59,605 nucleotides of DNA from Bacteroidia bacterium. Lineage in GTDB: Bacteria > Bacteroidota > Bacteroidia > UKL13-3. The DNA lies in NCBI GenBank assembly GCA_025454975.1, contig JALONK010000016.1, forward strand, positions 1 to 59,605, written 5' to 3'. The first letter of the stretch is position 1; every line of letters begins with the position of its first letter. Positions 1-59,605 of this stretch are shown piece by piece. The position numbers and the translations under genes are program-made. Under the pieces are notes generated by a model. That model worked only from the letters and a program-made list of their open reading frames with translations. It searched no databases and was not told the DNA's origin.

Positions 1-141
1 TATTTTTCTTTTAATACTTTGTTCAATTGGGCTGAGAATCGTCCAACTTTCACCGCCAACAAACTTACATTCTGTGCCTTGTTGTCTAACAAAAACGCTG
101 GAATGTATGCTACAATTAATGCATATATTTTCTTTATTCAT
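1..141 (-). CDS. Partial gene: possible type IIG R-M / TaqI-like specificity-domain segment (left edge)
   Basis: A reading frame opens with ATG at 141 and runs leftwards off the window without a stop (47 codons seen). Residues 31-47 read ESWTILSPIEQSIKRKI, which resembles the conserved entry into the C-terminal target-recognition domain of type IIG restriction-modification enzymes, where a W-x-I-L-S-P-I-E-Q stretch follows the methylase core. The first 30 residues do not look like a normal protein start, and no methylase core lies upstream, because the invertase gene starts 55 bp away on the other strand. It may therefore be a detached or rearranged specificity segment. The family assignment rests on a short stretch recalled from memory and is tentative. 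Confidence 0.4.
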   Translation of the reverse strand, partial: MNKENICINCSIHSSVFVRQQGTECKFVGGESWTILSPIEQSIKRKI

Positions 142-146
142 TTTTA

Positions 147-186
147 GTTTAATTTAAACAACGTTAAACAGTATTAATTTAAACAA
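147..186. repeat. Short palindrome and 13-bp direct repeats in front of the invertase gene
   Basis: A perfect odd palindrome, GTTTAA-T-TTAAAC, lies at 147-159. The 13-mer TTAATTTAAACAA occurs twice, at 149-161 and 174-186 (25 bp period), with AACGTT between. The block lies between the divergent R-M fragment and the serine recombinase gene. It could be a recombination or crossover site or an operator for the recombinase gene. No inverted partner was noticed inside the window, so the role is open. Confidence 0.4.
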
Positions 187-195
187 ATAAAAATC

Positions 196-801
196 ATGAT
201 TTACGGCTACATTCGGGTAAGCACCGACAAACAAACAGTAGAAAACCAACGCTACGAAATCAACCATTTTTGCCAAAACAATGTGTATGTGGTTGACAAG
301 TGGATTGAAGAAACCATATCAGGGGCTAAGAACCTTCAAGAAAGAAAATTAGGTAAACTGCTTAAAAAGATGCGAAAAGGCGACATATTGATATGTTCAG
401 AACTTTCGCGCCTTGGTAGGAACCTTTTAATGATTATGGGAATCCTGAATGAATGCATGAACCGAGACATTCAAGTTTGGACGATTAAAGATAATTATCG
501 TTTAGGTAGCGATATCAACTCAAAAGTACTAGCTTTCGCATTCGGACTTTCGGCCGAAATAGAACGTAATTTAATTTCACAACGCACTAAAGAAGCACTG
601 GCACGTAAAAAGGCAGAGGGTATTATTTTAGGAAGACCAAAAGGAAGAAAGTCAACAGCAACAAAGCTTACCGGACAAGAGAAAAAAATTCAAGAACTTT
701 TAGATAAGAAAGTTTCTTATTCAGCTATTGGAAGAATTTTAAGTGTACACAGATTAACTGTTTCAACCTTTGTAAAAGAAAGGCTGAATTTGCGCGCATA
801 A
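196..801 (+). CDS. Mpi-type serine DNA invertase / site-specific recombinase
   Basis: The 201-residue protein is a small serine recombinase of the resolvase/invertase family. The N-terminal catalytic domain begins GYIRVSTDKQ, with the nucleophile Ser9 and Arg7. The ELSRLGRNLL block near residues 70-80 and the AEIERNLISQRT helix near 121-132 are the usual active-site and dimer-interface motifs. A basic linker (GRPKGRK) leads to a C-terminal helix-turn-helix at about 172-197. Length and wording closely match the master DNA invertase Mpi of Bacteroides, which flips many promoters by recombining short inverted repeats. Here it sits divergently beside a possible R-M specificity segment, so local inversion is plausible but not shown. 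The first ATG gives a full-length catalytic domain. Confidence 0.93.
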   Translation: MIYGYIRVSTDKQTVENQRYEINHFCQNNVYVVDKWIEETISGAKNLQERKLGKLLKKMRKGDILICSELSRLGRNLLMIMGILNECMNRDIQVWTIKDNYRLGSDINSKVLAFAFGLSAEIERNLISQRTKEALARKKAEGIILGRPKGRKSTATKLTGQEKKIQELLDKKVSYSAIGRILSVHRLTVSTFVKERLNLRA

Positions 802-975
802 GGCTGTTTATTCAAGTTTTTATAAATAAAACAATACGATTACAAATTGCTGCATTGTAAAAATGTTTTATGGATGATAAATAACATCAATAGAAAAACG
901 CTAATCTCAAAATTTATATTTTTTATGAAAATTCGCTGTATCCAAAGTTAAAGTATTGAATTTATAACAGTTGCT

Positions 976-1008
976 TAATGATGGTAAGAAATACCCTTAC
1001 CATCATTA
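976..1008. terminator. 13-bp perfect stem-loop between convergent genes
   Basis: Arms 976-988 and 996-1008 pair perfectly (13 bp) around a 7-nt loop. The hairpin lies between the ends of the recombinase gene and the TonB-receptor gene. It has no strong U-tract on either side, so it may be a weak bidirectional terminator or an mRNA end-stabilising hairpin. Confidence 0.55.
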
Positions 1009-1026
1009 TGATATAACTTGCTGTCA

Positions 1027-3456
1027 TTAAAAATATAAACGATACATAATGTTTGGAAAAAATCCGAATTGTCTTACATAGTCTACTCTACCGGGTTTTC
1101 TTGTATCATAAATTTCAGAAACCCTTGCTTGCACCCCGGTTAAGTTTTGTAAGTTTACATATAATTCATGTGTAGATTTTGGTTTATTCCATTTGTAGTT
1201 TACTGAGAGTGTTATTTCATATACATCATCAAGCTTGTTTCGATAAGCATTCTTATAATCCCAAAACCTATTGGTAGCCGGATCAACATCTACGTTACCA
1301 TTGCCATCGCGTATTAATAATAACTGACGTTGACCACCCGCTAAAAATAATTTAATATTTAAATTTAGCACCTGATTTTTTTTCTTGCCTAAACCCGGAT
1401 AATCCTTACCTGCAAGTATGTTCACTAAATAATTACCATTATATATCGTATTTCTTTCAACGCCTTCCAAACTCTTATAAGTTGAATTATACAAAGAGCC
1501 ATTTACAAGAAAGTAATAATTATTTGCAAAAAATCGTTCTAAGGTTACCTCAATACCATAGTTTTTACCAGTACCTTTATTTACTAAATCTACATAACGA
1601 AAGTTGGTGGATTCATTGATTGTTGAATAATAACTGGTATCATTATTTTCGACAGGTAAATCATATAATCGCTGGTAATATATTTCGGCCTTTAACCTGA
1701 TATTTTTGGATAATCTTTTCTCATACCCAAGAACAAGGTGATCGGCCTTTAACAAATCAAGATCTTTGTTTGGTTCAGAAATGTTGCCATGTATATCAGT
1801 TACCTTTGTGAAATAATTATGTACACTTTCCATGGCACTATGTTTACCGTATCCAATATTAATACTGCTAGTCCCATTCAACTTTGCTTGTAATGCAATT
1901 CTAGGCTCAATGGTACTTTTCGCATTATATAACACATTCATGTTATGAACTCCAACTACCATTGTTAATGAAGGGGTAAACCTGTGTTTCCAGTTAACAA
2001 AATTTCGTAAGTTAGCGATATGCTCATTCCTATCAACTAACCATTCGCGAGTGTTTATGCTGTTAAGTTGACTTACTTCCATATCAAAAACAAACAAAGC
2101 ATATTTAGTGCCTGCCTGAAATGTATTTTTAGCATTAATTTTTGTATTATATGTAATTGCCCCCCTGTATGTACTTCTATGTAATCGGTTTTTATAATTT
2201 AACAAGCGGTTACCCACAGAATCATACAATACATTTCCTTGTTGATCCTTAATTTGCGTAGTAATAGTGCGGTAAATATCTTCTAAGATTCCACTACTTG
2301 AGTAAGCCAAAATAGTTGTCAGATAACTTCTTCTGTTTAAGTTAATGGTATGTGATATTCCATAATTACTGAAATATGCATCTTTATCATAATCTTCATT
2401 TAAACTACCGGCTACTACTTTATTAGTTGGTGTACTAAAAACATCTGGTCCAATATTTGTAAGACTAAAACCACTTAAACCACCTAAGCCAAACATGGTA
2501 AATACTCCGGATTTTTGAGTAGGAAAAACAAACTTAAAAGCTGCATCTTGAAAATTAAGTGCACCGGGAACATCAACCAAACCTAAGTCGTTAACCAATG
2601 AAACAGTTGAATAACGGTAATTTATTAAATAAGAACCACCATAACCTTTCTTAAATGGACCTTCCAAAGTTAAATCAGTTCCCAAGATTCCAAGTCCTAA
2701 AGTAGATTCAAATGTTTGATTATTTCCTGCCCTAAGTTTTAGATCGAGCACTCCCGAAAGCACATCACCATACTCGGCAGAAAATGCACCTGTTGAAAAA
2801 TCTGAAGGAGCCAATAAATTATTATTCAATCCACTGATACCACCTCTTACACCATTTTGATCAGCGAAATGAGTAGGATTAGAAATCTCAACACCTTCTA
2901 TACGCCATTGTATATATTTTGGAGAATTCCCTCTAACAATAATGTCGTTCTCCCCATTTTGAGAATTAGTTACCCCCGCAAAATTATTTAGTATCCTAGC
3001 AGGGTCATTAAAACTACCTGCATAACGCTTTGATTCATCTAATGAAATAGAACGAGAACTAATCATATTCATTTCATTACGGGCACTTCCCTTATCAACC
3101 GTTGCAGATACTACTGCCTCATTCATTTTTACAACCTGTTCTTGTAAGGTAATGTTTAGTATAGTTTCTTTTCCGGCACTTAATTCAATATCCGGAATGG
3201 TTTTAGTTTCATAACCTATAAATGAAATTTGTAAAGTGATATTTCCTATTGGTACCTTTTCAATTTTATATTCACCTGAAATATTTGTTGAGGTTCCGAT
3301 AACTGTGCTTAAACCTGTAATTTGAACAGTCGCACCAATGATTGGAAGCCTACTATCTGCATCTACAATGGTTCCTCTGATGGTTTGTGTTAAGGGCTGA
3401 GCCTTAAGAATAAAATTGTATGCAAGTACAATGATAACTAAGATAATTTTTTTCAT
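1027..3456 (-). CDS. TonB-dependent outer-membrane receptor with carboxypeptidase-like N-terminal domain
   Basis: This 809-residue outer-membrane protein has a signal peptide (MKKIILVIIVLAYNF...KA). A carboxypeptidase-regulatory-like beta-sandwich follows at about 25-115 (RGTIVDADSRLPIIGATV). Next comes a TonB plug at about 125-240 (GSFNDPARILNNFAGV, IIVRGNSP) and then a 22-strand-type barrel ending in Phe. The start is taken at the ATG preceding the signal peptide; a frame extension nine codons upstream would spoil it. It lies 142 bp downstream of the LytTR regulator gene in the same direction, and three 21-bp-spaced repeats sit in the gap, so it is probably the regulator's target. The substrate is unknown. 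There is no SusD partner, which argues against a polysaccharide system and leaves a metal chelate, peptide or other ligand. Confidence 0.92.
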   Translation of the reverse strand: MKKIILVIIVLAYNFILKAQPLTQTIRGTIVDADSRLPIIGATVQITGLSTVIGTSTNISGEYKIEKVPIGNITLQISFIGYETKTIPDIELSAGKETILNITLQEQVVKMNEAVVSATVDKGSARNEMNMISSRSISLDESKRYAGSFNDPARILNNFAGVTNSQNGENDIIVRGNSPKYIQWRIEGVEISNPTHFADQNGVRGGISGLNNNLLAPSDFSTGAFSAEYGDVLSGVLDLKLRAGNNQTFESTLGLGILGTDLTLEGPFKKGYGGSYLINYRYSTVSLVNDLGLVDVPGALNFQDAAFKFVFPTQKSGVFTMFGLGGLSGFSLTNIGPDVFSTPTNKVVAGSLNEDYDKDAYFSNYGISHTINLNRRSYLTTILAYSSSGILEDIYRTITTQIKDQQGNVLYDSVGNRLLNYKNRLHRSTYRGAITYNTKINAKNTFQAGTKYALFVFDMEVSQLNSINTREWLVDRNEHIANLRNFVNWKHRFTPSLTMVVGVHNMNVLYNAKSTIEPRIALQAKLNGTSSINIGYGKHSAMESVHNYFTKVTDIHGNISEPNKDLDLLKADHLVLGYEKRLSKNIRLKAEIYYQRLYDLPVENNDTSYYSTINESTNFRYVDLVNKGTGKNYGIEVTLERFFANNYYFLVNGSLYNSTYKSLEGVERNTIYNGNYLVNILAGKDYPGLGKKKNQVLNLNIKLFLAGGQRQLLLIRDGNGNVDVDPATNRFWDYKNAYRNKLDDVYEITLSVNYKWNKPKSTHELYVNLQNLTGVQARVSEIYDTRKPGRVDYVRQFGFFPNIMYRLYF

Positions 3457-3516
3457 AAGAGACTTTTGCTTTGTTAACAGCAAAACTCTTATTGAATTCT
3501 ATCTTACAGCATTATA

Positions 3517-3566
3517 ATTGGCAAATGTCTGTTTGTTATCTGCAAATAAGCTATTTTAATCTGCAA
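3517..3566 (-). promoter_or_regulatory. Putative LytTR-regulator binding array: three direct repeats, 21-bp period
   Basis: Read on the minus strand, the repeats are TTGCAGAT (3559-3566), TTGCAGAT (3538-3545) and TTGCCAAT (3517-3524). Each is separated by exactly 13 bp, giving a 21-bp period, or two helical turns. LytTR-type DNA-binding domains bind paired direct repeats with this kind of spacing. The array is 61-110 bp upstream of the receptor ATG. A related pair stands before the kinase gene at 5402-5430. Repeat identity and spacing are seen directly; binding is inferred. Confidence 0.65.
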
Positions 3567-3598
3567 GTCTACTTTATTAAGGATGAGCAGTTGCAACA

Positions 3599-4297
3599 TT
3601 AACCCTTATTATAAATTACTTGTAGAAATAACTCTTTATAGGTATCAGATACGGGAATGATTTGGCCAGCAATTTTAATGCGACTACGTTCAATTGATTC
3701 AATTTTATTAATAGACACCATAAATGATTTATGAACCCTACAAACGATATTAGAAGGTATAAGTTGTTCTAACTCCTTGAAATTTTGTAAGGTCATTATT
3801 CGTTTGGTATGAGTATGTATTCTACGATAATCCCGCATACCTTCAATAAATAAAATATCATTGAACGATACTTTTTCAAGCCTATTTTCAGTTTTAATAA
3901 AAATAAAGTCATTAGGATTATCGTCAATACCTGTATTATTTAAAACTTTTTGTGCTTTGGTAACAGCTTGCAAAAAACGGTTGAATGTAAATGGTTTCAA
4001 CAAATAATCTGTCACACTTAATTCATATCCCTTTAGGGCATACTCTTGATAAGCTGTGGTAAGGATAACTTGAGAAGAAATTTGCGAACTCTCAAGTAAC
4101 TCAATACCTGAAAGTTCATCCATATGAATATCAAGAAATAATATATCAACAACATTTGATTTTAAAAAAGACAAGGCGGAAAGTGCATTTTCAAAAGTAG
4201 CGACCAAGGTTAAAAATGGGACTTTCTGAACAAACATTTTAGTGCGTTCCATAGCCAATGGTTCATCTTCTATAATAATACAACGATATTTACTCAT
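3599..4297 (-). CDS. LytTR-family response regulator
   Basis: The 232-residue protein has a receiver domain (about 1-120) and a LytTR DNA-binding domain (about 135-230). In the receiver, the acidic pocket Glu10-Asp11, the phospho-acceptor Asp56 (LFLDIHMDELSG), Thr80/81 and Lys101 (LLKPF) are all present, so phosphorylation should work. The LytTR part shows the typical FIKTENRLEKV and CRVHKSFMVSINKI stretches. The gene overlaps the kinase gene by 8 bp, meaning translational coupling and a cognate pair. The receptor gene follows in the same direction. The array at 3517-3566 and the pair at 5402-5430 are candidate binding sites, suggesting that it autoregulates and controls the receptor. Confidence 0.95.
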   Translation of the reverse strand: MSKYRCIIIEDEPLAMERTKMFVQKVPFLTLVATFENALSALSFLKSNVVDILFLDIHMDELSGIELLESSQISSQVILTTAYQEYALKGYELSVTDYLLKPFTFNRFLQAVTKAQKVLNNTGIDDNPNDFIFIKTENRLEKVSFNDILFIEGMRDYRRIHTHTKRIMTLQNFKELEQLIPSNIVCRVHKSFMVSINKIESIERSRIKIAGQIIPVSDTYKELFLQVIYNKG

Positions 4298-5345
4298 GTG
4301 ATATAATTAGTTTTACTTGATACAACTGACCGTTATTATTAAGCTCAAGTGTGTGTTTGTCGGGATACAACAATTGAAGACGTCGTTTGATCAATTGATT
4401 TCCCAAACCATGATAGTGCTGTTGATTTTGTCGAGTTTGATTAAATTTATTCGAACAACTAAAACATGTATAATTTGAGGATGTTTCTATTGTGATTTGA
4501 ATAGCATCAGGAATCTTTTTGTTATTGGTGTGTTTAAATGCATTCTCAATAAATGGAATAAAAATCATAGGTGCAATACATTGTGTTGTTATTTCACCTA
4601 TAACATTGAAACTTACATAACTTTGATTTGAAGTTCGAATTTTCTGCAACTCTATATATTTATTGATATAAGCAATTTCGCTTGTAAGGGGTATAGTGTC
4701 AGTTTTAGTTTCAAATAACATGAACCTCATGATATCTGAGAGTTTGTTAAGATAATCAGAAGCTTGATTAGCATTTCGTAAAATCAACACGTCAATGTTA
4801 TTAATGGTATTAAATAAGAAATGAGGATCTAACTGAGACTTCACCAAAGCCAATTCCATTTCTTGATTTTTTAACTTCAATTCTTCTTTTACCTGTACTT
4901 CGTCAATCCATGTTATTGCCCCTTTTATAACAAATGCTATTATACCTGAAATGGATGCTATAAAAGCCATGAATAAAATAATTGCTAAAGGAGTAACCTC
5001 TACATTTTCTTTACCAAAACAATCACCCTCCTTTGATATAATGATCCAGTTTAAGAGTTGAAAACCAATAACAGCGGAAAAAAGGGCAATAATAGCCCCG
5101 AATAATGTGGTAAGTATAAATTTACGTTGTTTTAAATATTTATTAAACAAAACACTATAAAACAAGTAAAAAGTTATTCCTGAAGGAATAATCGCAAAAT
5201 AAATAAGTATATGAAAAGCCCTTATAATTTTTGATTCCGACACTGCGCCATCATCACCAAATAGGGTTCCAAGTATTACCATGATTAAAATGAGGTAACA
5301 CAACCAATATCCGAGATGTAATAATACAACAACAATTTTTTTCAT
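4290..5345 (-). CDS. LytS/YehU-type sensor histidine kinase
   Basis: This is a 351-residue membrane kinase. Four hydrophobic segments occupy about 5-27, 44-66, 76-102 and 118-141. A short coiled linker (KEELKLKNQEMELALVKSQ) joins them to a His_kinase domain with phospho-acceptor His175 in LDPHFLFNTINN. The ATPase part carries an N-box (FIENAFKH) and a G-box (GLGNQLIKRRLQLLY). This architecture is the partner of LytTR regulators, and the next gene is one, overlapping by 8 bp. There is no recognisable extracellular sensor domain, so the signal is probably sensed within or close to the membrane segments. Its own upstream region holds a two-repeat site (5402-5430) like those before the receptor gene. 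Confidence 0.94.
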   Translation of the reverse strand: MKKIVVVLLHLGYWLCYLILIMVILGTLFGDDGAVSESKIIRAFHILIYFAIIPSGITFYLFYSVLFNKYLKQRKFILTTLFGAIIALFSAVIGFQLLNWIIISKEGDCFGKENVEVTPLAIILFMAFIASISGIIAFVIKGAITWIDEVQVKEELKLKNQEMELALVKSQLDPHFLFNTINNIDVLILRNANQASDYLNKLSDIMRFMLFETKTDTIPLTSEIAYINKYIELQKIRTSNQSYVSFNVIGEITTQCIAPMIFIPFIENAFKHTNNKKIPDAIQITIETSSNYTCFSCSNKFNQTRQNQQHYHGLGNQLIKRRLQLLYPDKHTLELNNNGQLYQVKLIISHE

Positions 5346-5401
5346 CGGTAACTTCGAAACAAGTTACAAATTAGAAAGATATTTTGATGTGTTAAGAAAA
5401 A

Positions 5402-5430
5402 ATATGCAAAATGCCCTTGTTTGTCTGCAA
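5402..5430 (-). promoter_or_regulatory. Putative LytTR-regulator site before the kinase-regulator operon
   Basis: On the minus strand the repeats are TTGCAGAC (5423-5430) and TTGCATAT (5402-5409), again separated by exactly 13 bp (21-bp period). They match the TTGCAGAT repeats before the receptor gene at six or seven of eight positions. The site is 57-85 bp upstream of the kinase ATG, a sensible position for activation. This suggests positive autoregulation. Confidence 0.6.
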
Positions 5431-5873
5431 GCTTTAAATTATTAAACATCAATTGAACAATGAAATAAAAAATACAAGTACAACAATTTTTTTGAAAACA
5501 ACATGCAGCTACAGTGACTGAATGGGCTGAATCATTAGATATAGTTGATACTAAAAATAGTTTACATATAGAAATGATTGGGATATGCAGGTATAACACA
5601 TACCAATGATAAGATACAAGCAATTGACGAATAAATGTAATGTAAGAATCAAAGGACGAACTTTTAATTTAAATCTTGCAAAAACCTTTTAATTTCATTT
5701 AATTAGAAGTTTTATATCCAATACCAAATATGAAAACCATTCTATTGATACTAGCAAAAATGTTTACCATAAGTATTTCTTTGTTATGCTCCTTAAATAA
5801 ACTTAACGAATAACCCATTCATAAACCAGATTAGAATAACTATCAATTAAACATACTCCAAAAAATAATAACC
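5431..5873. other. Intergenic stretch with one doubtful micro-ORF
   Basis: This is non-coding spacer between the divergent kinase operon and the nuclease/channel pair. Its only suggestive content is a 27-codon frame at 5730-5813 (+) beginning MKTILLILAKMF and ending LNKLNE, mostly hydrophobic. It could be a tiny membrane peptide or a decayed signal peptide. It has no visible conserved context and is not called as a gene. Confidence 0.3.
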
Positions 5874-6656
5874 ATGCTTACTAAAAATAAAAAAATCAAA
5901 CTAATTAGCCAGTTAAAAGCTTACTACAAACAATTCTTAAATAGTAAGCGTGATGAACTAGATGAAAGTGGAACACGTTTGATGATTAATGAATTCCTAA
6001 CAAATGTTTTAGGATTTATTTCAATTGATGAAGTAAAAACCGAATACATGATTAGAGGCACCTATGCTGATTATGTAATCCAAACAAAAGGAATAAGACA
6101 CTTTTTAGTTGAAGTTAAATCGCTTTCCCTTAACCTTTCTGAAAAACATTTGCGACAAACAATAAATTATGGAGCAAACGAAGGTATAGAATGGGCAATG
6201 CTTACTAATGGTAAACAATTTGATTTCTATAAAATTCTCTTTCAAAAGCCTATTGAATCGAGACTGGTTTTTTCGTTAAACTTAGATGATGCAACGTCAC
6301 ATAAAACATGTGCTGAAATTTTACAATATTTACATAAGGATGCTATAACTAATAATGGACTTGATAAACTTTGGCAAAAAACCATTGCGTTAGACCCTAA
6401 GAATGTAGCAGGCTTACTTTATGCTAAACCGGTTACTAACTTTATAAGAAGGGCGCTTAATAGTAAATTTAAACACAAATTTACGGAAGATGAAATTGAG
6501 ACTGCCATTAATCATGTTATTCAGGATGCAATTTTAATAGATGATATTAAGCAACTAAAAGAATATAAACCTAAAAAGAGGCAAACAAAACTACACCAAT
6601 CTGTTAATTCAACAACAGAAATATCAGATACCTCCACAACAATACAACAATCATAA
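5874..6656 (+). CDS. Stand-alone HsdR N-terminal-like PD-(D/E)XK nuclease-fold protein
   Basis: This 260-residue soluble protein resembles the N-terminal nuclease domain of type I restriction subunit HsdR. After a helical lead with the S-x-T-R motif (DESGTRLMINEFL, 30-42) comes the nuclease core: Glu57, Asp66 in GTYADYVI, and Glu80-Val-Lys82 in FLVEVKS. The typical RQTINYGANEGIEWAMLTNG helix-strand follows. All catalytic positions D-ExK are intact. No helicase/translocase part is present, and no HsdM/HsdS is nearby. Residues 150-260 form a helical extension and a polar tail. A K+ channel gene starts 8 bp after the stop, so the two are probably cotranscribed. Such isolated HsdR_N proteins are widespread and uncharacterised; a nucleic-acid defence or repair role is a guess. 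Confidence 0.82.
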   Translation: MLTKNKKIKLISQLKAYYKQFLNSKRDELDESGTRLMINEFLTNVLGFISIDEVKTEYMIRGTYADYVIQTKGIRHFLVEVKSLSLNLSEKHLRQTINYGANEGIEWAMLTNGKQFDFYKILFQKPIESRLVFSLNLDDATSHKTCAEILQYLHKDAITNNGLDKLWQKTIALDPKNVAGLLYAKPVTNFIRRALNSKFKHKFTEDEIETAINHVIQDAILIDDIKQLKEYKPKKRQTKLHQSVNSTTEISDTSTTIQQS

Positions 6657-6664
6657 TTAATAAA

Positions 6665-7327
6665 ATGTCGGATTCAACAGAGGATAAAAATACTTATACT
6701 GCATTAAACATTATTGTGATCATACTATCAATTTATGTTTTAATTGCGTTGTTTATAGACACCATATTTAAACTTCCGAAAGAGTTATCAAACTTACTTG
6801 CCTTAATTGATAATTGTATTTGTGTCTTCTTTTTGATTGAACTTAGCATCAGGTTTTATCATGCAGAAAATAAACTTAAATTTTGGAAATGGGGATGGAT
6901 TGATTTAATCGCCAGTATACCTACTTTAGATTTCCTACGAGCTGGAAGGGCTTTCAGATTGATTCGTTTGTTGAGGGTATTACGTGCATTTCGTTCAACC
7001 AGACATTTGATTAATCATATTTATAAAAATAAAACACAAGGAACCTTCACAACGGTTGCAATTATTGCTTTATTAATGATCATCTTTTCATCAATTGCCA
7101 TTCTTCAAGTTGAAACCGACCCAAATAGTAATATAAAAACAGCCGAAGATGCCATGTGGTGGGCATATGTAACAATAACAACAGTAGGTTATGGTGATAA
7201 ATTTCCGGTTACAACAGAAGGTAGAATAATTGCAGCGGCTTTAATGACTGTTGGTGTAGGGCTCTTTGGTACCTTCACCGCATTTCTAGCTTCATTTTTC
7301 GTGGCTGACAGACAACTAGATAAATAA
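6665..7327 (+). CDS. Voltage-gated-type potassium channel (six TM, VIC superfamily)
   Basis: This 220-residue protein is a complete six-helix K+ channel subunit. S1 to S3 lie at about 13-32, 44-65 and 76-88. S4 (89-112) carries seven arginines at every third residue (92, 95, 98, 101, 104, 107, 110), a textbook voltage sensor. S5 is at about 127-148, then the pore helix and the selectivity filter T173-V-G-Y-G-D178, then S6 at about 187-213. It ends right after S6, so there is no RCK/TrkA or cyclic-nucleotide domain. It is close in size to other minimal prokaryotic Kv channels and would act as a tetramer in the inner membrane. The pairing with a nuclease-like gene 8 bp upstream is unusual. Confidence 0.93.
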   Translation: MSDSTEDKNTYTALNIIVIILSIYVLIALFIDTIFKLPKELSNLLALIDNCICVFFLIELSIRFYHAENKLKFWKWGWIDLIASIPTLDFLRAGRAFRLIRLLRVLRAFRSTRHLINHIYKNKTQGTFTTVAIIALLMIIFSSIAILQVETDPNSNIKTAEDAMWWAYVTITTVGYGDKFPVTTEGRIIAAALMTVGVGLFGTFTAFLASFFVADRQLDK

Positions 7328-7480
7328 AGATAAAAAGTATTAGGTACTATTTCATATTAAGATTGGTTTGAGGTATAATGATTAGCAATTTATGAATGCT
7401 AAAGTTGCAATGAAGCTAATTTAAAAAACCAATAATTCATCCGGATTATCTTGTTAAAAATCAAAGTATATGAAACAAAA

Positions 7481-7566
7481 AGATGCCTACTCCTGCAATG
7501 CTTATATTCAATTTTCAAACTTTTGATAATTGTTTAAAGCTTCGTATATGTATGGAGTAAGCATCT
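7481..7566. repeat. Imperfect 13-bp inverted repeat with 60-nt interior
   Basis: The arm at 7481-7493 (AGATGCCTACTCC) is matched by 7554-7566 (GGAGTAAGCATCT) with a single mismatch. The pair encloses 60 nt and lies between the convergent channel gene and the orphan gene. It may be a small non-autonomous element, a structured 3' end or a chance repeat. Confidence 0.4.
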
Positions 7567-7603
7567 AAATTCTTTAACTGTTTAGGGTTCAGTTAAGAGG
7601 ATG

Positions 7604-8302
7604 TTAGCAGAATTTCATGATTAAGGATGCGATAGTATGACCAACCTTAATTACCACCTTTTCTGCTGTGCTACATCTGTTTCGAATGATACATCTCCAA
7701 ATATCCCATATCGCTAATCCAATATAAATAGCAATAGCAACAAGCTTCCACCATGGTATATTATCAACTGCTCCCCTATCCGGTGAATTTCTTAGTTTAC
7801 CAAGTTCTTCAGTTTTACGTTGCAGGTAAGCAATGGTTTGTTCAGGACCTTTCGAACATTCGGCCAAGGTTTCATCCAACACCTTAATCAACTTATCTAC
7901 ATCAGTTGGTTTGATTTCCAAATCCTCAAAAAATGATATCAAATCATTTCGGAATTCACCTGGCACAAAAACATTTTTCTTATTAAACTTCACTGTGCTC
8001 GCAAATTGTTTTAATTCGGCAGCGGCTATGGTAAGTGAACGAATTCCATTGGCATTATTACGAATACCATTTCGGTTGTAAACATCTTTCAGTGAACCTA
8101 CACTTAATTTACTTCTGCATCTATCACGTTTTCGAAATTCCAATTCAGAAACTCCAAAGAATGATACTGAATTTAATAATCCTTCAACAAACTCATTAAG
8201 GCCTGCTTCGTCGTCATATTTAAAGGATGTTCTAAATGGTAAACTATGTAACAAAAAGTCTAAATCGGCTTGTTTTTCTCTTGATAAAATTGCATTTCTC
8301 AT
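7604..8302 (-). CDS. Hypothetical protein with C-terminal membrane anchor
   Basis: The 232-residue family was not recognised. There is no signal peptide. Residues 1-165 are soluble and mainly helical: an N-terminal block rich in Phe and Leu, then a Lys/Asp/Glu-rich helical stretch (LEIKPTDVDKLIKVLDETL). At about 184-204 there is one hydrophobic segment (WWKLVAIAIYIGLAIWDIW), followed by a short basic tail with cysteines in CIIRNRC and a final Cys232. This is a C-in or tail-anchored arrangement. The gene stands alone, with long non-coding DNA upstream. Coding character is supported by length, a clean start and consistent codon use. It could be a toxin-like or cargo protein, but nothing seen proves that. 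Confidence 0.7.
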   Translation of the reverse strand: MRNAILSREKQADLDFLLHSLPFRTSFKYDDEAGLNEFVEGLLNSVSFFGVSELEFRKRDRCRSKLSVGSLKDVYNRNGIRNNANGIRSLTIAAAELKQFASTVKFNKKNVFVPGEFRNDLISFFEDLEIKPTDVDKLIKVLDETLAECSKGPEQTIAYLQRKTEELGKLRNSPDRGAVDNIPWWKLVAIAIYIGLAIWDIWRCIIRNRCSTAEKVVIKVGHTIASLIMKFC

Positions 8303-8979
8303 TTTTTGTAATATTTAAAATTGTAATACTTGATTGTTTGGCTTGTGCCATTTTTTATGATTACATCAGTAATAAAAATAGGCAACCGCATAATTTATTA
8401 TGAAATACTGATAAGTTGTAATGGTTAGTTTTAATGGCGAAAACTATTTCATAGCAAACACATCGCCATTTAAATTTTGGATAATTACCAAGACAAAAGT
8501 TTTGGTTGGTTTGATCGTTGGCATACATTTTTTAGTTGGTTATGGTGATACAAACTTATACATGGATGTTTTATAAAACAATCCGGAAGAGTTACCTTAA
8601 GATATGTTATTGAATTTATAAAGCAAACTCAATTAAAATAAATAAATAGCTACAACCCTTGTGTTTATTGAATTAACGTCAAATTTTTATATGTAATTAT
8701 GTATAAAAAATAAAATTATTGACCAATTAAATTAGAGTGTTTTCACCTGTAAAAAAGAATATTTAATTTTACGTATAAAGAAATGGTAGAGATTAACTCT
8801 AAGTATTTTTCTCTATTAAAAATGATAGCATATTAATTTCTGTTTCAATCTTGTTAACAACTATTATGAAATGAATTCACAACAAATACCATAAGACAAT
8901 TATTAAACATTTTATAATTAACAAGTATTGCTCATAGGCTTAGAATAGAAAACGAATTTTATTCTCGATTACTTCCGGC
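8303..8979. other. Long AT-rich intergenic region, no gene seen
   Basis: Between the orphan gene's start and the structured element there are about 680 bp with no reading frame of convincing length or composition on either strand. The sequence is strongly AT-rich. The promoter of the orphan gene must lie at its left end, but I could not pick a clear TAnnTTTG box. Confidence 0.5.
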
Positions 8980-9081
8980 TTAGGGATGGTAATGGAAAGC
9001 CCACAGCGAGGCACGAGCGAGGACTTGAAATGAACAGCCCGGGCCTTGCGTTGATGTGTGTGTTGGCAGGCAAGTCCCTAA
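8980..9081. ncRNA. Compact GC-rich structured intergenic element (repeat or RNA)
   Basis: This 102-bp island has 56 G+C by my count, in otherwise very AT-rich spacer. It is bounded by the inverted repeat TTAGGGA (8980-8986) and TCCCTAA (9075-9081). A second inverted repeat, GGACTTG (9021-9027) and CAAGTCC (9071-9077), shares bases with the first, so the two pairings exclude each other. It also contains CCCGGG and a CTTGC/GCAAG pair. There is no reading frame. It looks like dispersed GC-rich structured elements found in Bacteroidota intergenic regions, but that is recollection, and it could equally be a small RNA. The strand is undetermined. Confidence 0.45.
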
Positions 9082-9084
9082 ACG

Positions 9085-9112
9085 AAAAAGCCCCGTTGAT
9101 TCGAGGCTTTTA
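9085..9112 (-). terminator. Rho-independent terminator of lysA
   Basis: The hairpin AAAAGCCCCG / CGAGGCTTTT has a 6-nt loop and one unpaired or mismatched base. It lies 16 bp past the lysA stop, with U-rich sequence following on the minus strand. Confidence 0.8.
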
Positions 9113-9127
9113 AATTGATAAAGTTAT

Positions 9128-10363
9128 TTATGAAAATGTTATAGGTACTTCATTTTGAATCAAATCATTTAAGGTTTCGCGTTTACGAATTAAGTGTGCT
9201 TGTTGTTGATAGATTAACACTTCCGCAGGTCGTGTTCGAGCATTATAATTACTGGCCATAGTTATTCCGTAGGCTCCAGCATTTTTAAAGCATAAAACAT
9301 CGCCTTCATGTACTTCACTTAATTTTCGGTCCCATCCAAAGGTATCGGTTTCACAAATATTGCCTACCACCGTATAAATTCGTTGTTTTCCATTAGGGTT
9401 ACTTATATTGATAATTTCATGGTAAGAATCGTACAACATCGGGCGAATTAAATGATTTAAGCCACTATCAACACCTACAAAAACGGTTGCTGTGGTTTGC
9501 TTAATTACATTGGCTTTCACCAAAAAATAACCGGCTTCACTTACAATAAATTTACCGGGCTCGAACCATAACTCCAGTTCACGACCATACTCGTTGCAAA
9601 ACTCCTTAAAGCGATTTCCTAACAACTGTCCTAACTCTTCAATATCAGTTGTTACATCACCTTCTTTGTAGGCTACTTTAAATCCACTTCCGAAATCAAT
9701 AAAAGTTAAATCGGGAAAATCTTTCGCGGCATCGAATAAAATTTCGGCACCTTGTAAAAACACACCCGGATCTAAAATATCACTTCCGGTATGCATGTGT
9801 AGCCCATTTATACGCATGTTGTGCGATTTAACAACTCGCAATACATGGCGAAGTTGATAGATGCTGATGCCAAATTTACTATCAATATGTCCGGTACTTA
9901 TTTTGGTATTCCCACCGGCCATAATGTGAGGATTAAGTCGAATACAACAAGGTACTGAGTTTCCATATATCGCACCAAACTGTTCGAGTATACTTATGTT
10001 ATCAATATTAATATGTAAACCAAGTTCAACTGCTTGTTTAATTTCGTCAATACCTACACAATTAGGAGTGAAAATAATATCATCCGGTTTAAATCCTGCT
10101 TTAATTCCCAATAAAGCTTCATTAATTGATACTGTATCTAAACCGCTGCCTTCACGTTGCAATAAAGATAAAATAGCACTATTGTTTAGTGCTTTACATG
10201 CATACTTTATTTGAATATCAAGAGGTTTAAATGCGTTCTTCAGGCGTTTATATTGTGCAATAATTTTATCGGCATGATACACATAAACCGGTGTACCAAA
10301 ATTGTTGGCCACCTCTGTTAAACTAACACCACCTGCGGTGTAAACATCATTGATTAATTCCAT
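9128..10363 (-). CDS. lysA: Diaminopimelate decarboxylase
   Basis: The enzyme decarboxylates meso-diaminopimelate to L-lysine, the last step of lysine synthesis in the cytoplasm, using PLP. At 411 residues it is full length. The alanine-racemase-like barrel begins with YACKALNN, where Lys57 is the PLP lysine. HMHTGSDI, the FGSGF phosphate-binding loop and the EPGKF motif follow. The C-terminal beta domain carries the CETDTF active-site segment from the partner subunit, where CESGD is more usual. An adjacent upstream gene on the same strand encodes a queuosine-precursor transporter, 111 bp away. A palindrome, GTGTA-N5-TACAC, lies in that gap at 10429-10443. A terminator follows the gene. No other lysine-pathway genes are in the window. 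Confidence 0.95.
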   Translation of the reverse strand: MELINDVYTAGGVSLTEVANNFGTPVYVYHADKIIAQYKRLKNAFKPLDIQIKYACKALNNSAILSLLQREGSGLDTVSINEALLGIKAGFKPDDIIFTPNCVGIDEIKQAVELGLHINIDNISILEQFGAIYGNSVPCCIRLNPHIMAGGNTKISTGHIDSKFGISIYQLRHVLRVVKSHNMRINGLHMHTGSDILDPGVFLQGAEILFDAAKDFPDLTFIDFGSGFKVAYKEGDVTTDIEELGQLLGNRFKEFCNEYGRELELWFEPGKFIVSEAGYFLVKANVIKQTTATVFVGVDSGLNHLIRPMLYDSYHEIINISNPNGKQRIYTVVGNICETDTFGWDRKLSEVHEGDVLCFKNAGAYGITMASNYNARTRPAEVLIYQQQAHLIRKRETLNDLIQNEVPITFS

Positions 10364-10427
10364 TGGGTATGCTTAAATGTTTAAGATTTAGTGAAGCAAG
10401 ATAATAAATTGTGCGTACTAAAATGAT

Positions 10428-10444
10428 AGTGTATAGGATACACC
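10428..10444. promoter_or_regulatory. Palindrome resembling the PUL operators, upstream of lysA
   Basis: AGTGTA-TAGGA-TACACC contains the perfect core GTGTA-N5-TACAC. The core and spacer length match the palindromes near 35204 and 37864. It is 65-81 bp upstream of the lysA ATG. With only ten matching bases it may be a chance occurrence. Confidence 0.3.
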
Positions 10445-10474
10445 TAACTAATTTAGCATATCAGGCTGATTTAT

Positions 10475-11230
10475 TTATTGGGCTGCCTCATCCATCATTT
10501 GTTTAGCCAAATCGTGACCAAGATAGCGGTCAATACCGGCGTGCACAAGGTACAATACAGGTGTAAGTAATACAGCCACTATAAATTTATAAATATAATT
10601 TACAACACCAACAGCAAGTACCAGCTTAAGAGGCCAATTACCTCCGATATAAAAAGCAATAATCAGTACAACAAAGCTATCAATGAATTGTGAAACTAAG
10701 GTTGAGCCGGTGCTTCGCAACCAAAGTCCTTTATCACCAGTTTTAGTTTTGATAAAATGAAAAGTATAAACATCTACTAATTGTCCGAACAAAAAAGCCA
10801 CCAATGAACCTATGATTATCCATAAGCCTTGACCAAATACTTGGCTAAATGCCTCTTGCATATTAATAACACCACTTGCAGTTTGTTTGGTTACCCAAAA
10901 TCCTGCCGGAGCTGTATGAATGGTAGCATACACAGCAATAAAAGCATAAGAAATTAATACAGCAGCGATATAAGAAAACAAACGAACACCGTTTTTTCCA
11001 TAATACTCATTAATAATATCAGTCATTACAAACACAACAGGCCAAAGCAATACACCTGCCGTCATATTAAACGAATAGGTATCTCCCAACAGTTGTAAAG
11101 TAAAAGGTTTAATGCCGAGAGTTTCTTCCACCGAAAATATTTTAACACCAACAAACTCAGCAATTATAGCATTGGCAATAAAAAATGAGCCTAACACTAA
11201 GTATAAAATTGTACGTTTGGATTCTTTCAT
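10475..11230 (-). CDS. yhhQ: Queuosine precursor transporter (YhhQ/VUT family)
   Basis: This inner-membrane protein of 251 residues has about six to seven hydrophobic helices. It matches the family that imports queuosine precursors (preQ0/preQ1 or related) for tRNA modification. Characteristic stretches are the early N-A-I-I-A-E-F segment, the acidic VMTDIINEYYGKNG loop at about 88-101, and the late STLVSQFIDSFVV segment. It is somewhat longer than the E. coli protein, as is usual in Bacteroidota. It begins 9 bp after the stop of the metallo-hydrolase gene, so the two share a transcript. No preQ1 riboswitch was recognised, and the short gap leaves no room for one here. Confidence 0.88.
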   Translation of the reverse strand: MKESKRTILYLVLGSFFIANAIIAEFVGVKIFSVEETLGIKPFTLQLLGDTYSFNMTAGVLLWPVVFVMTDIINEYYGKNGVRLFSYIAAVLISYAFIAVYATIHTAPAGFWVTKQTASGVINMQEAFSQVFGQGLWIIIGSLVAFLFGQLVDVYTFHFIKTKTGDKGLWLRSTGSTLVSQFIDSFVVLIIAFYIGGNWPLKLVLAVGVVNYIYKFIVAVLLTPVLYLVHAGIDRYLGHDLAKQMMDEAAQ

Positions 11231-11239
11231 GAATTCTAT

Positions 11240-12646
11240 TTATAAATTAAACTGCTCACCAACTTGTGGAATGGCAATATGTTGAAAACCTTGTTGCTCT
11301 AATAAAGTTTTTAAATGAAGTTGAGCGGGTTGGTCGCCATGCACTAAAAACACCTGTTTTACTTTTTGTGGTTTTAGGTGGTCGAGGTAGCGTAATATCT
11401 CTTCATAATCAGCGTGTGCACTAAAATAATCCATACTTACCACATTACATTTTACCTGAAACATTTCACCAAAAATGCGAACTTCTTTCTCCCCTGCTTT
11501 TAATCGTCCACCTAAACTTTCAGGGGTGCAATATCCTACCAGTAAGACAGTATTTTCTGGCTGATGCAAATGATTGGCAATATGGTGTTTGATACGACCA
11601 GCTTCGGCCATTCCTGATGCAGAAATAATGATACATGGCCCCTTATAATCATTTATCTTTTTTGATTGTTCAACATCACTTACATAAGTGAGGTTTTGAA
11701 ATCCAAATGGATCATCATCAGTTTTTAAGTAGGCTAAAAATTCGTCGTTATAACATTCTTGATGTCGTTTAATCACTTCAGTAGCTTTAACTGAAAGCGG
11801 GCTATCAACAAAAACTTTAATATGAGACAACAGTCCTTTGTTTGCAAATTTATTAAGCATAAACACAATATCTTGTGTACGATCAACACTAAATGCGGGA
11901 ATAATTAGTTTTCCTTTTTGATGAATACAAGTTTGTTTGATTACGGATAAAAATTCCTGTTCAGCATCATATCCACGGGGATGAAGACGATTACCATAAG
12001 TACTTTCCGTTATCAATACATCGCATGGACGGAAAGGTTGGGGTGTTCGTAAAATTTGATCATTAAATCTTCCAATATCACCACTAAAAGTAAGTTTAAT
12101 TTTGGTATTATCTTTTTCTGTTAAGTCGAGATGAACTGAAGCACTACCAAGCAAATGACCTGCATCAGTAAAGGTAAGTTGAATACCTTTTTCGATGGTA
12201 ATAGTTTCTTCATATTCCACAGGAACCATTAAATCAATTACTTGTTCAACATCATCAACATCATACAAAGCTTCTATTGGAATTTCACCTCTACGAATGC
12301 GGCGTTTATTAACATGTTTTAAATCTTCTCGTTGAATAAATGCAGAATCTAACAGCATGATTTCACATAAAGAAATGGTAGCGGGTGTTGCAAAAATTAC
12401 ACCTTTAAAACCTTCCTTTATCAGTCTGGGTAATAAACCTGAATGATCAATATGAGCATGAGAAAGAATAACGTAGTCTAGGTCGTATGGCTTAAAACCA
12501 AAATGTCGATTTCTATCCTCACGGTTATCAACTTTACCTTGAAACAATCCACAATCCAACAAAATTTGTTTTTGATTGGCGGTTGTAATTAAATGTTTGC
12601 TGCCGGTAACGGTTTGTGCCGCACCCCAAAATTGTATGGTTGCCAT
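11240..12646 (-). CDS. MBL-fold beta-CASP metallo-hydrolase (putative RNA-processing nuclease)
   Basis: This 468-residue cytoplasmic enzyme is of the metallo-beta-lactamase/beta-CASP group, related to CPSF73/YSH1-type nucleases. The zinc motif H63-A-H-I-D-H68 is intact. Further metal ligands sit in TDAGHLLGSA and the GDIGR segment. The beta-CASP insert carries TESTYGNR and the ISASGMAEAGR motif. The C-terminal RNA-specificity domain has MDYFSAHADYEE and FLVHGDQPAQ. The start is taken at the ATG giving MATIQFWGAA; an upstream in-frame ATG three codons earlier is possible. It is cotranscribed with yhhQ. The likely role is RNA maturation or decay; the substrate is not known. Confidence 0.9.
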   Translation of the reverse strand: MATIQFWGAAQTVTGSKHLITTANQKQILLDCGLFQGKVDNREDRNRHFGFKPYDLDYVILSHAHIDHSGLLPRLIKEGFKGVIFATPATISLCEIMLLDSAFIQREDLKHVNKRRIRRGEIPIEALYDVDDVEQVIDLMVPVEYEETITIEKGIQLTFTDAGHLLGSASVHLDLTEKDNTKIKLTFSGDIGRFNDQILRTPQPFRPCDVLITESTYGNRLHPRGYDAEQEFLSVIKQTCIHQKGKLIIPAFSVDRTQDIVFMLNKFANKGLLSHIKVFVDSPLSVKATEVIKRHQECYNDEFLAYLKTDDDPFGFQNLTYVSDVEQSKKINDYKGPCIIISASGMAEAGRIKHHIANHLHQPENTVLLVGYCTPESLGGRLKAGEKEVRIFGEMFQVKCNVVSMDYFSAHADYEEILRYLDHLKPQKVKQVFLVHGDQPAQLHLKTLLEQQGFQHIAIPQVGEQFNL

Positions 12647-12695
12647 ATACAGCAATATTACGGAAGTTTAACGGATTGAAATAATACATAAACAT

Positions 12696-12723
12696 AAAAG
12701 CCGAAGTAAACACTTCGGCTTTT
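12696..12723. terminator. Rho-independent terminator after the large secreted protein gene
   Basis: A perfect 11-bp stem, AAAAGCCGAAG (12696-12706) and CTTCGGCTTTT (12713-12723), surrounds a 6-nt loop. It lies 31 bp past the stop of the 12754-18729 gene and separates it from the metallo-hydrolase operon. Confidence 0.85.
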
Positions 12724-12753
12724 ACAATTGATGAAAAATTATAACAGGGCAGT

Positions 12754-15700
12754 TTAGCGCACAATTACTACTTTTTTGGTAGTTGAGGCTGTTTGCGACT
12801 GCACCCTGATATGATAAATTCCTTCTGATAATTCGCCCGTGCGTATGATTAACTGCTCTTTCGCTTGGCTTGATGTTGAATAAACTAATTTACCGGTTGC
12901 ATCAAACAATAATACTTCAACAGCTTCTAAAGTAGGCAGCTTAACAGTAACCAAGTCGTTTGCCGGATTTGGGAACAATTCAAATGCAATGCCTTTGTTT
13001 GCGTCTAACAATCCTACATTTGATTTGCGTTTAATCAATATATTAAAAGGAGTAGCTTGAATAGAATCTTCTGCTTCAATAGCCCTAACTGTCCAGTTTA
13101 ACAAAGCACTATCACCAACAGCCACACCGGCGCTTGCCAATAAACCATCAATAGCACTTTCAGTTAAAGTAATGCTTGTTGAAGTTCCATTATTATCACT
13201 TAAGAAAGATGCAAAAGGAGTGTTAAAGTTACCCGAAGGCAATTTTATCAACCAACGATAAGTTGAAGCATTATTACTAGCTTGCCAAGTAATAACAACT
13301 GAATTACTGCTTGTTCCACTTACCTCTATCTTAGCATTATTTGCTGGAGTACTTAAATTAAACGAACCTAAAATACGTGCACGAACTAATGTAATATTAC
13401 GTTCGGTTGTTGCCTTTATTGAATCACTATTACGGTATGCATATACTGTCCATTTAACAGTAGTTGAATCAGTACGTTTAACACCTAATGATTTTAATAT
13501 ACCATCTAATGTATTTAAATTAATGGTTAGTGCAGTATCAATGCCATTATTATTAGAAGGCAATGATAAAATTGGTGCATTAAAACTTCCATTTAAGGCT
13601 GTTGCCATCCATTTATAAGAAGTAGCATTTGCGCTTCTATTCCATGTGATTAATAGGTTTGATGAACTACCTTGTTGTGCTTCCGCTCTTGCACCATTTA
13701 TTGGTGATATCAAGTTGAAACTACCCGGTAATACCGGAGCAGGAGCTGCTCTAACCAATAATAAACTAAAGCTTTGGCTAGCCATTAATGAATCAGTTCC
13801 ACGATAAGCGTAAACCGTCCACTTAGTAGCAATTGAATCACCTTGAGCTACATTTTGTAAAGCTAAGAATGCATCAATTATACCAGTAGTTAATATTAAT
13901 ACTGAATCACTGCCATTATTAGCTGACGGTAATGTAAGTAAAGCATTGGTAAAGCTGCCTGAAGCAGAAGTTATCATCCATTTGTAGGTATTAGCATTAG
14001 CACTTCTTGTCCAGTTTATGATAACAGGTTGCTGTCCTCCTGCATTAGTTACCAACCTGGTATTGTTTGAAGGAGCAAGTAAATTAAAGTTGCCAAGTAA
14101 TACAGGAACCGGTGCACTCCTTACCAACCTCAAATTAAAATCTTGAGCAGCTTTTAATGAATCGGTTCCTAGATATGCAAAAACTGTCCATTTTGTTTCA
14201 ACTGAGTCACCTTGTGGTAAATTAAGAGAAGCAAGTAGTGCATCAATTGCACCGGAGGTTAAGGTTAATGCCGTATCAACTCCATTATTGTTTGATGGTA
14301 CAACAAGTAATGGTGCAGTGAAATTTCCTGCGGCAGTTGTAATCATCCATTTGTAGCTTGTAGCATTTGTGCTTCTTCTCCAATTGATATTTACAGGAGA
14401 GGTAGATTGAGATGTAGTTACTACTCTTGCATTATTAGCAGGAGCATTTAAGTTGAAAGCACCAAGTGGGATGATGATATCACGCTTGCGTACGCCATAC
14501 AATTGATAACCGGTGGTACATCCTGTGCTACCTGAACAAAATTGTGCAAGTATGCCTTCGAAAATAAAAATTCCATTTGGTATTGATAATGCAGGGGCAT
14601 CTTCCATCTCAGTATCTTGTGCTGCAATAACACGTAAAATAGTTGTATCGTTAGTATTCGAACCATCCCAAACAGTATAATTTGTGCTGGCTGTAAAACT
14701 TCCTGAAACATTAGTTCTTAATCCAACTATTCTTACCAGCCTGCTTTCAAATGCTTCACCGTTTGTGTTTAATTGATTAACAGTAATGGTAACCGGAGTT
14801 ACAGTGCGATTAGAAGCAAGTATCGTAATTGAATTGGTTGATGTGTAATTACCTGTTGCTAATTGAATTTGTTGGTAGTTGTTAAAATCATTTCTTGGAC
14901 CAATCACTTCAACACTATCACCTTCTTTTAAAGTTCCATTAGATATAGCAGTTACCATGCTTCCTGATGATTGACGAACACCAATGCCTCCTGTTACATC
15001 TTGAATATAAATAAATCTACCCCAAGCACGAGTTACTACGCCTCTAACTTTTACCGTATTTGGTGATGCAACAGCACGAGCAGCGGCAATCGTAACAGGC
15101 GGATTAGTTTCAGGGAAAATGGCATCAGGTCTTGCATTTAAGAGTTGAATACGTCTGTCGCCAAACAAGTTTGTATCCCTAACATTGTAGGCATTCTGTG
15201 TGGTTTGATGACGGGCTAACATATATTCTGCAAATGCATCTTGCTCGCTTCCTATGCCGGCAAATGTTGCTGTTCCCGTGGTTTTAATAGCTGTATCTAA
15301 ATTTACCCTTGAAGTAATGTTTGAAGGGAATGGATAACCATCACCACCAATTGGTGAACCGGCCCCAGAAGGATTAGCTAGAAAGTTTAGGGTTACAACT
15401 TTTATTATTCTTGAGGTATCACCATGTAATAAACCATTTCTAACAATTGTATCTAGGCGATTACCAATTGAATCTGTAATTACCAACGACCATAATTTAT
15501 TTCCTGTTGCCCTTGTAGTGTCATAACTAAAAGCAACACCACCAACTTGAGGAAACTGGCCCGGAGTGGCACCCGGACGTGTAGCATTTATACCATGCTC
15601 GAATAACCTGCGTAAGCCTGCTGCATTGGTTGAAACAATTACAAGACTGTTATTAAAACGCAATGAATTTTCAATATCTAATTGTGAAATATCTCCTGCT

Positions 15701-18700
15701 TGTTTATTGGCTGATGCATTGGCCTGAGTACGTTCTAAGATAGAGTTATTGCCTACTGTATTTATAAAACCAACTGCTGAACGAATACCTCCACCATTTT
15801 TTAATGACACACGAACTTGCGGATCGTATTGACGGGCATACCATAAGTTGGCATCAGAACTTAAATTACCTAAGTTAGTTTCTTCGGTTCGAACCGCATT
15901 TCTTCTTCCTTCTAAAAACACATTTGATTTACCGAATAAGTTTCCATCTTTTGATGTGATAACCGTTTGTATGACATTACATAAAGTACGTACTCCGGCT
16001 CCTTTGGTACCTGATGCAAAAGCTGCATTATAAGTCCCCCATAAAGAAGTAACCATAGCACTATCACAAACATAAGCTCCATTAATTGTTGAATCCAGCG
16101 AGTTTGTTAATAGTACACCTGCGGTATCAAAATCACAAACAAATCGTCCAACATATTTCCATTCACTGGTAGTGTTTAATATTACCATAGGTTGGTTATT
16201 GGCACTTGTGGTGCGGATAGGATAACGCTCGGTTGCTACATGCCCCGGTGTTAAACGATCGTTGCCATCAGCAGTATAAGCATGGTTACCACCTGAAATA
16301 ATTATATCTACATTTCTTAATAGTGGTGCTAATGCTTTTTCATTGGCTAATTGTTGTAAATGTGCAAGTAGAATAATTTTATTTACTCCTTCTTTTGCTA
16401 TTAATGAGTCTACAACAGGCTGTATAATTGCTGCAAGTGCAGGCATATTGTCTACTTGCGGGCCTATTACTGTTGTGAATCCAGGTGATGATATGCTGGC
16501 TAATACTTGAGTAGTAGCACCTACGATACCAATTTTTTCTCCATTACGCTCTATAATAACAGATGGAGCAATTCCTCGTTTTTGATTATTGTTGGTGATG
16601 TTTGGTGAAGTTCTGAAAGCAGTATCACGCAAAATTTGTGAAGTATATAAATAATTTAAATTAGGATCGTTGGAGAAATTTAAGTTACAGTTTACATAAG
16701 GAAATTGTGCCCCGATTGAACGTTTATCAGCTCCATTATTTCTTATATCAACACCTATTTGACCATTTAAGTCGGAAGTACCTAAATCAAATTCATGATT
16801 TCCAAAAGCAGAAGCATTAAATCCGATGATATTCATGATAGCAATATCAGGGCGACCAATAGCAGGACGAATGGCTTGTGTTCCACTGTAATAAAGAGTT
16901 GATGTATTTCTTAAAGGTGTTTGCAGTGTAGCATCTTCACCTGCTGATAAAAACGGACCAGGCAAGGTATTATCACCCGAAGATAGAATTAATGTGTTTA
17001 CATGTTCATCTTCTAATTTATCTACTATAGCGGCATAATTCGGTGCGTCAATCACCGCAGCTAATCCACTTTCCATATCAGATGAATGTAAGATTTGCAT
17101 TTGGTATGCACTCCTGGTATTCAATTGTATTACTGAAACCGTTCCGCTAATTTCATTTGAAACCAATAGCAAGTCTCTACCATTAGGACTTTCAGCACGT
17201 GGAATAAAAACAATACCTTCCGGACCTAAATCGCCAACCTGTGCTAAATTAGCAAGACTCGGTGTTACAGATAAAACACGGTTATTGATATAATTTACAA
17301 AATATGGATTAGCAGGATCTGTAATATTATAAATCATTACACCACCAATTCTTTCTAAACCAATAAAAGCATAAACCGAATCTAGTATTTTACCAACCGT
17401 AGCTGCCTCAGGCTCCGGCCCTTTATCATCACTTCTATTTTTAAAGGTATTATTTGAGTTGCTGGCATTGAAGTTTAAAGGGAACAAAGCATTGGTACGT
17501 TGTTCAAATTCATCTTTACTATCCCAAACCAATGTTCCGGTAGTCGCATTCCAAATACTAAACGAACGTGCACCGAAACAAAAAATAGAATCGAAACGAC
17601 CATCATTGTTAAAGTCGCCATAACGATTTGTAACATTTAAGCGACCCAAAGCTGTACTGGCTTTTAATGCTGCCACTTGTGCAGCTCCACCAAACTTTAC
17701 AGTATCTAATACATAACCGGCATTTCCGGCTCTTATCTCTTCAACATTTGCAGCTCCCCAATCAGCTCTTGCATCACCTTCATTTGCTGTAACCAAATAA
17801 GTTGTATTACCTACCATATAACTTGAAATAGCATCAGGCTGATACATGCCAAACACCGGATAGTTAGCTATATTCACTGTCGAGCCTTGGTCAGATGCAT
17901 CTAAACCATTACCGGCTAGGTTGTGGTTTTTAAAACCTAAAGGAATTAATTTAGTGACAGTTGCATTAGCAATATCAACTTCTGCTAAACAATTATTTTC
18001 CTGACAAGTAACCCACGCAGTTAATGAATTATCTGAAACCGTTATATATTCCGGCTCTAGGTCTTCGGCAATTGTTGAATTACGCAAGAAGTTTCCACCT
18101 GATTGAATGCGGCCGGTAATTTTTATCCTAGAATCTAAGGGCTGATTGTTAAAGGCGGTAAAACCCGCTGTTTGCACGTTCGATTGATTTAAATTTTGAA
18201 TTCCGCCCGTTAAAGTAATTATGCTTATTGAGCCTTCAGGATCTATGGTGTATCCCACGTTAGGTTCGCCTTCATTGGCCACCAATAGCTTATTACCATC
18301 AGGAGTAAAGGTAACCATATCAGGATTAGCACCAACATCAACCTGATTGATATAAGCCAATGTTTGTGCATTAAAAAATACAACCTTACCGTTTTCAGTT
18401 TTTCCTAATGAGTCAATTACCGCCACTGCAACGATTCCATTTTTACAAGCTACAGAGGTTAAATCAATACCATATGGTTTTATTGATATACTGCTTATTT
18501 GAATTGGATTAGCCGGATTAGATAGATCAACCACCTTCATGGATGTATCTGGTCCGTTGGTTACAAACATACGTTTGCTTGCTTTGTCGTAAGCAGAAAT
18601 TTCGGCGGCTGCGGTATTATAAATACCGGTTGAAAACCTACCTAAAAACTGTGGTGTAATTTGCGCTGAGACCTGTGCTGCATAAAACAGCGAGATACAC

Positions 18701-18729
18701 ATCAGCCATTTGCATAATTTAATTTTCAT
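12754..18729 (-). CDS. Giant secreted choice-of-anchor I / 5'-nucleotidase-like protein with T9SS signal
   Basis: This 1991-residue secreted protein has five parts. After a signal peptide (MKIKLCKWLMCISLF...VSA), residues about 25-545 form a beta-propeller-like choice-of-anchor I domain (LLVANEGEPNVGYTIDPEGS, TANEGDARADWG). About 545-1190 is a 5'-nucleotidase-type metallophosphoesterase with LHSSDMESG, SSGDNTLPG and GNHEFDLG, plus the nucleotidase C-terminal domain (NLSSDANLWYAR, LKNGGGIRS). About 1190-1420 is an OB-like nucleic-acid-binding-type domain (VKVRGVVTRAWGRFIYIQD). Four SusE-like Ig repeats follow. The end is a type IX sorting domain (FELFPNPANDLVTV, GIYHIRV). It is probably displayed on the cell surface or released, hydrolysing phosphate esters such as extracellular nucleotides. 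The substrate is inferred from the family. It is monocistronic, with its own terminator. Confidence 0.88.
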   Translation of the reverse strand: MKIKLCKWLMCISLFYAAQVSAQITPQFLGRFSTGIYNTAAAEISAYDKASKRMFVTNGPDTSMKVVDLSNPANPIQISSISIKPYGIDLTSVACKNGIVAVAVIDSLGKTENGKVVFFNAQTLAYINQVDVGANPDMVTFTPDGNKLLVANEGEPNVGYTIDPEGSISIITLTGGIQNLNQSNVQTAGFTAFNNQPLDSRIKITGRIQSGGNFLRNSTIAEDLEPEYITVSDNSLTAWVTCQENNCLAEVDIANATVTKLIPLGFKNHNLAGNGLDASDQGSTVNIANYPVFGMYQPDAISSYMVGNTTYLVTANEGDARADWGAANVEEIRAGNAGYVLDTVKFGGAAQVAALKASTALGRLNVTNRYGDFNNDGRFDSIFCFGARSFSIWNATTGTLVWDSKDEFEQRTNALFPLNFNASNSNNTFKNRSDDKGPEPEAATVGKILDSVYAFIGLERIGGVMIYNITDPANPYFVNYINNRVLSVTPSLANLAQVGDLGPEGIVFIPRAESPNGRDLLLVSNEISGTVSVIQLNTRSAYQMQILHSSDMESGLAAVIDAPNYAAIVDKLEDEHVNTLILSSGDNTLPGPFLSAGEDATLQTPLRNTSTLYYSGTQAIRPAIGRPDIAIMNIIGFNASAFGNHEFDLGTSDLNGQIGVDIRNNGADKRSIGAQFPYVNCNLNFSNDPNLNYLYTSQILRDTAFRTSPNITNNNQKRGIAPSVIIERNGEKIGIVGATTQVLASISSPGFTTVIGPQVDNMPALAAIIQPVVDSLIAKEGVNKIILLAHLQQLANEKALAPLLRNVDIIISGGNHAYTADGNDRLTPGHVATERYPIRTTSANNQPMVILNTTSEWKYVGRFVCDFDTAGVLLTNSLDSTINGAYVCDSAMVTSLWGTYNAAFASGTKGAGVRTLCNVIQTVITSKDGNLFGKSNVFLEGRRNAVRTEETNLGNLSSDANLWYARQYDPQVRVSLKNGGGIRSAVGFINTVGNNSILERTQANASANKQAGDISQLDIENSLRFNNSLVIVSTNAAGLRRLFEHGINATRPGATPGQFPQVGGVAFSYDTTRATGNKLWSLVITDSIGNRLDTIVRNGLLHGDTSRIIKVVTLNFLANPSGAGSPIGGDGYPFPSNITSRVNLDTAIKTTGTATFAGIGSEQDAFAEYMLARHQTTQNAYNVRDTNLFGDRRIQLLNARPDAIFPETNPPVTIAAARAVASPNTVKVRGVVTRAWGRFIYIQDVTGGIGVRQSSGSMVTAISNGTLKEGDSVEVIGPRNDFNNYQQIQLATGNYTSTNSITILASNRTVTPVTITVNQLNTNGEAFESRLVRIVGLRTNVSGSFTASTNYTVWDGSNTNDTTILRVIAAQDTEMEDAPALSIPNGIFIFEGILAQFCSGSTGCTTGYQLYGVRKRDIIIPLGAFNLNAPANNARVVTTSQSTSPVNINWRRSTNATSYKWMITTAAGNFTAPLLVVPSNNNGVDTALTLTSGAIDALLASLNLPQGDSVETKWTVFAYLGTDSLKAAQDFNLRLVRSAPVPVLLGNFNLLAPSNNTRLVTNAGGQQPVIINWTRSANANTYKWMITSASGSFTNALLTLPSANNGSDSVLILTTGIIDAFLALQNVAQGDSIATKWTVYAYRGTDSLMASQSFSLLLVRAAPAPVLPGSFNLISPINGARAEAQQGSSSNLLITWNRSANATSYKWMATALNGSFNAPILSLPSNNNGIDTALTINLNTLDGILKSLGVKRTDSTTVKWTVYAYRNSDSIKATTERNITLVRARILGSFNLSTPANNAKIEVSGTSSNSVVITWQASNNASTYRWLIKLPSGNFNTPFASFLSDNNGTSTSITLTESAIDGLLASAGVAVGDSALLNWTVRAIEAEDSIQATPFNILIKRKSNVGLLDANKGIAFELFPNPANDLVTVKLPTLEAVEVLLFDATGKLVYSTSSQAKEQLIIRTGELSEGIYHIRVQSQTASTTKKVVIVR
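13030..14468 (-). repeat. Four tandem coding repeats (SusE-like modules), about 360 bp each
   Basis: The C-terminal third of the giant protein repeats a module of about 115-120 residues four times. The modules open FNLNAPANNARV, FNLLAPSNNTRL, FNLISPINGARA and FNLSTPANNAKI. Each continues with a W-x2-S-x2-A-x-[ST]-Y-[KR]-W strand, an S-x-N-N-G-x-[DS] turn and a K/N-W-T-V-x-A strand. The modules are clearly homologous but already diverged. The SusE fold suggests glycan or surface binding, or a spacer. Confidence 0.85.
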
Positions 18730-18821
18730 ACCTTAACTTTTAGTCCTGCAAATTGAACTGCAAGCAATATGTAAAAGTTAAGAGCAATTAAACTGATGTT
18801 TAATTTTGAGTAAAGCGAATG

Positions 18822-19238
18822 TTAATTGAACCTCTTACTTCTAATATATGCATTATAGGTTTTTATAAATTCATGCATCTTCTTATTGTATTTTGGCGTA
18901 AGCGCTGTTTCAAAAGTAACCGGAATAGCAACTGAAATGGCTAATCCAATATAAAAGTTTCTTTCAGAACTCGTTAAACCCCATACTAATGGAACAACGC
19001 TAATAATTTCGGCTGTTGTTATAGCTCTGCGCACACGCCTTACTTCTTTAAAGGCTTTAAATGAGGCCGGATCAGCTTTAGCCAACTCTTTTAAGTCGGA
19101 AAAATCCAATGTCGTTTTATTTAATACCGGTAGAATATTACCGTTATGCATAACATAATCTAATGTATCCTTTATTTGAGCCTTTACTTGAAATGCGCCT
19201 AAGGATAGGAAAAGCGAGAGTGTTAACAATTGTTTCAT
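18822..19238 (-). CDS. Hypothetical exported protein
   Basis: This 138-residue protein was not recognised. It has a clear signal peptide (MKQLLTLSLFLSLGAFQVKAQ) with cleavage before Gln, common in this phylum. The mature part has a basic stretch (EVRRVRRAITTAEII) and a hydrophobic pair of segments (about 78-112) that may insert in a membrane. It starts 14 bp after the mazG stop, so the two are probably cotranscribed. The function is unknown. Confidence 0.7.
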   Translation of the reverse strand: MKQLLTLSLFLSLGAFQVKAQIKDTLDYVMHNGNILPVLNKTTLDFSDLKELAKADPASFKAFKEVRRVRRAITTAEIISVVPLVWGLTSSERNFYIGLAISVAIPVTFETALTPKYNKKMHEFIKTYNAYIRSKRFN

Positions 19239-19252
19239 GTGCTGTTAACATT

Positions 19253-20038
19253 TTACAAACCTTTTTGTTTGGCCTCATTCCACCATTTATCCAATTCTTC
19301 GAGTGAAAATGTGGTAAGCGGTTGTTGAGTTATTTTAGCGGCTTCCTCAATGTATTGGAAACGTTGTATAAACTTTTGATTCGTTTTTTCTAATGCATCA
19401 TCAGGATTAATATTGTGTTTACGCGCCAGGTTAACCAATGCAAATAAAAAATCACCAAATTCTTTCTCCGTATTTTCTGATAATTGGTCCTTATTAAACT
19501 CTGCTTTCAATTCATCTAACTCTTCGTCAACTTTTAGCCAAACTTCTTTAGCCGTTGGCCAATCAAACCCAACTTGTGCCGCCTTATCCTGTATTCGAAG
19601 AGCTTTTACCAAACTTGGTGTGCCTTTAGCTACACCGCTTAACACCGACTTATTACCTTCTTTTAATTTAATTTGTTCCCAATTTTCCTTCACTTCCTCA
19701 GCGTTATTTACTTTAACGTCACCATAAATATGAGGATGCCGAACTATTAATTTATCACAAAGGGCATGACAAACATCTGCAATATCAAATTGCTGTTGCT
19801 CAGAGGCAATTCGGGCATAAAAAACTATATGTAAAAGTACATCCCCTAACTCTTTTTTTAGTTCCTGATCATCCTGCTTTAAAATTGCATCACTTAATTC
19901 GTAAGTTTCTTCAATGGTTAAGTGCCTGAGTGATTCGTTGGTTTGTTTTTTATCCCATGGACATTTTTCACGTAATTCATCCATAATATCCAACAACCTT
20001 GAAAAGGCGTCTAACTTTTGCTGTTTAGTATTGGCCAT
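19253..20038 (-). CDS. mazG: Nucleoside triphosphate pyrophosphohydrolase MazG
   Basis: The enzyme hydrolyses NTPs/dNTPs to the monophosphate and pyrophosphate, acting as a house-cleaning enzyme in the cytoplasm. At 261 residues it has the usual two tandem MazG modules. The metal-binding EEx2E of the first is at Glu43-Glu44-x2-Glu47 (IEETYELSDA), with ELGDVLLH at about 63-70. The second module shows DELDELKAEF and EFGDFLFALVN. The N-terminal LRxxCPWDKKQT is diagnostic. A small exported-protein gene follows 14 bp downstream. Confidence 0.95.
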   Translation of the reverse strand: MANTKQQKLDAFSRLLDIMDELREKCPWDKKQTNESLRHLTIEETYELSDAILKQDDQELKKELGDVLLHIVFYARIASEQQQFDIADVCHALCDKLIVRHPHIYGDVKVNNAEEVKENWEQIKLKEGNKSVLSGVAKGTPSLVKALRIQDKAAQVGFDWPTAKEVWLKVDEELDELKAEFNKDQLSENTEKEFGDFLFALVNLARKHNINPDDALEKTNQKFIQRFQYIEEAAKITQQPLTTFSLEELDKWWNEAKQKGL

Positions 20039-20226
20039 AAACTTATAATATGCTCATGCGAAGTAACATTCATTTTTTGATATTATTACCTGTAAAACGT
20101 ATAAATATATTCCGTGTGTTTTAGTTTATGATTTACGGAAATTAGACGCTGATTTGCTCATCAGCATAAAAACTCTGGCTTACCTTCTATTAGAATTCAG
20201 AATTTTTTCAGATAAATAGAAAGTAT

Positions 20227-20234
20227 TACATTTG
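20227..20234 (+). promoter_or_regulatory. Putative -7 box TACATTTG abutting the start codon
   Basis: TACATTTG fits the Bacteroidota primary-sigma -7 consensus TAnnTTTG. It ends 4 nt before the ATG at 20239, so transcription would begin at or near the start codon (leaderless mRNA). No good -33 TTG is obvious. Confidence 0.4.
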
Positions 20235-20238
20235 TTAT

Positions 20239-20970
20239 ATGAAAAAACTATGTATCATTATATTAAGTTGTGCCATTTTATCTGCATGCACCAAAGAACA
20301 GTTAGCCTCATTAATTAGTTCACCAAGCTTAAGCAACCAAGAGATAGTTGAAGGTTTAAAAAATGCCTTACAAGTAGGAACAGATACGTCAGTAGTAACT
20401 TTAAATAAACTAGATGGATATTATAGAGATGAGGCGGTTAAAATTTTGTTACCAGCAGAAGCACAAGTTATTTATGATAACATTAATCGAATTCCGGGTA
20501 ACTTAGGAACTCAATTATTAGAACAAGCCATTGTGAGTATAAACAGAGCGGCAGAAGATGCTGCCATAGAAGCAAAACCAATTTTTATTGATGCGATAAC
20601 CGGTATAACTATTTCCGACGGACTTAGTATTTTAAATGGTAAAGACACTGCCGCTACTGCTTATCTGAAACTAAAAACATTTACCCCGCTAACCAACGCA
20701 TTCGCTCCAAAAATTAATACATCATTGGGAAAACCTTTGGTTGGAAATATCTCTGCTGCATCAGCTTATACCGATCTGGTGAACGCTTATAATACAGCCT
20801 CTTTAGGTGGAGTATTATTTCCACGTATTACTACTAATACTTTAGGTGAACATGTAACTCAAAAAGCGCTTGATGGATTGTTTTTAAAAGTTGCAGAAGA
20901 AGAAAAAGCAATTAGAACTGACCCATTAGCCCGCGTTACCGATATTTTGAAAAAGGTATTTGGTAAATGA
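20239..20970 (+). CDS. DUF4197-family lipoprotein
   Basis: The 243-residue lipoprotein has signal peptide MKKLCIIILSCAILSAC with lipobox Cys17. The rest matches the DUF4197 family: the EIVEGLKNALQVGTDT segment near 38-53, then the LLPAEAQ segment and the KALDGLFLKVAEEEKAIR C-terminal region, followed by a short TDILKKVFGK end. The function of the family is unknown. Its stop overlaps the next gene's ATG by 4 bp, and that gene overlaps a TonB-receptor-like gene the same way. It is therefore the first member of a translationally coupled envelope operon. Confidence 0.88.
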   Translation: MKKLCIIILSCAILSACTKEQLASLISSPSLSNQEIVEGLKNALQVGTDTSVVTLNKLDGYYRDEAVKILLPAEAQVIYDNINRIPGNLGTQLLEQAIVSINRAAEDAAIEAKPIFIDAITGITISDGLSILNGKDTAATAYLKLKTFTPLTNAFAPKINTSLGKPLVGNISAASAYTDLVNAYNTASLGGVLFPRITTNTLGEHVTQKALDGLFLKVAEEEKAIRTDPLARVTDILKKVFGK

Positions 20971-21530
20971 GAATATTAATTATCCTGATTTATTTAGGAA
21001 GTCTAACACATAGAGGTAATGCTCAAACATTTTTACAGGTGTTAGATTTCGGTTTGCAAACCGAAATCCCTGTTTATATAAATAAGCCTTACAACAAGTT
21101 TCAAATAAACCCGGCTTTAGCGTTAAGAATTACTACTCCGTTCAATACCCGTTATTTGCTTCAACTGAATATACAAGGTCAACAAGCAAACAATCAACAG
21201 CTAAAATCTTTCGACATGTTCATGATAAAAGCATCGTGCTTACGTAAATGGAAGATGAATACCAACTTGGGTTTGTTAGCGGGTGTTCAATTTGGAAACC
21301 ACATGTTTAAGTTCAGTGGCCATGATGTGCCAAGTAACCTAAAAACAGAATCGGAGTGGTTAACCGGTGTATCCACTGAACTAAATTATCAGGTGAAAAA
21401 CTTCCATTTATTTGGTGGACTGAGTTATACCCATACCTATACTTATCATTCGCTTCAATTGTTTCAACCTTATTTGGGTGTTAGTTATCAGTTTAATACA
21501 CCTTCATCTGTTATTGCATTTTTAAAATGA
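20967..21530 (+). CDS. Small outer-membrane beta-barrel protein (hypothetical)
   Basis: The 187-residue protein begins with a signal peptide (MRILIILIYLGSL...GNA, then Gln). It is followed by alternating-hydrophobicity strands rich in Tyr, Phe, Asn and Gln, such as YLLQLNIQGQQ and FHLFGGLSYTHTYTY, which suggest an eight-stranded barrel. It does not end in the usual terminal Phe: the last residues are AFLK. It sits between the DUF4197 lipoprotein and a TonB-receptor-like gene with 4-bp overlaps on both sides, so its job is presumably linked to theirs. The family is not recognised. Confidence 0.75.
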   Translation: MRILIILIYLGSLTHRGNAQTFLQVLDFGLQTEIPVYINKPYNKFQINPALALRITTPFNTRYLLQLNIQGQQANNQQLKSFDMFMIKASCLRKWKMNTNLGLLAGVQFGNHMFKFSGHDVPSNLKTESEWLTGVSTELNYQVKNFHLFGGLSYTHTYTYHSLQLFQPYLGVSYQFNTPSSVIAFLK

Positions 21531-23506
21531 GGTTAGCTTACTACTTTTTTATTTGTCTATTAATTCCATTAATAAGTGTTGGTCAACAAAGTTCAGACAC
21601 TTTGTTATATGTTAAACAAGATGAGGGATTAAGCATCTTATCTGCAAAGCTACAACCTATAAAAGATGAGAAGCAATATATAACTGCTGATATGATAAAA
21701 GCATTTGGTGTTGGAAGATTAAGCGATTTGATTGCTTTTATTGATAAACAGAGTGGTTTTAATTTAAACTCCGAATCATTTGTATTAAATCAAGGTGGAC
21801 GTTCACCTTTCCTTCAGAACAATGTACTTATTTTTATCAATTATGTAAAAGTAGAACTACCAAGATTTCACCCATTGGCACTTAATCAACTGGGGATAGC
21901 AATAAGCGATATCGCTTGGGTTGAAGTTATTCAAACACCAACAACAATTAATGGAACATTCGTTCCTAATGGAGCGATTCATATTATAACGAGAAACGAT
22001 GCAAAAGGATTTCAGGCTAAATATCTGCATCAAAGTGGTAATCCGGTGAATGACCCCGGACCTGCAAGATATATTCCCGGTTATGCCTCGCCAAATATTG
22101 ACAGGGTTGGATCGGTGCATGAAGGTGTTATTGGTTATTATTTTAAAAAAGGACATATCAAATTTACAGGTACCGGACAAGATATTTACACTCCCGATAC
22201 TTTAACGTTAAGCAGGCATCAACAAACCGGATATACTAATCGCTTTAATAGATATGAAGGTTTTAGAATAGAAGCAGCCATGCAGCATAAAAAAACAAGT
22301 ATAGACATTGGTTATGCAAAACAATGGTTTACCGGCGTACAATTTCATCTTGCCTATCAAGGTTTTGAACAGGTTAAATTCGATAACAACGAAGGGCGCT
22401 TGCAACTGGTACATGCGATTAACAAAAACCGCTATTTTAAATTTACTCAATCTATTAATTTTCATCATTACCAAACACCAAATACCTTATATAATGATGT
22501 AAAACTCTCAGCTTATCATCATCATACCGGCAATCTTGCTTATGGCTTTAGAAATAAAAAGCAAAATAAAAAATTTGAAACCGGGTTAAATCTTCGAGCT
22601 ATAAACAGCTTAGCACAAGAGCACATTATTGTAAAACCTTACGTGTGGACGCTTCATCAAAAAAATAAAAAAACATCTTATTCGTATTTTGGTGGTATAA
22701 ATGTATTTAACCAACAAGTATTTCCGGAAGCAACGATTCAAAAATTTCGGATCCGAAATGTAATCAGCAGTAGTAAGTGGATTTTAGCCTATCAATCTAC
22801 TTCGGCCTATATGGAACAAGGTATTATTGCCTATAATATATTCATTAATAAAAATGCTAATTCAACTTTCCGGAACAATGGTGGTTATGTTAATGAAAAA
22901 GATAAATCAGCTATTCATCGTTTTAGCGGTGATTATTTTTATATTGTAAACATGGGTGGTAATTTTAAAGTTACATTCAATGGTGGATTTCGATTAGGGT
23001 TTCAGGAATTAGTAGTTGTACCTGAACAAGGAATTAATAACTTGTTATTACCAAATTCAACATTACAAGCCGCCAATACCTATTCATTTGTTTGGGGCAC
23101 CAATATCCATTATGATGTAATTCGAAACTTCTGGATTGATATTGATTATTTCCGTCAGAAACACTATAGTAATACAAATCGGATAGAAGAATTGGCTGAG
23201 CAAATGCCTATCAATAAACTTTTAATTACTGCTAATATAAAATTACCGGAGCGATTTGAAATCTCACTAAGGAGTAGTGCTCAAAGTGCTGCCCGGTGGA
23301 CATATTACCTCCCTTCATCAGGATTGCGTTCGGAAAAATTACCTGCCGTGTTTACAGCAGATTTAGCTATCAATAAAAAACTTTGGAAAGAAAAATTAAA
23401 CATCAACCTAAACTTAAGAAATTTGTGGTTTGCACAAGAACAATACCATCCGATAGGAGCTGATTTATTACCAAGGGTATTCATTACCGCAGGATTTCAA
23501 CTTTAA
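21527..23506 (+). CDS. TonB-dependent receptor-like outer-membrane protein
   Basis: The 659-residue protein has a signal peptide (MRLAYYFFICLLIPLISVGQ). A plug-like domain (about 50-160) follows, with ITADMIKAFGVGRLSDLIAF, VLIFINYVKV, IAWVEVIQTPTT and GAIHIITRN, the last two being the typical plug end. A barrel runs to the C-terminus and ends FQL. It is shorter than most receptors and lacks the carboxypeptidase-like domain. It is the last gene of the operon with the DUF4197 lipoprotein and a small barrel. The ligand is unknown. It could be a receptor that has lost transport function, as the plug is less conserved than usual. Confidence 0.82.
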   Translation: MRLAYYFFICLLIPLISVGQQSSDTLLYVKQDEGLSILSAKLQPIKDEKQYITADMIKAFGVGRLSDLIAFIDKQSGFNLNSESFVLNQGGRSPFLQNNVLIFINYVKVELPRFHPLALNQLGIAISDIAWVEVIQTPTTINGTFVPNGAIHIITRNDAKGFQAKYLHQSGNPVNDPGPARYIPGYASPNIDRVGSVHEGVIGYYFKKGHIKFTGTGQDIYTPDTLTLSRHQQTGYTNRFNRYEGFRIEAAMQHKKTSIDIGYAKQWFTGVQFHLAYQGFEQVKFDNNEGRLQLVHAINKNRYFKFTQSINFHHYQTPNTLYNDVKLSAYHHHTGNLAYGFRNKKQNKKFETGLNLRAINSLAQEHIIVKPYVWTLHQKNKKTSYSYFGGINVFNQQVFPEATIQKFRIRNVISSSKWILAYQSTSAYMEQGIIAYNIFINKNANSTFRNNGGYVNEKDKSAIHRFSGDYFYIVNMGGNFKVTFNGGFRLGFQELVVVPEQGINNLLLPNSTLQAANTYSFVWGTNIHYDVIRNFWIDIDYFRQKHYSNTNRIEELAEQMPINKLLITANIKLPERFEISLRSSAQSAARWTYYLPSSGLRSEKLPAVFTADLAINKKLWKEKLNINLNLRNLWFAQEQYHPIGADLLPRVFITAGFQL

Positions 23507-23542
23507 CTGTAAACTTTAAAAAAAGGAATTACGAACAATACT

Positions 23543-23550
23543 TATTTTTG
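23543..23550 (+). promoter_or_regulatory. Putative -7 box TATTTTTG just before cca
   Basis: TATTTTTG fits TAnnTTTG and ends 5 nt before the GTG at 23556. This position suggests a transcript with little or no leader and supports the GTG as the start. Confidence 0.45.
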
Positions 23551-23555
23551 CATTT

Positions 23556-24959
23556 GTGAAGATTGAATTAACAGATCCGATTTTTAGTCAGATAGCCAAA
23601 ATTACTCAACAACAGAAAGTAGATGCCTACGTTGTGGGTGGTTTTGTGCGCGACTACATTCTCGAACGAACAAGTAAAGATATTGATGTGGTTGTATTGG
23701 GTGATGGCATTGCTGTGGCCAAGGAACTAGCAGCACAATGTTCAGGAAGTCAGTTTGCCTATTTTAAAAACTTTGGTACAGCCATGGTAAAAACTGATGA
23801 ATGGGAAATTGAGTTTGTTGGAGCAAGAAAAGAAAGTTACACATCGGGTTCAAGAAAACCTTATGTAACGCCCGGTAGCTTAAACGATGATCAACTGCGA
23901 CGAGATTTTACAATCAATGCTCTTGCCATTAGTTTAAATGCTGATGATTATGGAATATTAATTGATCCCTTTGGTGGTATCGAAGATATTAATAATAAGT
24001 TGTTGCAAACCCCAACCAACCCTGATATTACCTTTAGTGATGACCCATTGAGGATGCTCAGGTGTATTAGATTTGCCACCCAACTTAAGTTTGAAATAGC
24101 TTATGAAACTTATGAAGCATTAAAAAGAAATGCCTACCGAATAAAAATTATCTCGGCAGAACGTATAAGTGAAGAATTGAACAAAATTCTTAAATCAAAC
24201 AAACCTTCAATTGGTTTTAATTTATTATTTGACACCGGTATACTACAATTAATTTTCCCCGAGTTAGCTGCAATGCATGGAGTTGAGGTGATGCATGGGA
24301 AGGCACATAAAGATAATTTTTACCATACTTTAATGGTTCTTGATCAGGTGTGTCAATATTCTGATGATTTATGGTTAAGATGGGCAGCTTTATTACATGA
24401 CATTGCCAAACCAGTAACTAAAAGATTTGACCCTGTACATGGATGGACTTTTCACGGGCATGAAGACAAAGGCAGTAGGATGGTGAAAAAAATCTTTAAT
24501 CATTTAAGGCTTCCACAAAATGAGAAGATGAGATATGTTGAGAAATTGGTTGCCATGCATCATCGGCCCAAAGTACTTGCTGAACAAGGAATAACCGATA
24601 GCGCCATTAGAAGATTAATTGTTGATGCAGGAGAAGATATTGACGATTTATTTAAACTATGTAAAGCTGATATTACCAGTAAGTTTAAAGAAAAGGTTGA
24701 AACATATAGAAGGAAATTAGATAACGTTAAAGCATTGGTGGCTGATGTTACTGAACGAGATGAATTGAGAAACTGGCAACCACCAATAACAGGTGAAATG
24801 ATAATGCAAACATTTGCCCTAAAACCGGGAAGAGAAATAGGTATCATAAAAAAAGAAATAAGCGAGGCTATATTGGAAGGGAAAATAAAAAACAATAAAG
24901 AAGAAGCTTTTAATTATATGCTTAGCGTAGCTGAAAAATTAGGAATTCAACCTGTTTAG
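23556..24959 (+). CDS. cca: CCA-adding tRNA nucleotidyltransferase with HD domain
   Basis: The enzyme adds or repairs the 3'-CCA of tRNAs without a template. At 467 residues it has the class II poly(A)-polymerase-like head. GGFVRDYILER (residues 28-38) is followed by the catalytic DID of KDIDVVV, RRDFTINA near 115-122 and the RMLRCIRFA motif. A C-terminal HD domain (WAALLHDIAKP, then FHGHEDKG and MHHRP) provides phosphohydrolase-type residues. The start is GTG; the -7-like box 5 nt upstream supports it. Many tRNA genes in this phylum encode CCA, including the tRNA-Val in this window, so repair may be its main use. A metallopeptidase gene follows 22 bp downstream with its own promoter-like box. 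Confidence 0.93.
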   Translation: MKIELTDPIFSQIAKITQQQKVDAYVVGGFVRDYILERTSKDIDVVVLGDGIAVAKELAAQCSGSQFAYFKNFGTAMVKTDEWEIEFVGARKESYTSGSRKPYVTPGSLNDDQLRRDFTINALAISLNADDYGILIDPFGGIEDINNKLLQTPTNPDITFSDDPLRMLRCIRFATQLKFEIAYETYEALKRNAYRIKIISAERISEELNKILKSNKPSIGFNLLFDTGILQLIFPELAAMHGVEVMHGKAHKDNFYHTLMVLDQVCQYSDDLWLRWAALLHDIAKPVTKRFDPVHGWTFHGHEDKGSRMVKKIFNHLRLPQNEKMRYVEKLVAMHHRPKVLAEQGITDSAIRRLIVDAGEDIDDLFKLCKADITSKFKEKVETYRRKLDNVKALVADVTERDELRNWQPPITGEMIMQTFALKPGREIGIIKKEISEAILEGKIKNNKEEAFNYMLSVAEKLGIQPV

Positions 24960-24969
24960 TAAATTATAT

Positions 24970-24977
24970 TATTTTTG
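24970..24977 (+). promoter_or_regulatory. Putative -7 box TATTTTTG just before the M48 lipoprotein gene
   Basis: TATTTTTG is followed by CACC and the ATG at 24982, the same close arrangement as before cca. A leaderless or nearly leaderless transcript is likely. Confidence 0.45.
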
Positions 24978-24981
24978 CACC

Positions 24982-25812
24982 ATGAAATTAATTCACCTTA
25001 CCTATGTATTCGCATTTGCTGTTGTGCTGGCAGCATGCGGAAAAGAAAAAGATAAAGATTTTAAAGACAACTGCGGCGGAAAAGCACCCGGTGGTGCGGT
25101 TAATATTATGAGCATAAATCAGGATATTAATCTTGGGCAATCAGTAGTACAACAAATTGAGAGTAACCCTACGGAATATCCTATTTTAGACTCAGCCAGT
25201 AACCCTGTTGCTTATGGCCATATTTACCGCATGAGAGATAATATCCTGAACTCGGGTAAAGTGTATTACAAAAATGAGTTTGCATGGCGTATTCGCATCA
25301 TTCGTGATGATAATACCTTAAACGCTTTTTGCACGCCCGGAGGTTATATATATGTATATACCGGCCTTATTAAATATTTAGATAATGAAACCCAATTAGC
25401 CGGAGTTTTAGGACATGAAATTGCTCATGCTGATAGAAGACATAGTGCCGGTCAAATGTTAAAACAATATGGTTTATCAGTATTGATTGATATTTTCACC
25501 AATGGTAATGCTACACAGATTGCTCAAATTGGTGCACAATTATTGGGCTTATCCTTTAGCAGAAGCGATGAAACAGAAGCAGATGATTACAGTGTGCGAT
25601 ATTTATATGGAACTGAATATGATCCTCAAGGTGCTAAATATTTTTTCCAAAAAATTAGTGGCGGGCAACGTGTACCTCAATTTTTAAGTACACATCCGAA
25701 TCCCGACAATCGTGTTGCTAATATTGAAGAAACTTGGAAGTGTTTGGGATCCGGAGGTAATTCAGGAACCTTTGATGAAAGGTATCAGCAGTTTAAAAAC
25801 AGTTTACCATAA
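24982..25812 (+). CDS. M48-family zinc metallopeptidase lipoprotein
   Basis: This 276-residue lipoprotein has a lipobox LAAC with Cys19. The M48 zinc motif is H145-E-I-A-H149, and the third-ligand region is SRSDETEADDYSVRYLY. The usual family signature INAFCTPGGYIYVYTGL appears here as LNAFCTPGGYIYVYTGLI just before the active site. It belongs with periplasmic BepA/YcaL-like peptidases that take part in outer-membrane protein quality control. It has no TPR domain, so it is the short form. Transcription ends at a strong hairpin 3 bp after the stop. Confidence 0.92.
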   Translation: MKLIHLTYVFAFAVVLAACGKEKDKDFKDNCGGKAPGGAVNIMSINQDINLGQSVVQQIESNPTEYPILDSASNPVAYGHIYRMRDNILNSGKVYYKNEFAWRIRIIRDDNTLNAFCTPGGYIYVYTGLIKYLDNETQLAGVLGHEIAHADRRHSAGQMLKQYGLSVLIDIFTNGNATQIAQIGAQLLGLSFSRSDETEADDYSVRYLYGTEYDPQGAKYFFQKISGGQRVPQFLSTHPNPDNRVANIEETWKCLGSGGNSGTFDERYQQFKNSLP

Positions 25813-25814
25813 CT

Positions 25815-25848
25815 AAAAAAGCTCGCAATAAACATTGCGAGCTTTTTT
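25815..25848. terminator. Bidirectional rho-independent terminator
   Basis: A perfect 15-bp stem has A-tract and T-tract ends: AAAAAAGCTCGCAAT (25815-25829), a 4-nt loop and its complement (25834-25848). It lies between the convergent metallopeptidase gene and the barrel-protein gene and can serve both. Confidence 0.92.
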
Positions 25849-25863
25849 TATAACCTAGTTGAT

Positions 25864-27021
25864 TTATAATTTCGGAGGCAATAGTGATTGAACGTTTAAT
25901 CCTAATCCTGCGCTTACAACGTTAAATCCACCTGCCGACATGGTATAATCAGCATGTAAGGTGAATACTGTAAATTTTAGTCGAAAACCTGCGGTTGCTC
26001 TTAAGCCACTTAAGGTAGCCGACACTGCAACAGGGTCTTTAATTTCACGCACTATTAATGGATGAGAGTTAGCATTATTGGCATTATAGTTTGGTGTGCC
26101 AAATACTGCTGTATAATCTACATTTTGATTAACATCAGTAACTGGATACTCTCCTTCAAGATTTAATTTAGTTGTAGCTTGTTGATATCCAACCCCAAGA
26201 TAAGGAGTAAAAAAGGCTAATTTTTTAGAGATAATTAAATTGGCTGTCCAAGCTGTTGATTCAAAAGTAAGCTCTTGGTTATTGTATTGTTTTCCATTGT
26301 TGGGATTATAAGTATAGTTGTCTGATTGTTGTGCTTGCAATTGACTTGGCTTATAATACGCATTAAATTGTGTGAAACCGAACTGTGCTGAAAGGTTAAA
26401 TGGCATTTTTTTCATTACGGGAATCCACTCTTTAAATTCAAATTTACCGCCGAAACCTATCATATTAACATCATAATCACCTGATTTAATTTCGGGCAAA
26501 AATCGAATGCTTAATTCGGAGTTTAAACCAATACCAATTGAGAATTGAGCAGTAGGAAGTGGTAAAAAAGAAAGTCCAGTTCCACTCGGTAGGGGTTGTC
26601 GTAATAATAAAGTATCCGGACCTCCATCAGCAACCCTGGCATAAAGTCCAACATCTGAATTATTGTTTTTATTTCCGAAAACTGTAGGTGTAATGTTACT
26701 TCCACTCACAAGTCTAACGTTTGGTGATAAGCCTAAACTATTAATATCAAAAGTTTTAGCATCATTAGGCACTAAAATAAAATTTGAACTAATGGTTAAG
26801 CTCATACCTAATGCACCGTGAGGTTTAGCAGTTTGAAACCAGCCACTGTTTAATCCGGCACCAAAAGATTGTAATAAAGGCTCGGCATAAGCACCAATTA
26901 ATTTATTAGCATCACCAACTCCCGAACGAAGGAAGGTTGAGGTTGCGTCTTGCGCATTAATGGTTGTTGTAAATAAAAAACCAAAGACTAAACTAAGGTT
27001 AAATCCGGAAAGTATTCTCAT
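25864..27021 (-). CDS. Outer-membrane protein, probably DUF6588 family
   Basis: The 385-residue exported protein has a signal peptide (MRILSGFNLSLVFGFLFTTTINA). A conserved-looking start to the mature part follows (GDANKLIGAYAEPLLQSFGAGLNSGW), then many amphipathic beta strands ending with GLGLNVQSLLPPKL. The opening, where the protein describes an A-Y-x-x-P-L motif and a glycine-rich SGWF-x-TAKPH segment, is what I recall for DUF6588. The function of the family is unknown; the fold should be an outer-membrane barrel. It is monocistronic, with the shared terminator at 25815-25848. Confidence 0.75.
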   Translation of the reverse strand: MRILSGFNLSLVFGFLFTTTINAQDATSTFLRSGVGDANKLIGAYAEPLLQSFGAGLNSGWFQTAKPHGALGMSLTISSNFILVPNDAKTFDINSLGLSPNVRLVSGSNITPTVFGNKNNNSDVGLYARVADGGPDTLLLRQPLPSGTGLSFLPLPTAQFSIGIGLNSELSIRFLPEIKSGDYDVNMIGFGGKFEFKEWIPVMKKMPFNLSAQFGFTQFNAYYKPSQLQAQQSDNYTYNPNNGKQYNNQELTFESTAWTANLIISKKLAFFTPYLGVGYQQATTKLNLEGEYPVTDVNQNVDYTAVFGTPNYNANNANSHPLIVREIKDPVAVSATLSGLRATAGFRLKFTVFTLHADYTMSAGGFNVVSAGLGLNVQSLLPPKL

Positions 27022-27119
27022 AGTAAAATAGATTAAGGTTTTCCAAAATTGATATAGTTTTTATTATTATCCTAATACTTCCGAATTTTTAATTACATTA
27101 GAAGCTAATTATCTTCAAT

Positions 27120-27851
27120 ATGAATCTGAAATCACAAACGATATATGCAGTAATTATTGCGGGTTTGTTTTTTATAACAGGCATTTATTTAGTAACTTCC
27201 ACTTGGGTTAACGTTAACCGAACCAATCAAAATATCACCGTGATTGGTTCTGCAAAAAAAGAAATTGTATCTGATATCGGCATTTTAAGAGGAACCCTTC
27301 AACTTCAAAGCGAATCAATAAAACAAGGTTATAATGATATCCAATCTCAAATGCCATTAGTTATTGCGTATTTAACGAATAAAGGGATTAAAAATACTCA
27401 AATAGAAATTTTCCCGATTAGTTCTTTTGCCAATTATGAATTTACTGCTCAAGGTTTTCAAACCGGTCGTATCAATAGTTATACTGTATCCCAACGATTT
27501 CAAGTTAAATTAACGGATGTAACTGCTATTAAAAGTTTATCTTTATCCATTGGTGAATTGAATCAGAAAAATCTGCCATTACAAATGGATGCTCCGGAAT
27601 ATTATTACAGTAAGTTGGCCGACTTAAAAATAGAAATTCAAGCAGAAGCAGCAAAAGATGCTCAACAGCGGGCAGCCAGAATTGCCGCAGCAACAGGTCA
27701 ACAACTTGGACCAATGCGTATGGCAAAAATGGGGGTTCTTCAAATTACTCCGCGTAATTCAAATATGGTTGGAGATTATGGCATCAATGATGTTAGTTCA
27801 ATTGAGAAAGAAATTACTGCGGTTGTTCATGCGGGATTTGAGATAGATTAA
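27120..27851 (+). CDS. SIMPL-domain (DUF541) protein
   Basis: The 243-residue protein has an N-terminal hydrophobic segment (about 8-27), probably an uncleaved anchor or signal. The SIMPL/DUF541 domain follows: ITVIGSAKKEIVSDIGILRG, the SYTVSQRFQVKLTDV strand, and the characteristic A-x-K-D-A-Q-x-R-A-x2-I-A helix (AAKDAQQRAARIAAATGQQLG). It ends with a VVHAGFEI strand. The family is periplasmic or surface-exposed and poorly understood, with links to stress responses and signalling in other bacteria. The porin-like gene starts 28 bp downstream and may be cotranscribed. Confidence 0.9.
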   Translation: MNLKSQTIYAVIIAGLFFITGIYLVTSTWVNVNRTNQNITVIGSAKKEIVSDIGILRGTLQLQSESIKQGYNDIQSQMPLVIAYLTNKGIKNTQIEIFPISSFANYEFTAQGFQTGRINSYTVSQRFQVKLTDVTAIKSLSLSIGELNQKNLPLQMDAPEYYYSKLADLKIEIQAEAAKDAQQRAARIAAATGQQLGPMRMAKMGVLQITPRNSNMVGDYGINDVSSIEKEITAVVHAGFEID

Positions 27852-27879
27852 TTGTATCTTCATTACTTCAAGCCTATTA

Positions 27880-28998
27880 GTGAATAAGATTGTTATTATA
27901 CTTATCGGATTAATCACAGGTGTTAACTTTTATGTTAGTGCCCAACCTGCTAATACCGGTATGACAGATAGAGAAGACTCAACCGAGAAAAACACCTTAA
28001 CCATTGGTGGTTATATTGATGCATACACCGTTTTATCTTTTGAAGATAAGAAACTACAAAAGCGTCGTTATGCTGTTTCATCTACCAACACCCAATCCCT
28101 TTCTATTAATTTATTGATGCTCGAGTTGAAACTTAAACGAGAAAGATGGAGGAGTAAGTTAGCGCTTGGTGTTGGTACTTATATGAACGATAATTATAAA
28201 AATGAGCCTAATTGGGCTCGTAGAATTGTAGAAGCGAATGTTGGAATTTTATTGAGCAGTAAAAAAAAGATATGGCTCGACGCAGGAGTAATTGGTTCAC
28301 CATACACCAATGAAAGTCCGATAGCTAAAGACCATATTATGTATAGCAGGTCATTAGCCGCCGAATATGTTCCTTATTATTTAACAGGATTTAGGTTTGC
28401 TGTTCCACTCCATAAAAAAGTAACAAGTTATTTTTATCTGATTAATGGTTGGCAACAAATAATTGATGTTAATAATAAGATAAGCTTTGGAGCTCAAGTT
28501 GAATGGAAAATAAACAAAAAAATTTTAATTAATAGTTCAATTTATTTGGGTAACGAACAAAGTACACAAAATTGGAGTTATCGTTATCGTTATTTTTGGG
28601 ATATTTATACCATAGTACAATTCAATAAAAAATGGCGGTTAACTGCGGATATTTATGCAGGAAATCAACGTTTAGCTAACTCAATAATGAGAAGTAATTT
28701 AAATGCATTTTGGTTTCAAGGGAATTTGGCGGTTGGCTATGCAATAAATAAGAAAAATGAAGTTACGGCTAGGTTAGAATGTTTTAATGATAGAGACAAT
28801 ATCATTTTAACGGATAAGTCTTATCAAAACCCGATATATCTTTGCAGCAGCAGTTTAGGTTTCAATAAAACTCTTGCGAAAAATGTTGTATTACGATTCG
28901 AACAAAGGAACTATTTTAGCAACCAACCTTTGTTTATGGAATATATTTACCCTAAGCTTAGCCTTTATTTTTTCGCTGCTATTAATGCATGGTTTTAA
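27880..28998 (+). CDS. Putative beta-barrel outer-membrane porin
   Basis: This 372-residue protein starts at GTG. Its signal peptide runs to about residue 22 (VSAQPA). The mature part opens ENTLTIGGYIDAYTVLSF and continues with antiparallel beta-strand patterns, including an RRIVEANVGI strand and a YYLTGFRFAVPL strand. It ends at AINAWF with a terminal Phe for Bam recognition. This agrees with the BBP2-type outer-membrane porin family of Bacteroidota. The substrate is unknown. It probably lies in one transcript with the SIMPL gene. Confidence 0.78.
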   Translation: MNKIVIILIGLITGVNFYVSAQPANTGMTDREDSTEKNTLTIGGYIDAYTVLSFEDKKLQKRRYAVSSTNTQSLSINLLMLELKLKRERWRSKLALGVGTYMNDNYKNEPNWARRIVEANVGILLSSKKKIWLDAGVIGSPYTNESPIAKDHIMYSRSLAAEYVPYYLTGFRFAVPLHKKVTSYFYLINGWQQIIDVNNKISFGAQVEWKINKKILINSSIYLGNEQSTQNWSYRYRYFWDIYTIVQFNKKWRLTADIYAGNQRLANSIMRSNLNAFWFQGNLAVGYAINKKNEVTARLECFNDRDNIILTDKSYQNPIYLCSSSLGFNKTLAKNVVLRFEQRNYFSNQPLFMEYIYPKLSLYFFAAINAWF

Positions 28999-29003
28999 AA
29001 AAA

Positions 29004-29027
29004 GAAAGGCTGCCTTTACAAGCAGCC
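29004..29027 (-). terminator. Terminator of the PUL minus-strand operon
   Basis: GGCTGC (29008-29013) and GCAGCC (29022-29027) surround an 8-nt loop. On the minus strand the stem is followed by TTTCTTTTTTT. It lies 31 bp after the stop of the last operon gene and may also act for the porin gene on the plus strand. Confidence 0.75.
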
Positions 29028-29057
29028 CATCTTAACCTAAATAAAAAAGCTTTGAGT

Positions 29058-29924
29058 TTATTGACAACCAAACTCAAGCTTAGCTTTTTCTTCCGTTTGA
29101 TCCGCAGCACTATTCCAAACCGCCTTTCGTACGGTGATTTCTACAGAAATAAGTTTATGTGTTAAAGGCACAGCGAAGAAACGATTCGGAATCATCGTAA
29201 TTTTAAATCTTCCATCAGTCATTTTCTTCATTTTTAATTTAGCATTTTCAGTAACCCTAAAAAATTTAGCAGGTTCAATATTTGTTCTCACTCCCGTTGC
29301 TGTATCTTCAATAACTGCAATCATGTGCATGTAAACTTCATCAGATCCAAGATTTTTCATGCTCGCCTTACTTTCGAGAGGATTATCGTAAATAACTGAA
29401 GTAATTTGATCTCCAAACATGATTCGCGGAACAGAATATAATGTACCTCTGTCTAATTTTGGAGGAGCAACAGTAAGGTTAAAATCCTCTGTTTTTTGAT
29501 CGGGATCACCATATCCACCACCATCTTTTGGTTTAACCAAAAATGAAATACCTGCTGCATAAACTGCGTTTGCATCAACTCCATAAAACTCTGTTGGAAT
29601 CATTTCGTAATACCAAACATTAGTTCCTTTAGCTTCATCTTTAATCATAACCAACTTATCATTACTACTTTTCCAAGGACGGTCGCCGGTGCCATTAACT
29701 AATGAATCAGCTCTGGCTTCGGTAGGTTTCCATGTCCAAATGTAATAAGGCCCGTCAGGGTTAGCTTTCATACCATCAGCAGTTGATGCTGTTGTTTTAC
29801 TGATATCACAATAAATACGCACAGGTTTTGTTACATCAGGATTTTCAGGTTCAATCCAAGCTGCTTGTCCATTAACCCCCAAATAGGTAAGTATCCCAAA
29901 TAAAATAAATATTATACGTTTCAT
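29058..29924 (-). CDS. PUL accessory surface protein (possibly DUF4961 family)
   Basis: This 288-residue exported protein has a signal peptide (MKRIIFILFGILTYLGVNG, then Gln). The mature part begins WIEPENPDVTKPVRIYCDIS and looks like two or more beta-sandwich segments, with a WTWKPTEARADS segment and conserved aromatic residues suitable for sugar stacking. It is the last gene of the operon susC-susD-DUF5004-this gene, the place where Bacteroides carries susE/susF. I recall such proteins as DUF4961 in glucan PULs, but the name is unsure. The likely role is a surface glycan-binding component; direct binding evidence is absent. It starts 2 bp after the preceding stop. Confidence 0.72.
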   Translation of the reverse strand: MKRIIFILFGILTYLGVNGQAAWIEPENPDVTKPVRIYCDISKTTASTADGMKANPDGPYYIWTWKPTEARADSLVNGTGDRPWKSSNDKLVMIKDEAKGTNVWYYEMIPTEFYGVDANAVYAAGISFLVKPKDGGGYGDPDQKTEDFNLTVAPPKLDRGTLYSVPRIMFGDQITSVIYDNPLESKASMKNLGSDEVYMHMIAVIEDTATGVRTNIEPAKFFRVTENAKLKMKKMTDGRFKITMIPNRFFAVPLTHKLISVEITVRKAVWNSAADQTEEKAKLEFGCQ

Positions 29925-29926
29925 AT

Positions 29927-30439
29927 TTAGTTCTTTTTCATTATTAAATTAACCGACATAACTTTATCTGTTCCACAAAATGCATTTCCTTGATAACTTA
30001 TTCTTGGAGCCAATCCTAATAAGTTTGAGGTAACAGGAACTCGTCCAATAACTGCACCATTTGCATCCTTTAAGTCAATTGCTGTTGGAAATCTATCATC
30101 GTCGAAAGTCCAGCTACCACCTACAGCACCAAAGTAATTAACCATTAAGCCAACAGTATCAACAGTAAATGTTTTATTGTTGTTGTCAAAAGTAATATTA
30201 GGAGCCTTAGCACCATCTTCAGTGAAAAAATCAGTAATATCAATAGATTCTTTAGTTAAGGAAAGCTCATCTGTTTGTAAACCTCTATCTAAAGTCCATG
30301 TGCCGTTTATAGCACTAGCGAGTTTTTCAGGAGAATATTTAGGCTGAGTATCTTTGTCATAGTCATAAGGTTTTTCGCAACCCCATAGAATGATACTTGA
30401 AAATGCTAAAATAAAAGCTGTATGTTTTAAACTTTTCAT
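29927..30439 (-). CDS. DUF5004-like lipoprotein of the PUL
   Basis: This 170-residue lipoprotein has lipobox Cys21 (SSIILWGC). The mature part contains INGTWTLDRGLQTDELSLT and SIDITDFFTEDGAKAP, which fits lipocalin-like DUF5004 proteins, followed by a WTFDDDRFPTAIDL strand pair. It sits between susD and the accessory surface gene with gaps of 13 bp and 2 bp, inside the operon. It is probably anchored at the cell surface and helps the SusCD complex bind its glycan. The family function is not established. Confidence 0.75.
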   Translation of the reverse strand: MKSLKHTAFILAFSSIILWGCEKPYDYDKDTQPKYSPEKLASAINGTWTLDRGLQTDELSLTKESIDITDFFTEDGAKAPNITFDNNNKTFTVDTVGLMVNYFGAVGGSWTFDDDRFPTAIDLKDANGAVIGRVPVTSNLLGLAPRISYQGNAFCGTDKVMSVNLIMKKN

Positions 30440-30452
30440 ATTTCTAATTTAA

Positions 30453-31880
30453 TTAATTACATCCTCCCGTAGGATTAAAAATAAAACCTCTTACTGTTCC
30501 TGCCGATGCAGGAAACTGAAGCACCATTCCATTACAATTCCAAGGAGCATTTCTAATGGTAATAACTGTTGAAGGTTGGGTAGCACCAATTCTTTTTAAT
30601 TGTGTTATACGATCACCTTCAAGGTGCATTTCTAATCGGCGTTGTAATCTTATTTCGGCTAACAATGCAGGCCCGCTAAGTGCATTAACTGCAAGTTCTT
30701 TATTTGCTGATGGTGAATATGCACGTTTGATAATCGGTAATAAATCGGCACGTGCAGCACCTGCATTTTCCTTAATGGCATAAATTTCGGCGCGCATTAA
30801 TAACATATCTGTTAAGGTTAAATATGGCGATGCAAAATCATTCATATTATATTTAGTAGAAGCATAAAATTCATTCGCTTCTCCTTCATTGATAATCTTA
30901 ACCATATTCCTTCTTATATCAGTTGTATCTGACCTTAACAAGGTAGCTAATTCTCTCGATAATCCCATAATAGGAAGGTCTGTAGGACCTAAATTATCAT
31001 TTCTGTAGTTCGCTTTAAAGGTTGAACTTCTTGAATTAATATCATAAGGAGTTCCGGTTGTTACAAAACCAAAGATAATTTCTGATTCTGTTTCATTCCT
31101 TCTAAAACGATTCAAACTATCTGTTAGGGCATAACCAGCACCAATTACTTCAGTTAATAAAGGAAGAGCGTCATCATATCTACCCATAGTAAAATATACT
31201 TTCCCTAATAATGCTTTCGCAGCCATTTGGTTGGCATATACTCCATTTGATACAGGTAGTTTTTGAATTGCCTCGGTTAAATCACTGATGATAAAATTGT
31301 AATTAGAAGCAACAGAAGTGCGGAGTACAACTTCATTAAGTGCACGTTTACGTTCGATAATACCTAAGTGTGAATTATCTGCAGTATAGCCGGCAGGTTG
31401 TGCCCAAAGTTTAACTGTTTCGAAATGGCACAAGGCACGTAAAAATCTTGCTTCACCTTGCATACGATCTTTCTCTACTGATGATAATTGTATATTATCC
31501 CAATAACGATCCATTATATTTACCCTGTAAATGGTAAAATAAGGTTGGCTATATGCACCACCAACTTCACCATTAAACTCACTACTGGTTCTGTTATAAA
31601 TACCTGTTAAGTTACCGTCATTATTGGAAGGGCGGCTTACATCATCAGATAATAAATCATTAATAAGTTGGAAACGACCATTCATCATGTTTGCGCAAGC
31701 GTCATAACATGAAAGCAACAATTGTTGCATATCATCGGGCGTTTGAATTGCTTCATCCGGATCAATTCCAAAAGAAGGATCAGGTTCTATTTCTAAAGAT
31801 TTTTTACATGATGTAATAGCAACAGTGCTTAAAACTAAAGTTGACATCATGATCAATACATGTATATATTTTTTATTCAT
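30453..31880 (-). CDS. susD: SusD/RagB-type glycan-binding lipoprotein
   Basis: This 475-residue surface lipoprotein caps the SusC transporter and binds the oligosaccharide. The lipobox Cys25 (STVAITSC) is followed by the usual KKSLEIEPDPSFG. The helical TPR-type scaffold shows RFLRALCHFETVKLW, MAAKALLGKVYFTMGRYDDALPLL and the C-terminal RRLEMHLEGDRITQLKRIG, all SusD hallmarks. It follows susC by 14 bp. The gene name reflects family, not proven starch specificity. The GH31 and glycan-binding genes of the same locus point to an alpha-glucan. Confidence 0.95.
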   Translation of the reverse strand: MNKKYIHVLIMMSTLVLSTVAITSCKKSLEIEPDPSFGIDPDEAIQTPDDMQQLLLSCYDACANMMNGRFQLINDLLSDDVSRPSNNDGNLTGIYNRTSSEFNGEVGGAYSQPYFTIYRVNIMDRYWDNIQLSSVEKDRMQGEARFLRALCHFETVKLWAQPAGYTADNSHLGIIERKRALNEVVLRTSVASNYNFIISDLTEAIQKLPVSNGVYANQMAAKALLGKVYFTMGRYDDALPLLTEVIGAGYALTDSLNRFRRNETESEIIFGFVTTGTPYDINSRSSTFKANYRNDNLGPTDLPIMGLSRELATLLRSDTTDIRRNMVKIINEGEANEFYASTKYNMNDFASPYLTLTDMLLMRAEIYAIKENAGAARADLLPIIKRAYSPSANKELAVNALSGPALLAEIRLQRRLEMHLEGDRITQLKRIGATQPSTVITIRNAPWNCNGMVLQFPASAGTVRGFIFNPTGGCN

Positions 31881-31894
31881 TTGTTCAGTCCTCC

Positions 31895-34800
31895 TTAAAA
31901 TGTCGCTAATATTTGAATATTGTAGGTTCTTTCTTGAGGTGCATTTAAGTAATAAGTACCTTGTGCTTGCATATTACGAGATTGGTTAATATTACCTTCA
32001 CCATCGCGTGCAATTTCAGGATCTAAGCCGGGATATTTAGTTAACACAAATAAATTGGTACAAATAACGGCTACTCGACAACTGGTTGCTTTAAACTTTT
32101 TAGCCACACTATTCGGAAGCATATACCCAAGCGTTAAATTACGTAAACGAATGAAACTTGCATCGTATAAAAACATTGGGGTATTGTATTGCCAGTAATC
32201 CGGCAATCCATAGGTGCTAGGATTTAAAGTTAAACGAGGGAATGCAGCAACATCGCCCGGTTTTTGCCAACGATCTGCAACTTCTGCTCTACTGTTCCAG
32301 AAACTCATTACACCTAGTTGACGTTTAGCTGATGCATCATAAATATTCCCACCAATTTGGAAATTAAACAATACAGATAAGTCCCAGTTCTTATATCTAA
32401 ATGTATTGGTAATACCGCCTACAGCCTTAGGCAAAATATTTCCAACAGGAACGCGGTTTGCAGGTTTCCACTCAAATGTTTCGTTACCATCTTTATCTAA
32501 ATAAATCGGACGACCTGATTCAGGATCTACACGTGAAAAGCGCACTAAATAATATGTTCCAACAGGTGAACCAACAACCACACGGGTATCATTCGTTCCG
32601 CCACTAACAGCCTCTTCGGTATAATCACCTGTGCTTGTTATTTCATTAAAGTTACGAGCAATTACAAAGGTGGTTGTCCAACGGAATTTTCCTTTCTGAA
32701 TATTGCTTGATTTAATAACCATTTCTGCTCCATAGTTTCTAATTCCTCCAACATTATCGAAATAATTACTGAAACCAACAGAAGGATCGGTATTTAAATT
32801 CATAATTACATCAGATGTACGTTTATCATATACATCAATACTTCCTGTGATGCGATCGTCAAAGAATCCAAAGTCTAAACCAATATTAGCCGTCCATGAA
32901 GTTTCCCAACGTAAGTTTTCATTTTCAAGTTTGGTTGGATATAAAATACTTTGACCATTGTAGGCAAGTAAATTTGTTCTTCTAAAAAATCCGAAGCGTG
33001 CATTAGGGTCGAAATCAGAATTTCCACTTCTACCATAAGAAGCTCTTAACTTAAGAAAACTTATTTTTTTGTTACCTCTTAAAAATGATTCTTCGCTTAT
33101 CACCCAACCTGCCGACACAGCCGGGAAAAATCCATAACTGTAGTTTGAACCAAAGCGAGATGAACCATCGTAGCTAAATGCAATCTGTGCGTAATATCTT
33201 TCTAGTAAATTATAATTTACCCGACCAAATATGCGTTCAAATCTCCATTCAGAAGGTACTCCATAATCTTTTACTCTTGAACCACTTTTTTCGTTATTTC
33301 GAATTAAGTCTTCTGCAAATCTTTCGAACATAAAAAAGCCATTCGTTAGTGATTGTTGTCTTTCGTAACCTCCAACAGCCTCGAATTTGTTGTATTTATT
33401 GATATTATATTTATACGTTAACTGTGCTGTATAGTTGTAATTACGAGTATAACTGGCACCTCTCGCTGCTGTCCCTGTTGTGTCGCTACCTGTTGTTTTA
33501 TTCAATTCTGCCGGAGCGTATGAATCATCACCGATGCTTTGGTAATCATAATTACCTTGAACGCGTAGCTTTAAATTTTTGATAACCTCGTATTCAACGG
33601 CCAAGTTGCTTATCGAACGGTTTTCAACAGTTTGCCATTTGTATAAATCAAGCATCATAACAGGATTGGTTCTGAAAGATGCATCTGAGTTGTTAAACAA
33701 AAAATAACTTCCATCGGGATTTCTAACAGGATAAAATGGCAATGCAGATGACATCAACAAACCATAACCTCCGCTCCATCCACTAAATACTCTATTATTA
33801 ATTCCTCGATTAAATGATGTTCCAAATTGAATTTTAATTTTATTGTTAATTTTATAATCACCATTGATGCGAGTTCCTACACGGTTGAATGAATTTCCTC
33901 TTACAAATGTTTCATTATAACCATAAGACAAACTTGAATACAACGAAAATTTATTCCATGCCTTAGAAATGGTTAAGTCATTTTGTGTTTTTAAACCTAC
34001 CTGGGTTAATTCTTTATACCAATCAGTATTGTGTTGACGGGTTTCGTCCCAAGTCATGTTGCTAATACCAAAACGAGATAAATCAGGTTTACCAACATTA
34101 CCATCATTTATCCATGCTTCTTCCATTAAGTTTAACAATTCATCACGTCCAACTAAATTAGGTCGAGCAGTGGGTGTCGACAAACCAAATTGAGTTGAAA
34201 AATTCACTCGCATCTTTCCTTTCTCTGCACGTTTGGTAGTAATTACAATTACACCATTGGCACCACGTGAACCATATATTGAGGTAGCAGCAGCATCTTT
34301 TAACACTTCCACACTTTCAATGTCGAAAGGGTTGATTGTTGCCAATGGATTAAAGTTAGCACCACCCGAATTACCATAGGCGCCATAATCTTGAGTGATT
34401 GGAATTCCATCTACAACATATAATGGATCACCACCTGCAGAAATGGAAGAGATTCCACGAATACGAATAATACTTGGCGAACCGGCTAATCCGCTCCCTT
34501 GTGTAACAGCAACGCCGGCTAACTTACCTTGTAAAGCTTGCTCAAAACTTTGAACGGGTAAATCATTTAATTCACGGTTACTAATTTTAGAAACGGCCGA
34601 TGTAATTTCCCTCCTTTTAATTGTACCGTAACCAACAACCACAGCTTCGTCTAAACTCTGCGGATCATCAATCATTTTTACGTTCAACTCCAAGGTTTGA
34701 CCTGCACTAATTTCAATAGCCTTGTATTCGGTTTTTAAACCAATAAAGGTAAAACGAACTTTGTATTTTCCCGGGCTAACATCATTTACCAAGTAAAATC

Positions 34801-34960
34801 CATTTACATCGGTTTGACCACCTTTTTGTGTGCCTTCAATAAAAATACTTGCCCCTACAATTGCTTCGCCCTTTTCATCGGTTACTTTTCCTTTTATAGT
34901 TTGCGCTTTTGATAAACAAGCGAGAACCATAAAAATTGTGAGTAGTAGTGTTTTTCTCAT
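31895..34960 (-). CDS. susC: SusC/RagA-type TonB-linked outer-membrane transporter
   Basis: This 1021-residue transporter imports glycan oligosaccharides. It has a signal peptide (MRKTLLLTIFMVLACLSKA). A carboxypeptidase-like domain with IKGKVTDEKGEAIVGASIF occupies about 22-105. A TonB-box-type segment (DEAVVVGYG) follows, then the plug with the SusC signatures GKLAGVAVTQGSG and ESVEVLKDAAATSIYGSRGANGVIVITTK. The C-terminal barrel ends NIQILATF. It is the first gene of a four-gene operon. Its upstream region is shared with the divergent binding-protein gene and contains two AAAGTGTA-type palindromes, so both sides are probably controlled by the Nudix-fold regulator. Confidence 0.97.
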   Translation of the reverse strand: MRKTLLLTIFMVLACLSKAQTIKGKVTDEKGEAIVGASIFIEGTQKGGQTDVNGFYLVNDVSPGKYKVRFTFIGLKTEYKAIEISAGQTLELNVKMIDDPQSLDEAVVVGYGTIKRREITSAVSKISNRELNDLPVQSFEQALQGKLAGVAVTQGSGLAGSPSIIRIRGISSISAGGDPLYVVDGIPITQDYGAYGNSGGANFNPLATINPFDIESVEVLKDAAATSIYGSRGANGVIVITTKRAEKGKMRVNFSTQFGLSTPTARPNLVGRDELLNLMEEAWINDGNVGKPDLSRFGISNMTWDETRQHNTDWYKELTQVGLKTQNDLTISKAWNKFSLYSSLSYGYNETFVRGNSFNRVGTRINGDYKINNKIKIQFGTSFNRGINNRVFSGWSGGYGLLMSSALPFYPVRNPDGSYFLFNNSDASFRTNPVMMLDLYKWQTVENRSISNLAVEYEVIKNLKLRVQGNYDYQSIGDDSYAPAELNKTTGSDTTGTAARGASYTRNYNYTAQLTYKYNINKYNKFEAVGGYERQQSLTNGFFMFERFAEDLIRNNEKSGSRVKDYGVPSEWRFERIFGRVNYNLLERYYAQIAFSYDGSSRFGSNYSYGFFPAVSAGWVISEESFLRGNKKISFLKLRASYGRSGNSDFDPNARFGFFRRTNLLAYNGQSILYPTKLENENLRWETSWTANIGLDFGFFDDRITGSIDVYDKRTSDVIMNLNTDPSVGFSNYFDNVGGIRNYGAEMVIKSSNIQKGKFRWTTTFVIARNFNEITSTGDYTEEAVSGGTNDTRVVVGSPVGTYYLVRFSRVDPESGRPIYLDKDGNETFEWKPANRVPVGNILPKAVGGITNTFRYKNWDLSVLFNFQIGGNIYDASAKRQLGVMSFWNSRAEVADRWQKPGDVAAFPRLTLNPSTYGLPDYWQYNTPMFLYDASFIRLRNLTLGYMLPNSVAKKFKATSCRVAVICTNLFVLTKYPGLDPEIARDGEGNINQSRNMQAQGTYYLNAPQERTYNIQILATF

Positions 34961-35158
34961 ATTACAATTTACTTAATCATTTTTTTAATTGAGTAACTTT
35001 TTAAATTTCATTGTTTTTTAATTCAAATTTTACAATTCAAAGAACCTAAAAAATTTAAACAGCACTTTTTAATTAACTAATTATGTTTAAAACTATCACA
35101 TTTATCTAGGCTTTTACAATGTTACTTCTTATTGATGTAAGCCTTAAATAAAAAGAGT

Positions 35159-35177
35159 AAGTGTACTTTATACATGA
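35159..35177. promoter_or_regulatory. Second, weaker PUL operator candidate
   Basis: AAGTGTA-CTTTA-TACATGA keeps the left arm and the TACA of the right arm of the palindrome seen at 35204 and 37864, with the same 5-bp spacer. It lies 45 bp from the strong site (four to five helical turns), which would allow cooperative binding or looping in the divergent susC/binding-protein region. Confidence 0.45.
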
Positions 35178-35203
35178 ATTAGCATATGCGATTTAAAAAA
35201 AAG

Positions 35204-35224
35204 AAAGTGTAATTCCTACACTTT
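35204..35224. promoter_or_regulatory. PUL operator: perfect palindrome AAAGTGTA-N5-TACACTTT
   Basis: The 8-bp arms at 35204-35211 and 35217-35224 match perfectly around ATTCC. The right arm runs into TTTTG (35222-35226), a reasonable -33 element for the promoter of the 35281 gene, so a bound protein would block it. A near-identical palindrome lies at 37864-37884 in front of the regulator and GH31 genes. Confidence 0.72.
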
Positions 35225-35256
35225 TGTTTTTTTATTTAATATTTATGTTATATTCG
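35224..35256 (+). promoter_or_regulatory. Putative promoter of the secreted glycan-binding gene
   Basis: A -33 TTG (35224-35226, within TTTTG) and a -7-like TATATTCG (35249-35256) are 22 bp apart. This implies a start near 35262 and a leader of about 19 nt before the ATG at 35281. The -33 overlaps the operator's right arm. Confidence 0.45.
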
Positions 35257-35280
35257 CTTTACATAAAACAAAAATTAAAG

Positions 35281-37002
35281 ATGAAAAAATTATTACTCAT
35301 GACTGCGGCACTTGGGTTATTCACCGGTGCTTTTGCAAAAAAAGTAAAGTTTCAGGTTGATATGACCGGACAAACCGTGAGCAGCAATGGTGTACACATT
35401 GCGGGTAACTTTCAACAAGAAGCCGGAGCTTCCGGTAATTGGAAACCAAATGAAACTAGATTAACCAATGGTGGCAGTGGTAACATTTATTCTGTTGTGG
35501 TAGATGTTATCGGTGGTCGTAACTACGAGTTTAAATTTATCAACGGTAACGATTGGAATCTTCCGGGTGGTTCACCTGAAGATGTTCCTGCATTATCACG
35601 TGTTGGTCATCCTATTAATAAAGGTGATAACGGAAACAGATGGGCATGGATTGATTCAGCAGGTAGCGATACTATGGTTATGCCGGCATTTTTGTTTGCC
35701 GGAGCAGCACCGGCAGGAAAAATAGCGGTTCGTTTTGGTGTTGATTTACAAAAAGAGGCTTCGATAGCTGCTGATGGTGTTTTTATTGCAGGTGCATTTA
35801 CCAATTGGGGTTCGGGTCAACGTCGCATGGTAAACTTATTTAGTAATAATAAAATATATGAACACATTGCCATCCTTGATTCAGGTGTTGCTTATCCTTA
35901 TAAGTTTAAAAACGGTGACAATGGTTGGGAATCTGTTCCATCGGCTTGTGAAGTTGGTACGAACAGAGAAGTTAAAGCGTCTGCAAGCACAGCATTAAAT
36001 TTAGTTTGTATTAATTCTTGTATCGCCTGTCCTACTGCCCCACTTCCTCGTTACAGAGCTTCATTTATCGTTGATATGTCAAGCTCAACTTGTTTTGGTG
36101 GATTTGATTCAGTAACAGTTGCAGGTAACCGTCCTGAACTTACAAACTGGACAACAGGTGCGCGTTTAAATAAAATGGGTAATACTGATATGTATGTAGC
36201 AGTAATAGAGATGGATTCGGGTGAAGCTAAATTTAAATTCCGTAACCATAAAAATAATACAACCAATTGGGAAGGCGGAGGAGACCGTGTTTGGGTATTA
36301 AGCGCAGATGATACTTTAGATTTAACTTGTTTCGGTTCAAGAACTGTTGGTCCTTGCCCTAGCAAACCCGCACCTTCTAAAATTACATTTACTGTAGACT
36401 TATCTGATGAAACTCCTGATGGACAAGGTCGTATTTATGTAATGGGTACCTTTACTCAACCAAGCTGGCAAAGTGGAGCCATTCGCTTAACTCCTGTTAG
36501 CGGAAAACCAGGTTTTTATAGCACAACCATAAACGATGTTTGTCCTGGTACATTCGATTATAAATTTGTTAATGGTGATTCATCTAATGTTAGCTCAGAA
36601 GAAAGTTTTGCAGATACAACTGACCGCGCTTGTACTGTTCCTAATGGAATAGGTGGATGGAATAGAACTTACACCAGAACATCTGCAAATGATGTTACTT
36701 TAGCTTATGTTTTCAGTAGCTGTAAAACTGCTAATGTTGGTTTGTTAAAAAGTAATGCAGTATTACAAGGTATTAATGTTTATCCTAATCCTACTGAAGG
36801 TAATGTAACAGTTTCGTTCCAAGAGGCTGGCAACTACCAAGTAGTAGTAAGAGATATAACAGGCAAAACCTTAGTATCATACCAAGACATTACTGCTGAT
36901 AAATTAAATATCAACAAAAATGATATCACCTCAGGAATTTTATTAGTACAAGTTACTAACCAACGTGGTGAAACTAAAATTGTAAAATTAGTAGTTCAAT
37001 AA
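35281..37002 (+). CDS. Secreted four-module glycan-binding protein with T9SS signal
   Basis: This 573-residue protein begins with a signal peptide (MKKLLLMTAALGLFTGAFA); an in-frame extension to 35224 would spoil it. Four related beta-sandwich modules resembling starch-binding CBM20/CBM48-type folds follow at about 20-145, 150-258, 262-365 and 368-485. Each has a VDM or VDL strand, an [IV]-A-G-x-F or V-M-G-T-F strand, a W-x-[ST]-G turn and a [YF]-K-F-x-N-G/N-H end. Cysteines are paired between modules. The C-terminal 85 residues form a type IX sorting domain (INVYPNPTEGNVTV, GILLVQVTNQ). No catalytic domain is present. It is divergent from susC and next to the regulator, so it probably captures glucan at the surface, taking the place of SusE/SusF. 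Confidence 0.82.
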   Translation: MKKLLLMTAALGLFTGAFAKKVKFQVDMTGQTVSSNGVHIAGNFQQEAGASGNWKPNETRLTNGGSGNIYSVVVDVIGGRNYEFKFINGNDWNLPGGSPEDVPALSRVGHPINKGDNGNRWAWIDSAGSDTMVMPAFLFAGAAPAGKIAVRFGVDLQKEASIAADGVFIAGAFTNWGSGQRRMVNLFSNNKIYEHIAILDSGVAYPYKFKNGDNGWESVPSACEVGTNREVKASASTALNLVCINSCIACPTAPLPRYRASFIVDMSSSTCFGGFDSVTVAGNRPELTNWTTGARLNKMGNTDMYVAVIEMDSGEAKFKFRNHKNNTTNWEGGGDRVWVLSADDTLDLTCFGSRTVGPCPSKPAPSKITFTVDLSDETPDGQGRIYVMGTFTQPSWQSGAIRLTPVSGKPGFYSTTINDVCPGTFDYKFVNGDSSNVSSEESFADTTDRACTVPNGIGGWNRTYTRTSANDVTLAYVFSSCKTANVGLLKSNAVLQGINVYPNPTEGNVTVSFQEAGNYQVVVRDITGKTLVSYQDITADKLNINKNDITSGILLVQVTNQRGETKIVKLVVQ

Positions 37003-37030
37003 CCCACATAACTATTAAGAAAAGAATTGC

Positions 37031-37056
37031 TCAGCCTTCATTTTTATGGAGGCTGA
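37031..37056 (+). terminator. First of two hairpins after the glycan-binding gene
   Basis: TCAGCCTTCAT and ATGGAGGCTGA form an 11-bp stem with one G-U pair, a 4-nt loop and then TTTC. It is a weaker terminator in front of the strong one that follows. Confidence 0.5.
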
Positions 37057-37060
37057 TTTC

Positions 37061-37095
37061 AAAAAAAAAGCTGCGAAAAACTCGCAGCTTTTTTT
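37061..37095. terminator. Strong bidirectional terminator between convergent genes
   Basis: The stem AAGCTGCGA (37068-37076) / TCGCAGCTT (37082-37090) is flanked by an A-tract and a T-tract. It lies between the secreted binding-protein gene and the regulator gene and can terminate both. Confidence 0.92.
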
Positions 37096-37113
37096 GTTTC
37101 ATATCGGTTTAAT

Positions 37114-37818
37114 TTATTTGAATGTATATAATCGAGCAGGTTTATATAATACGCCTTTTTGTTTTTCTTCAAGCTCAACAATAACATCATCTTTTTTAAA
37201 ACGTTTAGTGAAATTGCGTTTATCAAACGAAGTATTTAGGATGGCTTCATAAAGATTTTGCAGTTGACGCATGGTGAACTTCTCAGGTAATAATTCTTGA
37301 GCAATTTTATCGGATTCTAAATGAAGCCTAATGTTGTCTAAAGCTCTTTTTACAATTGAATTATGGTCAAAAGCTAATGGAGGTACACGTTTGGTATTCT
37401 TCCAAACTACATTACGCGCAAATGAACCGGGTACCGGACGAATCATTTCTTTCCGCACTAATGTATAATAAGCTACAGTGATTACGCGAGCCTCAGGATC
37501 ACTTCTATATAAATTAAGCCACTCGCGATCTTTAGCCTGTTTAACACGCATTGGATCGCCAAAGCAGTAAAACTGACGAAGGTTTAAACCTTCAACATGT
37601 GTTAGTTCCTTAAGAACTCGTTCTGCTGCTGCATCCAGTCCTTCATCCTCATTTACCAAGTCGCCGGGCAAGGCAAATTGAGGTACAAATTCCATTGGAC
37701 TTCTTTTGGCAGGTTCTTTTTGTTCAATTAATAAGGCTTCCAGTTTATTATTTTCTTCATCATAACCGAAAATAACACAGTCAACCGAAATGTGTTTCCT
37801 AAAAGAATTTCTCTTCAT
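37114..37818 (-). CDS. NrtR-like Nudix-fold transcriptional regulator of the PUL
   Basis: The 234-residue protein has a Nudix fold (about 8-150) followed by a winged helix (about 160-228), the architecture of the NrtR family. Several members of that family in Bacteroidota control sugar catabolism. The Nudix box is degenerate: in place of GX5EX7REUXEEXGU the protein reads GDLVNEDEG...AERVLKELTHVEG, so hydrolase activity is unlikely and the domain probably senses a small ligand. The C-terminal half has FTMRQLQNLYEAIL and FDKRNFTKRFKK, typical helix-turn-helix wording. The palindrome at 37864-37884 lies between this gene and GH31, and a copy stands before the divergent susC. The inferred role is local repressor released by a sugar signal. 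Confidence 0.88.
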   Translation of the reverse strand: MKRNSFRKHISVDCVIFGYDEENNKLEALLIEQKEPAKRSPMEFVPQFALPGDLVNEDEGLDAAAERVLKELTHVEGLNLRQFYCFGDPMRVKQAKDREWLNLYRSDPEARVITVAYYTLVRKEMIRPVPGSFARNVVWKNTKRVPPLAFDHNSIVKRALDNIRLHLESDKIAQELLPEKFTMRQLQNLYEAILNTSFDKRNFTKRFKKDDVIVELEEKQKGVLYKPARLYTFK

Positions 37819-37863
37819 TAATGGGGGAATATTTAATAAACACTACTAAATTAAAATAATTAC

Positions 37864-37884
37864 AAAGTGTATTTTGTACACTTA
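37864..37884. promoter_or_regulatory. PUL operator copy: AAAGTGTA-N5-TACACTTA
   Basis: The arms at 37864-37871 and 37877-37884 match the 35204 site at 15 of 16 positions, with the same 5-bp spacer (TTTTG). It stands between the divergent regulator and GH31 genes. The spacer contains the likely -33 TTTTG of the GH31 promoter, so binding would occlude it. Confidence 0.72.
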
Positions 37885-37908
37885 TATTTTTTATTTAACA
37901 TTGTTAAA
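37874..37908 (+). promoter_or_regulatory. Putative GH31 promoter with an overlapping second palindrome
   Basis: A -33 TTG at 37874-37876 and a -7-like TAACATTG at 37896-37903 are 19 bp apart, the spacing usual in this phylum. They predict a leader of about 22 nt. The -7 lies inside a separate perfect palindrome TTTAACA-T-TGTTAAA (37894-37908), possibly a site for a second regulator. Confidence 0.5.
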
Positions 37909-37931
37909 ACAAAAATACACACATTAACTAC

Positions 37932-40382
37932 ATGAACAAATTTTTCTCTCTAATCAGCTTAATGATTTTGTCAACCGTACTATCAGCCCAACATATGTTG
38001 AGTAAAGATTTAGGTAACCTGACATCATTTGTGAAGCATGCGAATGGAATAACGATAAGTGCAGCCAATGGTTCAGCAAGAATACTGTTGTATTCGGCAG
38101 CAGTAATAAGGGTTGAAATTAGTCAAAATAACAGCTTCAATGATTTTAGTTATGCTGTTATATCTTCACCAAAAAATGAGTTATTTAATATTAACGAAAC
38201 ACCTGAACAAATTGAATTAACTACAGATTCATGTAGACTTGTTATCGCAAAAAAACCAATAAGAATAAAGCTGTTAAACAAGAAGGGGGAAGTTTTAAAT
38301 GAGGATGAACCGGGCTTTGGTACAAATTGGATTGGTGAAGAAATAACCACATATAAAAAAATGCAAGAGGGTGAAAGATTTGTTGGATTGGGAGAAAAAA
38401 CAGGAAACTTGGATCGTCGTGGAGAAGGATATACAAATTGGAACACCGATTTTTTCGCTTATCCAAGTAATGGTGATCCTCTTTATGTAACCATCCCGTT
38501 TTATATTGGCATTCATAGCAACAGGGTATATGGTTTGTTTATGGATAATACATTTAAATCGCATTTCAATTTTGGTGCTTCCAACAATCGTTTCAGTTCT
38601 TTCACTGCCGAAGCCGGTACAATGAATTATTATCTGTTTGCGAATTCAACCCTTGAAGAAATAATTAAATCATACACTGATTTAACCGGACGTATGGAAA
38701 TGCCATCATTGTGGAGTTTAGGTTTTCAACAATGCAGGTATTCTTATTATCCGGAACAAGAAGTTTTAACGTTAGCAAAAACCTTTAGAGACAAAAAAAT
38801 CCCATCAGATGTATTGTATTTCGACATTCATTATATGGATGCCTATAAAATTTTTACTTGGGACAAAAGCAGGTTTCCTCAACCCGCTAGAATGTTAAAA
38901 GATTTAGAAGGCATGGGCTTTAAAAATGTTGTAATTGTTGATCCCGGCATTAAGGTAGAAAAAGGATATCAAGCTTATGAAGAAGGTTTAGCAGGAGATT
39001 ATTTTATTAAATATCCCGACGGCACCAATTATACAGGCCAGGTTTGGCCGGGATGGTGCCATTTTCCTGATTTCACTAATCCAAAAGCTAGGACTTGGTG
39101 GGGAAATTCGTTTAAAGGTTTGGTTGATGATGGTATTGATGGTTTTTGGAACGATATGAATGAACCTGCAACTTGGGGACAGAGATTTCCTGATTTAGTG
39201 GAAGCAAATTGGGAAGGAAAGAAAACATCGCACCGAGAATGGCATAATGTATATGGTTTTCAAATGGCAAGAAGCACATTTGAAGGCACAAAAAAATTAA
39301 TGAACGGCAAACGCCCTTTTATCTTAACACGTGCAGCATACTCAGGTATTCAAAGGTATTCGGCCATTTGGACAGGTGATAACAGACCTGAAGATGACCA
39401 TATGTTGGCAGGAGTTAGATTAGTAAATAGTTTAGGCTTAAGCGGGGTTGCAAATGCCGGATATGATGTAGGTGGATTCGCAGGTGAAGCATCAAAAGAA
39501 TTATTTTGCAGATGGATGCAAATTGGTACTTTTTGCCCATTTTTCAGAAGCCATAAAATGATCGATGCTAAAGATAGCGAACCATGGAGTTATGGCGAAA
39601 AAGTTGAAGAAATCGTAAGAAACTATATTTCATTACGCTATCGTTTAATGCCTTATTTATACAGCTCATTTTACCAATCCACACAAACAGGAATCCCGGT
39701 AGCAAGAAGTCTAGCAATATCATATACCTATGATCCGATGATTTATGATACCAAATATCAGAACCAATATCTTTTTGGTCATGGTATCTTAGTTGCGCCC
39801 GTTGCAAGTAATAAAGACATCGCTAAAGTTTACCTTCCACAAGGAACTTGGTATAATTTAAATAACGAACAAAAGTTTACCGGCAAACAAGAAATTTATG
39901 TTGAAACACCAATGGAATCATTACCGGTTTTTGTTAAAGGTAGTAGCATTATTCCCATGCAACAAGTGGTGCAACATGCCGGTGAATCAGCAGGCGACAC
40001 GTTATTTATACACATTTATCAAGGTAGCGAACAAAACTCGTTTGTTTATTATGAAGACGCAGGTGATGGTTATGAATATGAAAAAGGCCAGTTTTATAAA
40101 AGAAACATAACCTATAATCCAAACAAAAAAGAGGTACTTTTAGAAAAAGCAGAAGGAAGTTTATCTTCTAAATATAAGGTTGTAAAATTTGTGATGCATG
40201 GTTTTACTGCCAACCAATTTGTAACAAACAATGTAAAAACTAAAGCATCAACAGAAACAATAGAAATGATTCCCGGAGTATCACAATTCGACCCCATTGG
40301 AAAACGTATTGAAGCATTAAAAGCTTCTGTATTCACTTTTAGTGTTAAGTGGGATACAAACAAAATTACCATCTCCTGGTAA
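37932..40382 (+). CDS. GH31-family alpha-glucosidase
   Basis: This 816-residue exported enzyme has a signal peptide ending LSAQ. The N-terminal beta domain (about 30-255) contains the substrate-loop segment FVGLGEKTGNLDRRG. The catalytic barrel carries the nucleophile Asp408 in GFWNDMNEP and the acid/base Asp483 in WTGDN. The substrate-binding WCHFPDFTNP, GYDVGGFAG and CPFFRSHK stretches are typical of alpha-glucosidases, not xylosidases. C-terminal beta domains include VYLPQGTWYNL and FVYYEDAGDGYEYEKG. It hydrolyses alpha-1,4-type (or other alpha) glucosidic bonds, releasing glucose, probably in the periplasm. It is divergent from the Nudix-fold regulator with a shared operator. Confidence 0.95.
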   Translation: MNKFFSLISLMILSTVLSAQHMLSKDLGNLTSFVKHANGITISAANGSARILLYSAAVIRVEISQNNSFNDFSYAVISSPKNELFNINETPEQIELTTDSCRLVIAKKPIRIKLLNKKGEVLNEDEPGFGTNWIGEEITTYKKMQEGERFVGLGEKTGNLDRRGEGYTNWNTDFFAYPSNGDPLYVTIPFYIGIHSNRVYGLFMDNTFKSHFNFGASNNRFSSFTAEAGTMNYYLFANSTLEEIIKSYTDLTGRMEMPSLWSLGFQQCRYSYYPEQEVLTLAKTFRDKKIPSDVLYFDIHYMDAYKIFTWDKSRFPQPARMLKDLEGMGFKNVVIVDPGIKVEKGYQAYEEGLAGDYFIKYPDGTNYTGQVWPGWCHFPDFTNPKARTWWGNSFKGLVDDGIDGFWNDMNEPATWGQRFPDLVEANWEGKKTSHREWHNVYGFQMARSTFEGTKKLMNGKRPFILTRAAYSGIQRYSAIWTGDNRPEDDHMLAGVRLVNSLGLSGVANAGYDVGGFAGEASKELFCRWMQIGTFCPFFRSHKMIDAKDSEPWSYGEKVEEIVRNYISLRYRLMPYLYSSFYQSTQTGIPVARSLAISYTYDPMIYDTKYQNQYLFGHGILVAPVASNKDIAKVYLPQGTWYNLNNEQKFTGKQEIYVETPMESLPVFVKGSSIIPMQQVVQHAGESAGDTLFIHIYQGSEQNSFVYYEDAGDGYEYEKGQFYKRNITYNPNKKEVLLEKAEGSLSSKYKVVKFVMHGFTANQFVTNNVKTKASTETIEMIPGVSQFDPIGKRIEALKASVFTFSVKWDTNKITISW

Positions 40383-40402
40383 TATTAATCCTATATTGAT
40401 TG

Positions 40403-40440
40403 AAAAGGCTGAGTTAGTGTGTTCTCAGCTTTTTCTTTTT
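40403..40440. terminator. Rho-independent terminator after the GH31 gene
   Basis: AAAAGGCTGAG (40403-40413) and CTCAGCTTTTT (40424-40434) pair with one G-U, followed by CTTTTT. It also lies 10 bp past the stop of the convergent dihydroorotase gene. Confidence 0.82.
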
Positions 40441-40450
40441 AGTGCCTTAC

Positions 40451-41788
40451 CTATCTGTTAAATGCCAAGCGCATACCAAAATTAGATTCATTAAACTTAC
40501 CATTATGGTAAACAATATTACCGTTAATTATAGTGTGTGTAACAGTATTATTAAATGTTGTTCCTTCAAACGGACTCCATTTACATTTATACAACAATGA
40601 ATCTTTGGTTACTTGATAAGATGAATTGAGATCCACCAAAACCAAATCAGCGTAATATCCTTCACGAATAAATCCGCGTCTGTCAATTTCAAACATTTCA
40701 GCTACATTGTGACACATTTTTTGCACCACCATTTCTAAACTAATTTTACCTTGCTGGTAAAAAGTTAACATTGCATTTAAAGCATGTTGAACTAAAGGAC
40801 CACCGGAAGGAGCATCAATATAACGTTTGCTTTTTTCATCAAAGGTATGAGGTGCATGGTCGGTGGCAATCACATCAATTCTGCCGTCAATAACCGCTTT
40901 AAAAACTGCATCACGATCGGCAGCAGTTTTCACTGATGGATTCCACTTAATAAAGTTTCCTTTTGTTTGGTAGTCTTCATCGCTAAACCATAAATGATGA
41001 ATGCATGCCTCTGCCGTAATATGTTTTTTACTTAACGGAATATCATTTCTAAAAAGAGATAATTCTTTTGCAGTGCTGATGTGTAAAATATGCAGGCGAG
41101 TCTTATATTTTTCTGCCAATCCAATAGCAAAAGCCGACGATTTATAACAAGCTTCATCATTTCGAATAATTGCATGATAAGAAGCGTCTATATCGTCACC
41201 AAATTCAGCCCGTATTGCTGCATTACGTTGCTTGATCATGGGATCATCCTCACAATGAGTTGCAATTAATGTTTTAACTTCCGAAAAAATACGTTCTAAG
41301 GCCTGAGGGTCATCTACCAACATATCACCAGTGGAAGAACCCATAAATATTTTAACTCCACAAACCTTGCGCTCATCAACTTTTAGCAATTCATCAATAT
41401 TTTGATTGGTGGTACCCATATAAAATGAGTAGTTAGCCAATGAGCAAACAGCAGCCCTTTCATATTTTTGTTCAAGTAAAGGAACAGTTGTGGCACTTGG
41501 CACTGTGTTAGGCATTTCCATATAACTTGTAATGCCTCCGGCAACTGCTGCTTTTGCTTCGGTATATAATTCACCCTTATGAGTTAATCCCGGCTCCCTA
41601 AAGTGAACCTGATCGTCAATTGCTCCGGGTAACAGATATAAGCCGGAAGCATCAATGGTTTCATCGGCTTGCATCGCAATTCCATTTCTATCAATTTTCT
41701 CGATGATACCATTCTTTATCCAAACATCGGCAAAATATTGTTCTCCTTCATTTACTAATTTAGCGTTTCTGATTAGTAGCGTACTCAT
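40451..41788 (-). CDS. pyrC: Dihydroorotase
   Basis: The enzyme closes N-carbamoyl-aspartate to dihydroorotate in pyrimidine synthesis. At 445 residues it is of the bacterial class I/AllB-like type. The metal-binding D-x-V-H62-F-R64-E-P-G motif is intact. GVKIFMGSSTGDM is present, though the carbamylated-lysine position is not obvious. ATHCEDDP, LHILHISTAKE and the IATDHAPHTFDEK segment supply the remaining ligands. It is last in a series of minus-strand genes, 78 bp after DUF808, probably with its own promoter or as an operon tail. The related allantoinase reaction is less likely because no purine-breakdown genes are near. Confidence 0.92.
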   Translation of the reverse strand: MSTLLIRNAKLVNEGEQYFADVWIKNGIIEKIDRNGIAMQADETIDASGLYLLPGAIDDQVHFREPGLTHKGELYTEAKAAVAGGITSYMEMPNTVPSATTVPLLEQKYERAAVCSLANYSFYMGTTNQNIDELLKVDERKVCGVKIFMGSSTGDMLVDDPQALERIFSEVKTLIATHCEDDPMIKQRNAAIRAEFGDDIDASYHAIIRNDEACYKSSAFAIGLAEKYKTRLHILHISTAKELSLFRNDIPLSKKHITAEACIHHLWFSDEDYQTKGNFIKWNPSVKTAADRDAVFKAVIDGRIDVIATDHAPHTFDEKSKRYIDAPSGGPLVQHALNAMLTFYQQGKISLEMVVQKMCHNVAEMFEIDRRGFIREGYYADLVLVDLNSSYQVTKDSLLYKCKWSPFEGTTFNNTVTHTIINGNIVYHNGKFNESNFGMRLAFNR

Positions 41789-41866
41789 GTTTTTATTATT
41801 TTATGAAGTATAAAATTCAATTTAAATTTTGTGGTATTCAGTTTATTCTTATGCTTTAAATTCAGC

Positions 41867-42745
41867 TTATTGAAACTTATTTTTTTTCACAGATGATATC
41901 ATCTTTTGGGATAAAAAAACGAGACCAACTGTAAGTAAACCGCCTGTAATACCTAATAGTAACTCAAGAACCAAAGAAGGTAAGTGGGGTAAAAAATGAT
42001 GAAGAAAACTTAGGTTATGTTCAAATATCCCACCTGAAACCAATAGCAAAGCAATAGTACCCAGTACGGTTAAAATCTTGATAATAATTGGTAACGCATG
42101 GATAAATAATAGCCCGATTGCTTTCATCGTTTTATTTGTACCGGAATTTTTCACTATCAAAAACCCAAAATCATCTAAGCGAACAATAATTGCTACTATT
42201 CCATATACACCAATAGTTGCTAAAATTGCCACAACAGCAGTAGTAGCAATTTGAATACTTAAACTTTTATCTAAAACAGTGCTTAAGGCTATGATAACAA
42301 TTTCAACCGAAAGGATAAAATCGGTAGTAATTGCCGACTTAATTTTGGCTTTTTCTGCTTCTTTATCATGTGTTTTTTCTGCATTGTTTTCTTGTTGATT
42401 ATGGTTAGCTGAATGAAAAAAATAATGAAGTATTTTTTCAACTCCTTCAAATGCGAGAAAAAATCCACCTAACACTAAAATAACTTTGATTGCTATTGGG
42501 AAAAATGCATTTAACAATAAGGCTACAGGAACAATGATTAACTTATTTATGAATGAACCTTTTGTGATAGCCCATAACACAGGTAACTCACGAGATGAGA
42601 CAAACCCTGTAGATTTTTCTGCATTTACAGCTAAGTCATCTCCTAATATTCCGGAAGTTTTTTGAGTAGCTATCTTAGCTGATGAAGCCACATCATCCAT
42701 CAACGCAGAGATATCATCTAAAATTGCAAAAAATCCTGAAGCCAT
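41867..42745 (-). CDS. DUF808 (YedI-type) inner-membrane protein
   Basis: This 292-residue membrane protein has the DUF808 opening FFAILDDISALMDDVASSAKIATQKTSG (read in parts: FAILDDISALMDD, then KTSGILGDDLAVNAEK). Six or so hydrophobic helices follow. The acidic FEGVEKILHYFFH stretch and the HDKEAEKAKIKSAI loop, which precedes a T-DFILSVEI-type helix, are characteristic. The function of YedI-type proteins is not known. It starts 41 bp after the redoxin gene's stop in the same direction. Confidence 0.92.
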   Translation of the reverse strand: MASGFFAILDDISALMDDVASSAKIATQKTSGILGDDLAVNAEKSTGFVSSRELPVLWAITKGSFINKLIIVPVALLLNAFFPIAIKVILVLGGFFLAFEGVEKILHYFFHSANHNQQENNAEKTHDKEAEKAKIKSAITTDFILSVEIVIIALSTVLDKSLSIQIATTAVVAILATIGVYGIVAIIVRLDDFGFLIVKNSGTNKTMKAIGLLFIHALPIIIKILTVLGTIALLLVSGGIFEHNLSFLHHFLPHLPSLVLELLLGITGGLLTVGLVFLSQKMISSVKKNKFQ

Positions 42746-42786
42746 AAACTTAAATTATTCGTTGATTAATTTAAAAAGTGAAAAGA

Positions 42787-43395
42787 TTAATTTTTCTTCC
42801 ATTTAATGGTACATCCTATTGCTTTTGTTGTTGGTTTAACCACGGGCTTACCGGCGTTTATTGCTTGAATGGCCATCTCAACATAACGTTCTTTTACTTG
42901 CGTTGGTTCTTCTGAATTATCATCAATAGCGCCAATATAAACTACCTTATTTTGCCCTTTAATTTTTTGTAATAAAAACACATGTGGAGTACGCGCAGCA
43001 CCATACATTTTAGCTACTTGCTGAGTTTCGTCGTGCAGATACACGAAAGGATACTTTTTATCTTTGGCACGTTCTTTCATTTTCTCATAACTATCTTCAG
43101 GTTCTCGTTGTGCATCGTTGGGATTAATAGCAATTACAGGATAACCTTTTGAAGCAAACTTTTTATGTAAATCAATAATGCGTTGTTCATACGCTTGAGA
43201 AAACGGACAATGGTTACAAGTAAATATCACGATAAACCCTTTTGCTTTTTTATCATCAGCTAAAGAAACCATTTTACCATCAACATTTTTCAACTTAAAG
43301 TCGCCGGCCATATCACCTACTTTGTAGCCAATATCAACTGTGGTGTGTGAAGTTGTTAGCACCAACAAGATGCTAGTAAATAAGAGTGTTTTCAT
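42787..43395 (-). CDS. Exported thioredoxin-like (redoxin/AhpC-TSA) protein
   Basis: The 202-residue thiol protein begins with a signal peptide (MKTLLFTSILLVLTTSHTT); the earlier in-frame ATG would overlap the preceding gene and hide the signal. The redoxin domain has DFKLKNVDGKMVSL and FTCNHCPFSQ, where Cys-Asn-His-Cys replaces the usual C-G-P-C, then VIAINPND and the cis-Pro region GAARTPHVFLL. It is of the peroxiredoxin-like family often annotated as thioredoxin. It probably reduces or rearranges disulfides in the periplasm, but the partner is not evident. It starts 11 bp after the LOG-family gene, in the same transcript. Confidence 0.88.
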   Translation of the reverse strand: MKTLLFTSILLVLTTSHTTVDIGYKVGDMAGDFKLKNVDGKMVSLADDKKAKGFIVIFTCNHCPFSQAYEQRIIDLHKKFASKGYPVIAINPNDAQREPEDSYEKMKERAKDKKYPFVYLHDETQQVAKMYGAARTPHVFLLQKIKGQNKVVYIGAIDDNSEEPTQVKERYVEMAIQAINAGKPVVKPTTKAIGCTIKWKKN

Positions 43396-43406
43396 TGTTT
43401 TATTTA

Positions 43407-43982
43407 TTAATACCATTTTAGAACTTGAGGGAATTTAAAATTTTCCAATTGATTTATTAACTGTTCGGCATCATCATTAAAAATCAACATATCTTTAAAC
43501 TCTTGTTTTAAAAATTGATGATCAACCATGTGTTGAAGCAGGTTATGTAAAGGCTCATAAAAACCTGAAACATTCAACACCCCACAAGGCTTATGATGAA
43601 ATCCCAATTGACTCCATGTAAAAGCTTCAAAAAGTTCTTCCATTGTTCCTATACCACCCGGTAATGCAATACAAGCGTCGGAAAGTTCAAACATTTTAGC
43701 CTTGCGTTGATGCATATTTTCTACAACTATTTGTTGGGTAATACCTGTATGACCAACTTCTTTATCCATTAAGGAGCGAGGAATTACGCCAATAACTTCA
43801 CCACCCAGTCTAATCATTTCATCAGCGATAATCCCCATAATTCCAACATTACCTCCACCATACACTAAACCAATTCCTTTATTGAACAATATTTGTACAA
43901 GAGCAATTGCAGCTTGTTCGTAATGAGGATGAATTCCTTTTGATGAACCGCAATACACTGCTATACGATTAAAAGTATTCAT
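43407..43982 (-). CDS. LOG-family nucleoside 5'-monophosphate phosphoribohydrolase (TIGR00730)
   Basis: At 191 residues the protein has a Rossmann-like fold with the LOG signature P108-G-G-I-G-T-M-E-E116 and the upstream YGGGNVGIMG loop. Arg/Lys residues in HQRKAKMFELSD contribute to the active site. LOG enzymes cut cytokinin-type or other nucleoside monophosphates into base and ribose 5-phosphate. In bacteria the usual substrate is often AMP or is unknown. The gene begins 1 bp after the DEAD-box gene's stop and is 11 bp ahead of the redoxin gene, so it sits inside an operon. Confidence 0.92.
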   Translation of the reverse strand: MNTFNRIAVYCGSSKGIHPHYEQAAIALVQILFNKGIGLVYGGGNVGIMGIIADEMIRLGGEVIGVIPRSLMDKEVGHTGITQQIVVENMHQRKAKMFELSDACIALPGGIGTMEELFEAFTWSQLGFHHKPCGVLNVSGFYEPLHNLLQHMVDHQFLKQEFKDMLIFNDDAEQLINQLENFKFPQVLKWY

Positions 43983-43983
43983 G

Positions 43984-45297
43984 TTATTTCTTTCCTTTAA
44001 ATTTCCCTTTTGCTTTTAATTTTTTTACCAACCCACCTGAGTTAGTTTTTTTATTTTTATCTTTCTTTTCATGAAATGCCGCACCTGATGCACCTTTACG
44101 CTTCACTGATTTCATGTAATCTTTTTCTTTGGTTTGAGGTTTTTCATCCTCGCTCATCAACCGGCTTAAGGAAACTTCGTCAGGAAAATCCAAAATAGTA
44201 ATTTCTTTATTCATTACTTGTTCTATCGCTTGCAGATAATCCTCTTCTACAGCATTTACAAAAGTTATGGCTACACCTTCTTTACCGGCACGTCCGGTTC
44301 TACCAATGCGGTGTAAATAATCGTTTGGATGCGCTGGTGTATCAAAGTTTATTACATGTGTAACATCAGTAACGTCAAGTCCGCGAGCTGCAACATCTGT
44401 CGCTATTAATACACGAATTTCTTCTTCATTAAATTGACGTAAACTTTCGAATCTTTGATTTTGCGATTTGCGTGAATGAAGTATACCCACATTAAACATT
44501 TCTTTATCGTGCAATAACCCCAACAATTGGTCTGCCTTTTTTATTGTTGAGGTAAATACAAGTATCTTTTGCATGTGTTGATTATGTTGTAAAAGGTATT
44601 GTAATAAATTAGTTTTAGTACCAAAATTAGGTACTTGATAAGCGAGTTGTTCAATTTTTTCAAGCGGAGTGCCGTGTGGGGCAATTTCAATTTTAACCGG
44701 ATTATTAAAATAAGATTCAAATAGTCGTTCTACTTCATTGGTAAGGGTTGCAGAGAACAAAATATGTTGTCGCTTTGGTGGTAAAAATTCTAAAATAGTT
44801 GATAACTGTGCCCTAAATTCTTGTTCTAGCATTTCATCAACTTCATCAATTACAATTTTTTGAATCTGATTTAAACGCACGGCACCTACACTAGCCAAAT
44901 CAATAAGTCGACCCGGTGTTGAAATTAAAATATCCAATCCATTAAACACCAAAGCTTTTTGTTTATTGATATTAGCGCCACCAAAAATGGCACCGATACG
45001 AAGAGATAAATACTTAGATAATTTTTTCAACTCCCCTTCTACTTGTTGCACTAATTCGCGAGTTGGAACAATAATAAGTACACGAGGGTGTTTTTGTTCA
45101 CTATATTTCAATTGACGTAAAATAGGTAACAAATAAGCAAAAGTTTTACCTGTCCCTGTTTGAGCAATGGCTACCACATCTCTTCCCGACATTATTACCG
45201 GATAGGCTTCACGCTGCACCGGGGTTGGATAAATATAATCCAAATCCTCCAATGCCTTTAAGAGCGGTGTATGTATGTTTAGTTCAGTAAAACTCAT
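43984..45297 (-). CDS. DEAD-box-family ATP-dependent RNA helicase with DEVD motif II
   Basis: This 437-residue RNA helicase is of the RhlE/CshA group. The Q-motif (YIYPTPVQREA), Walker A (AQTGTGKT, 45-52), PTREL, STPGR, SAT, VLIATDVAARGLD and HRIGRTGRAG motifs are all present. Motif II is D151-E-V-D154, where DEAD is usual; valine in place of alanine is conservative and probably still active. A basic, lysine-rich tail (about 390-437) should bind RNA. It overlaps the helicase gene pcrA by 4 bp (ATGA), which couples their translation. Likely roles are ribosome assembly or mRNA turnover. Confidence 0.93.
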   Translation of the reverse strand: MSFTELNIHTPLLKALEDLDYIYPTPVQREAYPVIMSGRDVVAIAQTGTGKTFAYLLPILRQLKYSEQKHPRVLIIVPTRELVQQVEGELKKLSKYLSLRIGAIFGGANINKQKALVFNGLDILISTPGRLIDLASVGAVRLNQIQKIVIDEVDEMLEQEFRAQLSTILEFLPPKRQHILFSATLTNEVERLFESYFNNPVKIEIAPHGTPLEKIEQLAYQVPNFGTKTNLLQYLLQHNQHMQKILVFTSTIKKADQLLGLLHDKEMFNVGILHSRKSQNQRFESLRQFNEEEIRVLIATDVAARGLDVTDVTHVINFDTPAHPNDYLHRIGRTGRAGKEGVAITFVNAVEEDYLQAIEQVMNKEITILDFPDEVSLSRLMSEDEKPQTKEKDYMKSVKRKGASGAAFHEKKDKNKKTNSGGLVKKLKAKGKFKGKK

Positions 45298-47600
45298 TTA
45301 ATTTTTAATTTGGCAAATTTTAACACCAGCATCTTTTTACCTTGTTGACCAAAATCAACCTGTGCTTTTCTATTATCTCCGGTTCCATCAATATTTACTA
45401 CGATTCCATTTCCGAAACGTTGGTGTTCAACTGACATACCGATGGCTAACAGTGTTGTATCATCACCAATAAAATCGGCATCAAATTGCTGTTGAGCAGC
45501 AGGAGTTGCTTTGGTAATAGGTTTGAAATTTTTTGGTAAAGGAGAGCTTGTTTTTGTTGAATAGCTTGTTTGAGGTTCTTGTCGTTTTTGATAGCTGCCC
45601 ATCTGGTAAGGCTTACGTTGTTCGCCTTGAGGCTGATTATTATACATGCCTTCAACCATAATGTATTGTGGATCTATTTCACTTAAAAATCTACTAGGTT
45701 CACTAGTAATTAACGAACCGAATTTAAACCTCGATGTTGCAAAAGATAAAGTAAGTTTTTGTTTCGCTCGGGTAACGGCTACATAAAACAACCGGCGTTC
45801 CTCTTCCAACTCCTGACGGCTGTTTAAGCTTAATTGAGACGGAAATAAATTTTCTTCCAAACCAACAATATATACTTGATTAAATTCCAAACCCTTACTT
45901 GCGTGAATGGTCATCATAACCACTTTATCTTGGTCTTCCTCATTATCTCTGTCGGCATCAGTTAATAATGCAATATCCTGCATATAGTCAGGCAAAGTAT
46001 TTCCTCGAAGCACTGCATCATCATCAGCTACCTCTTCAATACTAAATTCTTTAAGACCATTTAATAACTCCTCAATATTTTCATAACGCGCTATTCCTTC
46101 AACGGTTTTATCTTCATACAATGCTTTGAGCAAACCGGATTGTTTAGCCACATGCATGGCCACTTCATACGCAGGCTTCATTAATAAGGTTTGAAAGCTT
46201 TTAATCATCAACACAAAGTCTTGTAATAAACCACCGGCTTTTAGCCCATATAGATGAGCATTTTCCATAATAGTAAACCAAGGCAAATTATGCTCAGCAG
46301 ATAATACTGTTAAATGTTCTAAAGTTGTTTTACCTATACCTCTGGCAGGATAATTAATCACACGCTTTAAAGCTTCTTCATCATTCGGATTTAAAATTAC
46401 CCTAAAATAGGCAATTAAATCTTTTATTTCCTTACGTTGATAGAAAGATAAACCACCGTAAATTTTATATGGAATGTTCATCTTTCGTAATGCCTCTTCA
46501 ATGCTTCTGCTTTGTGCGTTGGTTCGATATAAGATAACAAAATCTTTATTGTTTAAGTGGTTATTCATCTTTTCCTGAAAGATGGAAGAAGCTACCATTT
46601 TACCTTCTTCATTATCAGTTAGTGCTCGAAATACCCTGATGCGATCGCCTAAGGTATTTTGTGTAAATACATTTTTCTGAATTTGATCTTTGTTTCGTTT
46701 AATAATAGAATTTGCGGCATTTACAATGGTTTGCGTACTGCGATAATTTTCCTCCAGTTTAAACACTTTCGTATCCGGGAAGTCTTGATGAAAGTTTAGG
46801 ATATTTTTAATGGTGGCTCCACGGAAAGCATAAATACTTTGTGCATCATCGCCAACAACAGCAATGTTTTGATAAACATTGGCTAATTTTTTAATAATGG
46901 CATATTGAGCATGATTAGTATCCTGAAACTCATCAACCATAATGTATTTAAATTGATGCTGGTATTTGTTTAACACCTCAGGAAATTGATGCAACAGTTC
47001 ATAGGTTTTTACCAATAAATCATCAAAATCCATTGCACCTGCTTTAAAACACCTTGATTCATAGGCTGCGTATATAGCACCAAACTTAGGCCTGCCTGAA
47101 GCTTCATCAAATGCTACGTTTTCAAGATCACCGTTGTATTGAGCTGATTTAATCAATGCATTTTTTGCTGCTGAAATTCTACTAAGTATCTGGGCAGGTT
47201 TATAAACCTTATCATCAAGTTTCATTTCGGCTACTATCGACTTAATTAAACTTTTTGCATCATCGGTATCATATATGGTAAAATTGCGTGGGTATCCAAT
47301 GCGTTCCGATTCAATCCTAAGCATTCTGGCAAAAATGGAGTGGAAGGTGCCCATCCATAAATTTCGTGCTTCATTACCAACAACAGTGTAAATTCGCTCG
47401 CGCATTTCTTTACTAGCCTTGTTGGTAAAGGTTAGCGCCAAAATATTAAAGGCATCAACACCTTGTTGCAACATGTAAGCAATTCGATAAGTAAGCACCC
47501 TTGTTTTGCCCGAACCTGCACCTGCAACTATCATCACCGGCCCAACTATTTGCTGCACCGCTTCCCGTTGGGGCTCATTTAATTTTTCTAAATAATCCAC
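45294..47600 (-). CDS. pcrA: UvrD/PcrA-type DNA helicase
   Basis: This is a 768-residue SF1A 3'-5' DNA helicase. Walker A is AGAGSGKT (26-33), followed by LTFTNKASKEM, VDEFQDTN, VGDDAQSIYAFRGA, the LEENYRSTQ motif, the MTIHASKGLEFNQVYIVG region and VAVTRAKQKL. A PcrA-type C-terminal tail has a beta-rich end (VEHQRFGNGIVVNIDGTG), typical for RNA-polymerase contact in PcrA/UvrD. It takes part in repair and in removal of stalled complexes. The start is GTG; a -7-like TAAATTCG ends 4 nt upstream of it. It is the first gene of the run that continues into the DEAD-box helicase, LOG and redoxin genes. Confidence 0.95.
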   Translation of the reverse strand: MDYLEKLNEPQREAVQQIVGPVMIVAGAGSGKTRVLTYRIAYMLQQGVDAFNILALTFTNKASKEMRERIYTVVGNEARNLWMGTFHSIFARMLRIESERIGYPRNFTIYDTDDAKSLIKSIVAEMKLDDKVYKPAQILSRISAAKNALIKSAQYNGDLENVAFDEASGRPKFGAIYAAYESRCFKAGAMDFDDLLVKTYELLHQFPEVLNKYQHQFKYIMVDEFQDTNHAQYAIIKKLANVYQNIAVVGDDAQSIYAFRGATIKNILNFHQDFPDTKVFKLEENYRSTQTIVNAANSIIKRNKDQIQKNVFTQNTLGDRIRVFRALTDNEEGKMVASSIFQEKMNNHLNNKDFVILYRTNAQSRSIEEALRKMNIPYKIYGGLSFYQRKEIKDLIAYFRVILNPNDEEALKRVINYPARGIGKTTLEHLTVLSAEHNLPWFTIMENAHLYGLKAGGLLQDFVLMIKSFQTLLMKPAYEVAMHVAKQSGLLKALYEDKTVEGIARYENIEELLNGLKEFSIEEVADDDAVLRGNTLPDYMQDIALLTDADRDNEEDQDKVVMMTIHASKGLEFNQVYIVGLEENLFPSQLSLNSRQELEEERRLFYVAVTRAKQKLTLSFATSRFKFGSLITSEPSRFLSEIDPQYIMVEGMYNNQPQGEQRKPYQMGSYQKRQEPQTSYSTKTSSPLPKNFKPITKATPAAQQQFDADFIGDDTTLLAIGMSVEHQRFGNGIVVNIDGTGDNRKAQVDFGQQGKKMLVLKFAKLKIK

Positions 47601-47604
47601 ATGG

Positions 47605-47612
47605 CGAATTTA
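47605..47612 (-). promoter_or_regulatory. Putative -7 box TAAATTCG just before pcrA
   Basis: On the minus strand TAAATTCG (one change from TAnnTTTG) is followed by 4 nt and the GTG start. This is the same tight arrangement as before three other genes in the window, indicating a leaderless or near-leaderless transcript. Confidence 0.35.
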
Positions 47613-47675
47613 GGATAAATCAACAGGGAGTGTAGGATATAAATATCAACAAATAATAAAGGTTCAGAAATAAAA

Positions 47676-47695
47676 AAAGCCGCTGATGCGGCTTT
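47676..47695 (-). terminator. Terminator of the tRNA-Val gene
   Basis: AAAGCCGC (47676-47683) and GCGGCTTT (47688-47695) pair perfectly around TGAT. On the minus strand the stem is followed by a T-tract, 2 bp after the encoded CCA. Confidence 0.88.
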
Positions 47696-47697
47696 GT

Positions 47698-47775
47698 TGG
47701 TGGAGGCTACTGGGTTCGAACCAGTGACCCCCTGCTTGTAAGGCAGGTGCTCTGAACCAGCTGAGCTAAGCCTCC
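47698..47775 (-). tRNA. tRNA-Val (anticodon UAC), CCA encoded
   Basis: The minus strand folds into a full cloverleaf. The acceptor is GGAGGCT/AGCCTCC, the D-stem GCTC/GAGC and the anticodon stem CCTGC/GCAGG, with loop CTTACAA and anticodon TAC. The variable loop has five bases, and the T-stem ACTGG/CCAGT carries loop TTCGAAC. The discriminator A is followed by an encoded CCA at 47698-47700. A terminator follows directly. It is a single tRNA gene, not part of a cluster in this window. Confidence 0.98.
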
Positions 47776-47925
47776 GTTGTTATACGATAAAAGAAAAACT
47801 GTCGTTTTATTATCGTATCGGGAGTGCAAAGATAATTTCACTGTGAATAAATACAAGTCTAATTCCTATTTTTTTTAAAAATATTTGCAACAACCTGAAC
47901 ATCAAAAGAAAATTTTGAAAAATAT

Positions 47926-50433
47926 ATGCTCAATAAGCTAATAAAATATATCGGAATTACCTCTTTAATTATAGCCTTGCTACTAGGTTTAACTGCCTTA
48001 TATCTTATACTTAACAAAGAACAAATTAAACAATATGCATTAGCTGAATTAAATAAAGAACTAGATGCGAAAATTACTGTGAATCAAATTGACATCTCAT
48101 TGTTCAGTCAGTTCCCCAAAGTAAGTCTGGCTTTACATGATGTTTTGGTTGCAGATGCAACTCGCCCGGGTAAACATTTAATTGAAGCCGAATATGTGTA
48201 TGCAGGTTTTAATTTATTAGATGTAATCAGAAAAAATTATAAAATACGGTTAATAACTATCGAAAACGGGCAAATAGATCTATTTATTAACCAAGAAGGG
48301 AATCATAATTTTAAGCTGTTTAAAACTGTGCCCAACACCAACGATAAAAATCAAAGTTCATTTTTAGTTAGCTTAAATGAAATCAAGCTGAAGCGTATCA
48401 ACTTTACTTACAATAACCAAGAAATTAACCAACTTATAAAGTTAAAATTAACCGATGTATTTCTTGGTGGGAATTTTACTTCCACCTCCGAAAGACTATA
48501 TATTAAGGGAGATATGCTCGCCATGCGTATCAAACTTGGTAACTTTTTTAAGTTATCTAATAAGACCATTAAAACTGATATTGACTTTCAGATTAATCAT
48601 AGCACACAAACATTTACAATTACTAAAGGTGATATAGCCTTAGATCTTTTGAAATTAGTGTGTACCGGAAGCATTACTTATCTTAAAAAAGGAACATCGT
48701 ATCAAGTAGGCATACAAGCCAAAGAGCTTGATATAAAAGGCTTTTTAAGCATGATTCCCGGTACTTCAAAATTAAGTGATTCGTATATAAGTGAAGGCAG
48801 CATGAATCTTGCAGCTACAATTAACGGTGTTTTAAGTGCTTCAAGCATTCCCGAAATAAAAGCAAATGCAAGCATTAATAAAGCCAAAGTTAGTAACGAT
48901 AACATAAGCCTTACCGATTTAGAACTTAAATCAAATGTGTTGATTAATAATACCAAACAGGAAATTCATATAAATACTTTATCAGCTAAATTAGGTAAAG
49001 AAAATCTGCAAGCAGAATTATTTATTAATTCATTCAGTAACCCTTCATTAAGTTTAAAAATCAATGCGGGTATCATGGTTGATGATTTATTAAAAATGGT
49101 ACCGATAGCTGCCATACAATCGGCATCAGGTCGAATAAGTATAAATTATTCGTTTCAAGGATTATTAAAAGATATTGACAAAAAAAACTGGTTAGCTAAT
49201 CAATCATCAGGCAGTGCTATATTTCAAATCAACCATTTGCAACTTACTTCTTCATCTATTCCAATAAAACAATTTACCGGCAAATTATTATTGGCTAATG
49301 CTGATGCCACTATTAATGATTTGTATTTAACATACGGGAGTCAAACCATCACCGGCACTTGTAAATTAAATAGATTAATTGCTTATATTTTAGGTAAAGA
49401 AAACATACTTGACATAGATGGTGTAATCCAAGCTAACCAAATAATTTTAGAAGATTGGATGAGTGCTTCAACTTCCAATTCAACTTCAAACGGAGCCGAT
49501 GGTATTGCCTTATTAAATAATCAACTTAATTTAAAATTAGCTTGTAGCATTAATGAACTTAACTATAAAAAAGTAAAGCTCACCCAAGTAAAACTAAACC
49601 TACATTCAAATGGTGATAAACTAAATATTGATGGCATTGAAGCTTATGCCTGGCAAGGAAGATTAGAAGGACAGTCGCAACTTTATTTTACTAATGAAAA
49701 ACAGTTATTGTTTTCAGGTACATTAAAACTAATGCAAATAAACATGGAGCAAGCTTTTGTTGCGTTCGACAATTTCGGTCAACAAGAAGTTACCGCAAAA
49801 CACATTCGAGGAACATTAACAGGAGATATTGATTTTTTTAGCGTTTGGAATAAACAGTTGGTGTGCGACTTAAACAAATTATATGTAAGTAGTAGGGTTA
49901 AAATTACCGGCGGAGAGTTGATTGCTTATAAACCCTTAGAATCGCTTGCAAAATTTGTTGACATCAATGAACTAAAACATTTGAAGTTTGAAGAGTTAAC
50001 CAATCAAATTGAAATTAAAAACAAGACGATTTATTTACCATTAACCACTATTAAAAACAATGCATTAAACCTGACAATACAAGGCACGCATACCTTTGAT
50101 AATTTTATTGATTACAATATAAAAATCAAACTTTCGGAGTTGCTACGTAAAAAACGTAAATCAACAACTGAAAACGAGTTTAATGAAGAAGAAACGCAGG
50201 ATGGTGGTGCTAATATTTATTTAAATCTTAAAGGACCGATTGATCAATTTAAGGTAACCTATGATAAAAAATCTGTGAAGCAAAAGATGAGTCAAGAATT
50301 AAAAAAGGAAAAACAAGAAATTAAAGACTTGCTAAAAAAGGAACTAGGAAGTGATGTTGATGAAAACGGTAAAAAACCTTATACTGAAAAAGAAATGGAT
50401 AAGGATGAGATCGAATTTGAGCCTGATAACTAA
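47926..50433 (+). CDS. AsmA-family protein
   Basis: This 835-residue envelope protein has one N-terminal membrane helix (about 9-28, SLIIALLLGLTALYLIL). It is followed by the AsmA N-terminal segment (VNQIDISLFSQFPKVSLALHDVLVAD), repeated beta-strand elements and an AsmA_2-type C-terminal region with VTAKHIRGTLTGDIDF and ELLRKKRKST. A charged tail ends it. AsmA-like proteins form long lipid-transfer or spacer structures between the membranes, assisting outer-membrane lipid and protein balance. The last 4 bp overlap the end of the convergent nadE gene. Confidence 0.9.
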   Translation: MLNKLIKYIGITSLIIALLLGLTALYLILNKEQIKQYALAELNKELDAKITVNQIDISLFSQFPKVSLALHDVLVADATRPGKHLIEAEYVYAGFNLLDVIRKNYKIRLITIENGQIDLFINQEGNHNFKLFKTVPNTNDKNQSSFLVSLNEIKLKRINFTYNNQEINQLIKLKLTDVFLGGNFTSTSERLYIKGDMLAMRIKLGNFFKLSNKTIKTDIDFQINHSTQTFTITKGDIALDLLKLVCTGSITYLKKGTSYQVGIQAKELDIKGFLSMIPGTSKLSDSYISEGSMNLAATINGVLSASSIPEIKANASINKAKVSNDNISLTDLELKSNVLINNTKQEIHINTLSAKLGKENLQAELFINSFSNPSLSLKINAGIMVDDLLKMVPIAAIQSASGRISINYSFQGLLKDIDKKNWLANQSSGSAIFQINHLQLTSSSIPIKQFTGKLLLANADATINDLYLTYGSQTITGTCKLNRLIAYILGKENILDIDGVIQANQIILEDWMSASTSNSTSNGADGIALLNNQLNLKLACSINELNYKKVKLTQVKLNLHSNGDKLNIDGIEAYAWQGRLEGQSQLYFTNEKQLLFSGTLKLMQINMEQAFVAFDNFGQQEVTAKHIRGTLTGDIDFFSVWNKQLVCDLNKLYVSSRVKITGGELIAYKPLESLAKFVDINELKHLKFEELTNQIEIKNKTIYLPLTTIKNNALNLTIQGTHTFDNFIDYNIKIKLSELLRKKRKSTTENEFNEEETQDGGANIYLNLKGPIDQFKVTYDKKSVKQKMSQELKKEKQEIKDLLKKELGSDVDENGKKPYTEKEMDKDEIEFEPDN

Positions 50434-52103
50434 TTGAGGTATTTTGCCACGATAGGCATACGCCGGCCCGGACCAAAAGCTTTGGCTGAAACCCTTAAAA
50501 CCGGTGGCGACTGAATACGTTTCCACTCGTTGATATTTACCAACCTAAGTACTTTATTTACCAAAGCTTGTTCAAATCCTGCATCAATTATTTGCTTCGG
50601 ACTTTTACGTTCCTCAATATAATGTTTTAAAATGGCATCAAGTAATGCATAATCGGGCAACGAATCAGCATCTTTTTGGTTTGGTCGCAATTCGGCAGAA
50701 GGGGCTTTTTGAATAGTATTTACAGGAATAATTTCTTGTTCATCATTGATGAAATTTGCCAACTCATACACCTCCGTTTTATATAAATCACCTATTACCG
50801 AAAGACCGCCACACATATCGCCATACAAGGTTCCATAACCAACAGCCAGTTCACTTTTATTAGAAGTATTTAATAAAATATACCCAAACTTATTGCTTAA
50901 TGCCATTAAAATAACGCCCCTGGTTCTTGATTGAAGATTTTCTTCAGCGATATTAAATGATGTACCGGCAAATTGCTCAGCCAATGTAGTATTAAATGAT
51001 TGATAAGTATTTTCAATAGGAATAATATCATACCTTATCTTTAACCTTTCGGCCAATTGTTTGGCATCATCAATACTATGATCGCTTGAGTACGCAGAAG
51101 GTAATAATACAGCTCGTACATTTTCGGTTCCCAACGCTCGAGCTGCTAAAACCAATACTACAGCCGAATCAATACCGCCGCTTAATCCTAAAATTGCCTG
51201 TTTAAATCCTTGCTTATGAAAATACTCTTTGATGCCCAATACTAATGCATCATGTATTAGGGATATTGTAGTATTTAAATTATTGTTTACTGAAGAAAGA
51301 TTTGAATGATTGGAGATGATATCCGTATCTGCATCAAATTTAATTTCAACAACTTCACTATGCTCTTTAAAGTATGGAAAGGCGGTTATCACCTCATTAT
51401 TTTTGTTTAATGCCAAACTACCTCCATCAAAAATAAGCTGTGTTTGTGCACCAATATGATTTACATAAATTAAAGGGAGATGATATCGGTTAACATTTTC
51501 ACTTAGCACCTTTTTTCTAACATTTGCTTGGTGCATATGAAATGGTGAGGCGGCAATATTAATAATACAATGCGGATTTAATTTTATTAATTCATCCATT
51601 GGTCGAATCACATACAAAGGATGTTCGTCGGTATTCCAAAGATCTTCGCAAATGGTAAGGGCGATTTTACACCCATTAATTTCAACCAGTTTAAAACTTC
51701 TATTAGGTTCAAAGTAGCGATATTCATCAAAAATATCGTAATTAGGTAATAATGTTTTATAAATAACCTGTTGAATTTTTTGTTCGCCTAATACGAATGC
51801 AGCATTATACAACGATTTACCTTCTTTAACCGGATTACGAGCCGGAGCGCCAACAATAGCATGAATCCCTACGCAGTGCATCGCAATTTGTTCAACAGCT
51901 TTATTACACTGCTCAACAAAATCATCAAACTCTAAAAAATCACGAGGCGGATAACCACAAACACATAACTCAGAAAAAACTACCAAATCAGCTCCATTAG
52001 ATTTAGCTTTATTTATTTCTTGGATAATTTTATGAGTATTAAAATCAAAATTACCTGTATGATAATTTAATTGAGCAATTACAACTTTGAGTGCTTGATT
52101 CAT
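50430..52103 (-). CDS. nadE: Glutamine-dependent NAD+ synthase
   Basis: The enzyme amidates nicotinic acid adenine dinucleotide to NAD+ with glutamine as nitrogen donor. At 557 residues it is the two-domain form. An N-terminal nitrilase-like glutaminase carries the catalytic Glu45 (FSELCVCGYPP), Lys116 (YKTLLPNYDIFDE) and Cys152 (LTICEDLWN). The C-terminal synthetase carries the PP-loop SGGIDS (308-313), LLNTSNKSELAVGYGTLYGD and KAPSAELRPNQKD. Its start is 2 bp after the stop of the barrel-protein gene, so they share a message. Its end overlaps the asmA-like gene on the other strand by 4 bp. Confidence 0.96.
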   Translation of the reverse strand: MNQALKVVIAQLNYHTGNFDFNTHKIIQEINKAKSNGADLVVFSELCVCGYPPRDFLEFDDFVEQCNKAVEQIAMHCVGIHAIVGAPARNPVKEGKSLYNAAFVLGEQKIQQVIYKTLLPNYDIFDEYRYFEPNRSFKLVEINGCKIALTICEDLWNTDEHPLYVIRPMDELIKLNPHCIINIAASPFHMHQANVRKKVLSENVNRYHLPLIYVNHIGAQTQLIFDGGSLALNKNNEVITAFPYFKEHSEVVEIKFDADTDIISNHSNLSSVNNNLNTTISLIHDALVLGIKEYFHKQGFKQAILGLSGGIDSAVVLVLAARALGTENVRAVLLPSAYSSDHSIDDAKQLAERLKIRYDIIPIENTYQSFNTTLAEQFAGTSFNIAEENLQSRTRGVILMALSNKFGYILLNTSNKSELAVGYGTLYGDMCGGLSVIGDLYKTEVYELANFINDEQEIIPVNTIQKAPSAELRPNQKDADSLPDYALLDAILKHYIEERKSPKQIIDAGFEQALVNKVLRLVNINEWKRIQSPPVLRVSAKAFGPGRRMPIVAKYLN

Positions 52104-52105
52104 CT

Positions 52106-52813
52106 TTAAAACAATATCCCGACATTAAGCATAAGTGAACGAACACTGGCATTCCAATTATTAGTAGATGTAATATCAGTATTCGAGTTTTCATATCGTA
52201 TTCCGGTATTTAATAATGTATTTCCAAAAATTTTATATTGAATACCTGCACCCAATATTAAAGAAGTTCGAAAAAAATTTGTTTTGTAGTTTATGGAAGA
52301 TCCGGGTGTTTGGTTATTCACCAACATAAAATTATCACTTGGATCGGGGTTGTTTACATTTACATTTTCGAATGATTTACCGGTTGCATCAACATCCATA
52401 ATTGAGCGCATTGAAAAATTTACCGAATAACCAAACTCTGCAAAATATCTCCAATAACCTATTTCATTTGTTCGCATTTTTAAAAATAATGGAATACTTA
52501 AGTATTGTTGTTTATAAGTGAGGTTATTAACAGCAAATAAACTATTATTTTCTACCACACTTGTATTGTTTGGTTTAAAAACGGCACGCAATTGGTGCAC
52601 GGTAATTTCAGTGCAAATACCATAGTTTTCGCCTAAATAATAATCCATCATCAAACCGTAACTTAAGCTTGCAGGAACTTGGCTCGACTCAATATTTTTG
52701 CTCCCTTCTCGGGTGAAATTAAGCTGGGGTGATAGTTTAACACCCAATTTAATTTGTGCCTGGCTGTAGTTAAAAATTAACAGTGTTGTTAATATAGATA
52801 GAAAGTACTTCAT
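52106..52813 (-). CDS. Outer-membrane beta-barrel protein (PorT-like)
   Basis: This 235-residue protein has a signal peptide (MKYFLSILTTLLIFNYSQA, then Gln). The mature part starts IKLGVKLSPQLNFTR and carries eight-strand type beta hairpins. A YLSIPLFLKMRT strand, the feature of PorT/type-9-associated barrels (SIP-x-LLK), is present. It ends LMLNVGILF with terminal Phe. It is cotranscribed with nadE. The specific role is unknown; it may be a structural outer-membrane protein. Confidence 0.82.
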   Translation of the reverse strand: MKYFLSILTTLLIFNYSQAQIKLGVKLSPQLNFTREGSKNIESSQVPASLSYGLMMDYYLGENYGICTEITVHQLRAVFKPNNTSVVENNSLFAVNNLTYKQQYLSIPLFLKMRTNEIGYWRYFAEFGYSVNFSMRSIMDVDATGKSFENVNVNNPDPSDNFMLVNNQTPGSSINYKTNFFRTSLILGAGIQYKIFGNTLLNTGIRYENSNTDITSTNNWNASVRSLMLNVGILF

Positions 52814-52842
52814 TATTATTGCGTATCATTACTTGAAAACAG

Positions 52843-53886
52843 ATGCGCAATATACATATATCAATAATAATACTGACTACCTTAAGCTTGATTACCGGTT
52901 GTAATGGCTGTAATAAACAAAGCGAAATGCAACCTATTGAAATAAAGCCGATAACCTATGAAGTTAAACTTAATCGCTTTGAGAAAGAATTATTTGAAGC
53001 TGACCAAAACCAACTTAAAGAAACACTAACCAAGCTTAAAGATAAATATGGGGTATTTTATACGTCATACGCAAGGGATATCATGCGAATGCCGGAAGAC
53101 AAAAATGATCCTTTATTTTTAAATAATATGAAAATGTTGTTGAGTATAAACCGCATGATTGAACTTCAACAAATTGTAGACAGTAATTTTAAAGATGTAA
53201 GTGATATAGAGCATAACCTAAGTGAAGCCATGGGAAGATATAAAACAGCTTTTCCCGAAGCCGGAATACCTCAATTCACAACATTTATAAGCGAGTTTGG
53301 CAATGGTAATGTTATTTATGACAGTATGATTTGTATAGGGCTTGACTTTTATATGAATAACAGATTTTTAGCCTTTTATCGAGGATTACAGTTTCCTGAG
53401 TTTATGATTGCAAAAATGCAAAGGGCTTACATTGTACCTAATGCATTAAAAGCTTTAGCCATTGGACAATTCGACCGACAAACCGATAAAGATAAAAGGT
53501 TTTTAGCACAAATGTTACTTGAAGGAAAAATCAGATATTTTATTAAAGCATTATTACCTAACACACCCGATACTGTAATAATGGGATATTCGCAGCAACA
53601 ATGGGAATGGTGCATGAATAATGAAGCGGAGATATGGAAACATTTTATTGATAAGAACATGTTATATGAGAGCAATCCGGCTGCGTTTATGAGGTATTTA
53701 AATGATGGACCATTTACTGTTGCGGAAGGAGTACCACCTGAATCATCTCCGGCAATTGGAGCTTGGATGGGATGGAAGATCATTAACGAGTATATGAAGC
53801 AAAACCCTAAGGTCACCTTAAGAGAGCTTATGAACAACGTTAAATTTGACGATATTCTGAAGCAAAGTAAATACCGTCCGAAATAA
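52843..53886 (+). CDS. gldB: Gliding-motility lipoprotein GldB family
   Basis: This 347-residue lipoprotein has lipobox Cys20 (LSLITGC). The GldB family pattern is visible: VKLNRFEKELF near 44-54, IGLDFYMNNRFLAFYRGLQFPEFM (in parts) near 166-189, the LLEGKIRYFIKALLPNTPD segment, IMGYSQQQWEWC, and the SPAIGAWMGWKIINEYMKQNP end. GldB is needed for gliding and type IX secretion in Flavobacterium. Other T9SS components are not in this window. The two T9SS-sorted proteins here show that the system is used. It is monocistronic, with the next gene about 93 bp downstream. Confidence 0.85.
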   Translation: MRNIHISIIILTTLSLITGCNGCNKQSEMQPIEIKPITYEVKLNRFEKELFEADQNQLKETLTKLKDKYGVFYTSYARDIMRMPEDKNDPLFLNNMKMLLSINRMIELQQIVDSNFKDVSDIEHNLSEAMGRYKTAFPEAGIPQFTTFISEFGNGNVIYDSMICIGLDFYMNNRFLAFYRGLQFPEFMIAKMQRAYIVPNALKALAIGQFDRQTDKDKRFLAQMLLEGKIRYFIKALLPNTPDTVIMGYSQQQWEWCMNNEAEIWKHFIDKNMLYESNPAAFMRYLNDGPFTVAEGVPPESSPAIGAWMGWKIINEYMKQNPKVTLRELMNNVKFDDILKQSKYRPK

Positions 53887-53979
53887 ATTTTTTGTGATGA
53901 TTGTATGATAAAACTTGAAGCAGATTATTTTATTTAGTTTTTTTTACAATATTTGTACATACAACGTAGTTAACCCGGA

Positions 53980-54435
53980 ATGAACGAATTTATAGAAACC
54001 TTAACCAAAGAGGATAAAATATTAGCAGGAATTGGGGCTGTTTTATTACTTTACTTGATAATCATGTACATCATGCAAAAATTGCATGAACGTAAATCAA
54101 ATAACCGCTATTTAACAGCTAAAAAAGAATATGAAAAGGCAAGAGAAGAACAGAAGGCTGATAAAGAAAAATTGATTAATGCCATTGGTGATGTATATGG
54201 TCATGTATACGGACAGATGGTTAAAAACGGTTCGGTATGGGAAGGTATGCCAACCAATTTATTGATGATTGCAAAAGGAAAAGCCAGTAGTATAAAACAA
54301 AGTATAGATACTAACGCAATTGTACAAATTTGGCAATATCAAAAAGTAGACGGCAGAAGTGGCAGCAGCAGGTTGGACATGGAAGTTACTATCAGAAATA
54401 ATGAGGTAATTGCTTGGCAAGAATTTAAACATTAA
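53980..54435 (+). CDS. Hypothetical membrane-anchored protein
   Basis: At 151 residues it has one hydrophobic segment at about 15-35 (ILAGIGAVLLLYLIIMYIM). A charged coiled-coil-like stretch follows (about 36-62, KKEYEKAREEQKADKEKL), then a small globular end with DGRSGSSRLDMEVTIRNN. No family was recognised. It is followed by the J-domain-like gene after 7 bp, so the two are probably coexpressed and may form a membrane complex. Confidence 0.7.
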   Translation: MNEFIETLTKEDKILAGIGAVLLLYLIIMYIMQKLHERKSNNRYLTAKKEYEKAREEQKADKEKLINAIGDVYGHVYGQMVKNGSVWEGMPTNLLMIAKGKASSIKQSIDTNAIVQIWQYQKVDGRSGSSRLDMEVTIRNNEVIAWQEFKH

Positions 54436-54442
54436 ACAACAA

Positions 54443-55156
54443 ATGGCATTTAAAAATTATTACGAAATTCTTGGAGTACCATCAAGTGCAAATATTGACG
54501 AAATCAGAGAATCATATCGTCAGTTAGTTGCAAAATATAAGGATGAAACCAATAAGGGTACTGAATACAGTGAAACCATGTTGAAGGAGGTGAATGAGGC
54601 TATAGAAGTATTGGCAAACCCTGATAACAGAAGAAAGTTTGACGAAACATTACAGTTGATGGATTACAACAAAACCATCATAAATACACATGACAATGTA
54701 AGTAAAACTGATGCGCAGCGTATTTCCGACCTCACTCAGAAATTTTTTGATAATGAAAAAATTATTTCGGAAAAACAACAAAAACTACTTGAGGTAAGAA
54801 ATATAAAACATGCTTCTTATTTTTCTACTGTAAAGGTGTTATTCTGTTTGGTAATTTTTGGTGGTGCATTCTATTATTTCAAACCTAAAACATTCGATTT
54901 CCTCAAAGGAAAAGACCCTGCCGAAAGACGTTATTACGAATGGTACACAAACGATACTACTTTAATTTATTCGAAACCGAAAAAGAATGCTAAGGTATTG
55001 TTCGGAGTTGGTAAAGACAAAGGATTTAATACGTTAGAGGAAACTACTTTTTATATTAAGGTAAATTTCATTGATCAAAACAACAATAGTAAAATCGGTT
55101 ATATCGAAAAAGTATACTTACGTAAAAATGATGAATTGGTTTTACCTGAACCTTAG
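54443..55156 (+). CDS. DnaJ-like membrane protein lacking the HPD motif
   Basis: The 237-residue protein starts at the ATG giving MAFKNYYEILGVPSSANIDE; an earlier in-frame ATG at 54410 overlaps the previous gene. Residues 4-70 form a J-domain-like bundle (YYEILGV, EIRESYRQL, EVNEAIEVLANPDNRRKFDE), but the HPD tripeptide is replaced by Lys33-Asp34-Glu35, so canonical Hsp70 stimulation is not expected. A coiled segment (95-115) and one membrane helix (about 122-142, VLFCLVIFGGAFYYF) come next. Then there is an SH3-like beta domain at 160-237 (TTLIYSKPKKNAKVLFGVG). It could recruit a client to the inner membrane. It is paired with the small membrane protein 7 bp upstream. Confidence 0.8.
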   Translation: MAFKNYYEILGVPSSANIDEIRESYRQLVAKYKDETNKGTEYSETMLKEVNEAIEVLANPDNRRKFDETLQLMDYNKTIINTHDNVSKTDAQRISDLTQKFFDNEKIISEKQQKLLEVRNIKHASYFSTVKVLFCLVIFGGAFYYFKPKTFDFLKGKDPAERRYYEWYTNDTTLIYSKPKKNAKVLFGVGKDKGFNTLEETTFYIKVNFIDQNNNSKIGYIEKVYLRKNDELVLPEP

Positions 55157-55169
55157 TTAAAAAATCATC

Positions 55170-55640
55170 TTATTCATTATGGTAGGGCTCCCCTTTTATA
55201 ATGGTGAAGGCCCTATACAATTGTTCCATAAAAACCAATCGAATCAATTGATGTGAGAAAGTCATGTCGCTTAATGACAATTGATGATTGGCTCGTTCAT
55301 AAATACTTTTATGAAAACCAAAGGCCCCTCCTACTATAAATACAAGGTGCGAGTGATGTAGAAATTGTTTTTGTAAAAAGTTTGCAAAGGCCACAGAAGT
55401 AAATCTACTTCCTTTTTCATCCAATAGAATAACAATGTCTTGTGGATTAATTTTTTTAAGAATCATAGCAGATTCGGCTTCTTTTAATTCATCAGCGGGT
55501 AACGATTTTAACTTACTGGGCAATAGAATGAATGGAGCATCAAATCTGCAATAATGCTTTAATCGCTTTTCGAATACAGCTACTCCTGATTCAACAAAAT
55601 CGAAATGTGTTTTACCAACTTGTAGAAAAGTAATTTTCAT
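55170..55640 (-). CDS. rlmH: 23S rRNA (pseudouridine-1915-N3)-methyltransferase RlmH
   Basis: The enzyme methylates pseudouridine 1915 of 23S rRNA in the ribosome, using S-adenosylmethionine. At 156 residues it is full length. The SPOUT knot shows LLDEKGSRFTSVAFA, the FIVGGAFGF SAM loop, the LSLSDMTFSHQLIRL motif and the strongly conserved C-terminal EQLYRAFTIIKGEPYHNE. It ends 13 bp from the convergent J-like gene's stop. A strong hairpin lies upstream, between it and clpC. Confidence 0.97.
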   Translation of the reverse strand: MKITFLQVGKTHFDFVESGVAVFEKRLKHYCRFDAPFILLPSKLKSLPADELKEAESAMILKKINPQDIVILLDEKGSRFTSVAFANFLQKQFLHHSHLVFIVGGAFGFHKSIYERANHQLSLSDMTFSHQLIRLVFMEQLYRAFTIIKGEPYHNE

Positions 55641-55660
55641 AAATTATTCGAATTAATATA

Positions 55661-55698
55661 AAACAGCAAAGCCACTTTAATTAGTGGCTTTGCTGTTT
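55661..55698. terminator. 16-bp perfect hairpin terminator of clpC, reaching into its stop codon
   Basis: AAACAGCAAAGCCACT (55661-55676) and its complement (55683-55698) pair perfectly around 6 nt. The right arm covers two bases of the clpC stop codon (55697-55699), so the terminator starts where translation ends. A short A/T-rich stretch follows. Confidence 0.85.
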
Positions 55699-58252
55699 AT
55701 TCAGTTGGATTGGCTGAAGGTTGATCTTTTTTCTTTCTTGGTTCTTTCTTTTTCACTAAGGTTATTTTTAGTTCATCAGGTTGAACATCTTTATCGTAAT
55801 CAATTTCAATGGTTGCACCTTCAGTTGTTTCGCCTTTTAATAATTCTTCTGCTACCGGATCCTCTACATAACGTTGAATGGTTCGGGCAAGCGGGCGTGC
55901 TCCCATATCCGGGTCAAATCCTTTTTCTGCTAAAAATCCTTTTGCAGCATCAGTAATTTTAAATTGAATACCTAATTCATCAACACGCTTAAACAACTTA
56001 TCTAAATTAATATCTAATATTTTGATGATTGCATCTTTATCCAACTGATTAAAGATAATAACATCATCAATCCTATTTAAAAACTCAGGAGAGAAGAAAC
56101 GTTTAAGTGCATTTTCAATAACAATTTTTGCATTAGTATCTGACTGTGCTTGTTTAGTAGGTGTTGAGAAACCAACTCCGGCACCGAACTCTTTTAATTG
56201 GCGACTACCAATGTTTGAGGTCATGATAATGATGGTATTTCTAAAATCCACCTTACGACCTAAGCTATCAGTAATAAATCCTTCATCAAGCACCTGAAGC
56301 ATGATATTAAATACATCAGGGTGGGCTTTTTCAATTTCATCTAATAAAACAACAGCATAAGGTTTTCTTCTGATTTTCTCAGTCAATTGTCCACCTTCTT
56401 CATAACCTATATAACCGGGAGGCGCTCCAACCAAACGACTAACAGCAAACTTCTCCATGTATTCACTCATATCAATTCTAACCATGGCGTCATCCGAATC
56501 AAACAAGTATTTAGCTAATACTTTAGCCATTTCGGTTTTACCAACACCGGTTGGACCTAGGAATATAAATGAACCTATCGGTTTATTTGGATTTTTCAAT
56601 CCAGCACGGGTACGTTGAATTGCCTTAGCCAGTTTTTTAATTGCCGCCTCTTGTCCAATCACTTTACCTTGCAAATCTTCAGGCATGGTTAATAATTTCT
56701 GACCTTCACTTTGAGCAATACGCTTAACAGGAACACCGGTCATCATAGCAATTACCTCTGCGATATCCTCTTCAGTTACTTTGTAACGTTGTTGTTTGGT
56801 TTCCTCTTCCCACTTTGTTTTTTCTGTTTCTAATTGTTCCAACAACTGTTTTTCCTTATCACGTAATTTGGCTGCTTCTTCATACTTCTGACTTTTCACC
56901 ACTTTATTCTTTTCCACTTTAATATCTTCAATGGCTTTTTCTAAGTCGAGAATATTTTGAGGAACATGAATATTACTGATGTGTACCCTTGCCCCTGCTT
57001 CGTCTAACACATCAATCGCTTTATCGGGCAGGTGCCTGTCGTTAATATAACGGTTACTTAATTTAACACATGCTTCAATTGAACCCGGATCGTAACTTAC
57101 ATTGTGGTGGTCTTCGTATTTATTTTTTATGTTATTAAGGATTTGAACGGTTTCTTCGGGAGAAGTTGGATTTACCAATACCGACTGGAAACGACGTTCA
57201 AGTGCTCCATCTTTTTCAATATACTGACGGTATTCATCGAGGGTAGTTGCGCCTATGCATTGTATTTCGCCGCGAGCCAAAGCAGGTTTAAACATATTGC
57301 TTGCATCTAAGGAACCTGAAGCTCCTCCGGCACCAACTATTGTATGAATTTCATCAATAAACAAAATCACATCAGGAGATTTTTCCAGTTCGGTCATCAC
57401 TGCTTTCATTCGTTCTTCGAATTGTCCCCTATATTTTGTACCTGCAACCAAACTTGCCAAATCAAGCATTATTACACGCTTGTTAAATAAAACCCTAGAC
57501 ACTTTACGTTGTACAATGCGTAAAGCCAACCCTTCTGCAATGGCAGTTTTTCCCACACCCGGCTCACCAATCAGAACAGGGTTATTCTTTTTCCTTCTGC
57601 TTAAAATTTGAGAAACACGTTCAATTTCTTTTTCGCGTCCTACAATCGGATCAAGTTTTCCATCCTCGGCCGACTTAGTAAGGTCACGTCCAAAATTATC
57701 CAATACCGGAGTTTTAGATTTGATGTCGCCTTTACGTGAAGGCTCGTTCGGTTTTTTAGGTTCTTCTTTATAATAATCGTCTTCAGGTGAATCTGCACTC
57801 ATTTCGTTTTTTACTTCTGATATATTGTTTTCAACTGCTGATTTAAAAATATCATAACTGATGCCGTATTGTGACAATATTTGAGAAGCCAAGTTATCCT
57901 CATCTCTAAGGATTGACAACAATAAATGTTCGGTACCAATAATATCTGTCTTAAAAATTTTAGCTTCAAGGTAAGTGATTTTTAACACCTTCTCAGCTTG
58001 TTTGGTAAGAGGTATATTTACCAGGTTGGTGTTATTATTTGCGGTTCCTTTGATGGCATCTTCTATGGTTTTCTTTAACCTGATAATATCAACATCCAGT
58101 GCTTTAAGTGTACGAATAGCTTTGCCGTCTCCTTCTCTAATCAAACCCAGCAATAAGTGTTCTGTGCCAATGTAATCATGTCCGAGACGAATAGCCTCTT
58201 CCCTGCTATAGCTGATTACATCTTTAACGCGTGGCGAAAATTTAGCTTCCAT
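55697..58252 (-). CDS. clpC: ClpC-type AAA+ unfoldase of the Clp protease
   Basis: The 851-residue Hsp100 protein unfolds substrates for ClpP. It has an N-terminal double Clp-N domain (about 1-145), then Walker A 1 (GEPGVGKT, 229-236) with sensor and [12 protein letters not shown] segments. A UVR/M-domain-type helix follows with [19 protein letters not shown] (about 456-474). Walker A 2 is GPTGVGKT (566-573), and the D2 domain ends at about 830. The Lys/Glu-rich tail ([13 protein letters not shown]) is unlike ClpB. The UVR motif and the lack of ClpB's long middle coil support ClpC. A -33/-7 promoter is visible 33-63 bp upstream and a palindrome further up. Confidence 0.95.
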
Positions 58253-58284
58253 AAGTTATTCCCAAAATATGTTTACCTCTTATT

Positions 58285-58315
58285 CAAATATAATTCCAAT
58301 ACCATTACAACGCAA
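58285..58315 (-). promoter_or_regulatory. Putative clpC promoter (TTG-N20-TATATTTG)
   Basis: On the minus strand a -7 TATATTTG (58285-58292) fits TAnnTTTG and lies 20 bp from a -33 TTG (58313-58315). Transcription would start near 58279, giving a leader of about 27 nt to the ATG at 58252. Confidence 0.6.
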
Positions 58316-58331
58316 TCTTGTCGTAAAAAGG

Positions 58332-58349
58332 TTTACACAATTGTGTAAA
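58332..58349. promoter_or_regulatory. Perfect 18-bp palindrome upstream of clpC
   Basis: TTTACACAATTGTGTAAA is a perfect palindrome 17 bp upstream of the -33 element of the predicted clpC promoter. Such a position suits an activator or a modulator of clpC. Its arms read TTTACAC/GTGTAAA with no spacer, the reverse order of the PUL operator (GTGTA-N5-TACAC), so it is probably a different regulator. Confidence 0.5.
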
Positions 58350-58690
58350 TTATTGTATTTTTTAGTAAAACTAGACGATTTGGCTAATAATATGACAAAA
58401 GCAGGAGAAGAATAGTTGCTTTTATTACTAAAAATAGAAATTAATGTTGAAGTTAATATTAAAATGTTGTTGAGACGATTACCGGTGCTTTTGTAATGAT
58501 TTGCCAAAATTATAAAAAGTATTGCACCACAAGTCAGGCTATTAAACATATTTAGAATTCGATGCTTTGCTATTTGTTAGAATTGTGCTATATCTTTAAC
58601 ATCATTAATGTTGTAAAGCATTTTGGGTTATAAAAACTAAAAGAATTTATTTTCGCTAATAACATTGACCTCATCTAATAAAACCATGTA
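58350..58690. other. Non-coding region between clpC and the barrel pseudogene
   Basis: About 340 bp of AT-rich DNA with no convincing gene. A minus-strand frame of 89 codons overlaps it, but it has no family resemblance, no ribosome-binding context and an implausible composition. It shares its space with the clpC promoter. Confidence 0.5.
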
Positions 58691-59494
58691 ATGCGTCCAT
58701 AAAAATTTCATCCAATAATAATTGCTTGTATCCTACTCACAAATGCAGTATTTGCACAAAATGCACTCAAAGCCGATAAGAATAATTGAGACTTTTCATT
58801 CTATGTCGGAACAAACTATTCATTAGCCGGTTCATTTATTAATGAAACAACCTCAGGAGAATTTCAATTTAAACATGGCATTCCAAAGGAAGATTTGTGT
58901 ATTGATTTCCCTTATGCAATGGCATTGAAAGCATAATATGCATTTAGTCCGAAATTACAGATGAGCACCTGAATTGGCTTACATAATAACTCTTACGAAA
59001 TTTCATTTAATGCCTATAAAGACGCTGCTGCAAAGTTATTTGGGAATAAATTCAGTTATTTATTTCGTGGTATTTCAGTTCCGGTTTTGCTAATATATCC
59101 AATACATAAATCAAAGTTTATTGAGCTATATGTTTATGACGGATTTACATTTAATGTGAATAAGGTAACGGTGTATTGTAATTCGGGCCGATTAGTAAAT
59201 ATTTTTCCCGATACAACATTATTCGCTTTAAATTATACCCAAGATTTAGAATTAGAAAATAAAGTAAATATTGGAGGCATTTTGGGGGTTGATATTCAAC
59301 CTAATTTCCTTTCGAAGCGATTCATATTAAGGTCAGAACTACATATTCAGCAATTTAATAGTTTCGCGTTTAATCATGAAATGCGTTTGTACAATATAGA
59401 CAAGGGAACTGAAGAGTATCATTTTGCCAAAATGGATATTCTTCCCGTATTTATTTGTTTAAAGCTTGGTTACATATTTAGAAATGCAGATTGA
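58691..59494 (+). pseudogene. Barrel outer-membrane protein pseudogene with four in-frame stops
   Basis: One reading frame from ATG 58691 to TGA 59494 (268 codons) encodes a signal peptide (HPIIIACILLTNAVFAQ) and strands such as FSFYVGTNYSLAGSF, ISVPVLLIYPIHKSKFIELY and a C-terminal PVFICLKLGYIF strand of a PorT-like barrel. It is interrupted by stops at codon 4 (58700), codon 33 (58787), codon 82 (58934) and codon 94 (58970). No frameshift occurs, so the stops are simple substitutions (two TAA, two TGA). The intact last 135 codons could still be read from a TTG at 59087, but that fragment has no signal peptide. The gene is probably dead. A possible IS end lies 14 bp downstream. Confidence 0.85.
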
Positions 59495-59508
59495 AATTGC
59501 TAAGAGTT

Positions 59509-59605
59509 TGAGCCGTCCTAAAATAAGTTGACAGTTCAAAATTAATTAATTAAATCCTCAGTTGTTAATTCAGCTGGGGATTTTTTATGCATAAACTCTG
59601 GTGTT
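59509..59605. mobile_element. Probable end of an insertion sequence, cut by the window edge
   Basis: The stretch starting TGAGCCGTCCTAAAATAAG at 59509 resembles terminal inverted repeats of IS3-type elements of this phylum, in which a TGA...CCTAAAA...GTTGACA run is common. Within it, AAATCCTCAGTTG (59552-59564) and CAGCTGGGGATTT (59571-59583) form a 13-bp hairpin with two G-U pairs, followed by a T-tract, as at the outward-read-through end of such elements. No transposase codons are inside the window. The assignment rests on resemblance from memory and remains tentative. Confidence 0.4.
59552..59586 (+). terminator. Hairpin with T-tract inside the presumed IS end
   Basis: The 13-bp stem (two G-U pairs), 6-nt loop and T6 tail form a rho-independent-type terminator. 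It would stop transcription entering the presumed element from the left. Confidence 0.55.

Follow-up and report, generated by a model that had tools for sequence, protein, structure and literature searches.

Starch genes in the Bacteroidota are, in the textbook picture, controlled by SusR or by hybrid two-component systems, and the locus described here raises the question of how such genes are regulated when the regulator in their midst joins an inactive Nudix domain to a winged helix. The locus lies in a window of 59,605 nucleotides, the whole stretch of DNA that was analysed, from the genome of a Bacteroidia bacterium. On the reverse strand, a SusC-family TonB-dependent transporter (31895–34960; TIGR04056, 3e-232) is followed by a SusD-family lipoprotein (30453–31880; PF14322, 4.1e-17) and, downstream of susD, by a DUF5004 gene (29927–30439) and a gene without family match (29058–29924); both encode probable PUL surface proteins and have counterparts of equal lengths and order in two related loci (L086 and L087). 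The forward strand encodes, at 35281–37002, a secreted protein whose domains are of the starch-binding type (CBM20/CBM48/X25-like) and which has a T9SS sorting tail, and, at 37932–40382, a GH31 alpha-glucosidase-type enzyme with an apparent signal peptide (PF01055, 1e-120), the single GH31 found in the genome. The regulator gene (37114–37818, reverse strand) encodes 234 residues, with the inactive Nudix domain at about residues 8–165 and an NrtR-type winged helix at 175–233. It was placed in an earlier note between the susC-side and GH31-side regions, which is correct, except that the gene at 35281–37002 went unmentioned there; because this gene separates susC from the regulator, the susC-side operator lies between susC and the starch-binding-type gene. 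Between the converging starch-binding and regulator genes, a hairpin and the T run after it (GCTGCGAAAAACTCGCAGCTTTTTTTG, 37068–37098) likely form a terminator common to both. A reading of the intergenic DNA as an RNA element was dropped, the Rfam scan matching tRNA only.

By its architecture, an N-terminal Nudix domain and a C-terminal NrtR winged helix, the regulator is assigned to the NrtR family, and within it to the predicted sugar-responsive (AraR/XylR-like) branch. Pfam returns NrtR_WHD (PF21906; 9.7e-22, 77.3 bits against a cut-off of 27), AraR_C (2.4e-6) and, weakly, NUDIX (PF00293; 4.5e-5, 23.9 bits against a cut-off of 21.1). The Nudix signature GX5EX7REUXEEXGU is impaired, as it is absent from the regulator, where the region reads GDLVNEDEGLDAAAERVLKELTHVEG. 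The closest solved relative by sequence in the PDB search (3.2e-27) is BtAraR (BT0354; PDB 5BS6, 5DD4, 5DDG and 5DEQ), the NrtR-family arabinose repressor of B. thetaiotaomicron, which regulates arabinan PUL genes (PMC4666351). The two proteins are about 33–36% identical and have in common the Nudix and winged-helix domains and a degenerate Nudix box. In agreement, the AlphaFold model of the regulator (mean pLDDT 87.9) finds its best structural match in arabinose-bound BtAraR (5deq_A; Z 22.6, 2.6 Å over 200 residues, 36% identity). Shewanella oneidensis NrtR (3GZ5, 3GZ6 and 3GZ8) shares the fold and domain layout (Z 18.6), but it is an ADP-ribose sensor of NAD metabolism whose ligand contacts are lost in the regulator. 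The description of a degenerate-Nudix/winged-helix, NrtR-like protein with its own readable operators at a PUL is upheld.

The base-reading helix of the regulator keeps the DKRNFxK of BtAraR, in which D178, K179, R180, N181 and K184 (the D-K-R-N-x-x-K groove residues) contact the major groove; the corresponding D199, K200, R201, N202 and K205 are all identical. Some wing contacts have changed, and the minor-groove residues K204 and R205 are replaced by Tyr and Lys. The operator in the BtAraR crystal is AAAGTGT-TACTTTT-ACACCCA (PMC4666351, Table 2), of the GTGT-N7-ACAC type, and its 21-bp layout is that of the regulator operator, AAAGTGT-N7-ACACTTT. The kept recognition helix and the matching operator layout make the motif the one expected for a protein with such a helix, so that the earlier claim of a directly readable DNA motif holds for a palindrome of the AAGTGT-N7-ACACTT type, and direct operator binding by the regulator is predicted.

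Two strong palindromes, both as the earlier note had reported them, lie in the window. Operator 1 (AAAGTGTAATTCCTACACTTT, 35204–35224), between susC and the starch-binding-type gene, matches AAAGTGTA-N5-TACACTTT exactly and has an equivalent position in orthologous loci. Operator 2 (AAAGTGTATTTTGTACACTTA, 37864–37884), between the regulator gene and GH31, differs from that pattern by one mismatch, and its location upstream of the regulator gene would imply autoregulation. These are the only two sites with zero or one mismatch in the whole window, and at up to three mismatches the window holds five matches, where shuffled sequence would give 1.08. On the susC side, the proposed weaker copy is present as sequence (TAAGTGTACTTTATACATGAA, 35158–35178, with one mismatch in its core GTGTACTTTATACAT at 35161–35175) at a distance of 46 bp from operator 1, but in relatives it showed no clear conservation. 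Genome-wide pattern searches gave 11 occurrences of AGTGT-N7-ACACT, against one for the reversed control pattern. A further exact GTGTA-N5-TACAC palindrome (ATAGTGTATAGGATACACCTA) occurs at 10426–10446 of the window, flanked by genes for a Vut_1 transporter and a PLP-dependent decarboxylase; no link to starch was seen there.

The palindrome is conserved together with the regulator. Our family set comprised 64 genomes, of which 13, including the source genome, carry an ortholog at at least 70% identity, and in all 12 other orthologs an in-register palindrome lies upstream of the regulator gene, with its far edge 68–134 bp from the start codon; in two of them (L089 and L090) it is degenerate (AATGTA..TACA) and alone not significant. 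Absence of the palindromes next to orthologous regulators, which the earlier note had named as evidence against the circuit, is therefore not what the relatives present. The wider set held 80 relatives, nearly all Bacteroidota, with one locus too short to test; at an operator score of at least 17, an upstream operator accompanies 50 of the 53 regulators that have an insertion beside the sensor pocket and 2 of the 26 that lack it, whereas for the reversed pattern the counts are 2 of 53 and 0 of 26. The Fisher p value for this association is inflated by the relatedness of the rows, a problem from which the reversed-pattern control is free. The tree is compatible with a single origin of the insertion (support 88/92). 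Strong sites in 21 loci (322 kb) are intergenic in 37 cases out of 38, the reversed control having three sites in total, and nearly all of them adjoin alpha-glucan genes. Likewise, AAGTGT-N7-ACACTT is present in 11 of 12 genomes with an ortholog and 3 of 14 without (reversed controls, 0), and by our count 17 of the 19 sites in ortholog-bearing genomes are at regulator-locus or GH13 genes. Conservation and the reversed-pattern controls rule out chance palindromes.

Other branches of the family look different. The source genome has a 38%-identical paralog of the regulator (C33:43-648; L007, 1–700), and in relatives of this paralog (L077–L079) the reading helix is changed to DKSNFRKK and the upstream palindrome is another one (around AAAGTA..TACT). 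Insertion-less relatives (L126, 10001–16260, and L132, L136, L138, L144, L146 and L151) stand beside SusC-like genes without an AraR-type operator, and in L126 genes resembling those for glucose-6-phosphate dehydrogenase, 6-phosphogluconolactonase, Edd, Eda and a kinase can be recognized by eye; these proteins probably form a separate kind of sugar regulator that recognizes a motif of its own.

The earlier note regarded the circuit as self-contained, a reading that we reject since operators also occur on other contigs, at GH13 genes and at a glucose MFS gene. Of the four GH13 genes that the genome contains, three have the operator. A C60 gene whose product has a starch-binding module bears it directly against the start codon (site at 112435); a T9SS GH13 gene on C76 is preceded by two sites, at distances of 30 and 222 bp; and on C69 (62562) the site separates GH13_489 from a GluP-type transporter of the MFS (TIGR01272, glucose/galactose-type), beyond which comes a kinase-like gene. 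For the remaining GH13 gene (C10), taken as a putative glycogen enzyme, no operator stands immediately upstream in its locus. In L086 and L087, the GH13_489, transporter and kinase-like genes are in one locus with GH31, the regulator, the starch-binding gene and susCD, and operators occupy three intergenic regions; in L092–L096 a T9SS GH13 is placed between the operator and susC. Genes that are scattered here and linked in relatives lend independent support to co-regulation, and their membership in one alpha-glucan (starch) regulon is well supported. Some operator matches in the genome are near unrelated genes (C41, C42, C60:89366, C3, C4 and C17), and those at C41, C42 and C60:89366 may be chance. 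A strong operator-like palindrome (C60:108519; around 2521 of L060) separates two genes in tandem, and the downstream gene encodes a fatty-acid desaturase; the palindrome is either chance or an unexpected target.

We consider it probable that the regulator, in the AraR/XylR-like branch of NrtR proteins, acts as a homodimer to repress a starch regulon that includes its own gene, and that a cytosolic sugar releases it from DNA. That it is instead a true NrtR, an ADP-ribose sensor for NAD metabolism with a PUL next to it by chance, is very improbable: a match to the NCBIfam NtrR model exists, though far under the cut-off (75 versus 400 bits), and the ADP-ribose contacts K76 and R98 of S. oneidensis NrtR are L72 and E109 in the regulator (correspondence via BtAraR, PMC4666351). 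No NAD genes were seen near the regulator and its alpha-glucan neighbours are conserved, so that pocket residues and gene context together rule this reading out. The direction of control is a closer matter, as the same operators could serve an activator. The starch-binding-type gene has a candidate -7 element (TATATTCG, 35249–35256, forward strand) 24 bp downstream of operator 1, and in most orthologs of this gene the operator ends 24–25 bp ahead of a conserved TATATTCG/TATTTTCG, a near-constant spacing; at the regulator promoters of L091–L095 the operator is just upstream of TTTG-N19-TATATTTG. Such positions just upstream of -33 would suit activation, but across relatives the operator takes different places with respect to the promoter (just ahead of -33, over -33 or over -7), and at the C60 GH13 it abuts the start codon. 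In our reading of the promoters, a TTG-N19-TATTTT can be drawn both at the C76 GH13 and between GH13_489 and the transporter, in each case with the candidate -7 inside the operator. The overlap of both strong sites with a -33 element, as claimed earlier, stands wherever a TTTG can be assigned (35223 and 37873), while the position of the operator shifts among relatives. This varied placement, including over -7 and at a start codon, fits a repressor better than an activator, and BtAraR, the closest characterised relative, loses DNA binding upon inducer binding, when arabinose rotates its winged helices (PMC4666351). We therefore infer that the regulator is a repressor, the best-supported control mode on operator geometry and the one the earlier note had proposed, and consider a mainly activating role unlikely; by analogy, the release mechanism of BtAraR may be carried over to the regulator.

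Repression leaves the ligand to be predicted from the sensor pocket and the gene context. Among the arabinose contacts of BtAraR, R86 and H131 are kept and R34 is Gln in the regulator and 12 close orthologs. Compared with BtAraR, the regulator has a longer beta2-beta3 loop and, after the R86 position and beside the pocket, about 15 inserted residues that include a conserved D-x-x-W-L (D97, W100 and L101) and are predicted to be partly helical (residues 95–104 of the AlphaFold model). Gene context narrows the predicted ligand to a glucose-type sugar. GH65 and GH77 were not found in the source genome, the lone GH31 is apparently exported and the co-regulated transporter is of the glucose/galactose type, which makes glucose the simplest cytosolic signal. 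D-glucose is thus our tentative prediction, at a little under even chances, and is favoured over maltose or a short alpha-glucoside, which we think rather doubtful; a sugar phosphate would be less probable again. As the specific inducer of starch genes, glucose would be unusual, the SusR of B. thetaiotaomicron responding to maltose. The same regulon could also respond to a disaccharide, maltose here and cellobiose in a sister group with GH94, and the insertion, adjoining the arabinose-binding R86, would then enlarge the site. Insertion-clade regulators are indeed found near GH65 maltose-phosphorylase-type genes (L089, L090, L097, L099 and L104), and in Geofilum and Marinifilum (L110 and L118) the regulator, which has the same operator, is followed by genes for a sugar symporter and a phosphorylase of family GH94. 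The L099 regulator diverges from genes for phosphofructokinase, GAPDH, a kinase-like protein, beta-phosphoglucomutase and GH65; in this locus, its gene is separated from GH13/SusCD by one (10739–13048) for a secreted protein with a CotH kinase domain. Maltose and cellobiose stay strong rivals in view of the enlarged region around the pocket and of the neighbouring phosphorylase genes, but GH65 and GH94 enzymes commonly yield glucose too, and with the enzymes and transporter of the source genome as they are, we hold the disaccharide reading to be somewhat unlikely.

Under the repressor reading, in the absence of inducer the winged helices of the putative homodimer would bind AAGTGT-N7-ACACTT and block the alpha-glucan promoters, namely those of the local SusCD, starch-binding protein and GH31, of the regulator's own gene and, elsewhere in the genome, of three GH13 amylase-type genes and the GluP-type glucose transporter with its kinase-like gene. 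Starch would be cut to glucose outside the cytoplasm, and the glucose imported and then phosphorylated. Once a cytosolic sugar occupied the inactive Nudix pocket, the winged helices would rotate and release the DNA, as in BtAraR, both dimer and allostery being presumed for the regulator.

Control of SusCD genes from the cytoplasm has a precedent in BtAraR, which acts on arabinan PUL genes through nearly the same 21-bp operator (PMC4666351). The control mode that the earlier note set apart from the usual hybrid two-component or SusR control is therefore not a first case. The operator type and recognition residues are those of AraR, yet the label AraR was rejected on the R34 contact and the targets, which are GH13, GH31, GH65 and SusCD genes in place of arabinose genes. 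XylR (BT0791) of Bacteroides is a predicted xylose regulator (PMC3878776), of the NrtR branch and a predicted regulator of a sugar pathway, likened here by description only; it differs in its predicted xylose regulon. In the open-access literature searched, AraR and XylR were the only sugar-branch NrtR members described, and no description of an NrtR-type starch regulator was found. SusR of the B. thetaiotaomicron starch system likewise controls starch SusCD and amylase genes, but it is an unrelated protein, a membrane-spanning maltose sensor. The chances are about even that the regulator represents an undescribed, phylum-wide NrtR-type subfamily that carries the D-x-x-W-L insertion, senses glucose or glucose disaccharides with its dead Nudix pocket and uses one nearly constant operator for alpha-glucan (GH13/GH31/GH65) and beta-glucan (GH94, GH5) genes.

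The regulator would thus provide starch genes with a cytoplasmic mode of control and a readable operator, which makes regulons predictable from genomes alone, uncultured relatives included. From arabinose to alpha-glucan and cellobiose-type loci, the DNA-reading helix and the operator would have stayed constant while the sensor pocket varies, a pattern of ligand switching in which the constant operator and the changing pocket make the evolution of Nudix ligands testable.
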